Assembly: GCA_037386965.1 (NCBI GenBank) | Contig: JARRLN010000003.1 | Location: 1 to 48,297, forward strand | Direction of reading: 5' to 3' | DNA length: 48,297 nt | Origin: Nitrospirota bacterium | GTDB taxonomy: Bacteria; Nitrospirota; Thermodesulfovibrionia; Thermodesulfovibrionales; JdFR-86 | In this document: in pieces, positions 1 through 48,297 of the stretch | Layout: the number at the start of each line of letters is the position of its first letter | Position numbering within the stretch: the stretch's first letter is position 1 | Notes under the pieces: model-generated | Seen by the model: only the letters and a program-made list of their open reading frames with translations | Told to the model about the DNA's origin: nothing | Database searches by the model: none | Position numbers and translations under genes: made by a program

Positions 1-143
1 GATAGTGAACTATATCATGCTCTTGGCAGTAATTGCCGGGGCAATAAAAGAGAAAAAGGGGCTTTCGCCCCCCCTGCTTCGCGCGGCGCGCTCCCTGCGT
101 GCCGCCTCCGCTTCGCGGACAGGCAAGGGCCGTCCTCCTCCCT
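1..143. other. intergenic edge region
   Basis: No coding region is convincing in the first 143 bases. The stretch holds the likely terminator of the minus-strand tpx operon (described separately) followed by GC-rich sequence with two direct copies of the octamer GCTTCGCG. I see nothing else that I can support. Confidence 0.6.
44..71 (-). terminator. intrinsic terminator of the tpx operon
   Basis: Read on the minus strand, a 5-bp stem GGGGC/GCCCC closes a GAAA tetraloop (bases 58-71) and runs straight into a U-rich tract (TTTTTCTCTTTT). It lies about 70 bases after the tpx stop codon, the right place to end the CBS-nitroreductase-tpx transcript. The stem is short but the GNRA loop and T tract are good. 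Confidence 0.7.
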
Positions 144-665
144 TTACCCCGACACCGGCCTCAGGGCCTCCATGGCCGCGCGGAAATCCGGGTCGTCCGT
201 CATCTCCGGCACTATCTGGACGTACCTGATGACATCGTCCTTGTCCACGACGAAGACAGAGCGGGCCAGGAGCCTCAGCTCCTTCATGAGCACCCCGTAA
301 GCGGTCCCGAAGGATGCCTCCCTGTGGTCGGAGAAGGCCTTGAGGCGCACGGGATGCGCCTCTTGCACGAACCTCTCCAGGGCAAAGGGCAGGTCCATGC
401 TCACGTTCAACACGGCGATGCCCAGGTCTTCCGTCCGGGCGTCGAAGGTCCGCGCCTGCCTGTTACACACGGAGGTGTCCAGCGAAGGCGTCACGCTTAT
501 CAGCTTGACGGTGCCGGAGAAGTCCTTCAGGGTTTTTTCGTTCAGCTCCGTATCCAGAATGCGGAAGTCCGGGGCCTTGTCCCCTTTTTTGAGCTCGGGG
601 CCGACCAGGGTGACGGGTTTCCCCTTCGCGGTCACGATGCCTTTGCGTTCGGTCAGTGTTTCCAT
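144..665 (-). CDS. tpx: thiol peroxidase (Tpx family), lacks the resolving cysteine
   Basis: Peroxiredoxin of the Tpx class, 173 residues, expected to reduce hydrogen peroxide and alkyl hydroperoxides in the cytoplasm. The active-site stretch PSLDTSVC places the peroxidatic cysteine at residue 67, and the DLPFA motif and the FVVDKD strand match the family. The family's resolving cysteine follows DLPFAxxRF (Cys95 in E. coli); here that position is Val100 (codon GTG, clear in the DNA). Cys67 is the only cysteine in the protein, so the usual intramolecular disulphide cannot form. It is the last gene of a three-gene minus-strand operon after a CBS-domain protein and a nitroreductase. Family assignment is firm; a 1-Cys mechanism is inferred. 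Confidence 0.93.
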   Translation of the reverse strand: METLTERKGIVTAKGKPVTLVGPELKKGDKAPDFRILDTELNEKTLKDFSGTVKLISVTPSLDTSVCNRQARTFDARTEDLGIAVLNVSMDLPFALERFVQEAHPVRLKAFSDHREASFGTAYGVLMKELRLLARSVFVVDKDDVIRYVQIVPEMTDDPDFRAAMEALRPVSG

Positions 666-674
666 ATCGCCACT

Positions 675-1322
675 TCAGCCTCCTTGCTCGCCGTAGGACT
701 CGTAGCTGACAAACTCCTCGAGGTCGCGCCGCCAGGCCCTGGGCAGGAGCTCCACCCCATCCTTGAGGTACCCCACGGCCACCAGCATCGGGATTATCTT
801 GTCCTCGGGGATTCCGAACTCTTTCTTCACGCAGCCCTCGTCGAACCCGTCCATGGGATGGGTCTCGAGGCCCAGTCCCTGGGCGGCCAGCATGAGGCAC
901 ATGGCGAAAAGGGCGGTATTCTTCAGGGCCGTGTACCTCCGGGAGAGGGCGTCGGGCTTCTCGCTGTAAAGCCGGCGGGCCAACTGCATGTACCCCTCGC
1001 GCTTTTCGGGCTTCGTGTAGCCCAGTTCCTCCCAGCTCCGTAGCGTGCGCGGGAAGTTCTTCTCCAGGAAGTCCGGGTCGGCCACCATGATGAGCACCAC
1101 CGAGGCCTCCTCGACCTTGGGCTGGTCCAGGGCGCATGTGCGGAGGGTTCTCTTCCGCTCGGCGTCCCGAACCACCACCACGCGCCAGGGCTGCACGTTG
1201 AAGGAGGAGGGGGAGAGGTTGGCCAGGCGGAGAAGCTCGGTGAGCTTTTCTTCGGGGACCTCCTTTCCGGGCTTGAAAAAGTTGATGGACCTCCGTCTCT
1301 TGAGCGCCTCGATAACCTCCAT
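675..1322 (-). CDS. nitroreductase family protein
   Basis: A 215-residue FMN-dependent nitroreductase-type flavoprotein. The N-terminal RRRSINFF segment, followed by SPSSFNVQPWR, is the classic FMN-phosphate and substrate-side signature, and a GLETHPMDGFD segment lies near residue 155, where family members contact FMN. Such enzymes use NAD(P)H to reduce nitroaromatics, quinones or flavins; the physiological substrate cannot be read from sequence. It sits 6 bases after the CBS-domain gene and 9 bases before tpx, so it is co-transcribed with both. The context suggests a redox or oxidative-stress role. Confidence 0.88.
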   Translation of the reverse strand: MEVIEALKRRRSINFFKPGKEVPEEKLTELLRLANLSPSSFNVQPWRVVVVRDAERKRTLRTCALDQPKVEEASVVLIMVADPDFLEKNFPRTLRSWEELGYTKPEKREGYMQLARRLYSEKPDALSRRYTALKNTALFAMCLMLAAQGLGLETHPMDGFDEGCVKKEFGIPEDKIIPMLVAVGYLKDGVELLPRAWRRDLEEFVSYESYGEQGG

Positions 1323-1328
1323 CGCGCC

Positions 1329-1784
1329 CTACACTCTCTTCTGGAACTCGTGCTCTTTCCAGAACCCCTTCTCGGCAAGGGCGTTGACGATGCATGTGCG
1401 CGTGATGATGCCCACCAGGGGCTTGCGCTCCAGTTGATGGCCCACCACCGGAATCACCGAGATGCGCTGGCCGTAGAAAATCTCCACTATGTCTTCGATG
1501 GTGGTGTCCGGCGAGACCACGATGGGCTCCGTGCACACGTCGCTGTGCTCTATGTGCCCGCAGCTCATGATGGTCTCCGCGTCGAACTCGTGTATGGTGC
1601 GTCCCTCCCTGACGGCGTCCAGGACGTCGTATTCGGAGACGATGCCCAGGACCGTGCCCTTCTCGTCCACGACCGGCAGGGCGGGATAGGGCGACATGAG
1701 CTTCTTGACCAGCTCCGAGCCCTTTTCCTTGGCCTCGATGCTCACGCGCGGATGCATTATGTCTTTGGCCGCTATGCAGGACAT
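1329..1784 (-). CDS. tandem CBS-domain protein
   Basis: A 151-residue protein made almost wholly of two CBS domains, which usually bind adenine nucleotides. Repeat one has the DIMHPRV start and the LPVVDEKGTVLGIVSEYDVL core. Repeat two has the matching ISVIPVVGHQLERKPLVGIITR core. No fused effector domain is present, so it is probably a stand-alone energy or ligand sensor. The ATG is preceded by an AAAGGAG Shine-Dalgarno sequence. It leads the operon with the nitroreductase and tpx. Two exact tandem 16-bp repeats lie in its leader (1810-1841). Confidence 0.88.
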   Translation of the reverse strand: MSCIAAKDIMHPRVSIEAKEKGSELVKKLMSPYPALPVVDEKGTVLGIVSEYDVLDAVREGRTIHEFDAETIMSCGHIEHSDVCTEPIVVSPDTTIEDIVEIFYGQRISVIPVVGHQLERKPLVGIITRTCIVNALAEKGFWKEHEFQKRV

Positions 1785-1809
1785 GTGCTGGCTCCTTTCG
1801 TTGGAAAAG

Positions 1810-1841
1810 TTGGTACAACCTCCCCTTGGTACAACCTCCCC
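1810..1841. repeat. two perfect tandem copies of a 16-bp unit
   Basis: TTGGTACAACCTCCCC occurs twice back to back (1810-1825 and 1826-1841), upstream of the CBS-domain gene. On that gene's coding strand each copy reads GGGGAGGTTGTACCAA. It may be a slippage duplication or a doubled regulator site. I could not assign a promoter relative to it. Confidence 0.9.
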
Positions 1842-1919
1842 CTTGTCCCCTAATCGAAGGGTAGCACATGAAGGGACGATGTCAAGGCCGCGGGGCAGTG
1901 GTGCGCGGGGCGTTTTTGT

Positions 1920-1949
1920 TTGACAGCGGACGGCCTTTGCGTTTACATT
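1920..1949 (+). promoter_or_regulatory. sigma-70-type promoter of the Zn-dehydrogenase operon
   Basis: A perfect -35 TTGACA (1920-1925) is followed 18 bases later by TACATT (1944-1949, 4 of 6). Transcription would begin near 1956, giving a leader of about 22 bases that contains GGGAG before the ATG at 1978. This is a leadered transcript, unlike many others in the window. Confidence 0.6.
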
Positions 1950-1977
1950 CTAAGAAATTTTTCCGGGAGCGAGAGCG

Positions 1978-3006
1978 ATGCGCGTCGCCATGTATTATGC
2001 CAACGATGACGTCCGGCTCGAGGAGATGCCCCGGCCGGAGCCGGGGCCGGGGGAGGTGCTCCTCAGGGTCATGGCCAGCGGCATCTGCGGAAGCGACGTC
2101 ATGCAGTGGTACCGGGCGGGCAAGACCCCCCTGGTGCTCGGGCACGAGATAGGCGGGGAGGTCGCCGAGGCCGGCCCCGGGGTGACGCGCTACCGTCCGG
2201 GCCAGAGGGTGTCGGCCTCCCACCACGTGCCCTGCAACACCTGCCGCTACTGCCTTCGGGACCACCACACCGTCTGCGACACCCTGAGGAGCACGAAATT
2301 CCTGCCCGGAGGGTTCTCCGAGTACGTGCTCCTGCCGGCCATCAACGTCGACAGGGGCGTGTACGAGCTGCCCGGGGGAATGTCCTTCGACGAGGCCACC
2401 TTCATCGAGCCCCTGGCCTGCGTGTGGAGGGGGCAGAGGAAGGCGGGAGTCTCCCTGGGCTCGGCGGTGCTCGTCCTGGGAAGCGGCATCTCGGGGCTTT
2501 TGCATGTCGCCCTGGCCAGGGCCCTGGGGGCCCAGCCCGTCGCCGCGACGGACCTTGTGGACTACAGGCTTCGCTCTGCGAGGACGCACGGGGCTCACGG
2601 GGCCCTGGACGCCCGGGGGGACGTCCCCGGGGAGTTCCGGAGGCTCAACGGGGGGCGCGGAGCGGACGTGGTCATCCTCACCACCGGCGCCCGGGGGGCC
2701 GTGGAGCAGGCCTTCAGCAGCGTGGACCGCGGGGGGACGGTGCTCTTTTTCGCCCCCGGGGAGCCCGACGCCGCGGTGCCCCTTGCCATAAACGACCTTT
2801 TCTGGCGCAACGAGGTCACCCTCACCTCCACCTACGCGGCAAATTACGCCGAGCACGTCGCGGCCAGGGACCTCATCGCCCAGGGGAAGGTCCGGGTGAA
2901 GGAGATGATAACCCACACCCTGCCGCTGGCGCGGACCCGGGAGGGCTTCGGGCTGGTGGCCGGGGCGGGAGAGTCCATTAAGGTTATAATAAGGCCCCAG
3001 GAATGA
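1978..3006 (+). CDS. zinc-dependent medium-chain alcohol/polyol dehydrogenase
   Basis: A 342-residue MDR-superfamily dehydrogenase. The catalytic zinc site is visible (GICGSDV, then GHEIGGEV near residue 55), and a structural-zinc cysteine cluster follows (CNTCRYC, then C about 8 residues later). The Rossmann motif is VLGSGISGLLH, slightly divergent from GxGxxG. It resembles threonine/sorbitol dehydrogenases, oxidising a secondary alcohol with NAD(P)+. It precedes the LsrF-like gene by 21 bases, so the two probably act on related phosphorylated or keto sugars. Exact substrate unknown. Confidence 0.88.
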   Translation: MRVAMYYANDDVRLEEMPRPEPGPGEVLLRVMASGICGSDVMQWYRAGKTPLVLGHEIGGEVAEAGPGVTRYRPGQRVSASHHVPCNTCRYCLRDHHTVCDTLRSTKFLPGGFSEYVLLPAINVDRGVYELPGGMSFDEATFIEPLACVWRGQRKAGVSLGSAVLVLGSGISGLLHVALARALGAQPVAATDLVDYRLRSARTHGAHGALDARGDVPGEFRRLNGGRGADVVILTTGARGAVEQAFSSVDRGGTVLFFAPGEPDAAVPLAINDLFWRNEVTLTSTYAANYAEHVAARDLIAQGKVRVKEMITHTLPLARTREGFGLVAGAGESIKVIIRPQE

Positions 3007-3027
3007 ACACAATGAATGGAGGATGAC

Positions 3028-3975
3028 GTGGCTGACACCGACGGCATGGTCCAGGGAAAGGGACGGGCTCAAGCGCCCGCCCGCGCTCGAAAGAACAGAA
3101 GGACGAGGAACGACGGGGCCTTTCAGGCCTCCGAGGAAGCGCACGCCAAGGGCGCGCTCAGCGGCGGACACGCCATGGACTGGGGGATGAGAAACCGGCT
3201 CGCCCGCATCATCAAGCCCGCCACCGGAAGGACCGTCATGCTGGCCGTGGACCACGGGTATTTCCTCGGGCCCACGACGGGCCTGGAGGACCTGAGGACC
3301 GTCCTGGAGCCCCTGCTTCCTTACGCCGACGCGCTGATGCCCACCCGGGGCGGGCTCCGGACCTCGGTCTCCCCCCTCTTCGACACTCCCGTGGTGCTCA
3401 GGGTGTCGGGGGCAAACAGCATCCTCGGGGAGCTCAGCAACGAGGAAATCACGGTGGCCATGGAGGACGCCGCGAGGCTCAACGTCTCGGCCGTGGCCCT
3501 CTCCATTTACGTGGGCGCGCAGTACCAGAAGCAGACCCTCCAGAACCTGGCCCGGCTCATCGACGAGGGCACCCGCTGGGGCATCCCGGTGCTGGCCGTC
3601 ACCGCCGTGGGAAAGGACATGGTCAGGGACGCCCGCTACCTGGCCCTGGCCTGCCGCATAGCCGCCGAGCTGGGGGCGCACTTCGTCAAGACCTATTACT
3701 GCGACGATTTCGAGCGGGTGGTGCAGACCTGTCCGGTCCCTCTGGTGATGGCCGGGGGCAAGAAGCTCCCGGAGCCCGACGCTCTCAAGCTCACCGGCAA
3801 CGCCGTCCGCCGCGGGGCGGCCGGCGTGGACATGGGGCGCAACATCTTTCAGGCCGAGGACCCGGTGGCCATGATACAGGCCGTCCGCGCGGTGGTCCAC
3901 GAGGGCATGAGCCCCAGGAAGGCCCATGACATGTACCTGTCGCTCAAGGCCTCGGGCAGGAGGAGGCCGAGATGA
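3028..3975 (+). CDS. LsrF/DeoC-type class I aldolase (3-hydroxy-5-phosphonooxypentane-2,4-dione thiolase-like)
   Basis: A 315-residue TIM-barrel enzyme close in pattern to LsrF of E. coli. The shared landmarks are DWGMRNRLARI, TVMLAVDHGYFLGPTTGLE, RVSGANSILGELSNE, VTAVGKDMVRD, FVKTYYC (Schiff-base lysine region), AGGKKLPE and GVDMGRNIFQ. LsrF transfers the acetyl of phospho-AI-2 to CoA; related DhnA enzymes are archaeal-type fructose-bisphosphate or hexulosonate aldolases. I chose the GTG at 3028 because GGAGG lies 5 bases upstream and the N-terminus VADTDGM then aligns with MADLDDI of LsrF. No lsr transport or kinase genes are nearby, so the role may differ. It overlaps the OsmC gene by 4 bases. 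Confidence 0.85.
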   Translation: MADTDGMVQGKGRAQAPARARKNRRTRNDGAFQASEEAHAKGALSGGHAMDWGMRNRLARIIKPATGRTVMLAVDHGYFLGPTTGLEDLRTVLEPLLPYADALMPTRGGLRTSVSPLFDTPVVLRVSGANSILGELSNEEITVAMEDAARLNVSAVALSIYVGAQYQKQTLQNLARLIDEGTRWGIPVLAVTAVGKDMVRDARYLALACRIAAELGAHFVKTYYCDDFERVVQTCPVPLVMAGGKKLPEPDALKLTGNAVRRGAAGVDMGRNIFQAEDPVAMIQAVRAVVHEGMSPRKAHDMYLSLKASGRRRPR

Positions 3976-4397
3976 GCACGGTCTCGGCAAAAGTGACCTT
4001 CGTCGACGGCCTCCAGTTCGTGGGCGAGACCGGTTCGGGCCACGCGGTGGTCATGGACGGCGTGGAGAAGTTCGGGGGCAGGGACTCGGGGCCCCGGCCC
4101 ATGGAGATGCTTCTCCTGGGGCTCGGCGGCTGCACCGGCATGGACGTGGTCTCCATCCTCAGGAAGAAAAAGCAGGCCCTCACCGGCCTTGAAATCAGGG
4201 TCGAGGGCGGCAAGGCGGAGGAGCATCCCCAGGGGTTCGAGCAGATACGCCTGGTCTATGCGGTGCGGGGCAGGGGTGTCGAGGAGGCAGCCGTCAAGCG
4301 CGCCATAGAGCTTTCCATGGAGAAATACTGCTCGGTCAAGGCAACCCTGGAGGGGACGGCCAGGATAGAGTTCTCCTACACCATACAAGAGGCGTAG
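3972..4397 (+). CDS. OsmC/YhfA family protein
   Basis: A 141-residue OsmC-like protein. The two family cysteines are present in GCTGMDV (near residue 55) and EKYCSV (near residue 117), matching the peroxidase/hydroperoxide-reductase pair. RPMEMLLLGLGGCTG is the usual dimer-core helix. Members of the OsmC branch reduce organic hydroperoxides; YhfA-like members have no proven role. It overlaps the stop of the LsrF-like gene through ATGA, so translation is coupled. Confidence 0.88.
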   Translation: MSTVSAKVTFVDGLQFVGETGSGHAVVMDGVEKFGGRDSGPRPMEMLLLGLGGCTGMDVVSILRKKKQALTGLEIRVEGGKAEEHPQGFEQIRLVYAVRGRGVEEAAVKRAIELSMEKYCSVKATLEGTARIEFSYTIQEA

Positions 4398-4406
4398 CCC
4401 CCGGCC

Positions 4407-4865
4407 ATGGGAGAGCAAGGGGGCGGAGTCCTCTTCAAGCTCGTGGCTACGGTGGGCTACCTGGGGTTCGTGCCCGTGGCCCCGGGGACCATGGGAACCC
4501 TGGCGGCGCTGGCCGTGGTGGCCCTGACAAAACTGCCCTGGCCTTCCTACCTGATACTGACGATAGCCTCCGTACTGGGCGGCACCTGGGCGGCCGATAA
4601 GATGGAAAGGGTCATGGGAGAGAAGGACCCCGGCTGCATCGTCATCGACGAGTTCGCCGGCTTCCTGGTGGCCATGGCCTTCCTGCCCCGGACGATGGGA
4701 TATTTCCTTGCGGCTTTCATTTTATTCAGGGTTTTCGATATACTGAAGCCGCCGCCCATAGACGGGCTGCAGAGCTCGGGGGGCGGCTGGGGGGTGATGG
4801 TGGACGACCTCGCCGCGGGCCTCCTTGTCAACCTGCTGCTTCAGGCCTGGCGTCTTTTGGCATAG
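4407..4865 (+). CDS. pgpA: phosphatidylglycerophosphatase A
   Basis: A 152-residue membrane enzyme that dephosphorylates phosphatidylglycerol phosphate to phosphatidylglycerol. The family motifs are complete: GFVPVAPGTMGTLAA at the N-terminus, KDPGCIVIDEFAGF in the middle and FRVFDILKPPP near the C-terminus. Several hydrophobic segments run through it. It lies 9 bases after the OsmC gene and is followed by a strong terminator at 4887, so it closes this operon. Confidence 0.93.
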   Translation: MGEQGGGVLFKLVATVGYLGFVPVAPGTMGTLAALAVVALTKLPWPSYLILTIASVLGGTWAADKMERVMGEKDPGCIVIDEFAGFLVAMAFLPRTMGYFLAAFILFRVFDILKPPPIDGLQSSGGGWGVMVDDLAAGLLVNLLLQAWRLLA

Positions 4866-4886
4866 GAGGGCCTGCTTTCCCGGAGC

Positions 4887-4908
4887 CGGAAGAGCCTTCC
4901 GTCTTTTT
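4887..4908 (+). terminator. intrinsic terminator after pgpA
   Basis: A perfect 6-bp stem CGGAAG/CTTCCG with a 3-base AGC loop is followed by TC and five T residues. It ends the dehydrogenase-lsrF-osmC-pgpA transcript only 12 bases before the thpR start codon. Confidence 0.8.
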
Positions 4909-4919
4909 ACGGCGACCCT

Positions 4920-5519
4920 ATGGACTTTCGATGTTTCGTGGCAGTAGAGCTTCCCGATGCCCTCAAGGACCTCATCGGCAAGGGCACCGAGCACCTCCGC
5001 TCAAAGGGCGGGAAGGTGCGGTGGACGCCCGCCCGGAACTTCCACCTGACCCTGAAGTTCCTGGGCGAAACCCCCGAGAGCATGCTCCCCGATATCGAGG
5101 CGCGCCTCGGGGAGGCTGTCAAAGGGCACGGGGCCTTCAGCGTCCGGTTCCGGGGCGTGGGGGTCTTCCCCGACCCCCGGCGCCCCCGGGTGATATGGAT
5201 AGGCGTGGAAAACCCGGAGCCCCTTCAAAGGCTGCAGGCCGGCGTGGAGGAGGCCCTCGTCTCCCTGGGGTTCGAGGACGAGGGAAGGCCCTACAACCCC
5301 CACCTCACGCTGGGGAGGGTGAAGGACCCCCGGGGGGCGGGCCCCCTGATGGGGGTGCTTCGGGAGATGGAGCAGGCCGATTTCGGACAGATGCGGGTGC
5401 AGGGCGTCTCCCTCGTCAGAAGCGACCTGGGGCCCGGCGGCTCCCGTTATACGCGGCTTTTCAGGGTTGCTCTGGAGGGCGGGGAACCCCTTGGAGAAAA
5501 CGGGGCATATGCGTTATAG
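4920..5519 (+). CDS. thpR: RNA 2',3'-cyclic phosphodiesterase (2H family)
   Basis: A 199-residue 2H phosphoesterase. Both catalytic HxTx motifs are present as HLTL (in NFHLTLKFLGE and NPHLTLGRVK). The family opens 2',3'-cyclic phosphates and can ligate half-tRNAs in vitro. No Shine-Dalgarno sequence precedes the ATG, and the pgpA terminator ends just upstream, so its promoter must be very close; I could not identify it with confidence. Its 3' end overlaps the recA promoter. Confidence 0.9.
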   Translation: MDFRCFVAVELPDALKDLIGKGTEHLRSKGGKVRWTPARNFHLTLKFLGETPESMLPDIEARLGEAVKGHGAFSVRFRGVGVFPDPRRPRVIWIGVENPEPLQRLQAGVEEALVSLGFEDEGRPYNPHLTLGRVKDPRGAGPLMGVLREMEQADFGQMRVQGVSLVRSDLGPGGSRYTRLFRVALEGGEPLGENGAYAL

Positions 5520-5520
5520 T
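5491..5520 (+). promoter_or_regulatory. recA promoter
   Basis: TTGGAG (5491-5496), an 18-base spacer and TATAGT (5515-5520) would start transcription near 5527. The leader of about 33 bases carries an AGGAGG Shine-Dalgarno sequence. GTTATA is repeated at 5513 and 5527. I found no E. coli-type (CTGT-N8-ACAG) or Gram-positive-type (GAAC-N4-GTTC) SOS box here. Confidence 0.55.
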
Positions 5521-5559
5521 GTATAGGTTATACCGGCATTCAGCATGCGAGGAGGAGGG

Positions 5560-6546
5560 ATGAACAAGGACAGGATGAAGGCCCTGGAATCGGCCATCGC
5601 GCAGATAGAGAAGAGCTTCGGGAAGGGCGCCATCATGAGGCTCGGGGACCAGGAGGTCGAGCACGTGCAGACCATCCCCTCGGGCTCTCTGGCCCTGGAC
5701 CTGGCCACCGGCATCGGCGGGTATCCCCGCGGACGGGTGGTGGAGATATACGGTCCCGAGTCCTCGGGAAAGACCACCCTGGCGCTGACGGCCATCGCCC
5801 AGGCCCAGCGGGCCGGGGGCGCGGCGGCCTTCATCGACGCCGAGCATGCCCTGGACGTGGTCTACGCCGGGAGGCTGGGGGTTCAGGTCGAGGACCTCCT
5901 GGTTGCGCAGCCCGACACGGGGGAGCAGGCCCTGGAGGTGGCCGAGACCCTGGTCAGAAGCGGCGCTCTGGACATCGTCGTCATCGATTCCGTGGCGGCC
6001 CTCGTGCCCAAGGCCGAGATAGAGGGCGAGATGGGCGACTCGCTGCCGGGGCTTCAGGCGCGCTTGATGAGCCAGGCCATGCGGAAGCTCACGGCGGCCA
6101 TCTCCAAGAGCAAGACCACCCTGATATTCATCAACCAGATACGGATGAAGATAGGGGTGATGTTCGGCAACCCCGAGACCACCACGGGGGGCAACGCCCT
6201 GAAGTTCTACTCCTCGATGAGGCTGGACATCCGGCGCATCGACACCATCAAGGAAAGCCAGACCCTGATAGGCGGGCGGGCCCGGGTCAAGGTGGTCAAG
6301 AACAAAATGGCCCCGCCCTTCAGGCAGGCGGAGTTCGACATCTACTTCAACGAGGGCATCTCCCGCGAGGGAGAGCTCGTGGACCTCGGCGTGGACAGGA
6401 GCATCATCGAGAAGGCGGGCGCCTGGTACAGCTACGACGGCAGACGCATCGGGCAGGGGCGCGAGAACGTCAAGAAGTTCCTCAAGGACAACCCGGAGGT
6501 CCAGAAGGAGATAGAGACAAAAATCATGGCATCCCTAGGGGGCTGA
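5560..6546 (+). CDS. recA: recombinase RecA
   Basis: A 328-residue RecA, the strand-exchange ATPase of recombination and SOS signalling. Walker A is GPESSGKTT (residues 65-73); MAW-type motifs [10 protein letters not shown], the [21 protein letters not shown] loop region and the C-terminal [11 protein letters not shown] segment are all present. I chose the ATG at 5560 rather than one 15 bases upstream because the GAGGAGG Shine-Dalgarno sequence lies between them and the protein then starts [10 protein letters not shown] like other RecAs. pilT follows after one base, so it heads a recA-pilT-recX operon. Confidence 0.97.
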
Positions 6547-6547
6547 C

Positions 6548-7702
6548 ATGCCGGATATCAAGGAGCTTCTGAAGGCAGCCATCGACAGGGGGGCGTCGGA
6601 CCTTCATCTGAAGGTGGGCTCTCCCCCCGTGCTCAGGATCCATGGGAGGCTGGTCGCCACGGACTCCGCGGAGCGCATCACCTACGAGGAGGGCATGAAG
6701 CTGGGCCTTTCGGTTATGACGCCCGGGCAGAGGGAGGCCTTCAAGAAGAAAAACGACCTGGACTTCGCCTACAGCGTGCCCGGCCTGGGCAGGTTCCGCT
6801 GCAACGTGTTCGTCCAGAGGGGGGCCATAGGGGTCGTTTTCCGGCTCATCCCCATGAAGGTGCCCACCATCGCCGAGCTGAACCTGCCGTCCATCCTGAG
6901 CGATGTCTCCCTTTCGGGCAGGGGGCTCATCCTGGTCACCGGCACCACCGGGAGCGGCAAGACGACGACGCTGGCCTCGATGATAGACCACGTCAACGCC
7001 AACAGGACCGTCAACATCGTCACCAACGAGGACCCCATCGAGTACCGTCAGCGGGACAAGCGCGGCATCGTCAACCAGCGCGAGGTGGGCACGGACACCC
7101 TTTCGTTCAGCGTGGCCCTGAGGGCCGCCTTGAGGCAGGACCCCGACGTCATCCTGGTGGGGGAGATGCGCGACCTGGAGACCATGGAGATTGCCATGTC
7201 GGCGGCGGAGACCGGGCATCTGGTCATGAGCACCCTGCACACCCTGGACGCCGCGGAGACGGTCAACAGGATAATCTCGTCCTTCCCGCCGCACCAGCAC
7301 AACCAGATTCGCACGCAGCTGGCCTCCATCCTGAGGGGCATCATCTCCCTGAGGCTCATGCCCCGGGCCGACGGGAAGGGACGGGTCCCCGCGGTGGAGG
7401 TGCTGGTGGCCACCTCCCTTATCAGGGAGTGCATCACGGACCCCGCGAAGACCCCTCTCATGCGGGACTACATCGCCCAGGGTAAGCTGCATTACGGGAT
7501 GCAGACCTTCGACCAGTCCATCCTGGAGCACCTGAAGGGCGGCGTGGTCGCTTACGAGGAGGCCCTCCAGTGGGCCACCAATCCCGAGGACTTCAAGCTC
7601 AAGGTCAAGGGCGTGCACTCCACCTCCGAGTTCTCGGAGGACGACCTGCCGGACATCGACTCCCCGGACGACGACATCGAGATAGAGAGGTTCTCCAAGT
7701 AG
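6548..7702 (+). CDS. pilT: type IV pilus retraction ATPase PilT
   Basis: A 384-residue hexameric secretion-type ATPase that depolymerises type IV pili. The N-terminal PAS-like domain has ASDLHLKVGSPP; Walker A is GTTGSGKTT (132-140); the Asp box reads NEDPIEY, Walker B DVILVGEMRD and the His box STLHTLDAAETVNRI. The GMQTFDQSI and AxNPEDF C-terminal motifs fit PilT. An acidic tail (DDLPDIDSPDDDIEIE) extends past the usual end, and PilU cannot be excluded. It is sandwiched between recA and recX, which ties pilus retraction genetically to recombination. Confidence 0.92.
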   Translation: MPDIKELLKAAIDRGASDLHLKVGSPPVLRIHGRLVATDSAERITYEEGMKLGLSVMTPGQREAFKKKNDLDFAYSVPGLGRFRCNVFVQRGAIGVVFRLIPMKVPTIAELNLPSILSDVSLSGRGLILVTGTTGSGKTTTLASMIDHVNANRTVNIVTNEDPIEYRQRDKRGIVNQREVGTDTLSFSVALRAALRQDPDVILVGEMRDLETMEIAMSAAETGHLVMSTLHTLDAAETVNRIISSFPPHQHNQIRTQLASILRGIISLRLMPRADGKGRVPAVEVLVATSLIRECITDPAKTPLMRDYIAQGKLHYGMQTFDQSILEHLKGGVVAYEEALQWATNPEDFKLKVKGVHSTSEFSEDDLPDIDSPDDDIEIERFSK

Positions 7703-7709
7703 GGGAAGG

Positions 7710-8174
7710 ATGCCGGAAGAGTTTCGCCGGGCCCTCGGGCACGCCGTCAGGCTCCTCAGATACCGTGAGAGGAGCAGGAAGGAGCTGGCCTTTCGCCTAG
7801 GGAAAAAGGGCCATGGCCCGGAGGTGGTGCAGGAGGTCCTCGAGTTTCTCGATGAGCAGGGCCTTCTGGATGACGCCCGGTGGGCGCGGACCCTGCGCGG
7901 GAGGGCCGAAGACGTCCGCCTCCTGGGGGAGGCGGGAGCCCGCCGCTACCTGGAGGCCATGGGCATAGGTTCGGGCGATGCCCGGGAGGCCCTCGAGGCG
8001 TACGACGAGCAGGGGGTCGCGCGGAGGCTCGTCCAGAGGGAGCGGCGGCGGATGGCGCACCTGCCCGAAGGCGTGCGGAAGAGGCGGATTCTCGGGAGCC
8101 TGAGGCGGAGGGGCTTTTCCTCGCGCTCCGCGCGGAGGGCCCTGAGAGAGGACATCGAGGAGGAGGACGAGTAA
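7710..8174 (+). CDS. recX: RecA regulator RecX
   Basis: A 154-residue RecX, which binds RecA filaments and limits strand exchange. It shows the typical tandem three-helix repeats: RLLRYRERSRKEL near the N-terminus, the FLDEQGLLDDARWA motif, and a C-terminal repeat ending in GFSSRSARRAL. It lies in the recA operon and ends in TAATG, overlapping the next start by one base. Confidence 0.9.
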   Translation: MPEEFRRALGHAVRLLRYRERSRKELAFRLGKKGHGPEVVQEVLEFLDEQGLLDDARWARTLRGRAEDVRLLGEAGARRYLEAMGIGSGDAREALEAYDEQGVARRLVQRERRRMAHLPEGVRKRRILGSLRRRGFSSRSARRALREDIEEEDE

Positions 8175-8526
8175 TGCGGATATGGTTTGCGGCTGCCGTT
8201 TTGCTTGTGTTTCTGGCGGGGTGCTCAAAGGGGGTGAGATACTCGCCTTCCGAGATAGACGCGTTTTCCCCGGACGTGCAGGAACACATCAAGAAGGGTG
8301 AGATAGCGCTGGGGATGAGCCCGACGGCCGTGCGGTACGCCTGGGGCGCTCCCAAGGACGTGAAAATCCCCGGGCCCGACAAGCAGGGCCGGTTCGTCGA
8401 GATATGGACCTACGGGCGGTTCCCGGGCACGGAGACCAAGCTCATCTTCGCCGATGGCGTGCTGACCGGCCTTATGGGCAATGAGAAGAAACCCCTTATC
8501 AAGATAGAGCCCCCGCAAGAGGCGCG

Positions 8527-8530
<4 letters not shown>
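8174..8530 (+). CDS. small predicted lipoprotein
   Basis: A 118-residue protein with a lipoprotein signal peptide (hydrophobic stretch ending in the lipobox LAGC, cysteine 17). The mature part has an SmpA/OmlA-like feel (KKGEIALGMSPTAVRYAWGAPKD, then WTYGR and LIFADGVLTG). This strand-helix layout is found in BamE-type outer-membrane lipoproteins, but similarity is by pattern only. It overlaps recX by one base and alaS by four (ATGA), so it is translated as part of this operon. Confidence 0.8.
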
Positions 8531-11166
<2,636 letters not shown>

Positions 11167-11195
11167 ACCTCTAACCCAGACCGCGGAGGTGCCCG

Positions 11196-11519
11196 ATGGA
11201 TGTCTTTGAATCTGTGAGGAAAGCGCTCCTGGCCGGCTTCGGGATGCAGGACAAGGTGCGGGAGTACATAGACGAGCTCGTCAAGAAGGGCGAGATCAGC
11301 GAGTCCCAGGGCGCCAAGCTCGTCAAGGAGTGGAGCGAAAAGGCCGAGAAGAGCACCACCGAGCTGAACGAGACCATCGCGGAGGTCATGTCCAAGACCC
11401 TCCAGAGGATGAACCTCTCCACAAAAGGCGACATCGACAAGCTCAACAAGGAGATGAAGACCCTCTCCTCCCGTATCGAGCGGATAGAGAAGGCCCAGAA
11501 GCAGCAAGCGGGTTCCTGA
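11196..11519 (+). CDS. phasin-like coiled-coil protein
   Basis: A 107-residue all-helical protein. The N-terminal part (FESVRKALLAGFGMQDKVREYIDELVKKGEIS) resembles phasin/PhaF-type polyhydroxyalkanoate regulator proteins, and the C-terminal part (KGDIDKLNKEMKTLSSRIERIE) forms heptads of a coiled coil. No PHA synthase lies nearby. It has a strong GGAGGTG Shine-Dalgarno sequence and is followed 10 bases later by ubiB, so a membrane or quinone-related accessory role like that of UbiK is possible but unproven. Confidence 0.75.
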   Translation: MDVFESVRKALLAGFGMQDKVREYIDELVKKGEISESQGAKLVKEWSEKAEKSTTELNETIAEVMSKTLQRMNLSTKGDIDKLNKEMKTLSSRIERIEKAQKQQAGS

Positions 11520-11529
11520 CAGGGGGCCG

Positions 11530-13227
11530 GTGGATATTTTCCGGCTGACCAAGACATACAAGACGGCCCGGCGGCTCCAGCAGGTCGTCAATGTCTTTCT
11601 GAAGCACGGTTTCGGCAGCATCATCGACCGCATCCAGCTGGGGCGGCACATACCCCTGCTCAGGCGACTGAAGAGCTTCGGCAAGTGGCCGTCCATGAGA
11701 GAGCCCAGCGTGCCGGAACGGCTGAGGCGCGCCTTTGCCGAGCTCGGGCCGAGCTTCATCAAGCTCGCCCAGGTCCTCTCCTCCCGGCCCGACCTCATCA
11801 CGCCGCGCTACGCCGACGAGTTCAAGAAGCTCCAGGACAAGGTGCCTCCCTTCCCCGCGGAGGAGGCCCGGCGCATCGTCGAGGATGAGCTGGGCATGCC
11901 CCTGGACCGGGCCTTCCTTCATTTCGGGGACGAAACACTCGCCGCGGCCTCCATCGCCCAGGTGCACCCGGCCACCTTGCTTGACGGGACGGACGTGGTC
12001 GTCAAGGTCCAGCGCCCCGACATCCGGGAGCAGTTGGACGTCGACATCGAGATACTTCTGACCATGGCCCGGCTCATAGAGGCCAATATCCCCGAGGCGA
12101 AGTTCTTCAATCCCATGGGAATCGTCCAGGAGTTCCAGAAGAACGTGAAGCGGGAAATGGACTTCGTCCAGGAGGGCAGGAGCGCCTGCCGCTTCCGGAG
12201 GAACTTCGAGGGGAACGTCAACGTCTACATCCCCGTGGTTTACCCGGAGTTCAACACCGAGCGGGTCCTGGTCATGGAGCGCATCCACGGCGTCAGGGTG
12301 GACGACATCGCGGGCATCGAGCGCCTGGGGCACGACCGCAAGGAGCTGGCCCGCATCGGCGTGGACGCCTACTTCAAGATGATACTGGAGGACGGCTTCT
12401 TTCACGCCGACCCCCATCCGGGCAACATATTCGTGATGCCGTCGGGGCAGATGGGGTTCATGGACTTCGGCATCGTGGGCCGGGTGACCGAGGAGATGAA
12501 GACCACCCTGGCCAGCACGTTCGTGGCCTTCATCTACAAGGACTGGGACAAGCTCATAGACCGGTATATAGAGCTGGGCCTCGTTCCGGAGGACGTGGAC
12601 CTGGAGGACTTCCGCAAGGAGTTCAAGGCTGACCTCGTGGACCTCCTGGAGCCCCTGTACGGCCTGACCCTGAGGGAGCTGGACTTCGCCCAGTACCTGG
12701 AGACCGTGGTGCACCTGGCCATGCGCCACAACCTCAGGATACCCTCCGACCTTCTCCTCATCGACAAGGCCATCCTGGTCCTGGAGGACCTGGGGACGCG
12801 CCTTGACCCGGATTTCGATTTCATGTCCGCCTCCGAGCCCTACGTCACCAAGCTCATGCGCGAGCGCTTCCGGCCGGGCAAGGTGGTCCGCGAGGCCGCC
12901 AACGAGGTGCAGGAGGCCACGGAGTTCTTCGTCTTCCTGCCCAAGCAGATGAAGAAGATCATCCGCAAGGTCCTCAGAAACGACATTCACATGAAGCTCA
13001 CCCACATGGGGCTTGAGCATTTCATCCGCGACATGGACCGCTCGAGCAACCGGGTGTCCTTCGCCATGATAGTAAGCTCCATCCTCATCAGCTCCGCCAT
13101 CATGCACGCCACCGGCGTGGGGCCCACCATCTACGGGATGAGCGTGCTGGGCTTCATCACCTTCGGGTTTGCCGCCATCCTGGGCGTCTGGCTCCTCGTC
13201 AGCATCATCCGCTCCGGCAGGCTGTAA
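11530..13227 (+). CDS. ubiB: UbiB/ABC1 atypical kinase
   Basis: A 565-residue UbiB-family protein kinase-like ATPase. The KxGQ region reads FIKLAQVLSSRPDL (Ala in place of the usual Gly), the Ala-rich nucleotide loop is AAASIAQVHPA, the catalytic segment is FFHADPHPGNIFV and the metal-binding segment FMDFGIVG. Two predicted membrane helices close the C-terminus. UbiB works in quinone biosynthesis or lipid handling; in a menaquinone producer the target is unclear. The start is GTG, with AGGGGG four bases upstream. Confidence 0.92.
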   Translation: MDIFRLTKTYKTARRLQQVVNVFLKHGFGSIIDRIQLGRHIPLLRRLKSFGKWPSMREPSVPERLRRAFAELGPSFIKLAQVLSSRPDLITPRYADEFKKLQDKVPPFPAEEARRIVEDELGMPLDRAFLHFGDETLAAASIAQVHPATLLDGTDVVVKVQRPDIREQLDVDIEILLTMARLIEANIPEAKFFNPMGIVQEFQKNVKREMDFVQEGRSACRFRRNFEGNVNVYIPVVYPEFNTERVLVMERIHGVRVDDIAGIERLGHDRKELARIGVDAYFKMILEDGFFHADPHPGNIFVMPSGQMGFMDFGIVGRVTEEMKTTLASTFVAFIYKDWDKLIDRYIELGLVPEDVDLEDFRKEFKADLVDLLEPLYGLTLRELDFAQYLETVVHLAMRHNLRIPSDLLLIDKAILVLEDLGTRLDPDFDFMSASEPYVTKLMRERFRPGKVVREAANEVQEATEFFVFLPKQMKKIIRKVLRNDIHMKLTHMGLEHFIRDMDRSSNRVSFAMIVSSILISSAIMHATGVGPTIYGMSVLGFITFGFAAILGVWLLVSIIRSGRL

Positions 13228-13229
13228 CG

Positions 13230-13247
13230 GGGCACCCCCGGGTGCCC
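13230..13247. terminator. hairpin between convergent ubiB and PA2779-type gene
   Basis: GGGCACCC and GGGTGCCC form a perfect 8-bp stem around CC, three bases after the ubiB stop. There is no T tract on either side, so it may be a bidirectional pause or mRNA-stabilising hairpin rather than a classical terminator. A related palindrome occurs at 15066-15081. Confidence 0.5.
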
Positions 13248-13296
13248 TTCGGTCCACCGGCGAAGCGAAGGGGCTCTCTCCGCGGGCCGGAAGCGC

Positions 13297-13677
13297 TTAT
13301 CGGAGAATCACGCTGTGGCCGGTCAGCTCAAGGAGGACGATGACGAGAAGAACCACGACCAGGAGGGTCACCACCGTCGTCCCGGCGTCCCCGGCCGGCA
13401 CGGCATCCTCCAGGCGCCGGGCCAAGCGGTGAAGCTCCGCGTCACTGAGCCCGGCCAGCCTGCCCTGCACCTCCCCGGCGTCATATCCCAGGGCGGAAAG
13501 CCGCTCGCGGACCAGTTTGCTCTCGAGCACGGTCCGGACCCTGGCAAGGTCCTCCGCCCTCTCAGGCCCGGAAAGCGCAAGGGTCCGGGAAGGCGTGAAG
13601 GCCCCCTCCACCCGGGGCGCCACCGAAAGTGAAAGCATGAGGCCGACAAGAAAGAGAGAGAAGGTTTTCCTCGCCAT
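13297..13677 (-). CDS. PA2779-family small membrane protein
   Basis: A 126-residue protein with a signal peptide (SLFLVGLMLSLSVAPRVEGAF), a conserved soluble part (RVRTVLESKLVRERLSALGYDAGEVQGRL, then LSDAELHRLARRL) and a C-terminal membrane helix. This is the layout of PA2779-type proteins, whose function is unknown; they often sit beside a PA2778-type cysteine peptidase, which is absent here. I chose the internal ATG at 13677, because GGAGG lies 5 bases before it and would be inside the gene if the upstream ATG were used. Confidence 0.78.
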   Translation of the reverse strand: MARKTFSLFLVGLMLSLSVAPRVEGAFTPSRTLALSGPERAEDLARVRTVLESKLVRERLSALGYDAGEVQGRLAGLSDAELHRLARRLEDAVPAGDAGTTVVTLLVVVLLVIVLLELTGHSVILR

Positions 13678-13714
13678 AGGAGCCTCCATGAGATGTAGTG
13701 AAAGGACCCGTAAG

Positions 13715-13742
13715 ATTACAGCTTCGGGGAGGCCGCTGTAAA
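13715..13742 (-). promoter_or_regulatory. promoter of the PA2779-type gene
   Basis: On the minus strand, TTTACA (13737-13742), a 16-base spacer and TGTAAT (13715-13720) would start transcription near 13708. The leader is about 30 bases with a GGAGG Shine-Dalgarno sequence, so this is a leadered transcript. Confidence 0.55.
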
Positions 13743-13773
13743 GAGGCGCTTGGGGCCCCGTCCGGCAACGGCC

Positions 13774-13802
13774 TTGAAATAAACATTGTTTTAGGCTTCA
13801 AT
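13774..13802 (+). promoter_or_regulatory. candidate leaderless promoter of the kinase-like gene
   Basis: TTGAAA (13774-13779), a 17-base spacer and TTCAAT (13797-13802, 4 of 6) end 7 bases before the ATG at 13810. No Shine-Dalgarno sequence is present. Weaker than the other examples. Confidence 0.4.
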
Positions 13803-13809
13803 GTCATGT

Positions 13810-14562
13810 ATGAAGCGAACCGTCCCCGTGGGGCGCGCAAAGAGCAGGGCGGAGATCGAGGCCTTCGGCCTGGAGCCCGGGTTTCGCATCAACAGAAAGT
13901 ACGAGGTCCTCTCCCTCCTGGGCTCGGGCTGGGAGGGGGAGGTGTACAAGATCGTCGAGGTCCGCACCGGCATAGAGCGCGCCGCCAAGCTCTTCTTTCC
14001 ACAGCGCAACCCGCGGGGCAGGACGGCCCGCCGCTATGCCAAGAAACTGCACAAGCTCCGGCACTGCCCGGTCATCATCAAGTACCACACGGAGGAGACC
14101 TTTTCTTTCAGGGGCATGCCCATCATGGCCCTCATCTCGGAGTATGTGGAGGGCGAGCTTCTCTCGGACCTCCTCAAGGCCCTGCCCGGCCGCCGCCTGA
14201 GTCCTTTCGAGGCTGTTCACCTCCTCTACGCCCTGGTCCGGGGGATTGAACAAATCCACCAGCAGGGCGAGTACCACGGCGACCTGCACCTGGCCAACAT
14301 CATCGTCAGCCGCTACGGCCTCACCTTCGACATCAAGCTCCTGGACCTGTACCACTGGGAGGCCCCCAGGCGCGAGAACAAGCAGCAGGACATCGTGGAC
14401 CTCATCCGGGTCTTCTACGAGTGCCTGGGCGGGGCCCGCCATTATGCCCGGCAGCCCGAGGCGGTCAAGTACATCATCTCGGGCCTGAAACGCTCCCTCA
14501 TCCTGAGGAAGTTCCGCTCCATGGGGCAGCTCCGCAAGCACCTGGAAACGATGCAGTGGTAA
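13810..14562 (+). CDS. small serine/threonine protein kinase-like protein
   Basis: A 250-residue single-domain protein-kinase fold. The glycine loop is LGSGWEGEVYKI, the ATP lysine K60 lies in RAAKLF, the catalytic loop is YHGDLHLANII (HGD in place of HRD; D158 and N163 kept), and the DFG position reads LLDLYHW with D179. The domain is short and ends with a few helices, with no sensor or membrane segment. HGD loops are seen in several kinase-like families with atypical substrates. Activity is plausible because Lys, Asp, Asn and Asp are retained. An in-frame ATG at 13801 is an alternative start. Confidence 0.8.
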   Translation: MKRTVPVGRAKSRAEIEAFGLEPGFRINRKYEVLSLLGSGWEGEVYKIVEVRTGIERAAKLFFPQRNPRGRTARRYAKKLHKLRHCPVIIKYHTEETFSFRGMPIMALISEYVEGELLSDLLKALPGRRLSPFEAVHLLYALVRGIEQIHQQGEYHGDLHLANIIVSRYGLTFDIKLLDLYHWEAPRRENKQQDIVDLIRVFYECLGGARHYARQPEAVKYIISGLKRSLILRKFRSMGQLRKHLETMQW

Positions 14563-14682
14563 GCCCCCGGGAATGCCGGAATCCGTCAGATTTGACCATT
14601 TGCGTCTCTATCATCCTTCGCCCGCCGTACCCCCGAACGGCAAAAGTGCTTTTATCCTCTCCGCTTAGGACGTTTTCCCCAG

Positions 14683-14720
14683 GTGTGCGTTTTTGGCACT
14701 TTTCTTGCTTAAACGCACAC
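14683..14720 (+). promoter_or_regulatory. sigma-54 promoter nested in a 10-bp perfect inverted repeat
   Basis: TGGCACT-TTTC-TTGCT (14694-14709) matches the sigma-54 consensus TGGCACG-N4-TTGCW, with the GG and GC doublets at -24/-12 spacing. It is flanked exactly by GTGTGCGTTT (14683-14692) and AAACGCACAC (14711-14720), a perfect inverted repeat, so the promoter sits in the loop and the right arm reaches the expected start site near 14720. The target is the two-CW gene at 14754. A further small inverted repeat, AAAAG-TG-CTTTT, lies at 14642-14653. Confidence 0.85.
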
Positions 14721-14753
14721 GGGCGCGTAAGTACAGAAGAAGGGGAGGTAGCG

Positions 14754-14990
14754 ATGAACTGTTGGGAGTTCAAGCAGTGCGGGCGAGAAGCGGGCGGAGC
14801 GAATGCCGAGAAGCTGGGCATCTGTCCCGCCTACCCGAACCACGGCAAGCACTGTGCCCGCATCGCGGGCACCTTCTGTGGAGGCGCCGTGCAGGGCACC
14901 TTTGCACAGAAGCTTCCTTCGTGCATGCAGTGCGAGTTTTACAACAGCCCCCATTATGACAAGTCTTACGTCATGTATCAGGCGTCCTAG
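14754..14990 (+). CDS. two-CW domain protein
   Basis: A 78-residue cysteine-rich protein that begins MNCWEFKQCGRE, the first CW motif, followed by CPAYPNHGKHCARIAGTFCGG and a closing CMQCEFYNS. Eight or so cysteines in this order define the two-CW family, usually fused to signalling domains but here free-standing. It probably binds a metal or iron-sulphur cluster and may sense redox state; that is inference. It has a GGGGAGG Shine-Dalgarno sequence and its own sigma-54 promoter. A 16-bp hairpin lies directly after the gene. Confidence 0.85.
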   Translation: MNCWEFKQCGREAGGANAEKLGICPAYPNHGKHCARIAGTFCGGAVQGTFAQKLPSCMQCEFYNSPHYDKSYVMYQAS

Positions 14991-15004
14991 GGGGTGACCA
15001 ACGG

Positions 15005-15039
15005 GAAGGAAAGCGCATCGTCCCGATGCGCTTTCCTTC
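15005..15039 (+). terminator. 16-bp hairpin after the two-CW gene
   Basis: GAAGGAAAGCGCATCG pairs perfectly with CGATGCGCTTTCCTTC around a TCC loop, 14 bases after the stop codon. It is very stable, but no T run follows. It could terminate transcription or protect the 3' end of the mRNA. Confidence 0.6.
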
Positions 15040-15065
15040 GTCTGAGCCCATCGAAAGCTTTGCAA

Positions 15066-15081
15066 TGCACCCCGGGGTGCA
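15066..15081. repeat. 16-bp perfect palindrome
   Basis: TGCACCCCGGGGTGCA is fully self-complementary and lies between the two-CW gene and the exporter. It resembles the intergenic hairpin at 13230-13247 (GGGCACCC...GGGTGCCC), so it could belong to a dispersed intergenic element or be a dimeric regulator site. Confidence 0.6.
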
Positions 15082-15124
15082 CCCTCACACCTCCTTTTAA
15101 ATAGGCCAAAAGCTCTAAGACGTC

Positions 15125-15142
15125 GGCCTGTTCGGCCTTTTT
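15125..15142 (+). terminator. weak plus-strand terminator candidate
   Basis: GGCC-TGTTC-GGCC is followed by five T residues. The 4-bp stem is short, so this is tentative. It would back up the hairpin at 15005 before the convergent exporter gene. Confidence 0.35.
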
Positions 15143-15157
15143 GACTCCATATTCTTC

Positions 15158-15931
15158 TCAGGCCCTGCGCTCGAAGAGCTTCGAGGAGACCGTAACGAAG
15201 ACAGTGGAGACGGCGCAGACCACGGCGATGTCCAGCCCCAGGGGGAAGTCCGGGCTCAGGACCCCGGCTTCCATCGGTGTGGTCAGGTGCTTGATTGCGT
15301 CCACGCCGTAGGTAAGGGGGTTTGCCTTGGAGGCGACCTTCAGGATTTCCGGAAGGAGCTTCACCGGGTACATCGCCCCGGAGAGAAAGAACATGGGCAT
15401 GACGATGAAATTCATGATGACGCTGAAACTCTCGTAGCTCTCGTAGAACGTGGCCAGGACGATGCCGAAGCTGCTTATGGAAAAGGCCACGAGGGCGCAG
15501 ATTATGATGACGCCCGCTATGGAAAGCGCCCCGAGCTCGATTCCCAGCAGGGGGAAGAAACACAGGATGAGCGCGGCCTGTATGGTGGAGACGACGGTGC
15601 CGCTCAGGGCCTTGCCCACGACGATGGAGAACCGGGAGACCGGCGCGACCAGGATTTCCTTCATCATGCCGAATTCCTTGTCCCATATGATGGATATGCT
15701 GGAGAAGATGCTGCTGAACAGGATGGTCATGCCCAGGATGCCGGGGAAGATGAACTGGGTGTAGGTGACCCCCTCCACGGGCCGGACCAGCCTGCTCAGG
15801 CCCGCGCCCACGAAGAAAAGCCAGATGAGGGGGCGCGCCACCGTGGCCACCAGCCGGCTCCGCTCCCGGACGAACTTCTTGAGCTCCCGGGACACGATGA
15901 CGTATACGGCGTTGAATCCGAGGACGCTCAC
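15158..15931 (-). CDS. ABC-2 type transporter permease
   Basis: A 257-residue permease with about six membrane helices of the ABC-2 (DrrB/NodJ-like) type. It has the family segment FIFPGILGMTILFSSIF after the first helices and a conserved ERRA-type end. It forms an exporter with the ATPase encoded immediately upstream; the two genes overlap by 4 bases (GTGA), so the start is GTG. The substrate (drug, lipid or polysaccharide) cannot be deduced. Confidence 0.9.
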   Translation of the reverse strand: MSVLGFNAVYVIVSRELKKFVRERSRLVATVARPLIWLFFVGAGLSRLVRPVEGVTYTQFIFPGILGMTILFSSIFSSISIIWDKEFGMMKEILVAPVSRFSIVVGKALSGTVVSTIQAALILCFFPLLGIELGALSIAGVIIICALVAFSISSFGIVLATFYESYESFSVIMNFIVMPMFFLSGAMYPVKLLPEILKVASKANPLTYGVDAIKHLTTPMEAGVLSPDFPLGLDIAVVCAVSTVFVTVSSKLFERRA

Positions 15932-16962
15932 CCGCGGCGCCTCCTGTAGGCGCGTATCTCCTCCCTGATGGTGTCGGCCCCCCTGGCGGCCTCCGGCCGG
16001 ATGGCCTTGCCCGTGAGGCTCAGGAAGACGTCGTTCAGGGTGGGCCTTTCCATGCGCACCGAGACGACCATGTCCGCAAGCGCCCTGATGACCTCGGGGA
16101 CGAAGGCCTCCCCCCGCTCGGCGGTTATGGAAATCTCCGGCCCCTTGACCTCGGGGGAGAGGCCCAGGGTCTCCTTCAGGATTTCCGCGGCCCGCGCATT
16201 GTCCGTGGTCCTCAAGGAGATGACGTCTCCGCCCACCGTCTTTTTCAGCTCCTCGGGGCTTCCCTCGGCGATTATCCTGCCCCTGTCTATGACGGCGATG
16301 CGCGAGCAGACCTCGGCCTCCTCCATGTAGTGCGTGGTCATGAAGACGGTCACCTGGTGCTTCTCCGGCAGCATGGTGATGAACTCCCAGAGGTTGGCGC
16401 GGCTCTGCGGGTCCAGGCCCAGCGTGGGCTCGTCCAGAAAAAGGACCCTGGGCCGGTGCATGACGCCCCGGGCCACCTCGAGCCGCCGCTTCATGCCCCC
16501 CGAGAAGTGCTTCACCAGGTCGTCCCGCCGTTCGAACAGGCCCACGAACTGAAGGGCGTCATGGGCCCGCTTTCTGACCTCGTTCTTTTTCACCCCGTAG
16601 AGGTACGCATGGAAGGCCAGGTTTTCGTAGGCGGTGAGGTCCTTGTCCAGGGTCGTGTCCTGAAAGACGATGCCGATGGCCTTCCGGACGGCGGCCGGCT
16701 CCCTCATGCAGTCGTGCCCGTCGATGCGGGCCGTCCCGGCGGTGGGAGCAAGCAGGGTGCACAGGACGTTGATGGTGGTGGTCTTGCCCGCGCCGTTGGG
16801 GCCGAGGAAGCCGAAGATGGTCCCCTCCCGCACCTCGAAGGACAGGTCCTCGACGGCCGTTATGGGCCCGAAGGTCTTTCTGAGGTTCTCAACCTGAATG
16901 ATGGCCATGGAGTGAAGGTCCGGAGGGGAAGGCGCCTTCCGGAGATGCGCCGCCCGCCGCAC
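15928..16962 (-). CDS. ABC transporter ATP-binding protein (DrrA-type)
   Basis: ATPase subunit of the ABC-2 exporter. Walker A is GPNGAGKTT, the signature is [15 protein letters not shown], Walker [12 protein letters not shown] and the switch histidine is in [11 protein letters not shown]-terminal extension of the DrrA type follows. The conserved protein begins [14 protein letters not shown] at 16908. I give the GTG at 16962 because an extended -10 (TGC-TATAAT) ends 6 bases before it, so the RNA would start on this codon. This adds 18 residues not seen in the family. ATG 16908, without a Shine-Dalgarno sequence, is the alternative. Confidence 0.85.
16927..16940. repeat. 14-bp perfect palindrome near the exporter start
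   Basis: GGAAGGCGCCTTCC is fully self-complementary and lies 22-35 bases after the predicted transcription start of the ABC exporter, between the GTG (16962) and the ATG (16908) candidate starts. It may be an operator or an RNA hairpin controlling initiation at the ATG. Confidence 0.6.
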
Positions 16963-16968
16963 CTCCCC

Positions 16969-16977
16969 ATTATAGCA
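16969..16977 (-). promoter_or_regulatory. extended -10 promoter of the ABC exporter
   Basis: On the minus strand TGC-TATAAT is a perfect extended -10 (16977 down to 16969). No good -35 is visible, as is usual for extended -10 promoters. The predicted start falls at 16962. Confidence 0.65.
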
Positions 16978-17035
16978 GAAGGCCGCAAAGGACGAGACCG
17001 TCCCGGGCCGGGACCGTCCCGAACCGAGACCATCA

Positions 17036-17063
17036 AGGAAAGAGATACAAAGGGACTGGTCCC
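17036..17063 (-). terminator. candidate purC terminator
   Basis: On the minus strand, directly after the purC stop, GGGACCAGTCCC can form a short hairpin and is followed by TTTGTATCTCTTTCC. The stem is small and the T tract interrupted, so this is tentative. Confidence 0.4.
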
Positions 17064-17065
17064 CC

Positions 17066-17941
17066 CTAGTGGGTGAGGATTTCGAGTATCTCCCGGTAGC
17101 GCTCGGCCGTCTTTTGCACGATGTGCGGCGGCAGCTCCGGTCCCGGCGGGCTCTGGTCCCAGTCCAGGGTGAGGAGATAGTCCCGCACGATCTGCTTGTC
17201 GTAACTGTCCTGGCTTTTTCCCTCCTCGTACTGGCGGCGGGACCAGAAGCGGGAGGAGTCCGGGGTCAGAAGCTCGTCGATGAGGATGACGCGCCCCTCG
17301 CGGAGGCCAAATTCCATCTTGGTGTCGGCGATGATGATGCCCTTTTTCTCGGCCAGCTCCGACGCCCTGGCGTAAATGGAGAGGCTCCTCTCGCGCAGGA
17401 GGCGGGCGGTCTCCGTGCCCACGGTGTTTTGCATCTCCCGGAAGGAGATATTGATGTCATGGCCCGCCGCGGCCTTGGTGCTCGGGGTAAAAAGGGGCTC
17501 CGGAAGCCGGGAGGACTCGCGAAGCCCGCCGGGGAGCGCGATGCCGCAGACGGTGCCGTCTTTCTGGTAGGACTTCCATCCGCTTCCGGAAAGATAGCCC
17601 CGCACGATGCACTCGACGGGGATGACCTCGGCCTTCCTGACCAGAAGGCTCCGTCCCTCGAGGACCTCTCCATAGGCGTGAAGCTCCGGGGGGAAGTCCG
17701 CCACGCTGGCCGAAACCACGTGGTTTTCCATGAGGTCCTTCATCCGGCGGAACCAGAACAGGCTTATCTCGGTAAGGACCTTTCCCTTGCCCGGGATGCC
17801 GCCGGGGAGGACCACGTCGAAGGCGGAGATGCGGTCGGTGACCACAAGGAGCAGGTGCTCGCCGAGGTCGTAGATGTCCCGGACCTTTCCCCGGCGCGGC
17901 TTCCCCAGGGCGGGTATCTCCGTTTTCAAGACCATGCCCAT
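17066..17941 (-). CDS. purC: phosphoribosylaminoimidazole-succinocarboxamide synthase (SAICAR synthetase)
   Basis: A 291-residue PurC of the longer bacterial/yeast type. It joins CAIR and aspartate with ATP in purine synthesis. Landmarks are GKVRDIYDLGEHLLLVVTDRISAFDVVLPGGIPGKG, the AEVIPVECIVRGYLSGSGWKSY segment, and IADTKMEFG and DELLTPDSSRFW near the C-terminus. It is a single-gene unit. Its -10 TATAAT ends 9 bases before the first ATG (17941); a second ATG at 17935 is possible. No Shine-Dalgarno sequence is present, so the mRNA is near-leaderless. Confidence 0.96.
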   Translation of the reverse strand: MGMVLKTEIPALGKPRRGKVRDIYDLGEHLLLVVTDRISAFDVVLPGGIPGKGKVLTEISLFWFRRMKDLMENHVVSASVADFPPELHAYGEVLEGRSLLVRKAEVIPVECIVRGYLSGSGWKSYQKDGTVCGIALPGGLRESSRLPEPLFTPSTKAAAGHDINISFREMQNTVGTETARLLRERSLSIYARASELAEKKGIIIADTKMEFGLREGRVILIDELLTPDSSRFWSRRQYEEGKSQDSYDKQIVRDYLLTLDWDQSPPGPELPPHIVQKTAERYREILEILTH

Positions 17942-17950
17942 AAGGCGTAT

Positions 17951-17981
17951 ATTATATGCGGAAGGAGCGCGACTTTGTAAA
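17951..17981 (-). promoter_or_regulatory. near-leaderless promoter of purC
   Basis: Minus-strand TTTACA (17976-17981), a 19-base spacer (18 if TTACAA is used) and a perfect TATAAT (17951-17956). The predicted start is about 17944, three bases before the ATG. Confidence 0.65.
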
Positions 17982-17989
17982 GGAAAGCC

Positions 17990-18796
17990 TCAGCCGGCCT
18001 CCTCGTCGCTGAAGACGTCCCGGAGCTTCTCGAACCGTCCGCCGAAGGCCCTCGTCAGGCCCGGGCCGAATCTCCTGGCTATCTTCATCATGTAGATGTC
18101 GTGCCTGACGTACTCCTCGGCAAGGGCGACAAATCCCCTGTTGGCGCTCCCGGCCCCCTCGACGGAGCCGTCTCTTGCTATTGCGGCCGTGACGGCCTCC
18201 CTGGAGTCCGAAACCATGACGAAGCTCCGCTTCCGGCCTCCTGCAATGCCCTGGATGGGGTGGGAAAATACCTGTCCTACCCGGACCGCGGGCACGCCGA
18301 AATGAAGCGAGGCCACCTTTACCCCCCTTCCCAGGGCGTCCCGGAGAGGGCCCTCCAGGGCCTCCATCTCCTCGGCCCAGAGGGAAAGGAGAAGGGTTCT
18401 TGCGGCCCCGCCAGCCATCCTGCGGGCCTTGTCCAGGAGGGGCCCGTACTCGCCGATATGCCAGATGTAGAAGGAGGCCTGTCCCGCCCCCGTGCTGCCG
18501 AGGTCGTTTCTCAGGTACTGAAGCGTCGCCTCCATCATGAACCGCCTGCTTTCGACGAATTCCTCGGGCTCCATGGGGATGTATCTCCTGCCGCCTTCCG
18601 CCCCTGTGGGCAGGGCCACGCCCTTTTCCTCCAGGCGGGAGAGGACCTCGTAGATTTTCGAGGTGGGGATGCCCGACTCCTTGGCCAGCTCGTAGGCGGT
18701 GGCGGGGCTTTTGACCAGGAGGCCCATGTAGGCTTTGGCCTCGTACTCGGTAAGGCCGGTGTACATGAGGTTCTCGATGAGCCTCTTGACTACCAT
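17990..18796 (-). CDS. TrmB-family transcriptional regulator
   Basis: A 268-residue regulator of the mainly archaeal TrmB type. The N-terminal winged helix reads LTEYEAKAYMGLLVKSPATAYELAKESGIPTSKIYEVLSRLEEKG, which is diagnostic. The C-terminal half has the phospholipase-D-like sensor fold typical of TrmB, but a ligand cannot be named. It is divergent from the FabG-like/bioD pair, with about 115 bases between the starts, so it may control that pair, itself, or both. The long open frame extends upstream through the bioD region; I start at the ATG 18796, which follows a consensus promoter. Confidence 0.87.
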   Translation of the reverse strand: MVVKRLIENLMYTGLTEYEAKAYMGLLVKSPATAYELAKESGIPTSKIYEVLSRLEEKGVALPTGAEGGRRYIPMEPEEFVESRRFMMEATLQYLRNDLGSTGAGQASFYIWHIGEYGPLLDKARRMAGGAARTLLLSLWAEEMEALEGPLRDALGRGVKVASLHFGVPAVRVGQVFSHPIQGIAGGRKRSFVMVSDSREAVTAAIARDGSVEGAGSANRGFVALAEEYVRHDIYMMKIARRFGPGLTRAFGGRFEKLRDVFSDEEAG

Positions 18797-18803
18797 GGGA
18801 GTT

Positions 18804-18832
18804 AATATAAGAGACCCGGCCCCCGCTGTCAA
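18804..18832 (-). promoter_or_regulatory. leaderless promoter of the TrmB gene
   Basis: On the minus strand a perfect TTGACA (18827-18832), 17-base spacer and TATATT (18804-18809), then 7 bases and the ATG at 18796. The expected start is 18797. There is no Shine-Dalgarno sequence. Confidence 0.75.
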
Positions 18833-18873
18833 GCCCGTACGGGGTTGGACGCTGCTGCTCGCCGGCTTCCGGC

Positions 18874-18902
18874 TTGACACGGACCGGGCGGAATGCAATA
18901 GT
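18874..18902 (+). promoter_or_regulatory. near-leaderless promoter of the FabG-like/bioD unit
   Basis: A perfect TTGACA (18874-18879), 17-base spacer and AATAGT (18897-18902) with an upstream TG at the extended -10 position. The predicted start is 18909, two bases before the ATG at 18911. No Shine-Dalgarno sequence is visible. Confidence 0.65.
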
Positions 18903-18910
18903 AAAGTCCC

Positions 18911-19618
18911 ATGCGGAAAGTCGCTCTCGTCACCGGCGCCTCCCGGGGCCTTGGCGCCCACGTGGCGCGCGCCCTGGCCGGGGCGGGCTATCGGGTGGCG
19001 GTCAATTATCGCCGGGACGAGGAGGCGGCCCGCCGGGTGGCGGCGGAGCTCCCGGAGGGCCTGAGTATCCGGGGCGACGTGGGCAGCGCCGCCGAGGTCT
19101 CCGGGATGGCCGGCCTTCTCGAGGAGCGCTGGGGGAGGCTCGATGTCCTCGTCAACAACGCCGGCATCGTGCGGGACGCGCTCCTTCTGGCCCTCGGGGA
19201 GGAGGACTGGGACCAGGTCATGAGGACCAACCTTGCCGGATGCTTTCACACCACGAAGCTGCTCTCCCCCCTCATGGCCCTGAGCGGCGGAGGGCATGTC
19301 GTGAACGTCTCCTCCCGCGCGGCCTTCCGGGGAGGTGCGGGGCAGGCGGCCTACAGCGTTTCCAAGGCGGCCCTGCTCGGGCTTACGGCATCTGCGGCCA
19401 GGGAGCTTGCCGGGGACAATATCAGGGTGAACGCGGTGCTTCCGGGCTACATGGCCACCGACATGGGGCGCTCCCGGCCCGGGGCGGTGAAGCGCGCACG
19501 GAGGGAAAGCCTTCTGGGGCGGCTTGCCGACCCCGGCGAGGCGGCCTCCTTCGTCGCCTGGCTCGCGGGCACCGAGGGCATAACAGGCCAGGTCTTCTCC
19601 CTGGACTCGAGGCCGTAG
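18911..19618 (+). CDS. FabG-like short-chain dehydrogenase/reductase
   Basis: A 235-residue classical SDR. The cofactor motif is TGASRGLGAHVA, the NNAG motif VNNAGIV, the catalytic serine lies in VNVSSRAA and the YxxxK pair is YSVSK. It closely follows the FabG pattern of 3-oxoacyl-ACP reductase. Three bases separate it from bioD, so it may serve the pimeloyl part of biotin synthesis, where a FabG-type reduction is needed. That link is inference from position only. Confidence 0.88.
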   Translation: MRKVALVTGASRGLGAHVARALAGAGYRVAVNYRRDEEAARRVAAELPEGLSIRGDVGSAAEVSGMAGLLEERWGRLDVLVNNAGIVRDALLLALGEEDWDQVMRTNLAGCFHTTKLLSPLMALSGGGHVVNVSSRAAFRGGAGQAAYSVSKAALLGLTASAARELAGDNIRVNAVLPGYMATDMGRSRPGAVKRARRESLLGRLADPGEAASFVAWLAGTEGITGQVFSLDSRP

Positions 19619-19621
19619 GGA

Positions 19622-20335
19622 ATGGCGCGGGGGCTGTTCGTCACGGGCACGGATACCGGCGTGGGCAAGACCGTCGTAGCCTCCGCCCTGGTCGGGGCCT
19701 TCAGGGAGAGGGGCCTGGACGTCGTGGGAATGAAGCCCGTGGAGACGGGGTGCCTGAGGAGGGGCCCGGAGCTTGAGCCTGCCGACGGCGCCATGCTCCG
19801 GGAGGCCTCCGGCGGGGAGGAGCCCCTCTCGGCCATCTGTCCGCTGAGGTTCGCCCATCCCCTGGCCCCCCTGGTGGCGGCGGAGCTTGAGGGCCGCACC
19901 ATAGAGCAGGGCAGCCTGATGCGGGCCGTCAGGGAGCTTGCCGCCCGCCACGACGCCCTCGTGGTGGAAGGCGTGGGCGGGCTTCTGGTCCCCGTGGCGC
20001 CGGGCTTCTCGGTGGCCGACATGGCCCGGGAGGCGGGCTTTCCTCTCCTGGTGGTAGCCTCTGCCTTCCTTGGAACCCTCAACCACACCCTGCTTACCGT
20101 GGAGCACGCCCTCGGGGCCGGCCTGAGCGTGGCGGGCGTCGTCCTTTGCCTGCACCGCGCGCCCGGGGGCACGCTGGCCGAGGAGACAAACCCCGCCGCC
20201 CTGAGGAGGCTTCTTCCGGTGCCTCTCCTGGGGGTTTTCCCCTTCCTTGCCGACCTCTCCGCCCGGAGCCTGGCGCAAGGGGCGCGGGAGGCCCTCGACC
20301 TGGGTGCCGTGGAAAAACACCTCCGCGCCGTCTGA
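19622..20335 (+). CDS. bioD: ATP-dependent dethiobiotin synthetase
   Basis: A 237-residue BioD, which closes the ureido ring of dethiobiotin using CO2 and ATP. It has the P-loop GTDTGVGKT at the N-terminus, the KPVETG substrate motif, and VEGVGGLLVP in the core. No other biotin genes (bioA, bioB, bioF) are in the window, so the pathway is split in this genome. Biotin is needed by the accB/accC products encoded further along. Confidence 0.95.
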   Translation: MARGLFVTGTDTGVGKTVVASALVGAFRERGLDVVGMKPVETGCLRRGPELEPADGAMLREASGGEEPLSAICPLRFAHPLAPLVAAELEGRTIEQGSLMRAVRELAARHDALVVEGVGGLLVPVAPGFSVADMAREAGFPLLVVASAFLGTLNHTLLTVEHALGAGLSVAGVVLCLHRAPGGTLAEETNPAALRRLLPVPLLGVFPFLADLSARSLAQGAREALDLGAVEKHLRAV

Positions 20336-20355
20336 CCCGGCGCGCTCCGCCCCTG

Positions 20356-20367
20356 GCCCCCGGGGGC
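20356..20367 (+). terminator. hairpin after bioD
   Basis: GCCCCCGGGGGC is a perfect 12-bp palindrome followed by TTT, directly before the yicC -35 element. A weak terminator at best because the T tract is three bases long. Confidence 0.35.
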
Positions 20368-20368
20368 T

Positions 20369-20397
20369 TTGACTAAATTCCGTGAGTTCTCTATAGT
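20369..20397 (+). promoter_or_regulatory. leaderless promoter of the yicC operon
   Basis: TTGACT (20369-20374), 17-base spacer and TATAGT (20392-20397). Six bases then lead to the ATG at 20404, exactly where transcription is expected to begin. No Shine-Dalgarno sequence lies upstream. One of the clearest examples in the window. Confidence 0.78.
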
Positions 20398-20403
20398 GTT
20401 CTC

Positions 20404-21255
20404 ATGGTACAGAGTATGACGGGGTTTGGAGCGGCCGAACACGGGGGGTTTCGCGTCGAGATTCGCTCCCTGAACCACCGGTTCATGGAGTGCTTCACGA
20501 AGCTGCCCCCGCATCTCGCCCGGCACGAGATGGCCGTCAGGGAGCGGCTGAAGAAGCGGTTCAGCCGGGGGAAGTTCGACGTCTATGTCTCCTTTGCCGG
20601 AGAGGGCCCCCTCGTCTTCCACGTAAACAAACCCATGGTGGAGAGGCTTCTGGCCGCCCTCCGCGAGCTCAGGGACGAGTTTCTGGTGGAGGGCGAGATA
20701 ACGATGGACACGCTCCTTCAGTGGAAGGAGTTCTTCCTCACGGAAGAGGCGGTCTATGACGAAAAGGTCCTTTTCGAGGCGGTGCAGGAGGCCGCGGGCG
20801 AACTGGAAGAGATGCGCCTGAGGGAGGGCAAGGCCCTCGCGGCGGAGGCCCTGGGGCGCCTGGACGCCCTGGAGGGGCTGAACGAGGCGGTCAAGGCCCT
20901 CGCGCCGGAGGTCCGCCAGAAGGAGAGGGAGAGGGCATCGGCCTCTCTCCGGGAGCTTCTGAACTCCACGGCCCGGGTGGACGAGGCCCGTCTGCTCCAG
21001 GAGGCCTCCGCCCTGGCCGAGAAGGGAGATTTCGCCGAAGAGGTGGCGCGCCTTTCGAGCCACATCGCCCAGATGCGGACAATCCTCCGGGAGGGTGGTA
21101 CAATAGGCCGGAGGCTGGATTTTCTCCTTCAGGAGATGCACCGCGAAGCCAACACCGTCGCCTCCAAGGCAGGAGACGCCCGGGTCTTGAGGCTGGTTGT
21201 CGATATGAAGGCGGAGATAGAGCGCACCCGCGAACAGGTGCAGAACATCCAGTAG
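20404..21255 (+). CDS. YicC-family endoribonuclease
   Basis: A 283-residue YicC family protein. The start (MVQSMTGFG, then [17 protein letters not shown]) and the end ([25 protein letters not shown]) are the two diagnostic blocks. YicC members in E. coli and Bacillus are RNA-cleaving enzymes that affect small-RNA decay and stationary-phase survival. It is the first gene of the conserved yicC-remA-gmk-rpoZ-coaBC run. Confidence 0.93.
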
Positions 21256-21266
21256 GGAGAAGGTGC

Positions 21267-21542
21267 ATGAAGAAGGGCGACGTGGGCAGAGTGCTTGTCA
21301 ACATCGGCTTTGGCAACGTGGTGGCTGCTTCGCGCGTGGTGGCCGTGGTGGCCCCCTCCGGCGCGCCCATGAAGAGACTGAGGGACGACGCCCGGGAGCG
21401 GGGGAAGCTGGTTGACGCCACGGAGGGGCGCCGCACGCGCTCCATCATCGTCACCGACAGCAGCCACGTCATTCTGAGCTCTCTTCAGCCGGAGACGATT
21501 ACGCAGCGCTTCGTGGAGGGCAGGTCCCCGGACGGTGAGTGA
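21267..21542 (+). CDS. RemA-like regulator (DUF370)
   Basis: A 91-residue RemA/DUF370 protein. It contains the family core [18 protein letters not shown], the [23 protein letters not shown] segment and QPETITQRF. In Bacillus RemA is a DNA-binding activator of matrix genes; elsewhere it is conserved next to gmk, as here. Its stop overlaps the gmk start, coupling translation. Confidence 0.92.
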
Positions 21543-22179
21543 GGCCCCGCAGCCGAGGAAGACGGCCGGAGGCCACCTCTTCGTGGTCTCGGCCCCTTCG
21601 GGGGCGGGAAAGACCACCCTTTGCCGGGAGCTCCTTGCCCGCCGGCCGGACCTCCGCTTTGCCGTCTCCTACGCCACCCGGAAGCCCCGCGCGGGGGAGG
21701 TGGACGGCGTGGACTACGTCTTTGTGGACGAGGAGGAGTTTCAGCGCATGGTGGAGGCCGGGGACTTCGCCGAGTGGGCCCGCGTGCACGGCAACCTCTA
21801 CGGCACGCCCAGGAGGGCGCTGGAGGAGATGCTCCGGGCCGGCTACGACGTCATCCACGACATCGATGTGCAGGGGGCCCGCCAGATGCGGGACTTTTAC
21901 GGCGAGGCCGTCTACGTCTTCGTCCTGCCCCCCTCCATGGAGGCCTTGGCCGAGCGGCTCTCGGGCCGGGGGACCGACCCGGAGTCCGTCGTCCGGGAGC
22001 GCCTCCGGCGGGCGCTCGAGGAGGTGAGGGAGTACGCCCTTTATGATTATGTTATAGTAAATGACGTCCTCGAGAAGGCCGTCGGGGAGCTGGAGTCCGT
22101 CATACTGGCCCGGCGCCTCAGGGTCGAGGACCTCGACCCCGCGTGGGTGGAAGAGAATTTTTTCAGGCAGGAGGAGTAA
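21535..22179 (+). CDS. gmk: guanylate kinase
   Basis: A 214-residue guanylate kinase (GMP to GDP with ATP). The P-loop is [10 protein letters not shown], the GMP-binding block is [20 protein letters not shown], and GNLYGTP plus [10 protein letters not shown] follow as expected. The start is the GTG at 21535, overlapping the end of the RemA-like gene by 8 bases. Confidence 0.95.
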
Positions 22180-22186
22180 GGGATAC

Positions 22187-22597
22187 ATGGACATCGTCTC
22201 TCTCCCTATCGAGATCGACAAGGAGAAAATCGACAGCCGGTTCCGCCTGGTGGCCATCGCGGCGCAGCGGGCCAAGGAGCTTGCCTTCGGGGCGCGCCCC
22301 CGGGTGGATACCCGCTACACCAAGTTCACCACCACGGCCCTGGAGGAGACCATCGAAGGGAAGCTGGAGTTCCTGGTGGGCGAGGAGGCCCGGGCGGCCA
22401 ACGAGAAGGCGCGGAAGTTCGACTACAAGCGCTTCCTCGAAGAGAAGAGGAAGGAGGTCATGCCCGAGGACCTCTCGGAGCTGGAGCGCGACCTGAAGGT
22501 CTATCTCACGGAACGGGAAGAGGCCGACAGGCAGGGGCTCGAGGACCTGTTCGCCGAGAGAAAACAGGAAGAAGATGAGGAGACGTCTGAGGGATAG
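22187..22597 (+). CDS. rpoZ: RNA polymerase omega subunit
   Basis: A 136-residue omega-type protein, longer than the usual 70-100. It starts MDIVSLPIEIDKEKIDSRFR, a variant seen in Nitrospirota-like genomes, then has AIAAQRAKELAFGARP, TTALEE and EFLVGEEA, the omega core. The C-terminal half is highly charged and helical and extends beyond the core. Position between gmk and coaBC is the standard one. It overlaps coaBC by 23 bases. I start at 22187, after GGAGGAG. Confidence 0.88.
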   Translation: MDIVSLPIEIDKEKIDSRFRLVAIAAQRAKELAFGARPRVDTRYTKFTTTALEETIEGKLEFLVGEEARAANEKARKFDYKRFLEEKRKEVMPEDLSELERDLKVYLTEREEADRQGLEDLFAERKQEEDEETSEG

Positions 22598-23756
22598 AAA
22601 AATCCTTCACGGCATCACGGGCAGCGTTGCGGCTTATAAGGCCATAGACCTGATAAGACGGCTCAAGGACGAGGGGGCATCGGTCGCCGTGGTAATGACC
22701 GATGCCTCTCGTCGTTTCATAACCCCGCTTCTGGTGGAGGCGGCCTCGGGCTGCCCGCCCGGGACCGACATGTTCGGGGAGCCCATGGCCCACATCTCCC
22801 TTCCCCGCCAGGCGGACCTCCTGCTGGTGGCCCCGGCCTCGGCCCACACCCTGGCCAAACTGGCCTCGGGCTGGGCGGGGGACCTGCTGAGCGCGTCCTA
22901 TCTGTCCTTTACCGGGAAGGTCGTCGTGGCTCCGGCCATGAACTGGCGGATGTACGAAAACCCCGCCGTCCGCCGCAACCTGGCCGTCCTGGCCGAGCGG
23001 GGCGTGCTGGAGGTCCCTCCGGAGGAGGGCGCCTTGGCCTGCGCGGAGGAGGGCAAGGGCAGGATGGCCGGCATCCCGGCCATCCTGGAGGCCGTAAAGA
23101 CGGCGCTTTCGAAAAAGGACCTGGCCGGAAAGCGCGTCGTGGTCACCGCCGGGCCCACCCGCGAGCACATAGACCCCGTGCGCTTCATCAGCAACCGGTC
23201 CTCGGGCAAGATGGGATACGCCGTGGCCGCCGCGGCCCGGCGAAGGGGGGCGGACGTCACGCTCGTCAGCGGCCCTTCCGTCCTTGCGCCGCCTCCCGCG
23301 GTGGCCCTTGTCCGCGTGGAGAGCGCGAGCCAGATGCGAGAGGCCGTGCTGGAGGAGACCGTGGATGCTGACGTCCTGGTGATGGCGGCGGCCGTGGCCG
23401 ATTTTGTCCCCACGGTCACCTCCGGGACAAAGCTCCCCAAGGAGACGCTGCGCCGCATCGAGCTGGCCCCTGCTCCAGACATTTTGGCGGAAGTGGGGGC
23501 CATGGGGCGCAGGCCCTTCGTCGTGGGGTTTGCCGCCGAGACCGGTCCGGGCCTCGGGCGGGCCAGCGAGAAGCTCCAGAAGAAGAACGTCGACATGGTC
23601 GTCTTCAACGACGTCAGCCAGCCCGGCTCGGGCTTTGACTCCGACACCAACAAAGTGACAATCGTCCAGGGCGGCGCCCGGCGCGAATACCCCCTGATGA
23701 GCAAGGAGGAAGTTGCCGAGGCAATCCTGGACGGGGTTTGTGGGGCAAGGGGTTGA
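22575..23756 (+). CDS. coaBC: bifunctional phosphopantothenoylcysteine decarboxylase/synthetase
   Basis: A 393-residue fused CoaBC, giving 4'-phosphopantetheine for coenzyme A. The N-terminal flavoprotein decarboxylase (CoaC) has GITGSVAAYKAIDLIRRL, the catalytic histidine in MAHISL, PAMNWRMY and the cysteine in GALACAEEGKGRM. The C-terminal synthetase (CoaB) has VVTAGPTREHIDPVRFISNRSSG-type sequence, MAAAVADF and the KLPK lysine region. Confidence 0.95.
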   Translation: MRRRLRDRKILHGITGSVAAYKAIDLIRRLKDEGASVAVVMTDASRRFITPLLVEAASGCPPGTDMFGEPMAHISLPRQADLLLVAPASAHTLAKLASGWAGDLLSASYLSFTGKVVVAPAMNWRMYENPAVRRNLAVLAERGVLEVPPEEGALACAEEGKGRMAGIPAILEAVKTALSKKDLAGKRVVVTAGPTREHIDPVRFISNRSSGKMGYAVAAAARRRGADVTLVSGPSVLAPPPAVALVRVESASQMREAVLEETVDADVLVMAAAVADFVPTVTSGTKLPKETLRRIELAPAPDILAEVGAMGRRPFVVGFAAETGPGLGRASEKLQKKNVDMVVFNDVSQPGSGFDSDTNKVTIVQGGARREYPLMSKEEVAEAILDGVCGARG

Positions 23757-23781
23757 CTTTTCTCGCCGCATTGTAAAAAAT
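23753..23781 (+). promoter_or_regulatory. leaderless promoter of the TPR/roadblock unit
   Basis: TTGACT (23753-23758), 17-base spacer and AAAAAT (23776-23781), then 7 bases to the ATG at 23789. The -35 starts inside the last codon of coaBC. No Shine-Dalgarno sequence lies upstream of the ATG. Confidence 0.6.
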
Positions 23782-23788
23782 CAGTCGC

Positions 23789-24892
23789 ATGGACAACATC
23801 GAGAAGCTGAAGGAAAAAGTAGACAAGGACCCGTCCTCCGCGCTCTTTGTCCCCCTGGCCGAGGAGTACCGCAAGGCCGGAGACCTGGAGGGCGCCATAG
23901 AGACGCTGAGGGCCGGCATAGAGAGGCAGCCCGGGTACATGAGCGCCAGGGTGGCCCTGGCCAAGATATATCTGCAGCAGAACATGCTGAAAGAGGCCCG
24001 GGAAGAGCTGGAGCACGTGGTTGCGGCGGTTCCGGACAACATCTTCGCGTGCAAGAAGCTCCTGGATATCTACCGGGAGCTGGGCGACCTTCCCCGGGCG
24101 GTCGAGCAGGCTCGGAAAGTCCTCGAGCTGAACCCCGGGGACGAGGAGACATGCCAGTTTCTGGAGGGGGTGAAGGCCGAGGAGCTCGGGGAAGGGACCC
24201 CGCCCGGGGAAGAGGCCGTCTTCGAGTCCCTGGGCGAGGAGGAAGAGGAGTACCTGGGCGCCGAGGAGCCCCTGGGCATGGGTGCTCCTGCCGGAGAGGC
24301 CGAGGAAGAGGCCGAGTTAGGCGACGAGGAATTCATTCTTTCCCTGAGCGAGAAGGGCGAAGAAGAGGAGGGAGAGGGCCTTCGGGAAAGAGAGGCTTTC
24401 GAACTGGAATTTCCCGAGCCGGAGGAGGGGGCCGGGCCCCCGGAAGAGGAAGCTCCTGGCATGGGGGAGGAGATGGCGCCCCCGGAAGAGGAAGTCCCGG
24501 GCATGGAGGAGGAGATGAGTCCTCCGGAAGTCCAGGTTCAGGAGACGGTCTCTCTTGAGGAGCTGGAAAAAGAGTTTCAGGACATGAAGGGGCCGGCGGT
24601 GGAGGAGGAGCCCCCGCCCCATGAGGCCCCGGCGGGGCCGCCTTCCGAGGCGGACGTGCTTCTGGGGCGGGCCGACGAAGCCGTCCGCACCGAGGACTAC
24701 GGCAAGGCCATGGACCTCTACGGCGAGCTCCTTTCTGGTGAGCCCGACAACCCACGGGCGCGGGAGAGGCTCCAGGAGCTGAAGTGGCTCCTCAAGATGA
24801 CCGGCAAGGAGGACGAGGTCCTCGAGGAGAGGCTCTCTGGCTTTCTCGACGGGATAAAGAAGAGGCGGGATGAGTTTCTCGGAAATACTTAG
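23789..24892 (+). CDS. TPR protein with a long acidic linker
   Basis: A 367-residue protein in three parts. Residues 1-130 hold about three TPR motifs (e.g. PLAEEYRKAGDLEGAIETLRAGIERQPGY). Residues 130-290 are a Glu/Pro/Gly-rich disordered linker with an imperfect 14-residue repeat. Residues 290-340 form another TPR pair (LGRADEAVRTEDYGKAMDLYGELLSGEPDN). No signal peptide. It overlaps the start of the roadblock gene by 23 bases, so the two proteins are made together and may form a scaffold. Function unknown. Confidence 0.8.
   Translation: MDNIEKLKEKVDKDPSSALFVPLAEEYRKAGDLEGAIETLRAGIERQPGYMSARVALAKIYLQQNMLKEAREELEHVVAAVPDNIFACKKLLDIYRELGDLPRAVEQARKVLELNPGDEETCQFLEGVKAEELGEGTPPGEEAVFESLGEEEEEYLGAEEPLGMGAPAGEAEEEAELGDEEFILSLSEKGEEEEGEGLREREAFELEFPEPEEGAGPPEEEAPGMGEEMAPPEEEVPGMEEEMSPPEVQVQETVSLEELEKEFQDMKGPAVEEEPPPHEAPAGPPSEADVLLGRADEAVRTEDYGKAMDLYGELLSGEPDNPRARERLQELKWLLKMTGKEDEVLEERLSGFLDGIKKRRDEFLGNT
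24437..24520 (+). repeat. two 42-bp in-frame repeats in the TPR gene
   Basis: Copies at 24437-24478 and 24479-24520 encode PPEEEAPGMGEEMA and PPEEEVPGMEEEMS; a third copy starts PPEVQ. They make up part of the acidic linker and look like coding-region slippage expansion. Confidence 0.85.
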
Positions 24893-25226
24893 AGAATCCG
24901 TTGAGCGGGTGGACGGGGCCGTCTCGGCCATGATTATCGGCATCGACGGCATGACGGTGGAGGAGTACACACAGCACAAGATCATCAACCTCGAGGACCT
25001 TTCTGCCGAGGCCTCCCAGATGATGCGCGACATCGCCTCCGCCGCTGAGAGCCTGGGCCTGGGAGAAGCCAAGGAGTTTTCCGTCGTCTCCGACCTTTGC
25101 GGCATTATCATGCGGAAGATAAACCGGGAGTACTACCTGGCCCTGGTGGTCTTGCCCCACGGCAACTACGGGAAGGGCCGCTTCGTCCTGCGGGGCCTGG
25201 TCCCGCGGATAGAAAGCGAGTTTTAG
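24870..25226 (+). CDS. roadblock/LC7-domain protein
   Basis: A 118-residue protein with the roadblock/LC7 alpha-beta fold pattern (VERVDGAVSAMIIGIDGMTVEEYT at the N-terminus; FSVVSDLCGIIMRKINREYYLALVVL in the core). Bacterial members such as MglB regulate Ras-like GTPases, but no GTPase partner is encoded nearby. It is translated from inside the end of the TPR gene. Confidence 0.78.
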   Translation: MSFSEILRESVERVDGAVSAMIIGIDGMTVEEYTQHKIINLEDLSAEASQMMRDIASAAESLGLGEAKEFSVVSDLCGIIMRKINREYYLALVVLPHGNYGKGRFVLRGLVPRIESEF

Positions 25227-25238
25227 GCCTCTCCGGGC

Positions 25239-25267
25239 TTGCGCTCCGATTCTTTTTCCTTCAAAAT
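25239..25267 (+). promoter_or_regulatory. candidate leaderless promoter of the M48 protease gene
   Basis: TTGCGC (25239-25244), 17-base spacer and CAAAAT (25262-25267) end 6 bases before the ATG at 25274. The -35 is weak, but the geometry is the same as at yicC and uvrA. Confidence 0.45.
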
Positions 25268-25273
25268 CTATGC

Positions 25274-26713
25274 ATGAGACCGCTCTCCGTCCTTTTCCGC
25301 GCGGCCTGCGCCTGTGCAGCGTTTCTCGTCCTTTCCTCCTGCGCCATAAGCCCGGTGACGGGCAAGCCGGAGCTCATGCTGGTCTCCCAGCAGCAAGAGA
25401 TACAGCTGGGCAAGGAGGCCGCACCCAGCCTCACCTGGGGCTACGGGGGCCGGTACCGGGACGAGGAGCTTCAGCGCTACCTGGAGCCCATCGTCAGGCG
25501 CATATGGGAGAACTCGGAGCGTCCCGACCTGCCCTTCCGTTTTGCCACCCTGAACACCTCCGTCCCCAACGCCTTCGCCCTGCCGGGCTATGTGGCCATA
25601 ACCCGCGGGCTCCTGGCGGAGTTTGACAACGAGGCCCAGTTCGTCGCCGTCATGGGCCACGAGGTGGGGCACGTGGCGGCCCGCCACACCGCCAAGGCCC
25701 TCACGCGGCGCACGCTTCAGCAACTGGGCCTGGTCCTGGGCGGAGCGGTGCTTGCCGACTCCGGGACCAGGGACGTGGTGCTGGGCGTGGGGGCCCTGGG
25801 CAGCAGCCTCCTGCTTCTGAAGTTCAGCCGCGACCAGGAGCTTCAGGCGGACCGCCTGGGCGTGCGCTACATGGCGGAGTTGGGCTATGACCCCCGTCAG
25901 GCGGTGCAGGCCCATGAGCGGCTCATGGTTGCCGTGGACGACTACCTGCACCGCATCGGCGAGAAGAGACGGGAGGGCACCATTATCGAGGCGCTTTTTT
26001 CCACCCACCCCCGGGAATCGGTCCGCAAGGAAGAAATCCGGGACATGATAGGCGACCTTCCCCCCTACCAGGTCACGGCTCCCCAGGGAGGCACCGGCCG
26101 GGAGCGTTTCATCGAGAAAACGCGCTCCTTGCGCGAGGTCCACCAGGCCTACGCCCCCTACGACCGTGCGGTGAAGTACTACGGCGAGGGGAAGCTCCGG
26201 GAGGCCGAAGCGGAGCTCAAGAAAGCCCTGGCAACAATGGAGGGGCAGGCTCCCTTCCATAACCTTTACGGCATGCTCATGCTCAAGCGCGACAGCCCGG
26301 AGAAGGCGCGGGGATACTTCGAGCGGGCGCTCGCCCTGTACCCCGACTATCAGCCGTCGGTCTACGGGCTGGGCCTGGTTGCCATGAGCCAGGGGCGCTA
26401 CCGGGACGCCCTGGTGCATTTCGACAAGAGCCTCAAGCTTTTCCCCGCGCATGCAGGCACGGTGCTGGGCATGGGGAAGAGCCACTTCAAGCTCGGCCAG
26501 TACCGGGAGGCCCTCCCCTACCTGGAGAGCTTCGCCTCGGCCTATCCCCGCCATCCGGAGGTCCACGGGATGCTGGGCCTCTGCTACGAGAGCACCGGAC
26601 GTCTCCGCGAGGCCGTGCAGTCCTACCAGAGGCAGCTCGAAGTGGCGCCGGAGAACGACATGGGCGCACTGGCCCGGGAAAGGCTCGCCGCCCTGGGCAT
26701 GACCCCTTCCTGA
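25274..26713 (+). CDS. M48-family lipoprotein metalloprotease with TPR domain
   Basis: A 479-residue BepA-like periplasmic protease/chaperone. A lipoprotein signal ends in the lipobox LSSC (cysteine near residue 23). The zinc site HEVGHVAARH is in the M48 domain, with the downstream ELQADRLG glutamate. The C-terminal third consists of TPR units (e.g. YDRAVKYYGEGKLREAEAELKKAL, YPDYQPSVYGLGLVAMSQGRY). E. coli BepA checks outer-membrane protein assembly; the same job is likely here. Confidence 0.93.
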   Translation: MRPLSVLFRAACACAAFLVLSSCAISPVTGKPELMLVSQQQEIQLGKEAAPSLTWGYGGRYRDEELQRYLEPIVRRIWENSERPDLPFRFATLNTSVPNAFALPGYVAITRGLLAEFDNEAQFVAVMGHEVGHVAARHTAKALTRRTLQQLGLVLGGAVLADSGTRDVVLGVGALGSSLLLLKFSRDQELQADRLGVRYMAELGYDPRQAVQAHERLMVAVDDYLHRIGEKRREGTIIEALFSTHPRESVRKEEIRDMIGDLPPYQVTAPQGGTGRERFIEKTRSLREVHQAYAPYDRAVKYYGEGKLREAEAELKKALATMEGQAPFHNLYGMLMLKRDSPEKARGYFERALALYPDYQPSVYGLGLVAMSQGRYRDALVHFDKSLKLFPAHAGTVLGMGKSHFKLGQYREALPYLESFASAYPRHPEVHGMLGLCYESTGRLREAVQSYQRQLEVAPENDMGALARERLAALGMTPS

Positions 26714-26771
26714 CCCTGCCCGGCGGGGGATGCCGCGGCGTGAGGCCTCCGCCCCTAAGTGCTCGCCGTGC

Positions 26772-26816
26772 TTGCTTTTCCCGGACTTTCCGCATAAAAT
26801 GAGGCCAAAGGAGGTG
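26772..26816 (+). promoter_or_regulatory. leadered promoter and Shine-Dalgarno of the CopZ-like gene
   Basis: TTGCTT (26772-26777), 17-base spacer and TAAAAT (26795-26800) give a start near 26807. A 14-base leader then carries AAGGAGGTG (26808-26816), a near-perfect anti-16S match. It shows that the 16S 3' end of this organism has the normal anti-Shine-Dalgarno. Confidence 0.75.
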
Positions 26817-26820
26817 CCGT

Positions 26821-27027
26821 ATGGCCCAAGCCACGCTGAAGATAGAGGGCATGAGTTGCCAGCATTGCGTCATGCGGGTCAAGCAGGCCCTGGAGGGCCT
26901 GGACGGCGTTTCTTCATCGAAGGTGGAAATCGGCACCGCGGAGGTCGCCTTCGACGAGAAGAAGATATCGCGCGCCGACCTGGAGATGGCCGTCGAGAAG
27001 GCCGGCTACAAGGTCAGCAAGTCCTGA
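26821..27027 (+). CDS. heavy-metal-associated (CopZ-like) metallochaperone
   Basis: A 68-residue HMA domain with the metal-binding GMSCQHC motif (MxCxxC, Cys14 and Cys17). It has the ferredoxin-like beta-alpha-beta layout of CopZ and would bind Cu(I). No copper ATPase is encoded in the window, so the partner is elsewhere. It sits 34 bases before aroQ and may share its transcript. Confidence 0.93.
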
Positions 27028-27061
27028 GTCCGTATTCTCCTCGAACGCAGGAAGGGGGAGG

Positions 27062-27496
27062 GTGAGAGTCCTCGTCATCCATGGTCCGAACCTGAACATG
27101 CTCGGGGCGAGGGAGCCCGAAGTCTACGGCTCCCGGACGCTGGAGGAAATAGACGAGCAGATACGGGCCCTTGCAGCCGACCTGGACCTGGAGGTCTCCA
27201 TCTTCCAGAGCAACGACGAAGGCGCCATGGTCAGCCGCATCCAGAAGCAGGACTATGCGTTCCTCGTTATCAACCCCGCGGCTTACACCCACACGAGCGT
27301 AGCCCTTCGTGACGCCATCGCCGCCGCCGGGAAGCCCGCCATCGAGGTGCATCTGTCCAACATCCACCGGCGGGAGGAGTTCCGCCGGGTCTCCTACATA
27401 GCCGGGGTCGCCCTGGGGCAGATAAGTGGCTTCGGGGTGGAGAGCTATCTTCTGGCCCTCAGGGCAGCCAGGACGTACCTTCAGCCCGGAGAATGA
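27062..27496 (+). CDS. aroQ: type II 3-dehydroquinate dehydratase
   Basis: A 144-residue AroQ that converts 3-dehydroquinate to 3-dehydroshikimate. It starts at GTG with [22 protein letters not shown], has [24 protein letters not shown] and the catalytic-histidine segment [15 protein letters not shown]. It overlaps the following peptidase gene by ATGA. Confidence 0.95.
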
Positions 27497-28551
27497 AGGG
27501 GCGCCTTTCAGCCATGCGGCGCCTCCCCGGGAAGGTGGACGCCTTCCTGGTCACACGGATGCCCAACGTCCGCTATCTGAGCGGGTTTACGGGCTCCTCG
27601 GGCTTCCTCCTCGTCACGCCGGGGGAAAGGCTGTTCGTCACGGACTCCCGGTACGCTCTTCAGGCCCGGGAGCAGGTGGACCCGGCCTTCACCGTCCTTG
27701 TCGAGAAGCGGGCCCCCGAGCAGGCGGTGCGCGCGCTGGCCAGGCGGCGCGGGGTTCGCTCCCTGGGGGTGGAGTCCTCGATAAGCTACGAGTTTTACCG
27801 TTCGCTCGAGAAGAGCGGAATTGCACTCCGGGCATGCAAGGGCGTGGTGGAGAAGCTCCGCATGCGCAAGGACGAAGAGGAGATGAGACACATCCGCGAG
27901 GCCGTGCGCCGGGCGGAGGCGGCCTTCGAGGAGCTTCTGCCCCACGTAAGGCCCGGCGCGGTGGAGAGGGCCCTGGCCCTGAGGCTTGAGGACCATCTGA
28001 GGCTTCATGGCTCGCGGCGGGTGCCCTTCGACGCCATCGTGGCCTCCGGGCCGAACTCCGCCAAGCCCCACTGGGCGCCCGGCTCCCGGAAACTCGCTCC
28101 CGGCGACCTCGTGGTCATCGATTGGGGCGGGGAGGCCGACGGATATTGCTCCGACATGACGCGCACCGTGCTGCTGAGGGGGAAGGACACCGCCCCGAAA
28201 GAGGAGCTCTACCGCCTGGTCCTCGACGCCAACCGCCGGGGAATCGCGGCGGTCAAGGCCGAAGAGAGGGCCTCGCGGATTGACAAGGAGGCGAGGGATG
28301 TTATAAAAAATGCGGGTTACGCGGAGTTCTTCGGGCATGCGCTGGGCCACGGCGTGGGCCTCGAGGTCCATGAGCTCCCACGTATCTCCGGGCGCTCCCG
28401 CAGGAGGGTGCGGGAGGGGATGGTCTTCACCGTGGAGCCGGGCGTCTATGTTCCCGGGCTGGGGGGTGTTAGAATAGAAGACATGGTCCTGGTGGGGAGG
28501 GACGGCCGCGAGGTGCTCACCTCGCTTCCGGTGGAGCTGCGGATACTTTAG
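27493..28551 (+). CDS. M24-family Xaa-Pro aminopeptidase
   Basis: A 352-residue pita-bread metallopeptidase. The dinuclear metal ligands are visible: Asp in [11 protein letters not shown], Asp in CSDMTRT, His in [15 protein letters not shown], Glu in VFTVEPG and Glu in VRIEDMV. The N-terminal creatinase-like domain ([20 protein letters not shown]) is typical of the PepQ/YqhT group next to efp. It likely releases N-terminal residues before proline. Confidence 0.92.
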
Positions 28552-28575
28552 GAGGCACGGCGCGGAGGTGGTGGT

Positions 28576-29136
28576 TTGATTTCGACGGCCGAGTTCAGAA
28601 AAGGTGCAAAGATCCTCTACAAGGGCGAGCCCTTCGAGGTCGTGGACTTTCAGCATTCCAAGATGGGCCGGGGCGGCGCTTTGGTGAAGACCCGCATGAA
28701 GAACCTCATCACGGGGGCGGTTCTGGAGGACACCTTCCGCTCGGGAGAGAAGTTCGAGACCCCGGAGCTCGAAGAGCGGCAGATGCAGTACCTGTACGCG
28801 GAGGACGGGCTCCATTATTTCATGGACACGGAAACCTACGAGCAGGTGCCCCTGACGGAGGAGCAGTTCGGGGAGGCCCGGAAGTTCACGAAGGAAAACA
28901 CCACCGTCGCCATCCTGTACTTCAAGGGCCGGCCCATCTCCATCGAGCCGCCGACCTTTGTGGAGCTCGTGGTCACCGAGACCGAGCCCGGATTCAAGGG
29001 CGATACGGCCTCCGGGGGCTCCAAGCCCGCCACGCTGGAGACGGGGGCTTCGGTGAAGGTGCCGTTTCACATAGAGGTGGGAGACGCCATCAGGGTGGAC
29101 ACACGCACGGGGGAGTACATCGAAAGGGTTAAATAA
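28576..29136 (+). CDS. efp: translation elongation factor P, Arg at the tip
   Basis: A 186-residue EF-P that rescues ribosomes stalled at polyproline. Domain I has GAKILYKGEPFEVVDFQHSKMGRGGA, domains II-III end in VGDAIRVDTRTGEYIERVK. The residue at the tip of the modified loop is Arg32, not the Lys of the lysyl-/5-aminopentanol-modified EF-Ps. The start is a TTG with GGAGGTG 5 bases upstream. No EarP, EpmA or YmfI homologue is encoded in the window. It overlaps accB by one base (TAATG). Confidence 0.94.
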   Translation: MISTAEFRKGAKILYKGEPFEVVDFQHSKMGRGGALVKTRMKNLITGAVLEDTFRSGEKFETPELEERQMQYLYAEDGLHYFMDTETYEQVPLTEEQFGEARKFTKENTTVAILYFKGRPISIEPPTFVELVVTETEPGFKGDTASGGSKPATLETGASVKVPFHIEVGDAIRVDTRTGEYIERVK

Positions 29137-29579
29137 TGGATCTGGACGAGATAAAGCGCCTGATGGACCTCCTGAAGGACACGGACATCACCGACCTTCA
29201 GCTGGAGAGGGAGGGCATGAGGATCCGGCTCCGGCGGGAGAAGATGTTTGCCTCCATAGAGATGCCGCAGGCGGGCGTCCCCGCTCAGGCGGCCGAAGCG
29301 GCCCGGAAAGAGGAAAGGCCTCCCGAGGAGTCCGAGCGGCTGGTGACGGTGAGCGCGCCGCTGGTGGGCACGTTCTACAGGGCGCCTTCCCCCGAGGCCT
29401 CGCCGTTCGTCGAGGTGGGCGACAAGGTGCGCAAGGGGCAGGTCGTTTGCATCATCGAGGCCATGAAACTCATGAACGAGATCGAGAGCGAAGTGGACGG
29501 CGTCATCGTCAGCCGGCTGGTGGAGAACGCCCAGGCCGTGGAGTACGGCGAGCCTCTCTTTCTCATCGAGCCGGCCTAA
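29136..29579 (+). CDS. accB: acetyl-CoA carboxylase biotin carboxyl carrier protein
   Basis: A 147-residue BCCP, the biotin-carrying subunit of acetyl-CoA carboxylase. It has a helical N-terminal region, a Glu/Ala/Pro linker, the APLVGTFYRAPSPEA thumb region and the biotinylation motif EAMKLMNE (Lys about residue 112). It starts within the efp stop codon and is followed by accC. Confidence 0.96.
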   Translation: MDLDEIKRLMDLLKDTDITDLQLEREGMRIRLRREKMFASIEMPQAGVPAQAAEAARKEERPPEESERLVTVSAPLVGTFYRAPSPEASPFVEVGDKVRKGQVVCIIEAMKLMNEIESEVDGVIVSRLVENAQAVEYGEPLFLIEPA

Positions 29580-29588
29580 CCCCCGGGC

Positions 29589-30944
29589 ATGTTCAAGAAG
29601 ATACTGATAGCCAACCGCGGCGAGATTGCGGTTCGAGTCATCCGGGCATGCCGGGAACTGGGCATACCCACCGTGGCCGTCTATTCCAGCGGCGACAAGG
29701 AATCCATGCACGTGCGGCTCGCCGACGAGGCCGTCTGCATCGGGCCGCCGGACCCCCTGCAGAGCTACCTGAACATTCCCGCCCTCCTGACCACGGCCGA
29801 GCTGACGGACGCCTCCGCCATCCATCCGGGCTACGGCTTTCTCTCGGAAAACGCCCACTTTGCCGAGACGTGCGCCTCGGCGGGCATTGTCTTCATCGGG
29901 CCCACCTCGCGCAACATCCGCATGGGCGGGGACAAGTCCAAGGCCCGGGAGGTCCTGAAGAAAAACGGGGTCCCCGTGGTCCCGGGCAGCGAAGGGGTCC
30001 TGGCCGGCGAAGAGGCGGCCCTCAAGCTGGCCAAGAAGATTGGCTTTCCGGTCATCCTCAAGGCCGCCCATGGAGGCGGAGGACGGGGGATGAAGATTGT
30101 CCCGGGCCCGGAGGACCTTTCCAATGCCTTCCACCTCGCCCAGCGCGAGGCGGTGAGCGCCTTCGGGACCAAGGACCTTTACATGGAGAAATACATCACC
30201 GAGCTCCGCCACATCGAGGTGCAGATTGCGGCCGACGGCGAAGGGGACGTGATACACCTGGGCGAGCGGGACTGCTCCATCCAGCGCAGGCACCAGAAGC
30301 TGGTGGAGGAGGCCCCGTCGCCTTTCGTCTCTCCGCGCATGAGGAGGAAGATGGGCGACCTCGCGGTCAAGGCAGCCAAGGCCTTCAACTACCGGAACGT
30401 GGGCACCGTGGAGTTCGCCGTGGGGCCGGAGGGTGAGACATACTTCATGGAGATAAACACCCGCGTTCAGGTGGAGCATCCCGTGACGGAGGCCGTCACG
30501 GGCGTGGACCTCGTCAAGGAACAGATACGTCTGGCCGCCGGGGAGCCCCTGAGCGTGAAGCAGTCGCAGGTCAGGCTCTCCGGCCATGCCATAGAGTGCC
30601 GCATCAACGCCGAGGACCCGGAGAGGTTCGTCCCCTCTCCCGGGAAGATCACCTTCCTCTACCTCCCCGGAGGCCCGGGCGTTCGCGTGGATACGGCGGC
30701 CTATGCGGGATGGTCCGTCCCTCCGCACTACGATTCCCTCATCGCCAAGCTCATCGTCCATGGCCGCGACCGCACGGAGGCCATCGCGCGCATGAAGCGC
30801 GCCCTTGGGGAATTCCAGGTGGAAGGCATCAAGACTACCATCCCCTTTCACCGCCTGGTACTTGACAACGAACACTTCATAAGTGGTAACTTTAATACGA
30901 GGTTTGTGGAACGCATGAGCACTGAACCCGCACACCGGCATTGA
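29589..30944 (+). CDS. accC: biotin carboxylase subunit of acetyl-CoA carboxylase
   Basis: A 451-residue biotin carboxylase, which carboxylates BCCP with bicarbonate and ATP. Landmarks are [31 protein letters not shown], the glycine loop [23 protein letters not shown], and [16 protein letters not shown]. Full length. It forms the standard accBC pair; accA and accD are not in the window. Confidence 0.97.
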
Positions 30945-31624
30945 TGTCCATGGCCTCACGACGCCATAAGGTCCGGCCCCTTTACATGGGCGGCATCTGT
31001 TTCATTACGGACCGCGACGCCTGTCCCCTTACCTGTGTCGAGATGGTGCGCATGGCCCTCATGTCGGGCATCCGGTGGGTCCAGTACAGGGAGAAGAAGA
31101 AGGACCGCCTCTCCCTGTACCGAAACGCCCTCGCCCTGAGAAATCTCACCGGCGATTTCGGGGCCTTCTTCATCATGAACGATTATCCCGACATCGCCCG
31201 CGCCGTCGGGGCCGACGGCGTGCACGTGGGACAGGCGGACCTTCCCGCCAGGGAAGCCCGGAAGGTCATCAGCGAGGAGATGATCCTCGGCGTCTCAGCC
31301 CACACCCTGGAAGAAGCCCGGAGGGCCCAGCAGGAGGGGGCGGACTATATCGGGTTCGGGCCCGTCTTCGACACGCGGACAAAGGACGCCGGCCCCGCCA
31401 GGGGCATCGGGGTCATCCGGGCTGTGACCAGGGAGGTGGACATCCCGGTCGTGGCCATCGGAGGGATAGACGCCCGCTCGGTGAGCCGCGTGCTGGCTTC
31501 GGGGGCGCAGGGCGTGGCCGTGGCCTCCGGCCTGCTTTCGGGGGACCTCAGGCAGAACGTGGTGGATTTCATGTCCCGCCTGGAGCCCTCCGGCCGGGGC
31601 GGGCGCATCGGGGCCCGCTCGTAG
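30944..31624 (+). CDS. thiE: thiamine-phosphate synthase
   Basis: A 226-residue TIM-barrel ThiE, joining the thiazole and pyrimidine moieties of thiamine. It has ITDRDAC, VQYREKKKDR, FFIMNDYPDIARAVGADGVHVGQ, GVSAHTLEEA, GFGPVF and VVAIGGI. Starts are ambiguous: a TTG at 30941, the ATG at 30944 (overlapping the accC stop) and an ATG at 30950; I use 30944. thiD lies about 1.2 kb further on in a separate unit. Confidence 0.92.
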   Translation: MSMASRRHKVRPLYMGGICFITDRDACPLTCVEMVRMALMSGIRWVQYREKKKDRLSLYRNALALRNLTGDFGAFFIMNDYPDIARAVGADGVHVGQADLPAREARKVISEEMILGVSAHTLEEARRAQQEGADYIGFGPVFDTRTKDAGPARGIGVIRAVTREVDIPVVAIGGIDARSVSRVLASGAQGVAVASGLLSGDLRQNVVDFMSRLEPSGRGGRIGARS

Positions 31625-31658
31625 TCTCTTCCTTTTTACGCCGCATCTCTTTTTGTGA

Positions 31659-31695
31659 CCGGAATACTTGTCATTTTCCGGCGCAATCTTATACA
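31659..31695 (+). promoter_or_regulatory. near-leaderless promoter of the PilZ gene with inverted repeat
   Basis: TTGTCA (31668-31673), 16-base spacer and TATACA (31690-31695) place the start near 31702, three bases before the ATG at 31705. An inverted repeat CCGGAA (31659-31664) - N11 - TTCCGG (31676-31681) brackets the -35, so a dimeric regulator could act here. Confidence 0.6.
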
Positions 31696-31704
31696 CTAGC
31701 GCCG

Positions 31705-32004
31705 ATGCGGGAAAAGCGTAAAAGGCGGGTCTCCATCGAGCAGGACGTCCTCATCAATCGTTCCCAACGCGGCACCGCCCTCGACCTGAACGAAAACGGC
31801 ATGTATGTCTACACGCGGGCCAACGTCGTGCCGCAGTCCGTCATCGAGCTGAGTTTCGCCCTCGACGGGGAGGAAATAACCGTCACCGCCAAGGTGGAGC
31901 ACGCGCAGCCGGGCATCGGCTTCGGGGCGAGCTTCGTCAACCCCGAGGAGGGCGTGGCCCGGCGGATAAAGGCCTTCGTCGAGGAGCTCAGAGGACGCCG
32001 GTAA
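31705..32004 (+). CDS. PilZ-domain protein
   Basis: A 99-residue stand-alone PilZ domain, a likely c-di-GMP receptor. The N-terminal EKRKRRVS supplies the arginine motif (RxxxR), and the second motif reads DLNENG (residues 27-32) where the usual form is D/NxSxxG, so the serine is Asn29. Its last bases overlap the end of the convergent mqnB gene by 17. pilT and a sigma-54 activator are elsewhere in the window, but no direct partner is evident. Confidence 0.82.
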   Translation: MREKRKRRVSIEQDVLINRSQRGTALDLNENGMYVYTRANVVPQSVIELSFALDGEEITVTAKVEHAQPGIGFGASFVNPEEGVARRIKAFVEELRGRR

Positions 32005-32689
32005 GCTCCATTACCGCGTGCTGGCAGTTTCGGGCCGCCTCGCGCTTCCGCCACGAGGCCGGCTCCCGGTCCGAAACCATGTTGCTTATCCCGCGCACTT
32101 CGAGAAGAGGCACGCCGTATCGCGCACACACCTGGGCCGCCGCCGCGCCTTCCATGTTCTCGCACAGGGCGCCGAAACGCCTGCGAAGCTCCCTGGCCCG
32201 CCGCAGGGTTCCCGTCACCTGGGCCACCGTGAGGAAGGTGCCGCTTCGGATGTGCAAATGCCGGAGGGCCTTCCGGAGGAGCCCCCGGTCCAGGGGGAAC
32301 TCCTGGAAATACGTCTTCCGCCCCCGCCGGAGAAGGGGAATGCCCGTGGCCTCAAGGCCGGCGAGCCCCCCGGGGGTGAGCACCCCGAGGTCGGCGTAGA
32401 CCTCCCGCTCGCAGGCGGCCACCTCTCCCACGGCGAGGCCGCTCCCGGGGTATGCGCCCCCGATTCCCAGAACAACGAGGGCGCAGGGCTCCGCGCGCTC
32501 GATGAGCACGGTGGCCCCCCAGGCGGCGTTTGCCGCCCCCATGCCCGAAACCAGGAGAGCCACCGGCCTTTCCTTCAGAGTTCCCCTGGCCACGTGCTTC
32601 TCCAGCCGCACGTTCCTCAGGTGTTTCCTTATGTGCCCGGCCTCGAAAGGCACCGAAGCCAGGAGCCCCAGGGGAGATTTTCCGGACAT
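31988..32689 (-). CDS. mqnB: futalosine hydrolase
   Basis: A 233-residue nucleoside hydrolase of the MTAN/PNP fold. The block CENMEGAAAAQVCARYGVPLLEVRGISNMVSDRE is the futalosine hydrolase signature, and GIGGAYPGSGLAVGEVAACEREVYADLG is the family's N-terminal part. It splits futalosine into DHFL and hypoxanthine in the alternative menaquinone route. MTA/SAH nucleosidase is a less likely alternative. A TGC-TATAAT extended -10 ends 5 bases before the ATG and there is no Shine-Dalgarno sequence. Confidence 0.87.
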   Translation of the reverse strand: MSGKSPLGLLASVPFEAGHIRKHLRNVRLEKHVARGTLKERPVALLVSGMGAANAAWGATVLIERAEPCALVVLGIGGAYPGSGLAVGEVAACEREVYADLGVLTPGGLAGLEATGIPLLRRGRKTYFQEFPLDRGLLRKALRHLHIRSGTFLTVAQVTGTLRRARELRRRFGALCENMEGAAAAQVCARYGVPLLEVRGISNMVSDREPASWRKREAARNCQHAVMELTGVL

Positions 32690-32694
32690 GGGGG

Positions 32695-32703
32695 ATTATA
32701 GCA
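32695..32703 (-). promoter_or_regulatory. leaderless extended -10 promoter of mqnB
   Basis: On the minus strand TGC-TATAAT (32703 down to 32695) followed by CCCCC and the ATG at 32689. The start would be at or one base beside the A of the ATG. No clear -35. Confidence 0.65.
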
Positions 32704-32748
32704 GACGCCCCGGATTATGGCAGGCGCTTCGCTCGGGAGGGCCGCCGT

Positions 32749-32778
32749 TTGTAAAGGGCTTTTTCGGGGCTGTATAAT
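32749..32778 (+). promoter_or_regulatory. leaderless promoter of thiD-radA
   Basis: TTGTAA (32749-32754), 18-base spacer and a perfect TATAAT (32773-32778), then CCAGGA and the ATG at 32785. Transcription is expected exactly on the A of the ATG. Confidence 0.75.
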
Positions 32779-32784
32779 CCAGGA

Positions 32785-33561
32785 ATGCGGATGGCTCTCA
32801 CCATCGCCGGCTCGGACCCTTCGGGCGGTGCGGGGCTTCAGGCCGACCTCAAGGTCTTCTGGTCCCTCGGTGTGCACGGCCTTTCGGTGCCCGCCGCCCT
32901 CACCGCGCAGAACACCGAAGAGGTGCGGTCCATCATGCCGGTCAGAGGGGAGTTCCTGCGTGCGGAACTGGACGTCCTTCTTGCGGACCTTAGGCCGGAT
33001 GCCCTGAAGACGGGCATGCTCCATACGGCGGGCGCCGTGCAGGAGGTGCGAAACGCCGTGGAGCGTCATCGCCTCGATAACCTCGTCGTGGACCCCGTCT
33101 CGGTAAGCTCCTCGGGCACCCCCCTGCTGGAGGAAGCGGCCCTGGAGGTCATGCGGGAGACCCTCCTGCCCGTGGCCCGTGTCGTTACGCCGAACGTCTA
33201 CGAGGCCCAGGTCCTCACCGGCGTGGCCATCGAGACCCTGGAGGAGATGCGGGAGGCCGCCCGCTCGTTGAAGGCCCTCGGTCCCCGGGCCGTGGTCATC
33301 ACCGGGGGGCATTTCGGCGGGGCGGGGGAGGACCGGACGCTGGACCTCTACTTTGACGGGACCGACATGGTTGCCGTCGAGGACAGGCGCTACGAGGGCC
33401 GGTACCATGGGACGGGGTGTGCCTTCTCCGCGGCCGTGGCGGCGCACCTGGCCCTGGGGGCCCCGCCCCTGGAGGCGGTCAGAAAGGCCAAGGACGCCGT
33501 GAGCGCCGCCATCCGGGGGGCCTGGAGGCCGGGGAGGGGAAGGGCCCTCCTGAGGCTGTAG
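32785..33561 (+). CDS. thiD: hydroxymethylpyrimidine/phosphomethylpyrimidine kinase
   Basis: A 258-residue ribokinase-fold ThiD, phosphorylating HMP and HMP-P in thiamine synthesis. Landmarks are TIAGSDPSGGAGLQADLKVF, TAQNTE, DALKTGMLH, VVDPVSVSSSGTPLLE, PNVYEAQVLTG and the GTGCAFSAAVAAHLALG anion hole with the catalytic Asp/Cys region. Two bases separate its stop from the radA start. Confidence 0.95.
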   Translation: MRMALTIAGSDPSGGAGLQADLKVFWSLGVHGLSVPAALTAQNTEEVRSIMPVRGEFLRAELDVLLADLRPDALKTGMLHTAGAVQEVRNAVERHRLDNLVVDPVSVSSSGTPLLEEAALEVMRETLLPVARVVTPNVYEAQVLTGVAIETLEEMREAARSLKALGPRAVVITGGHFGGAGEDRTLDLYFDGTDMVAVEDRRYEGRYHGTGCAFSAAVAAHLALGAPPLEAVRKAKDAVSAAIRGAWRPGRGRALLRL

Positions 33562-33563
33562 CA

Positions 33564-34916
33564 ATGGCGAAGGCGAAGACCCGGTATCAGTGCCAGGCGT
33601 GCGGGTATGTGAGTGCCCGGTGGATGGGGCGGTGTCCGGATTGTGACCAGTGGAACACCCTCGTCGAGGAGAGAGTGGGCGGGGGGCGGGAGCACCGCTC
33701 CGAGGGGCTCGCGGGCGCCGCCGTGCCCATCCCGCTGAATGACGTGCCGGCCGGGAGCGAGACCCGGGCCTCCTCCGGCATCGGGGAGTTCGACCGCGTC
33801 CTGGGCGGCGGCGTGGTGGCCGGCTCCGTGGTCCTCATCGGGGGGGACCCGGGCATCGGGAAATCCACCCTTCTCCTTCAGGTGGCCGCCGAGGTCGGGG
33901 GAAAGGTCCTTTACGTATCGGGGGAGGAGTCGCCCGCGCAGATAAAGCTCCGCGCGGACAGGATGCAGGTGGCCTCCGGGGACGTGGTGCTCCTCGCGGA
34001 GACCTCGCTTCAGAACACCCTGGATGCCGCGGCCTCCCTGTCTCCCGACCTCCTGGTGGTGGACTCCATCCAGACGCTGTACTCGGAGGAGATGGACTCG
34101 GCCCCCGGCACGGTGGGGCAGGTGCGCGAGTGCGCCACGCGGCTCATGTTTCTGGCCAAGCGCACCGGCATGCCCGTCTTTCTCATCGGCCACGTGACCA
34201 AGGAGGGGGCCATAGCGGGCCCCCGCGTCCTAGAGCACATCGTTGATACGGTGCTTTATTTCGAGGGGGACCGCGGGCATCCCTACAGGATTCTTCGCGC
34301 GGTGAAGAACCGCTTCGGCTCCACCAACGAGATAGGCGTCTTCGAGATGTCCGACGCGGGCCTCAGGGAGATAGCCAACCCTTCGGAGCTCTTCCTCTCC
34401 GAGCGCCCCGCGGGGGTGACGGGCTCCGTGGTGCTGGCCAGCATGGAGGGGACCCGCCCGCTCCTGGTGGAGATGCAGGCCCTGGTAACGCCCACCTCCT
34501 TCGGCATGCCCCGCAGGACCTCCATCGGGTTCGACGTGGCCAGGGTGAACCTCCTGGTGGCGGTCCTGGAGAAGCTCGGGGGGCTTCAGCTCGGGGGAAT
34601 GGACATCTTCACCAACGTGGTGGGAGGGCTCAAGCTCGTGGAGCCGGCCGTTGACCTCCCCCTGGTGCTCGCGGTGGCCTCTTCCCTGAGGGAGATTCCC
34701 GCGGGTCACGACATCATCGCCTTTGGAGAGATAGGCCTCTCCGGGGAGGTGCGTGCGGTGGCCCAGGCCGAGACGAGGCTCCGGGAGGCGGCCAAGGTGG
34801 GTTTCCGCCGGGCCGTCATTCCCGGGGGCAACGCCGGGAGGCAGCGGGAGACGTTCGGCCTCGAGGTCATGGGCGTCTCCCGGCTTGAGGAGGCCCTGGA
34901 GGCCGCGGGGATGTAA
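33564..34916 (+). CDS. radA: DNA repair protein RadA
   Basis: A 450-residue RadA (Sms) that processes branched recombination intermediates. It has the N-terminal C4 zinc finger (CQACG, then CPDC), Walker A GDPGIGKST, the KNRFGSTNEIGVFEM motif and a C-terminal Lon-like domain with VGGLKLVEPAVDLPL. I start at the ATG 33564 because MAKAKTRYQCQACGYV is the normal N-terminus. It is convergent with the ExeA-type ATPase gene. Confidence 0.96.
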   Translation: MAKAKTRYQCQACGYVSARWMGRCPDCDQWNTLVEERVGGGREHRSEGLAGAAVPIPLNDVPAGSETRASSGIGEFDRVLGGGVVAGSVVLIGGDPGIGKSTLLLQVAAEVGGKVLYVSGEESPAQIKLRADRMQVASGDVVLLAETSLQNTLDAAASLSPDLLVVDSIQTLYSEEMDSAPGTVGQVRECATRLMFLAKRTGMPVFLIGHVTKEGAIAGPRVLEHIVDTVLYFEGDRGHPYRILRAVKNRFGSTNEIGVFEMSDAGLREIANPSELFLSERPAGVTGSVVLASMEGTRPLLVEMQALVTPTSFGMPRRTSIGFDVARVNLLVAVLEKLGGLQLGGMDIFTNVVGGLKLVEPAVDLPLVLAVASSLREIPAGHDIIAFGEIGLSGEVRAVAQAETRLREAAKVGFRRAVIPGGNAGRQRETFGLEVMGVSRLEEALEAAGM

Positions 34917-34924
34917 CTCCCGGG

Positions 34925-35749
34925 CTACCGCAGGTCTGTCTCCAGTGCCAGGTCCACGGCCACGGAGCGGACGAGCTGCTCGTCGATGACCTCTGCCTTC
35001 ACCAGGAAACCCTCAAGGAGAGCGTTGTCGCATATGGTGTTTATCAGGCGCGGAAGGCCGCCTGCGAACCCCCGGACGGCCCTGATGGCCTCCTCGGTGA
35101 ATATCTGTCGCGCGGCCCCCGCGACCCGGAGGCGGTGGAGAATGTAGTCGTGGGCGTCCTTCTCCGTGAAGGCCTGAAGCCGTATCCTCATCGCCACCCT
35201 CTGCTTCAGGGGCTCGTCCAGGCTGAGGACGTCCTCCAGCTCGCTCAGGCCGAAGAAGATGAGGTTCATCATCTTTCCCTCGGCCCTCTCCATGTTCAGG
35301 ATGCCCCGGAACTCCTCCATGAGCTCCCGGGAGTTGAGCATCTGCACCTCGTCCATCAGGACGACGGCCGTCTTGCCCTCTTCGTCGATGTCCACGAGCC
35401 GCCGGTGCAACTGGCCCAGGAGCTCCACCTTGCCGTCGGCCACTTCCTCGAGCCCCAGTTGCAGCCCCAGCTTCTTCAAGAGCCACTCGGAGCTGACCGA
35501 GGAGTGGATGATTACAAGGAGGGCGGCTTCGTATCTCTCCTCGTCGAGCTCTTCAAGGAGCTTCCTGGCCAGCGTGGTCTTTCCCGAGCCGATGTCGCCG
35601 ATGACCACCGAGAGGCCGCGCTTGGCGTCCACGGCGTGCTTGAGCTTGACGAGGGCCGAGGAGTGCTGGTCGCTGTTGAAGTAGAAGCGGCTGTCGACGA
35701 CGTTGGAGAAGGGATGTTCTTTCAGGCCGTAGAATTCCAGAAAATCCAT
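34925..35749 (-). CDS. ExeA/GspA-type AAA ATPase
   Basis: A 274-residue AAA ATPase of the general-secretion ExeA group. It begins MDFLEFYGLKEHPFSNVVDSRF, has Walker A IGDIGSGKTTLA, Walker B VVLMDEVQ and the C-terminal GLPRLINTICDNALL sensor region. Such ATPases work in type II secretion, type IV pili or exopolysaccharide export; no membrane or peptidoglycan-binding part is fused here. It lies 27 bases after the big TPR gene but has its own TATAAT 7 bases before the ATG and no Shine-Dalgarno sequence. Confidence 0.9.
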   Translation of the reverse strand: MDFLEFYGLKEHPFSNVVDSRFYFNSDQHSSALVKLKHAVDAKRGLSVVIGDIGSGKTTLARKLLEELDEERYEAALLVIIHSSVSSEWLLKKLGLQLGLEEVADGKVELLGQLHRRLVDIDEEGKTAVVLMDEVQMLNSRELMEEFRGILNMERAEGKMMNLIFFGLSELEDVLSLDEPLKQRVAMRIRLQAFTEKDAHDYILHRLRVAGAARQIFTEEAIRAVRGFAGGLPRLINTICDNALLEGFLVKAEVIDEQLVRSVAVDLALETDLR

Positions 35750-35756
35750 GGCGCCT

Positions 35757-35762
35757 ATTATA
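35757..35762 (-). promoter_or_regulatory. leaderless -10 element of the ExeA-type ATPase gene
   Basis: Perfect TATAAT on the minus strand (35762 down to 35757), 7 bases before the ATG at 35749. The -35 would lie in the end of the upstream TPR gene and is weak (TATATT at 17 bases). Confidence 0.5.
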
Positions 35763-35776
35763 CATCAGGCAGGAAA

Positions 35777-38242
35777 TCAAATATATGACACGCGGTTCTT
35801 CTTGCCCTTGGGCTGTGCCTTCTCGGCCGCCGTCTTCAGCGCATTGACCTTCTCGGCCACGTCGCGGAAATCCGCGTTCCAGCCGTAGACCTCCGTGAAG
35901 AGGTCCAGGGCCTGGGCCGCGTCGCCGTTTTGCTCGTGGGCCAGGGCGAGGTCGTACTTCAGGCTCCAGGAGGCCTCGTCCGCTTGGTCCACTTTCATGA
36001 GCGCCGTGCCGAAGGACTCGATGGCCAGGGCATAGAGTCCCTTTTGCATATAGCAGGCCCCGAGCATGGTGGCGGACTGGGAGAGGTAGTCCGGGTCGTG
36101 CTGGGAGGCCTGGAATTCCTTGATGGCGTCGTCCACCAGGCCCATTTCCTTATAGGCTATGCCCAGGTTGTAGTGGGTCTCGGCGTCTTCGGCCTCGATT
36201 TCCTGTTCCAGGCCCTTCTTGAACTCGTCGAAGATTTCCATGACGTTGTCGTCGAGGGCCGGTTCCTGAGCCTGCGCATCCGGCTGCTCGCCGGAGGCCT
36301 CGGCCTCCATGTCGTACTCCTCGCCGGCGGGGGCCGGAGAGGAGTGCTCCTCCTGCATTTTCCTTTCGGCCTCCCCCAGCTTCTTCCGGAGGTCTTCGTT
36401 GTCGGGGATTTTCTCGAGCAGGGACCGGTAGACGCCCGCCGCTTCGGCGTAGAAACCCTGTCCGAGATAGAAGTCGCCTTCCGATATCTTCTCGGCGTAA
36501 GCCTCCGGGGAATCCGCCTCCTTCTGCGGGGCGAATTCTTCGCCTATGTCCCCGGTGGCATCCGCGGTGAGCATTTCGGGCCCTTCGGCCTCCTGGGGCC
36601 CCCCGTTCAGCCTGGGGTCCGACGGCCCGGCCCTCCGCGCCTCCTCAAGATAGACCCTGCTTTCGGCCTCCTTCCCCTGGCGGGCCAACAGGGTGCTCAG
36701 GATGATGCACTCGCCCACGAGCTGTTCGGAGTCGTTCATCTTCTCGTAGAGGTGCTTGAGCTTCTCGTGAAGCTCCACGCTCTCCGGCGCCTTGGCCTTC
36801 CAGCCTTCCAAGAGGTTCCTTGCCTCGTTCAGGAGTCCGTACTTGAAGAAGATGTCGGTCTCCATGAAGGCCTCCTCCAGGCTCTTGGCCGGCTGGTGGG
36901 CGGAGGGGGGCGGCCCGGGTTTCTCCTCGGGCTGGACGTCCTCTGCGCCCAGGCCCGAAAGGGCCTCCAGGTCGGCCTGAGCGCTTGCGATATCAAGGGA
37001 AGCCCCCCCGTCTCCGGCTTCGTCCTCTGGCTGGGCCGCTGCCGGGGTTTCCTCGGGCTTCTGCGGGGTTTCTTTCGGCTTCTCTTCGGCTCCGCTTTGA
37101 AGGGCCGCCATCATTTTCTTTATCTCCGCGTCATCGGGCCTCAGGCCCTCGGCCTCTTTCAGGCACGCAATCGCCTGTTCCGTCCGGCCCTCTTTCTCAT
37201 GGAGGGAAGCCAGCCCCAGGAGCTCGCCCGCGGCCCGCTCATCCCCGGCCTTCTTGTACAGGTCGACCAGACGGCGCCGGTTCTCCACGGGCTCGAGGTC
37301 CTTGAATTCCTCGAGAAGCTCCTGGGCCTCCGCCACTTCCTGCTCTTTTATAAGCGTCTCGATGATGGTGCGGAACTGCCCCCAGGCCTCTTCCCTCGAG
37401 CCTGCCTGCCGGTACAGGTCGCCCAGGTGCTTCCGCGCCCCGACGTCGGAGGGGTTTTTCTCCACGAGCGTGCGTATGACGTCTATGGCCCCCTGGCGGT
37501 CGCCCGAAGCCATGCGGAGTTCGGCCTTTCTCTTGAGCAGTCCGGTACTCTCGCCGGCCTTCTGAAGGGCGGAGCTCAGGTGCTCTTCGGCCTTCGCCAT
37601 GTCTCCCGAACTCTCGGCCAGGCGGCTCATGGCCACGATGGCATCGACGTTGTTGGGCTGTATCTCCATGGCTTTATGGATGAACTTGCCGCCCTTTTCG
37701 GCGTCCCCCTTGTCCAGGTGAATCTGCCCGATGTTGAGGTACTCCCGGGCCGCCTCGGAGACGAACCCCTCCTTGGAGAAAAGCTCCGCCACCTTGGTTT
37801 TCAGCTGGACGTTCGTCGGCGCGAGGTTCAGGACGCGCTCATAGACTTTCAGGAGCTCGTCCCGCTTGTTCTCCTTGGACAGGACGTCCGCCGCGGCAAG
37901 GTAGTACTTGACGGCGTCGGTGAAGATGTTCTTCTCTTCCGTCAACTGCCCCAGGGCGATAAGGGCGTCCGCGGCACGGGGGTTGACGTTCAGGATCTTC
38001 TTGTAAATGGCCAGGGCCTTCAGGGTAAACCCTTCGTTCATATAAATTTTTGCGGCCTTGCGGAACTCGGCCAGGGCGGGGGCCTTCTCGCCCTTCTTGA
38101 TGTAGAGGTCGCCGATGAAGTTCAGGACGTTGCCGTCGGGCGAGACGTCGGCAAGTTTCCGCCACTCGGCGATAGCCTTGTCTATCTGCCCCTTGGCAAG
38201 GTACTTCTGGGCGTTCTTGCTTATGGAGGCCTTATCGACCAT
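35777..38242 (-). CDS. large multi-TPR protein
   Basis: An 821-residue cytoplasmic protein with many TPR repeats. The first 400 residues are nearly continuous TPRs (e.g. LAKGQIDKAIAEWRKLADVSPDG, RADDALIALGQL-type units); then come acidic, Pro/Glu-rich linkers (about 405-470 and 590-690) separating further repeats. Near the end, DNVMEIFDEFKKGLEQEIEAED leads into a final TPR block (THYNLGIAYKEMGLVDDAIKEF). No signal peptide. I start at the ATG 38242; the promoter puts transcription one base before it, so the ATG at 38257 would be untranscribed. Probably a scaffold; function unknown. The ExeA-type ATPase follows. Confidence 0.82.
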   Translation of the reverse strand: MVDKASISKNAQKYLAKGQIDKAIAEWRKLADVSPDGNVLNFIGDLYIKKGEKAPALAEFRKAAKIYMNEGFTLKALAIYKKILNVNPRAADALIALGQLTEEKNIFTDAVKYYLAAADVLSKENKRDELLKVYERVLNLAPTNVQLKTKVAELFSKEGFVSEAAREYLNIGQIHLDKGDAEKGGKFIHKAMEIQPNNVDAIVAMSRLAESSGDMAKAEEHLSSALQKAGESTGLLKRKAELRMASGDRQGAIDVIRTLVEKNPSDVGARKHLGDLYRQAGSREEAWGQFRTIIETLIKEQEVAEAQELLEEFKDLEPVENRRRLVDLYKKAGDERAAGELLGLASLHEKEGRTEQAIACLKEAEGLRPDDAEIKKMMAALQSGAEEKPKETPQKPEETPAAAQPEDEAGDGGASLDIASAQADLEALSGLGAEDVQPEEKPGPPPSAHQPAKSLEEAFMETDIFFKYGLLNEARNLLEGWKAKAPESVELHEKLKHLYEKMNDSEQLVGECIILSTLLARQGKEAESRVYLEEARRAGPSDPRLNGGPQEAEGPEMLTADATGDIGEEFAPQKEADSPEAYAEKISEGDFYLGQGFYAEAAGVYRSLLEKIPDNEDLRKKLGEAERKMQEEHSSPAPAGEEYDMEAEASGEQPDAQAQEPALDDNVMEIFDEFKKGLEQEIEAEDAETHYNLGIAYKEMGLVDDAIKEFQASQHDPDYLSQSATMLGACYMQKGLYALAIESFGTALMKVDQADEASWSLKYDLALAHEQNGDAAQALDLFTEVYGWNADFRDVAEKVNALKTAAEKAQPKGKKNRVSYI

Positions 38243-38249
38243 ACGGCAG

Positions 38250-38312
38250 ATTATCACACATAATCAGATAAACTGTCAATAATTATACGTTTTCGTTGAA
38301 AAAACGTGAAAT
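38250..38312 (-). promoter_or_regulatory. tandem promoters and inverted repeat upstream of the large TPR gene
   Basis: Proximal promoter: TTGACA (38274-38279), 18-base spacer, GATAAT (38250-38255); predicted start 38243, one base before the ATG. Distal promoter: TTCACG, 17-base spacer and a perfect TATAAT (38282-38287 region), overlapping it. An inverted repeat ACGTTTT-N7-AAAACGT (38287-38307) covers the distal spacer. The distal transcript would have a leader but no Shine-Dalgarno sequence. Confidence 0.65.
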
Positions 38313-38424
38313 GAGTCACATCACATTCCGGGCATTTTTTTACCCTTTACGGCGTTGACGCCATGCAAAATCCGGACTTCTTCATTTACAATGGGAGGCA
38401 TGAACCAGAGATACGGAGGAAGCG

Positions 38425-39018
38425 ATGCAGTCACTTGAGGATGTCGCCGCTTTTCACGGCCACGTCTGTCCCGGCCTGGCCCTGGGCTACAGGGTCAGCG
38501 AGCTCGCCCTGCGCGAGATGGGCGAACGGGCCGAGGACGAGGAACTGGTGGCCGAGGTCGAGAACGACTCGTGCGCCGTGGATGCCGTGCAGGTCCTGAC
38601 GGGATGCACCTTCGGCAAGGGCAATCTCTTGTACCGGGACTACGGCAAGCAGGTCTACACGTTCATCAAGCGCCCTTCGGGCGAGTTCCTGCGGGTCGCG
38701 GTCAAATGGGAGCCCCCGCCCGAGACCAGCGAGGAGAAGGAGGCGTGGGGCCGCTATATGAAAGGGGACCGCTCCGCGGCTGTCCGCGAGGCCGTGCAGG
38801 ACAGAAAATCCCGGAAAATCGAGGCAATTATGGAGGCCCCGGAGGGGGAGCTTTTTGAGGTGCAGCGGGGGCGGATGGAGCCGCCGCACCAGGCCCGCAT
38901 CTACGCCAGTCTCCGGTGCGAGCGCTGCGGCGAGAAGGTCATGGAGCCCCGTGCCCGCCTCCGCGAGGGCAAGGTCCTCTGCCTCCCCTGCGCGGAGGCC
39001 GAGGACCGGGAAGGCTAG
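38425..39018 (+). CDS. FmdE-family protein with C-terminal zinc finger
   Basis: A 197-residue FmdE-like protein. The N-terminal domain has FHGHVCPGLALGYRVSELAL (His11, His13, Cys15) and DSCAVDAVQVLTGCTFGKGN, the metal-binding core of FmdE. A C-terminal C4 finger (CERCG...CLPCAE) of the DksA/TraR type follows. FmdE is named for the formylmethanofuran dehydrogenase operon, but bacterial homologues are stand-alone and uncharacterised, possibly linked to molybdenum or C1 enzymes. It has GGAGG before the ATG and lies one base before argB. Confidence 0.88.
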   Translation: MQSLEDVAAFHGHVCPGLALGYRVSELALREMGERAEDEELVAEVENDSCAVDAVQVLTGCTFGKGNLLYRDYGKQVYTFIKRPSGEFLRVAVKWEPPPETSEEKEAWGRYMKGDRSAAVREAVQDRKSRKIEAIMEAPEGELFEVQRGRMEPPHQARIYASLRCERCGEKVMEPRARLREGKVLCLPCAEAEDREG

Positions 39019-39019
39019 C

Positions 39020-39889
39020 GTGGAGGAGCTCATCAGAAAGGCAGGGGTCCTCATCGAGGCCCTGCCCTATATCCGCTCTTTTTACGGGAAGACCTTCGTC
39101 ATAAAATACGGCGGGTCGGCGCAGGTGGAGGAACACCTGAAGCAGGCCTTTGCGCAGGACGTCGCCCTCCTGAACTTCATCGGCATCCGTCCGGTCGTGG
39201 TCCACGGCGGCGGGCCCACGATAAGCGCCACCATGGAGAAGATGGGCAAGAAGCCCAGCTTCGTCCACGGCCACCGGGTCACGGACGAAGAGACCATGGA
39301 GATAGTGGAGATGGTCCTGGGGGGCTTGGTGAACAAGCAGATAGTCTCCCTCATCAACAGCCAGGGGGGGCGGGCGGTGGGCTTGAGCGGAAAGGACGCC
39401 GGGCTCATCAAGGCCCGGAAGAAGCGCCTCAAGGGGCCTGCCCCGGAGGAGTACCTGGACCTGGGCCTGGTGGGCGAGGTGACCGAGGTGGACCCGGATG
39501 TCCTGGTCAGCCTGGACAGGGCGGGCTTTATCCCGGTCATATCGCCGGTGGGCGTGGGCGCTGACGGGGAGACCCTGAACATAAACGGCGACGACTTGAC
39601 CGCCGCCGTGTCGGCGGCGGTCAAGGCCGAGAAGCTTATCTACCTCACCGACGTCCCGGGCATCCGGGATGCCGGGGGAAAGACCCTTGTCTCCCTTTCA
39701 CGGGCGAAGGCCGCGAAGTTCGTAACCGCGGGCACCATCTCCGGCGGCATGATCCCCAAGGTGCAGGCCGCACTGAGCGCCCTGAAGGACGGCGTGGGCA
39801 AAGTCCACATTATTGACGGCCGCGTCCCGCACTGCCTTCTCCTGGAAATATTCACCGACAGGGGCCTGGGCACCGAGATTACGCACTGA
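39020..39889 (+). CDS. argB: acetylglutamate kinase
   Basis: A 289-residue N-acetylglutamate kinase of arginine synthesis. It has VIKYGGSAQ, GIRPVVVHGGGPTIS, KPSFVHGHRVTDEETMEIVEMVLGG, NKQIVSLIN and INGDDLTAAVSAAVKAEKLIYLTDVPGI. I start at the GTG 39020, directly after the stop of the FmdE-like gene with GAAGG upstream; the longer open frame upstream is FmdE DNA in another frame. Confidence 0.94.
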   Translation: MEELIRKAGVLIEALPYIRSFYGKTFVIKYGGSAQVEEHLKQAFAQDVALLNFIGIRPVVVHGGGPTISATMEKMGKKPSFVHGHRVTDEETMEIVEMVLGGLVNKQIVSLINSQGGRAVGLSGKDAGLIKARKKRLKGPAPEEYLDLGLVGEVTEVDPDVLVSLDRAGFIPVISPVGVGADGETLNINGDDLTAAVSAAVKAEKLIYLTDVPGIRDAGGKTLVSLSRAKAAKFVTAGTISGGMIPKVQAALSALKDGVGKVHIIDGRVPHCLLLEIFTDRGLGTEITH

Positions 39890-39899
39890 AAGGCCTCGT

Positions 39900-39916
39900 C
39901 CGGCCCGCAAGGCCGG
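39900..39916 (+). terminator. hairpin after argB
   Basis: CCGGCC-CGCAA-GGCCGG forms a perfect 6-bp stem 11 bases after argB. No T tract follows, so it is only a candidate. Confidence 0.3.
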
Positions 39917-39927
39917 GGCCACCCACG

Positions 39928-39957
39928 TTGCAAACCCCTCTGGAAGGCCTATAAAAT
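39928..39957 (+). promoter_or_regulatory. leaderless promoter of the uvrA paralogue
   Basis: TTGCAA (39928-39933), 18-base spacer and TAAAAT (39952-39957), then AAGGGG and the ATG at 39964. Transcription should begin on the A of the ATG. Confidence 0.65.
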
Positions 39958-39963
39958 AAGGGG

Positions 39964-42705
39964 ATGTCCACGGACGAGCTCATCTTGAAGGGCGCGAGGC
40001 AGAACAACCTCAAGGACCTTTCCCTCGCCCTCCCGCATAACCGGGTCATCGCCGTCACCGGGGTTTCGGGCTCGGGGAAGTCCTCTCTGGCCTTCGACAC
40101 CATTTTCGCGGAGGGGCAGTGGCGGTTCATCGAGAGCCTCTCGACGTACGCCCGCCTGTTCCTGGAGAAGCTGGACCGCCCGCAGGTGGAGGCCATAGAG
40201 AACATCCGGCCCGCCATCGCCCTGGAGCAGAGGAACCCCGTGCGGGGCTCCCGCTCCACCGTGGGCACGCTGACGGAGATGTACGATTACTTCCGGCTCC
40301 TGTACGCCAAGGTGGGCACCGCGTATTGCCCCCGGTGCGGGGAGGAAATCCACAGGTGGCATCCCTCCGACGTCACCCGGGAGCTGATGGAAAACTACCG
40401 GAACCGCAAGGCGGTCGTCACTTTCGAAAGCCCGGAGAAAAGGGAAGACCTCGGAAAGCGGGGGTTCCTCCGCCTCTGGCGTGAGGGGCGTGTCCTGGAC
40501 TTCGAGGATGCGCCGGAGGCCGGGCCGCCCTTTGAGGTCGTCCTGGACAGGCTTGTCCTCAGGGACGAAAAACGGCTGGCCGACAGCGTGGAGACCGCCT
40601 TCAGGGAGGGAGACGGCCGGATGAAGGTCAGGGTGGTGGACGGCCCCGAGAGGTCCTTCGTCGCGGGCAACGTCTGCGACGGGTGCGGTTATGCGCTTGA
40701 GGAGCCCTCTCCCCTGCTTTTCTCTTTCAACCATCCCGTGGGGGCCTGCCCGCAATGCAAGGGGTTCGGCAACATCCTGCGCTACGACGAATCCCTCATC
40801 GTGCCGGATCCGTACCTTTCCCTGGCCGAAGGGGCCGTCGAGCCCTGGGAGAAGCCCGCCGCCCGGTGGTGGAAGTCCCAGCTTCTGAAGGGCGCGCCCG
40901 GGGCGGGCATCGACGTCAACAAGCCCTACAGGAAGCTCTCGCGAGCCGACCGGACGAAGCTCTTCAAGGGGACCGGCGCGTTCGAGGGCATCGATGAGTT
41001 CTTCGAGGAGCTTGAGGGCAAGCGCTACAAGCTGCACGTCCGGGTTTTCCTCTCCCGCTACCGCAAGGGCGTGCTCTGTCCCGCCTGCCGGGGCAAGAGG
41101 CTCCGGCCCGAGGCCCTGGCCTATCGCATCGGCGACCTGGACATAGCCGAGCTTTGCGGTCTCCCCGTCTCGGGGCTGATGGGATTCTTCGGAGAGATGC
41201 CTCTTTCTCCCTTCCAGAAGATGGTGGCCGCGGAGCTGCTCAGGCAGATAGAGCTGAAGCTCGGTTTCCTCCATAGGGTGGGGCTTGACTACCTCACCCT
41301 GTGGCGCGAGGGCAAGACCCTCTCGGGGGGCGAGTACCAGCGGGTCAACCTGTCCAACCAGCTCTCCTCGCGCCTGACCGGGACCCTCTATGTCCTGGAC
41401 GAGCCCACGGTGGGCCTGCACAAGCGCGACACCGACCGGGTCTCGGAGATTATGGCCGAGCTTGCCGACATCGGCAATACGGTCATCGTGGTGGAGCACG
41501 ACAAGGGGGTCATCGAGGGCGCCGACTGGGTCGTCGAGCTGGGCCCCGGGGGCGGGCATCTGGGGGGAAATGTCGTCTTCGCGGGAGAAAAGAGGGATTT
41601 TCTCCAGGCCGACACCGTGACCTCCCGCTACGTGCGCGGCCTCGAGGAGGCGGCGCCGCCCGTAGAGCGCCCGAGGACGGGCTCGGGATGGCTTCGCCTT
41701 GAGGGGGCCTCGGGAAACAACCTCAGGGATGTGGACCTCGAGGTTCCCCTGGGGACACTCGCCGTGATCTCCGGCGTAAGCGGCTCGGGCAAGAGCACGC
41801 TGGCCGTGGACACCCTTTACAAGGCCCTGGTCAAGAACCTCCGGTTGGGGACGGACAGCCCCCTGCCTTACCGCTCTCTCAAGGGGTTTGAGGCCCTGAA
41901 GTCCGTGAAGCTGGTGGACCAGTCCCCCATCGGCCGGAGCCCCCGGTCCAACCCCGTCACGTACATGAAGATATTCGACCACATCCGGAAGCTCTTTGCC
42001 GAGCAGCCGGAAGCCCGCGCCCGGGGGTACGGGCCGGGCTTCTTCTCCTTCAACGTCCCGGGCGGGCGGTGCGAGACGTGCAAGGGCGAAGGATACCAGA
42101 AGCTCGAGATGTATTTCTTCGAGGACCTCTACATCACGTGCGAGGACTGCGGGGGGCGCCGCTACGGGCGGGAAGCCCTGGGCGTGACCTACCAGGGCAA
42201 GAGCATCGACGAGGTCCTGAAGATGACCGTGGATGAGGCCGCGCTCTTCTTCGGCGGGCAGTCGCAGATACAAGGGCGCCTTGCCCTCTTGAGGGAGGTC
42301 GGCCTGGGCTACCTGATACTGGGCCAGCCCGCGCCCACCCTTTCGGGGGGAGAGGCCCAGAGGCTCAAGATATGTGCCGAGCTGGGAGTGGGGCGCGTTC
42401 GGGGCGTCCTGTATGTGCTGGATGAGCCCACGGTGGGGCTGCACATGAAGGACGTGGGGGCCCTGCTTACGGTGCTCGGAAAGCTCGTGGACTCCGGCAA
42501 TACGGTGCTGGTCATCGAGCACAACCTGGACGTCATCCGTGCCGCCGACTGGCTGGTGGACCTGGGGCCCGAGGGAGGCGAGCAGGGCGGGGAGGTGCTT
42601 TTCGCGGGTCCTCCGGAGAAAATCGTTGAGGCCACCCGCTCCTACACGGGCAGGTACGTCGGGGAGCTTCTCGCCGCCAGGGCCGAAAGGGGCGAGGCGG
42701 CATGA
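39964..42705 (+). CDS. uvrA: excinuclease ABC subunit A (UvrA), divergent type
   Basis: A 913-residue UvrA-family ATPase, which finds DNA damage with UvrB. Both ABC modules are present (GVSGSGKSS near 35, GVSGSGKST near 605; signatures LSGGEYQRV and LSGGEAQRL), as are zinc modules CDGCG...CPQC and CETCKG...CEDC. It differs from canonical UvrA: the segment between the first CPRCG and the GFLRL strand is short and lacks the GRKGE stretch that helps form the UvrB-binding domain, and the first signature is EYQ instead of EAQ. It may be a UvrA2-like paralogue. It overlaps ychF by 4 bases. Confidence 0.88.
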   Translation: MSTDELILKGARQNNLKDLSLALPHNRVIAVTGVSGSGKSSLAFDTIFAEGQWRFIESLSTYARLFLEKLDRPQVEAIENIRPAIALEQRNPVRGSRSTVGTLTEMYDYFRLLYAKVGTAYCPRCGEEIHRWHPSDVTRELMENYRNRKAVVTFESPEKREDLGKRGFLRLWREGRVLDFEDAPEAGPPFEVVLDRLVLRDEKRLADSVETAFREGDGRMKVRVVDGPERSFVAGNVCDGCGYALEEPSPLLFSFNHPVGACPQCKGFGNILRYDESLIVPDPYLSLAEGAVEPWEKPAARWWKSQLLKGAPGAGIDVNKPYRKLSRADRTKLFKGTGAFEGIDEFFEELEGKRYKLHVRVFLSRYRKGVLCPACRGKRLRPEALAYRIGDLDIAELCGLPVSGLMGFFGEMPLSPFQKMVAAELLRQIELKLGFLHRVGLDYLTLWREGKTLSGGEYQRVNLSNQLSSRLTGTLYVLDEPTVGLHKRDTDRVSEIMAELADIGNTVIVVEHDKGVIEGADWVVELGPGGGHLGGNVVFAGEKRDFLQADTVTSRYVRGLEEAAPPVERPRTGSGWLRLEGASGNNLRDVDLEVPLGTLAVISGVSGSGKSTLAVDTLYKALVKNLRLGTDSPLPYRSLKGFEALKSVKLVDQSPIGRSPRSNPVTYMKIFDHIRKLFAEQPEARARGYGPGFFSFNVPGGRCETCKGEGYQKLEMYFFEDLYITCEDCGGRRYGREALGVTYQGKSIDEVLKMTVDEAALFFGGQSQIQGRLALLREVGLGYLILGQPAPTLSGGEAQRLKICAELGVGRVRGVLYVLDEPTVGLHMKDVGALLTVLGKLVDSGNTVLVIEHNLDVIRAADWLVDLGPEGGEQGGEVLFAGPPEKIVEATRSYTGRYVGELLAARAERGEAA

Positions 42706-43796
42706 AAATAGGCATCACCGGCCTGGCCAACTCGGGCAAGACCACGGTCTTTAACGCCCTTACCGGGCTCGGCGCGGAGACGACCCCTTATCCCTCCACC
42801 GGGGGACAGCCCAACATGGGCGTGGTGAAGGTGCCCGACCCCAGGGTTGACCGGCTGAGCGGGATATTCAATCCCAGGAAAACCACCTTTTCCACAGTCC
42901 ATTACGTGGATTACATCGGCCTCACCCCGAAGGACCTGAAACAGAACCGTACCGTCTTGGAGTTCATCAAGGACGCCGACGCGCTGGTGCAGGTGGTGCG
43001 GGCCTTCGAGGACGAGGCGGTCCTTCACCCCCTGGGGCGGATAGCCCCCCTGGCCGACGTGGAGACGGTGGAGGCCGAGCTCCTCTTCGGCGACCTGGAG
43101 CTGGTGGAGCGGAGGCTCGAGACCATGGAGGCCTCGCGGAAGAAGGGCGGGGTAAAGATAAACGAGGAGGAAAAGAAGGTGCTCCTGAGGGCCCGGGAGA
43201 CCCTGGAGGCCGAAAGACCTCTCAGGGACGCCGCCTTCGGCGAGGCCGAGCTGCGGGCCATGCGCCACCTGCAGTTCATGTCCATAAAGCCCGAGGTGGT
43301 CGTCCTGAACGTCGGCGAGACGGACCTTGGCTCCGAAAAGGCCGCCTCGTGGAGGGAGAGCGTTTCGGGCTTCTTCGGGGGTTCCTCCCAGGTGGACGTG
43401 CAGGTCCTGAGCGGGAAGGTCGAGATGGAGATTGCGGAGCTTCCCCCGGAGGAGGCCCGGGACTTCCTCGACGATCTGGGAATCGAGGAGCCGGCCTTGG
43501 ACAGGCTCATCCGCGTCTCCTACGATAAGGTGGGCCTCATTTCCTTCTTTACCGTGGGTGCCGACGAGGTGCGGGCCTGGGCCGTCGGGAGAGGGACGAG
43601 CGCTCTCAGGGCCGCGGGCAAGATCCACTCCGACATAGAGAGGGGCTTCATCAGGGCGGAGGTGGTCTCCTACGACGATTTCATGTCGGCCGGCGCAAGC
43701 ATGGCCCAGGCACGGGAGAAAGGGCTTCTGAGGCTCGAAGGGAAATCCTACGAAGTAAAGGACGGCGATATCGTCAATTTCCGTTTCAACGTCTGA
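42702..43796 (+). CDS. ychF: redox-regulated ATPase YchF
   Basis: A 364-residue Obg-family ATPase YchF/Ola1. It has the P-loop TGLANSGKTT, the SNYPFxT-like region YPSTGGQPNMGVV, a long coiled coil in the middle and the C-terminal TGS domain (FTVGADEVRAWAVGRGTSAL...FIRAEVVSYDDF). It binds ribosomes and acts in stress responses. Fused by ATGA overlap to the end of the uvrA paralogue. Confidence 0.95.
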   Translation: MKIGITGLANSGKTTVFNALTGLGAETTPYPSTGGQPNMGVVKVPDPRVDRLSGIFNPRKTTFSTVHYVDYIGLTPKDLKQNRTVLEFIKDADALVQVVRAFEDEAVLHPLGRIAPLADVETVEAELLFGDLELVERRLETMEASRKKGGVKINEEEKKVLLRARETLEAERPLRDAAFGEAELRAMRHLQFMSIKPEVVVLNVGETDLGSEKAASWRESVSGFFGGSSQVDVQVLSGKVEMEIAELPPEEARDFLDDLGIEEPALDRLIRVSYDKVGLISFFTVGADEVRAWAVGRGTSALRAAGKIHSDIERGFIRAEVVSYDDFMSAGASMAQAREKGLLRLEGKSYEVKDGDIVNFRFNV

Positions 43797-43799
43797 GAA

Positions 43800-44105
43800 T
43801 CACACCATGTCATTCTCCGAAATCCTTCGCGCGAACCAGCCCAGCTTGTCGTCTTTCTCTTTCTTCTTGCTCTCCTTCAGTATCTGCCACTTGTAGTGCT
43901 TCAGGGCATTGGTGACCTCTTCGGTCCCCTGGTCGAAGAAGCCCTCCCGCTCTTCTTCGGGCAGGGACATGACGGTCTGGCCCAGGACGGCCACGATGGC
44001 CCGCACCAGGGCGTGCACGGCGACGTCGATGTCCTCGTAGGTCTTTATCCGCCTGAGCACCTCCTGCACCAGGAGGACCTCCAGCCGTCCGCCGTCCATG
44101 GCCAT
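43800..44105 (-). CDS. small uncharacterised helical protein
   Basis: A 101-residue, mostly helical acidic-then-basic protein (EVLLVQEVLRRIKTYEDIDVAVHALVRAIVAVLGQTVMSLPEEE; tail KESKKKEKDDKLGWFARRI). I do not recognise a family. It is convergent with ychF (three bases between stops) and lies three bases after the cupin gene, so it is probably co-transcribed with the cupin. Confidence 0.65.
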   Translation of the reverse strand: MAMDGGRLEVLLVQEVLRRIKTYEDIDVAVHALVRAIVAVLGQTVMSLPEEEREGFFDQGTEEVTNALKHYKWQILKESKKKEKDDKLGWFARRISENDMV

Positions 44106-44108
44106 CGC

Positions 44109-44387
44109 TCATCCGCCGAACTTGTAATGTTTCCGCACGGTCCGGTGAATCTCCCACGTACAGGACATGCCCTGGGGGAAGGTCACCAGGTCTCCTTTGG
44201 CCAGCCGCACGGGGCTGCCCCCTTCCGGGGTGACCGTCACGTCGCCTTCGAGGAAAAAGCACGTTTCGGTGTCGCCGTAGGTCCAGGGAAAGGACGACTC
44301 CTCCCGGCTCCAGATGGCCCAGTCCGGGACGCCCAGCTCCTCTAGCCGCTCGGATGATGCGTTCCGCTCAATCGTGATGTCTTCCAT
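44109..44387 (-). CDS. small cupin-domain protein
   Basis: A 92-residue single-domain cupin. The segments FPWTYGDTETCFFLEGDVTVTPEGGSPVRLAKGDLVTFPQGMSCTWEI match the EutQ/ureidoglycine-aminohydrolase-like cupin group. The first metal motif is incomplete (no paired histidines), so metal binding is unclear. It has GGAGG before the ATG. Confidence 0.85.
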   Translation of the reverse strand: MEDITIERNASSERLEELGVPDWAIWSREESSFPWTYGDTETCFFLEGDVTVTPEGGSPVRLAKGDLVTFPQGMSCTWEIHRTVRKHYKFGG

Positions 44388-44411
44388 TTTTCCTCCGTGA
44401 TGGTGGAATGC

Positions 44412-44420
44412 GCATAATTA
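44412..44420 (-). promoter_or_regulatory. extended -10 promoter of the cupin gene
   Basis: On the minus strand TGG-TATAAT is an extended -10 about 25 bases upstream of the ATG. The leader carries GGAGGAAAAATG, so this is a leadered transcript. Confidence 0.6.
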
Positions 44421-44450
44421 TACCAGAGCGGCCCCGGCGGGGTCTGTGAT

Positions 44451-45392
44451 TCAGAGCTTTTCGTAGGGACTTTCCCGGTCCGTTCTCCGGGCAAGCTCGC
44501 TGTGGTAGCGGGAGCCCACCAGCTCGGCGTGTTCCCGGACCCACTCGCTGAGCAGTGTTCCGCCCAGCGGGGGCGAGCCGGTGTGCAGGAGGCCGGCCAT
44601 GAGCCCCTCCACCTCGTCGTGGGTAATGGTGACGTCCCCGAGGATTCTGCCCACCAGAGAGCCCACCGCGTAACCCAGGGCGGGCGGCACCGGGACGATG
44701 GGCCTCTTCTTCCCGATGGCCTCGCCCACGGCCTGAACGAGTTCCCTGTATGTGTAGCACTCCGGGCCGATGGCATCCAGCGTGCGATTTTCGGTCCTTT
44801 GGGCTTCGTGCACTGCCAGGGCCGCCAGGTCGTCGACGTAAATGGGCTCGAGCTTGTACTGGCCTGTGCCGAAGACCCCAAAGACGGGAAAGTGCCGGAG
44901 AAACCAGGCGATGTTGTTTATGAGGATGTCCTCCTTGCCGAAAAGGACGGCAGGCCGGAGGATGCTGTGGGGGATGCCGCTTTCCCCGAGGAGGCGCTCC
45001 AGGAGAGCCTTCCCTCTGAAGTATTCGAAGGGGGAGTCCTCCGAGGGGTTGGTGATGCTTATGTGCACCACCCGCCTCACCCCCGCCCGCCGCGCCGCCT
45101 CGAAGAGCACGCGGGAGTTCTCCACCGCCCGGGCATAGGAGAAACCGGGATGGTTGAACCTCACCCAGTAGTTGTTGTAGAGGACGGCCGCTCCCCGGAG
45201 GGATTCGGCGAGCTTCTCCGGGTCGTCAAAATTATAGGGGAAGGCCTTCACTTTGCCCCCGAAGGGGTTGCTTCTGTGGGGGGAGTTGGTCAGGGTGCGC
45301 ACTTCATGGCCGGCCTCCAGGAGTCTCCGGGCCACGTATTTCCCCGAGAAGCCGAAAGCCCCCGTCACCATGTGGAACTGCACGCTCGACAC
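44451..45392 (-). CDS. NAD(P)-binding atypical SDR (epimerase/NmrA-like)
   Basis: A 313-residue extended/atypical SDR. The Rossmann motif is VTGAFGFSGKYVARRLL, with VVHISITNPSEDSPFEYFRGKALLERLL in place of YxxxK (YFRGK) and a C-terminal part like NDUFA9/NAD-dependent epimerases. Substrate unknown. I use the GTG at 45392, 6 bases after the strong AAGGAGGTG; the open frame reaches 45440 but the Shine-Dalgarno sequence would lie inside. It is divergent from the MutY-like gene and shares its -10 region. Confidence 0.82.
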   Translation of the reverse strand: MSSVQFHMVTGAFGFSGKYVARRLLEAGHEVRTLTNSPHRSNPFGGKVKAFPYNFDDPEKLAESLRGAAVLYNNYWVRFNHPGFSYARAVENSRVLFEAARRAGVRRVVHISITNPSEDSPFEYFRGKALLERLLGESGIPHSILRPAVLFGKEDILINNIAWFLRHFPVFGVFGTGQYKLEPIYVDDLAALAVHEAQRTENRTLDAIGPECYTYRELVQAVGEAIGKKRPIVPVPPALGYAVGSLVGRILGDVTITHDEVEGLMAGLLHTGSPPLGGTLLSEWVREHAELVGSRYHSELARRTDRESPYEKL

Positions 45393-45417
45393 AGGCGCCA
45401 CCTCCTTCTTTATTATA
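45386..45417. promoter_or_regulatory. overlapping divergent promoters with a shared -10
   Basis: Plus strand: TCGACA (45386-45391), 19-base spacer, TATTAT (45411-45416), start near 45423, one base before the MutY-like ATG. Minus strand: TATAAT (45417 down to 45412) with start near 45405 and a 13-base leader holding AAGGAGGTG (45407 down to 45399) for the epimerase. The two -10 hexamers share five bases. Confidence 0.6.
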
Positions 45418-45423
45418 GGGGTA

Positions 45424-46302
45424 ATGAAAGCCTCCGGCACGCATCACGGAACGCCCTCATGCCGGGCCGTCCCCGGGCAGCGGCTCCGCCCCGCCCCGCT
45501 GGACGTCGAGGCGTTCCGCTCGGCCATTTACGAACACTACCGGGTTCATGGCCGCGATTTCCCCTGGAGGCGGACCCGCGTGCCCTACAGGATTTTCCTT
45601 TCCGAGGTCATGCTTCAGCAGACGGGCACGGAGCGCGTTCTGGCAAAGTACGGTCCTTTCCTCCGCGCCTTCGGGAGCTTCCGGGCCCTGGCCCGTGCCC
45701 AGGTGCGGGAGGTCCTGGTCCTCTGGCAGGGGCTGGGCTATAACCGGCGGGCCCTGTGGCTTCGGGAGGCCGCCCGGAGGGTGGCGCGCGAGCACGGCGG
45801 CAGGCTTCCCCGGGGCGTGGAGGCCCTCATGGCGCTGCCCGGCGTGGGGAGGGCTACGGCCTCTGCCGTTTCGGCCTTTGCCTTCGGCGAGCCTGCGGTC
45901 TTTGTGGAGACCAACATCCGGCGCGTCTTCCTCCATTTCTTTTTTCCCAATGCCGCCTGTGTCAGGGACGGCGACATCCTCCCCCTGGTGGCAGAGACCC
46001 TGGACAGGGCCGACCCCCGCTCCTGGTATTACGCTCTCATGGACTACGGCGTCATGCTCGGACAGAAGGCACCCCGCACCAACCAGAGGAGCGCCCATTA
46101 CGCGAAGCAGAGCCCTTTCAAGGGCTCCGAGAGGGAGCTCCGGGGGCGTGTGCTTCGGCTGCTTCTGACGGAAGGCCCCGGGACCCGTGCCCGGCTTGCC
46201 CGCGCCCTCGGGCTCTCCTCAGAGCGGCTTTCCCCCGTCCTTGCGGCCCTCGCCGAGGAAGGTTTCCTCCGCTACGGCCGGGGCGTCTACCGGGTGGCCT
46301 GA
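45424..46302 (+). CDS. MutY-like HhH-GPD DNA glycosylase without iron-sulphur cluster
   Basis: A 292-residue HhH-GPD base-excision glycosylase. It has FPWRRTRVPYRIFLSEVMLQQT (Glu61, the MutY general acid), WQGLGYNRRA, the hairpin LPGVGRATA and FVETNIRRV, where MutY has an Asp the Glu162 stands. The C-terminus has no CxxxxxxCxxCxxxxxC cluster; only two scattered cysteines occur. It ends instead in a winged-helix-like domain (RARLARALGLSSERLSPVLAALAEEGFLRY). Likely removes A opposite oxidised or mismatched bases. Confidence 0.88.
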   Translation: MKASGTHHGTPSCRAVPGQRLRPAPLDVEAFRSAIYEHYRVHGRDFPWRRTRVPYRIFLSEVMLQQTGTERVLAKYGPFLRAFGSFRALARAQVREVLVLWQGLGYNRRALWLREAARRVAREHGGRLPRGVEALMALPGVGRATASAVSAFAFGEPAVFVETNIRRVFLHFFFPNAACVRDGDILPLVAETLDRADPRSWYYALMDYGVMLGQKAPRTNQRSAHYAKQSPFKGSERELRGRVLRLLLTEGPGTRARLARALGLSSERLSPVLAALAEEGFLRYGRGVYRVA

Positions 46303-46334
46303 GGAGGGTTCGGCCTCCGGCCAGAGGAGTGTTC

Positions 46335-47039
46335 TTACCTGTCGCTTTCCATCAGCTCCGAGAGGGCCTGGGCCGCTTTCGTCCTCACAAGGGGGTCTTC
46401 ATCGTCGAGGGCTTCCTTCAGAGACTCCATGGCCGTGGGGTCTCCGGCCTGGCCCAGGGCTGCGGCGGCCGAGGCGCGCACCGAGGGGTCTTCGTCCCCG
46501 AGGGCCTGCACCAGGGGTGCCGTGGCCTCATGCACGCATATCTTTCCAAGGGCCCAGGCGGCGTTACAGCGGACGACGGCTTCCCGGTCCCCCAGGGCCT
46601 GGATGAGATGGGGGGCCGCCCGGGGGTCGCCGATTTCTCCCAGGGCAAGCTCGGCCTTCGCCCTCACGAAAGGGCTCTCGTCGGAAAGAAGAAAGGCCAG
46701 AGCCTCCACGGCCCTTCTTTCACCCATCTCCCCCAGGGAGCCGGCCGCATAGGCGCGCACATAGGGGTTGGGGTCCTTGAGGCTTTGGATCAGGGCCTCG
46801 GCTGTCTCGGGGTCTCCCATTTCCCCCAGGAGCTGCGCAGCCCTGGCCCTGACGAAGGGGTCCCGGTCCTTGAGAGCGGCCATCAGGGGCGCCGTCCTGC
46901 CCAGGTCGCGGTACTCGGAGAGAAGCTCGGCGTCATAGGGCTCGGCGCCGGCCACGAGGGGAGCCCTCGCCCAGAGAGAGGGCGCAGAAAAAAAGAATAA
47001 GGCGGCAACGAGCAAGGACAAAACGAGACGTGTCTTCAT
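46335..47039 (-). CDS. secreted HEAT-repeat protein
   Basis: A 234-residue protein with a signal peptide (LVLSLLVAALFFFSAPSLWA) and about six HEAT/PBS-lyase-type repeats of 31 residues (e.g. LKDRDPFVRARAAQLLGEMGDPETAEALIQS). Such repeats make a protein-binding solenoid in the envelope. No enzymatic domain. I start at the ATG 47039, after GAGGACGCC; it overlaps the upstream gene by ATGA. Confidence 0.87.
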   Translation of the reverse strand: MKTRLVLSLLVAALFFFSAPSLWARAPLVAGAEPYDAELLSEYRDLGRTAPLMAALKDRDPFVRARAAQLLGEMGDPETAEALIQSLKDPNPYVRAYAAGSLGEMGERRAVEALAFLLSDESPFVRAKAELALGEIGDPRAAPHLIQALGDREAVVRCNAAWALGKICVHEATAPLVQALGDEDPSVRASAAAALGQAGDPTAMESLKEALDDEDPLVRTKAAQALSELMESDR

Positions 47040-47530
47040 GGCGTCCTCAAGACCTCCTTTATGGGGAAATCGGTAATAGTCAGGGCATTCCGGTGCTGAC
47101 CCGTCTGCCCGTGAAGTGCGTTCCATCCGGCCTCGAGGGCCCGTATGGCGCCCCGGGTCTCGGTCTCCGTGGGGGGCCGGTCCCCGAGGATATCGCGGAG
47201 CTCCAGGCGGACCCACTCCCCGTCGGATGCCGCGGCGGGGCAGAGCTCCACATCGGGCAGGACCAGGGCCCTGAGGGCGCCCGCTTCCAGGCACATGTCC
47301 CAGCCCAGCGAACGGGACAGGGCCAGCCACCTGAGAAGGCCCCGGATTCCCTCCATGCCCCGCACCTCCAGGGCGAGATAGAAGTCTCCCCCCGGGTGGG
47401 CGGCACGCCCGGCACAGCATCCCCGCGTCCGCACCCAGGCGCTCCGGTTGAGCGCCCTCACCAGGGCCCTCAGGGGAGGGTCAATCAGGGCATAGTCGAT
47501 ATCGCCCGGCGGCATTTCCCTTGTGCGCAT
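47036..47530 (-). CDS. uncharacterised cysteine-containing protein
   Basis: A 164-residue protein. The N-terminal part reads DPPLRALVRALNRSAWVRTRGCCAGRAAHPGGDFYLALEVRG, which resembles the SCxG/R pattern of TYW3-like proteins (a solvent-exposed Cys next to a short glycine loop), but the rest does not match confidently. It has GAGGAG before the ATG and its stop overlaps the HEAT-gene start. Function unknown. Confidence 0.7.
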   Translation of the reverse strand: MRTREMPPGDIDYALIDPPLRALVRALNRSAWVRTRGCCAGRAAHPGGDFYLALEVRGMEGIRGLLRWLALSRSLGWDMCLEAGALRALVLPDVELCPAAASDGEWVRLELRDILGDRPPTETETRGAIRALEAGWNALHGQTGQHRNALTITDFPIKEVLRTP

Positions 47531-47694
47531 CTCCGGCTCTCCTCTGCCCGGAGAATGGCACGTTTCGTACCAGCTCTAAGCGCCGGTAATAAAAGGGAAA
47601 AAGTCCGCGTTCTTTTGCATCCGGGCAAATCCGTTTGCAGAAGTGCGGAAAAGACCGGGGGGGAAGGGGGGAGGGATGAGGCCGGGGGCGTCTG

Positions 47695-48297
47695 TCAGCC
47701 CGGGAGAAGTCCCAGGTTCTTCATCTTGGTTCTCAACGTCTTCCGGGAGACTCCCAGGAGCTCGGCCGCCCGGGACTGGTTCCAGTTGTCGGTTTCCAGG
47801 GCCTTGAGGATGACCCTTTTCTCTATCTCCATGAGGTTGAATTCTTCCCCGTCCGATGCGGGCTCCTCCTCGGGGCAGATGCGCAGGCGCCTGGGAATGC
47901 ACTCCTCGGTGATGAAATCGTAGGGGCAGAGGATGACGGCCCTTTCCACGGTGTTCTCGAGCTCCCGGACGTTTCCGGGCCATTCGTAGGCGGTCAGTAT
48001 ATCCATCACCGGCTCGTCGAACCCCCGGATGTCCTTGTTGTTCTTCTTCGCATAGAGCCCGAGGAAATGCTCCACAAGGGGGCGGATATCCTCCTTCCGC
48101 TCCCTGAGCGGAGGGACCTGGATGGTTATGACATTGAGGCGGTAATAGAGGTCGGACCTGAAATCGCCCTTCTGCACAGCCTCCTCGATGTTCCTGTTCG
48201 TGGCCGCCAGGACGCGGGAGTCCACCTTTATCTTGTTCTTCCCCCCCAGGCGATGGAACTCCCGAAGGTTGTCCAGGCTGTTCTCGATGGCGTGGCC
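47695..48297 (-). CDS. sigma-54-dependent transcriptional activator (3' part)
   Basis: C-terminal 200 residues of a bacterial enhancer-binding protein; the gene continues beyond the right edge. Visible are the AAA+ segments AATNRN, FRSDLYYRLNVI, PPLRERKEDI and WPGNVRELENTVE, then a Fis-type HTH (WNQSRAAELLGVSRKTLRTKM). The sensor domain and the GAFTGA loop are outside the window. A sigma-54 promoter lies at 14694, so sigma-54 control exists in this genome; whether this regulator acts there is unknown. Confidence 0.92.
   Translation of the reverse strand, partial: GHAIENSLDNLREFHRLGGKNKIKVDSRVLAATNRNIEEAVQKGDFRSDLYYRLNVITIQVPPLRERKEDIRPLVEHFLGLYAKKNNKDIRGFDEPVMDILTAYEWPGNVRELENTVERAVILCPYDFITEECIPRRLRICPEEEPASDGEEFNLMEIEKRVILKALETDNWNQSRAAELLGVSRKTLRTKMKNLGLLPG

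Follow-up and report, generated by a model that had tools for sequence, protein, structure and literature searches.

A probable sigma-54 promoter of a two-CW protein gene in a Nitrospirota bacterium lies within an inverted repeat that is not kept in the paralogous promoter

The window, the whole stretch of DNA analysed here, comprises 48,297 nucleotides of contig JARRLN010000003.1 from a Nitrospirota bacterium (assembly GCA_037386965.1), and the locus of interest is the intergenic region in front of a small two-CW protein gene. Directly upstream, at 13801-14562, lies a gene for a small stand-alone Ser/Thr-type protein kinase (Pkinase PF00069), which was not seen beside the paralogue of the two-CW gene or beside the close orthologues inspected. 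Between the kinase gene and the end of the two-CW transcription unit we distinguish the following features:

14583..14598, no strand assigned: palindrome CCGTCA-GATT-TGACCA, probably the upstream activating sequence of a sigma-54 enhancer-binding protein, judged by its conservation in the paralogue
14637..14655, no strand assigned: second conserved block ACGGCAAAAGTGCTTTTAT, between the activator site and the promoter
14683..14692, plus strand: left arm of the inverted repeat, GTGTGCGTTT, -37 to -28, identical in the paralogous promoter
14693..14709, plus strand: putative sigma-54 -24/-12 promoter TTGGCACTTTTCTTGCT, near-consensus, with GG and GC at canonical spacing; TTGGCACTCTTTTTGTA in the paralogue
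14711..14720, plus strand: right arm of the inverted repeat, AAACGCACAC, -9 to +1, in this copy only
14740..14751, plus strand: ribosome-binding site AAGGGGAGGTAG, 12/12 identical in the paralogue
14754..14990, plus strand: stand-alone two-CW-domain protein of 78 aa, one-CW subfamily (NF045718, E 1.9e-22)
15005..15039, no strand assigned: 16-bp perfect hairpin, probable transcript end, between the convergent two-CW and ABC-transporter genes

The assignment of the encoded protein to the two-CW family holds in part. Its score against NF045718 is 79.5 bits, for a curated cut-off of 35 bits, but of the two Cys-Trp motifs only the first CW is kept, the second being replaced by CA(R). In an alignment of 56 stand-alone two-CW relatives this replacement is shared by the window protein and seven close relatives (eight aligned sequences from six genomes), and most members of this one-CW subfamily have a similar Y-x-S-x-x-Y tail. 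A sequence search of the PDB returned no solved structural relative, the AlphaFold model computed without an alignment was unusable (pLDDT 42.8), and the term ‘two-CW domain’ was not mentioned in the literature searched.

Sigma-54 promoters are recognized by the GG and GC dinucleotides of the -24 and -12 elements at fixed spacing, within a near-consensus TGGCAC-N5-TTGC. All of these are present at 14693-14709, in intergenic sequence 61 bp before the ATG at 14754. The genome encodes RpoN (Sigma54_DBD match at C4:57897-58376) and contains about 20 AAA+ activator-like matches, and about ten further intergenic sites of the same -24/-12 form precede genes. Because the paralogous gene also keeps the element, albeit with a weaker -12, because RpoN and many activators are encoded, and because similar intergenic sites stand before other genes, the sequence evidence makes it very probable that the two-CW gene has a genuine sigma-54 promoter here, which upholds the original prediction in this respect.

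The key comparison is offered by the second two-CW gene in the same genome (about G000:C81:2237-2455), the only source of a homologous promoter available to us. The two proteins are 88% identical, and the gene copies differ at 3, 2 and 21 sites in codon positions 1, 2 and 3, respectively; both copies are under purifying selection. A PEP-CTERM protein gene (G000:C81:1102-1974, locus L051) lies directly downstream of the paralogous copy in the same orientation. Upstream homology spans from just past the kinase stop to the start codon, with 63% identity over the aligned bases, and the paralogue keeps the upstream palindrome, the left arm, the -24 element and the ribosome site. The left arm together with the -24/-12 element is identical at 23 of 26 positions; the 10/10 match of the left arm itself is mildly unexpected (p ~0.03 at 71% third-position identity).

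Where might an activator bind? Sites for sigma-54 activators are usually palindromes located about 80-200 bp upstream. The block AATCCGTCANATNTGAC, which contains the palindrome at 14583-14598, keeps 15 of its 18 bases in the paralogue, where the palindrome is perfect, CCGTCACATGTGACGG (CCGTCA-N4-TGACGG), and is the sole exact copy in the genome. It lies 110 bp before the -24 element in the window and 101 bp before it in the paralogue, a difference of about one helical turn. The second block, ACGGCAARARTGCTTTWAT, is also better conserved than its surroundings, with 16 of 19 bases kept in the paralogue versus 63% over the whole upstream region. Palindromes also occur 60-130 bp upstream of several other sigma-54-like sites of the genome, for example TGTCCCTTTTGGGACA before a transporter gene that we call YeeE-like by inspection. 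Judging by its conservation and placement, the CCGTCA-N4-TGACGG palindrome is probably an enhancer-binding-protein site, and a regulator would more plausibly bind there than at the arms that bracket the promoter.

The bracketing itself is as the original prediction described it. The 10-bp arms GTGTGCGTTT (14683-14692) and AAACGCACAC (14711-14720) are perfect reverse complements forming a 38-bp inverted repeat, and its 18-bp loop, TTGGCACTTTTCTTGCTT, carries GG at 14695-14696 and GC at 14707-14708 with the canonical 10-bp spacing, so that the dyad axis of the repeat, at 14701.5, falls on the exact midpoint of the two dinucleotides. If C14708 is taken as -12, the predicted +1 is at 14720 and the right arm does reach it, as had been proposed.

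How surprising is such an arrangement? Perfect repeats with arms of at least 10 bp and loops of 3-40 are common here, with 8 in the window versus about 3 in order-1 random sequence. The exact bracketing of one given promoter by such arms has a chance probability of ~2e-5, which makes pure chance an uncomfortable account; over some 15 sigma-54-type promoters of the genome the value becomes ~4e-4. Among 55 other sigma-54-like sites, drawn from this genome, from relatives and from further two-CW genes, no bracketing arm exceeds 6 bp, with the proviso that many of these sites were chosen by sequence only and some may be non-promoters. The bracketed arrangement is thus unusual, though it was noticed post hoc. 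No further inverted-repeat-bracketed sigma-54 site was found in the genome and relatives searched, and a phrase search of the literature for repeats flanking sigma-54 promoters found none. Another repeat with an 18-bp loop (arms GATAGTTT/AAACTATC, L034:1541-1574 on G000:C1) lies 57 to 24 bp before the -24 element of the sigma-54 site at C1:40829; a geometry shared by the two repeats was rejected, as loops of 18 are not enriched among the repeats in ~197 kb of the genome, partly overlapping.

The conservation of the repeat tells a different story from its geometry. The right arm is absent from the paralogue, which has GGAGGGCGGA at the same distance where the window has AAACGCACAC; the two agree at 2 of 10 positions without gaps, and at 5 of 10 once a gap of one base is allowed. 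The two promoters thus do not have the repeat in common, although the paralogue, with TTGTA instead of TTGC at -12, may be a copy in decay and a poor reference. When the 192-bp upstream region was searched as DNA against ~395 further genomes of the phylum, only the paralogue and short matches came up, and a search for related loci yielded three weak relatives and nothing else, two of the three labelled Nitrospirae. In front of the nearest orthologous genes (~60-70% identity), the 300 bp upstream hold no good sigma-54 element. Farther afield, sigma-54 elements precede 6 of 56 stand-alone two-CW genes, the window's own included, versus 0.7 expected from shuffles, and a reverse-strand control gave 0; none of the five elements outside the window is bracketed. 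Control by sigma-54 is thus a recurrent feature of two-CW genes; the bracket is not.

We consider it likely, though well short of certain, that a standard activator-dependent sigma-54 promoter drives a single small gene here, and that the repeat is specific to this copy and unneeded for the promoter design that the two copies have in common. RpoN holoenzyme would bind the -24/-12 element at 14693-14709, and transcription would begin near 14720 and stop at the hairpin at 15005-15039. The left arm would be shared sequence beside the -24 element, and the right arm either a coincidental match or the result of a change in this copy alone. Neither the second gene copy nor any of the relatives examined has the repeat, which is therefore probably not essential for control.

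In its layout this promoter comes close to known sigma-54/enhancer-binding-protein promoters, for example the ones in the PrsK/PrsR regulatory system for PEP-CTERM proteins (Haft et al. 2006, PMC1569441). As there, the unit consists of a single gene preceded by a long upstream non-coding region, with a separate upstream motif expected to bind an activator and a -24/-12 motif that ends ~45 bp before the start codon. The paralogous copy adjoins a PEP-CTERM gene, a further similarity, whereas the window gene itself encodes a two-CW protein and not a PEP-CTERM protein. PrsR itself was rejected as the activator: no match in the genome passes the TIGR02915 cut-off, the best reaching 436 versus 502.6 bits.

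Could the repeat be a control device nonetheless, as the original prediction held? A dimeric repressor or co-regulator on both arms of a split operator (-37 to +1) would exclude or bend the sigma-54 holoenzyme until released. The perfect arms, with their axis midway between GG and GC and the low chance probability of the bracketing, speak for this reading, as does the identity of the left arm in the paralogue, and a regulator acting beside and across a -24/-12 promoter has a precedent in BosR at the Borrelia rpoS sigma-54 promoter (PMC3037356). The BosR element also lies directly beside the promoter, but it is a direct repeat, TAAATTAAAT, with positive action, whereas the window has an inverted repeat for which no binding protein is known. 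At soxB of Bacillus thuringiensis (PMC4941409), the SoxR site is likewise an inverted repeat, of 11 bp, recognized by a sigma-54 activator; it lies 54 bp upstream of the start and does not enclose the promoter. Neither conservation nor co-variation of both arms is seen, given the paralogue without the right arm and the lack of a further DNA homologue in the ~395 genomes. The operator does not recur at other targets either: the 38-mer has no second copy in the 2.54-Mb genome with up to 3 mismatches allowed, the exact arm word GTGTGCGTTTT occurs genome-wide only at the window promoter and the paralogous one, its 22 one-mismatch matches are little above the 13 for a reversed-pattern control, and none of the 55 other sigma-54 sites is bracketed. 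The outcome named at the outset as refuting the layout, arms that orthologous promoters do not conserve, is thus what was observed, in the single homologous promoter available, and we regard a split operator as unlikely. Slightly less probable again is that it is genuine but unique to this lineage, with a dimeric regulator that sits on either side of the -24/-12 element and gates the sigma-54 closed complex; if true, this would be an unusual way of gating a sigma-54 promoter.

A role in RNA, in which the transcript of the upstream kinase gene (stop at 14562) would form a hairpin close to its 3' end that limits read-through or protects the mRNA end, appears improbable. The predicted RNA fold of 14675-14730 is stable (-21.7 kcal/mol, z -3.5, with an extra inner 4-bp stem), and the interval from the kinase stop to the promoter holds no second terminator-like site; however, the stem is followed by no U-tract on either strand, for which reason an intrinsic terminator at the repeat was rejected, and the paralogue does not have the kinase gene as a neighbour.

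The repeat might instead be a mutation scar left by a quasi-palindrome template switch, in which the nascent strand folded back through the partial complementarity of the sigma-54 core (GGCA/TGCT) and then used the left arm as its template. The left arm common to both copies, the right arm present only in the window, and the inner GGCA/TGCT stem predicted beside the long stem would agree with such an event. Yet with two copies only, a gain in one is indistinguishable from a loss in the other, and the right-arm region, at 5/10 with its one-base gap, is near background identity; we consider this origin very improbable. A supercoiling-driven cruciform switching the promoter off or on would agree with the single-strand DNA fold (-13.3 kcal/mol) but is scarcely credible for a repeat that is not conserved and whose 10-bp arms enclose an 18-nt loop, a poor geometry for extrusion.

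An ordinary activator-dependent sigma-54 promoter accompanied by an inverted repeat that is probably copy-specific and not essential is, therefore, the reading that we retain. On present evidence, sigma-54 appears to control a little-studied cysteine-rich family in some lineages, and a likely activator site is indicated. Elsewhere in this genome (G000), intergenic sites of the GTGGCAC-N5-TTGCT type lie at loci L034, L035, L037, L038, L040, L042 and L045, several of them with upstream palindromes, and the genes that follow appear by eye to encode secreted VWA, heme-motif, PilY1-like, YeeE-like and other surface proteins. Near the contig end, on the minus strand at 47707-48258, the window also carries the C-terminal part of a sigma-54 enhancer-binding protein.
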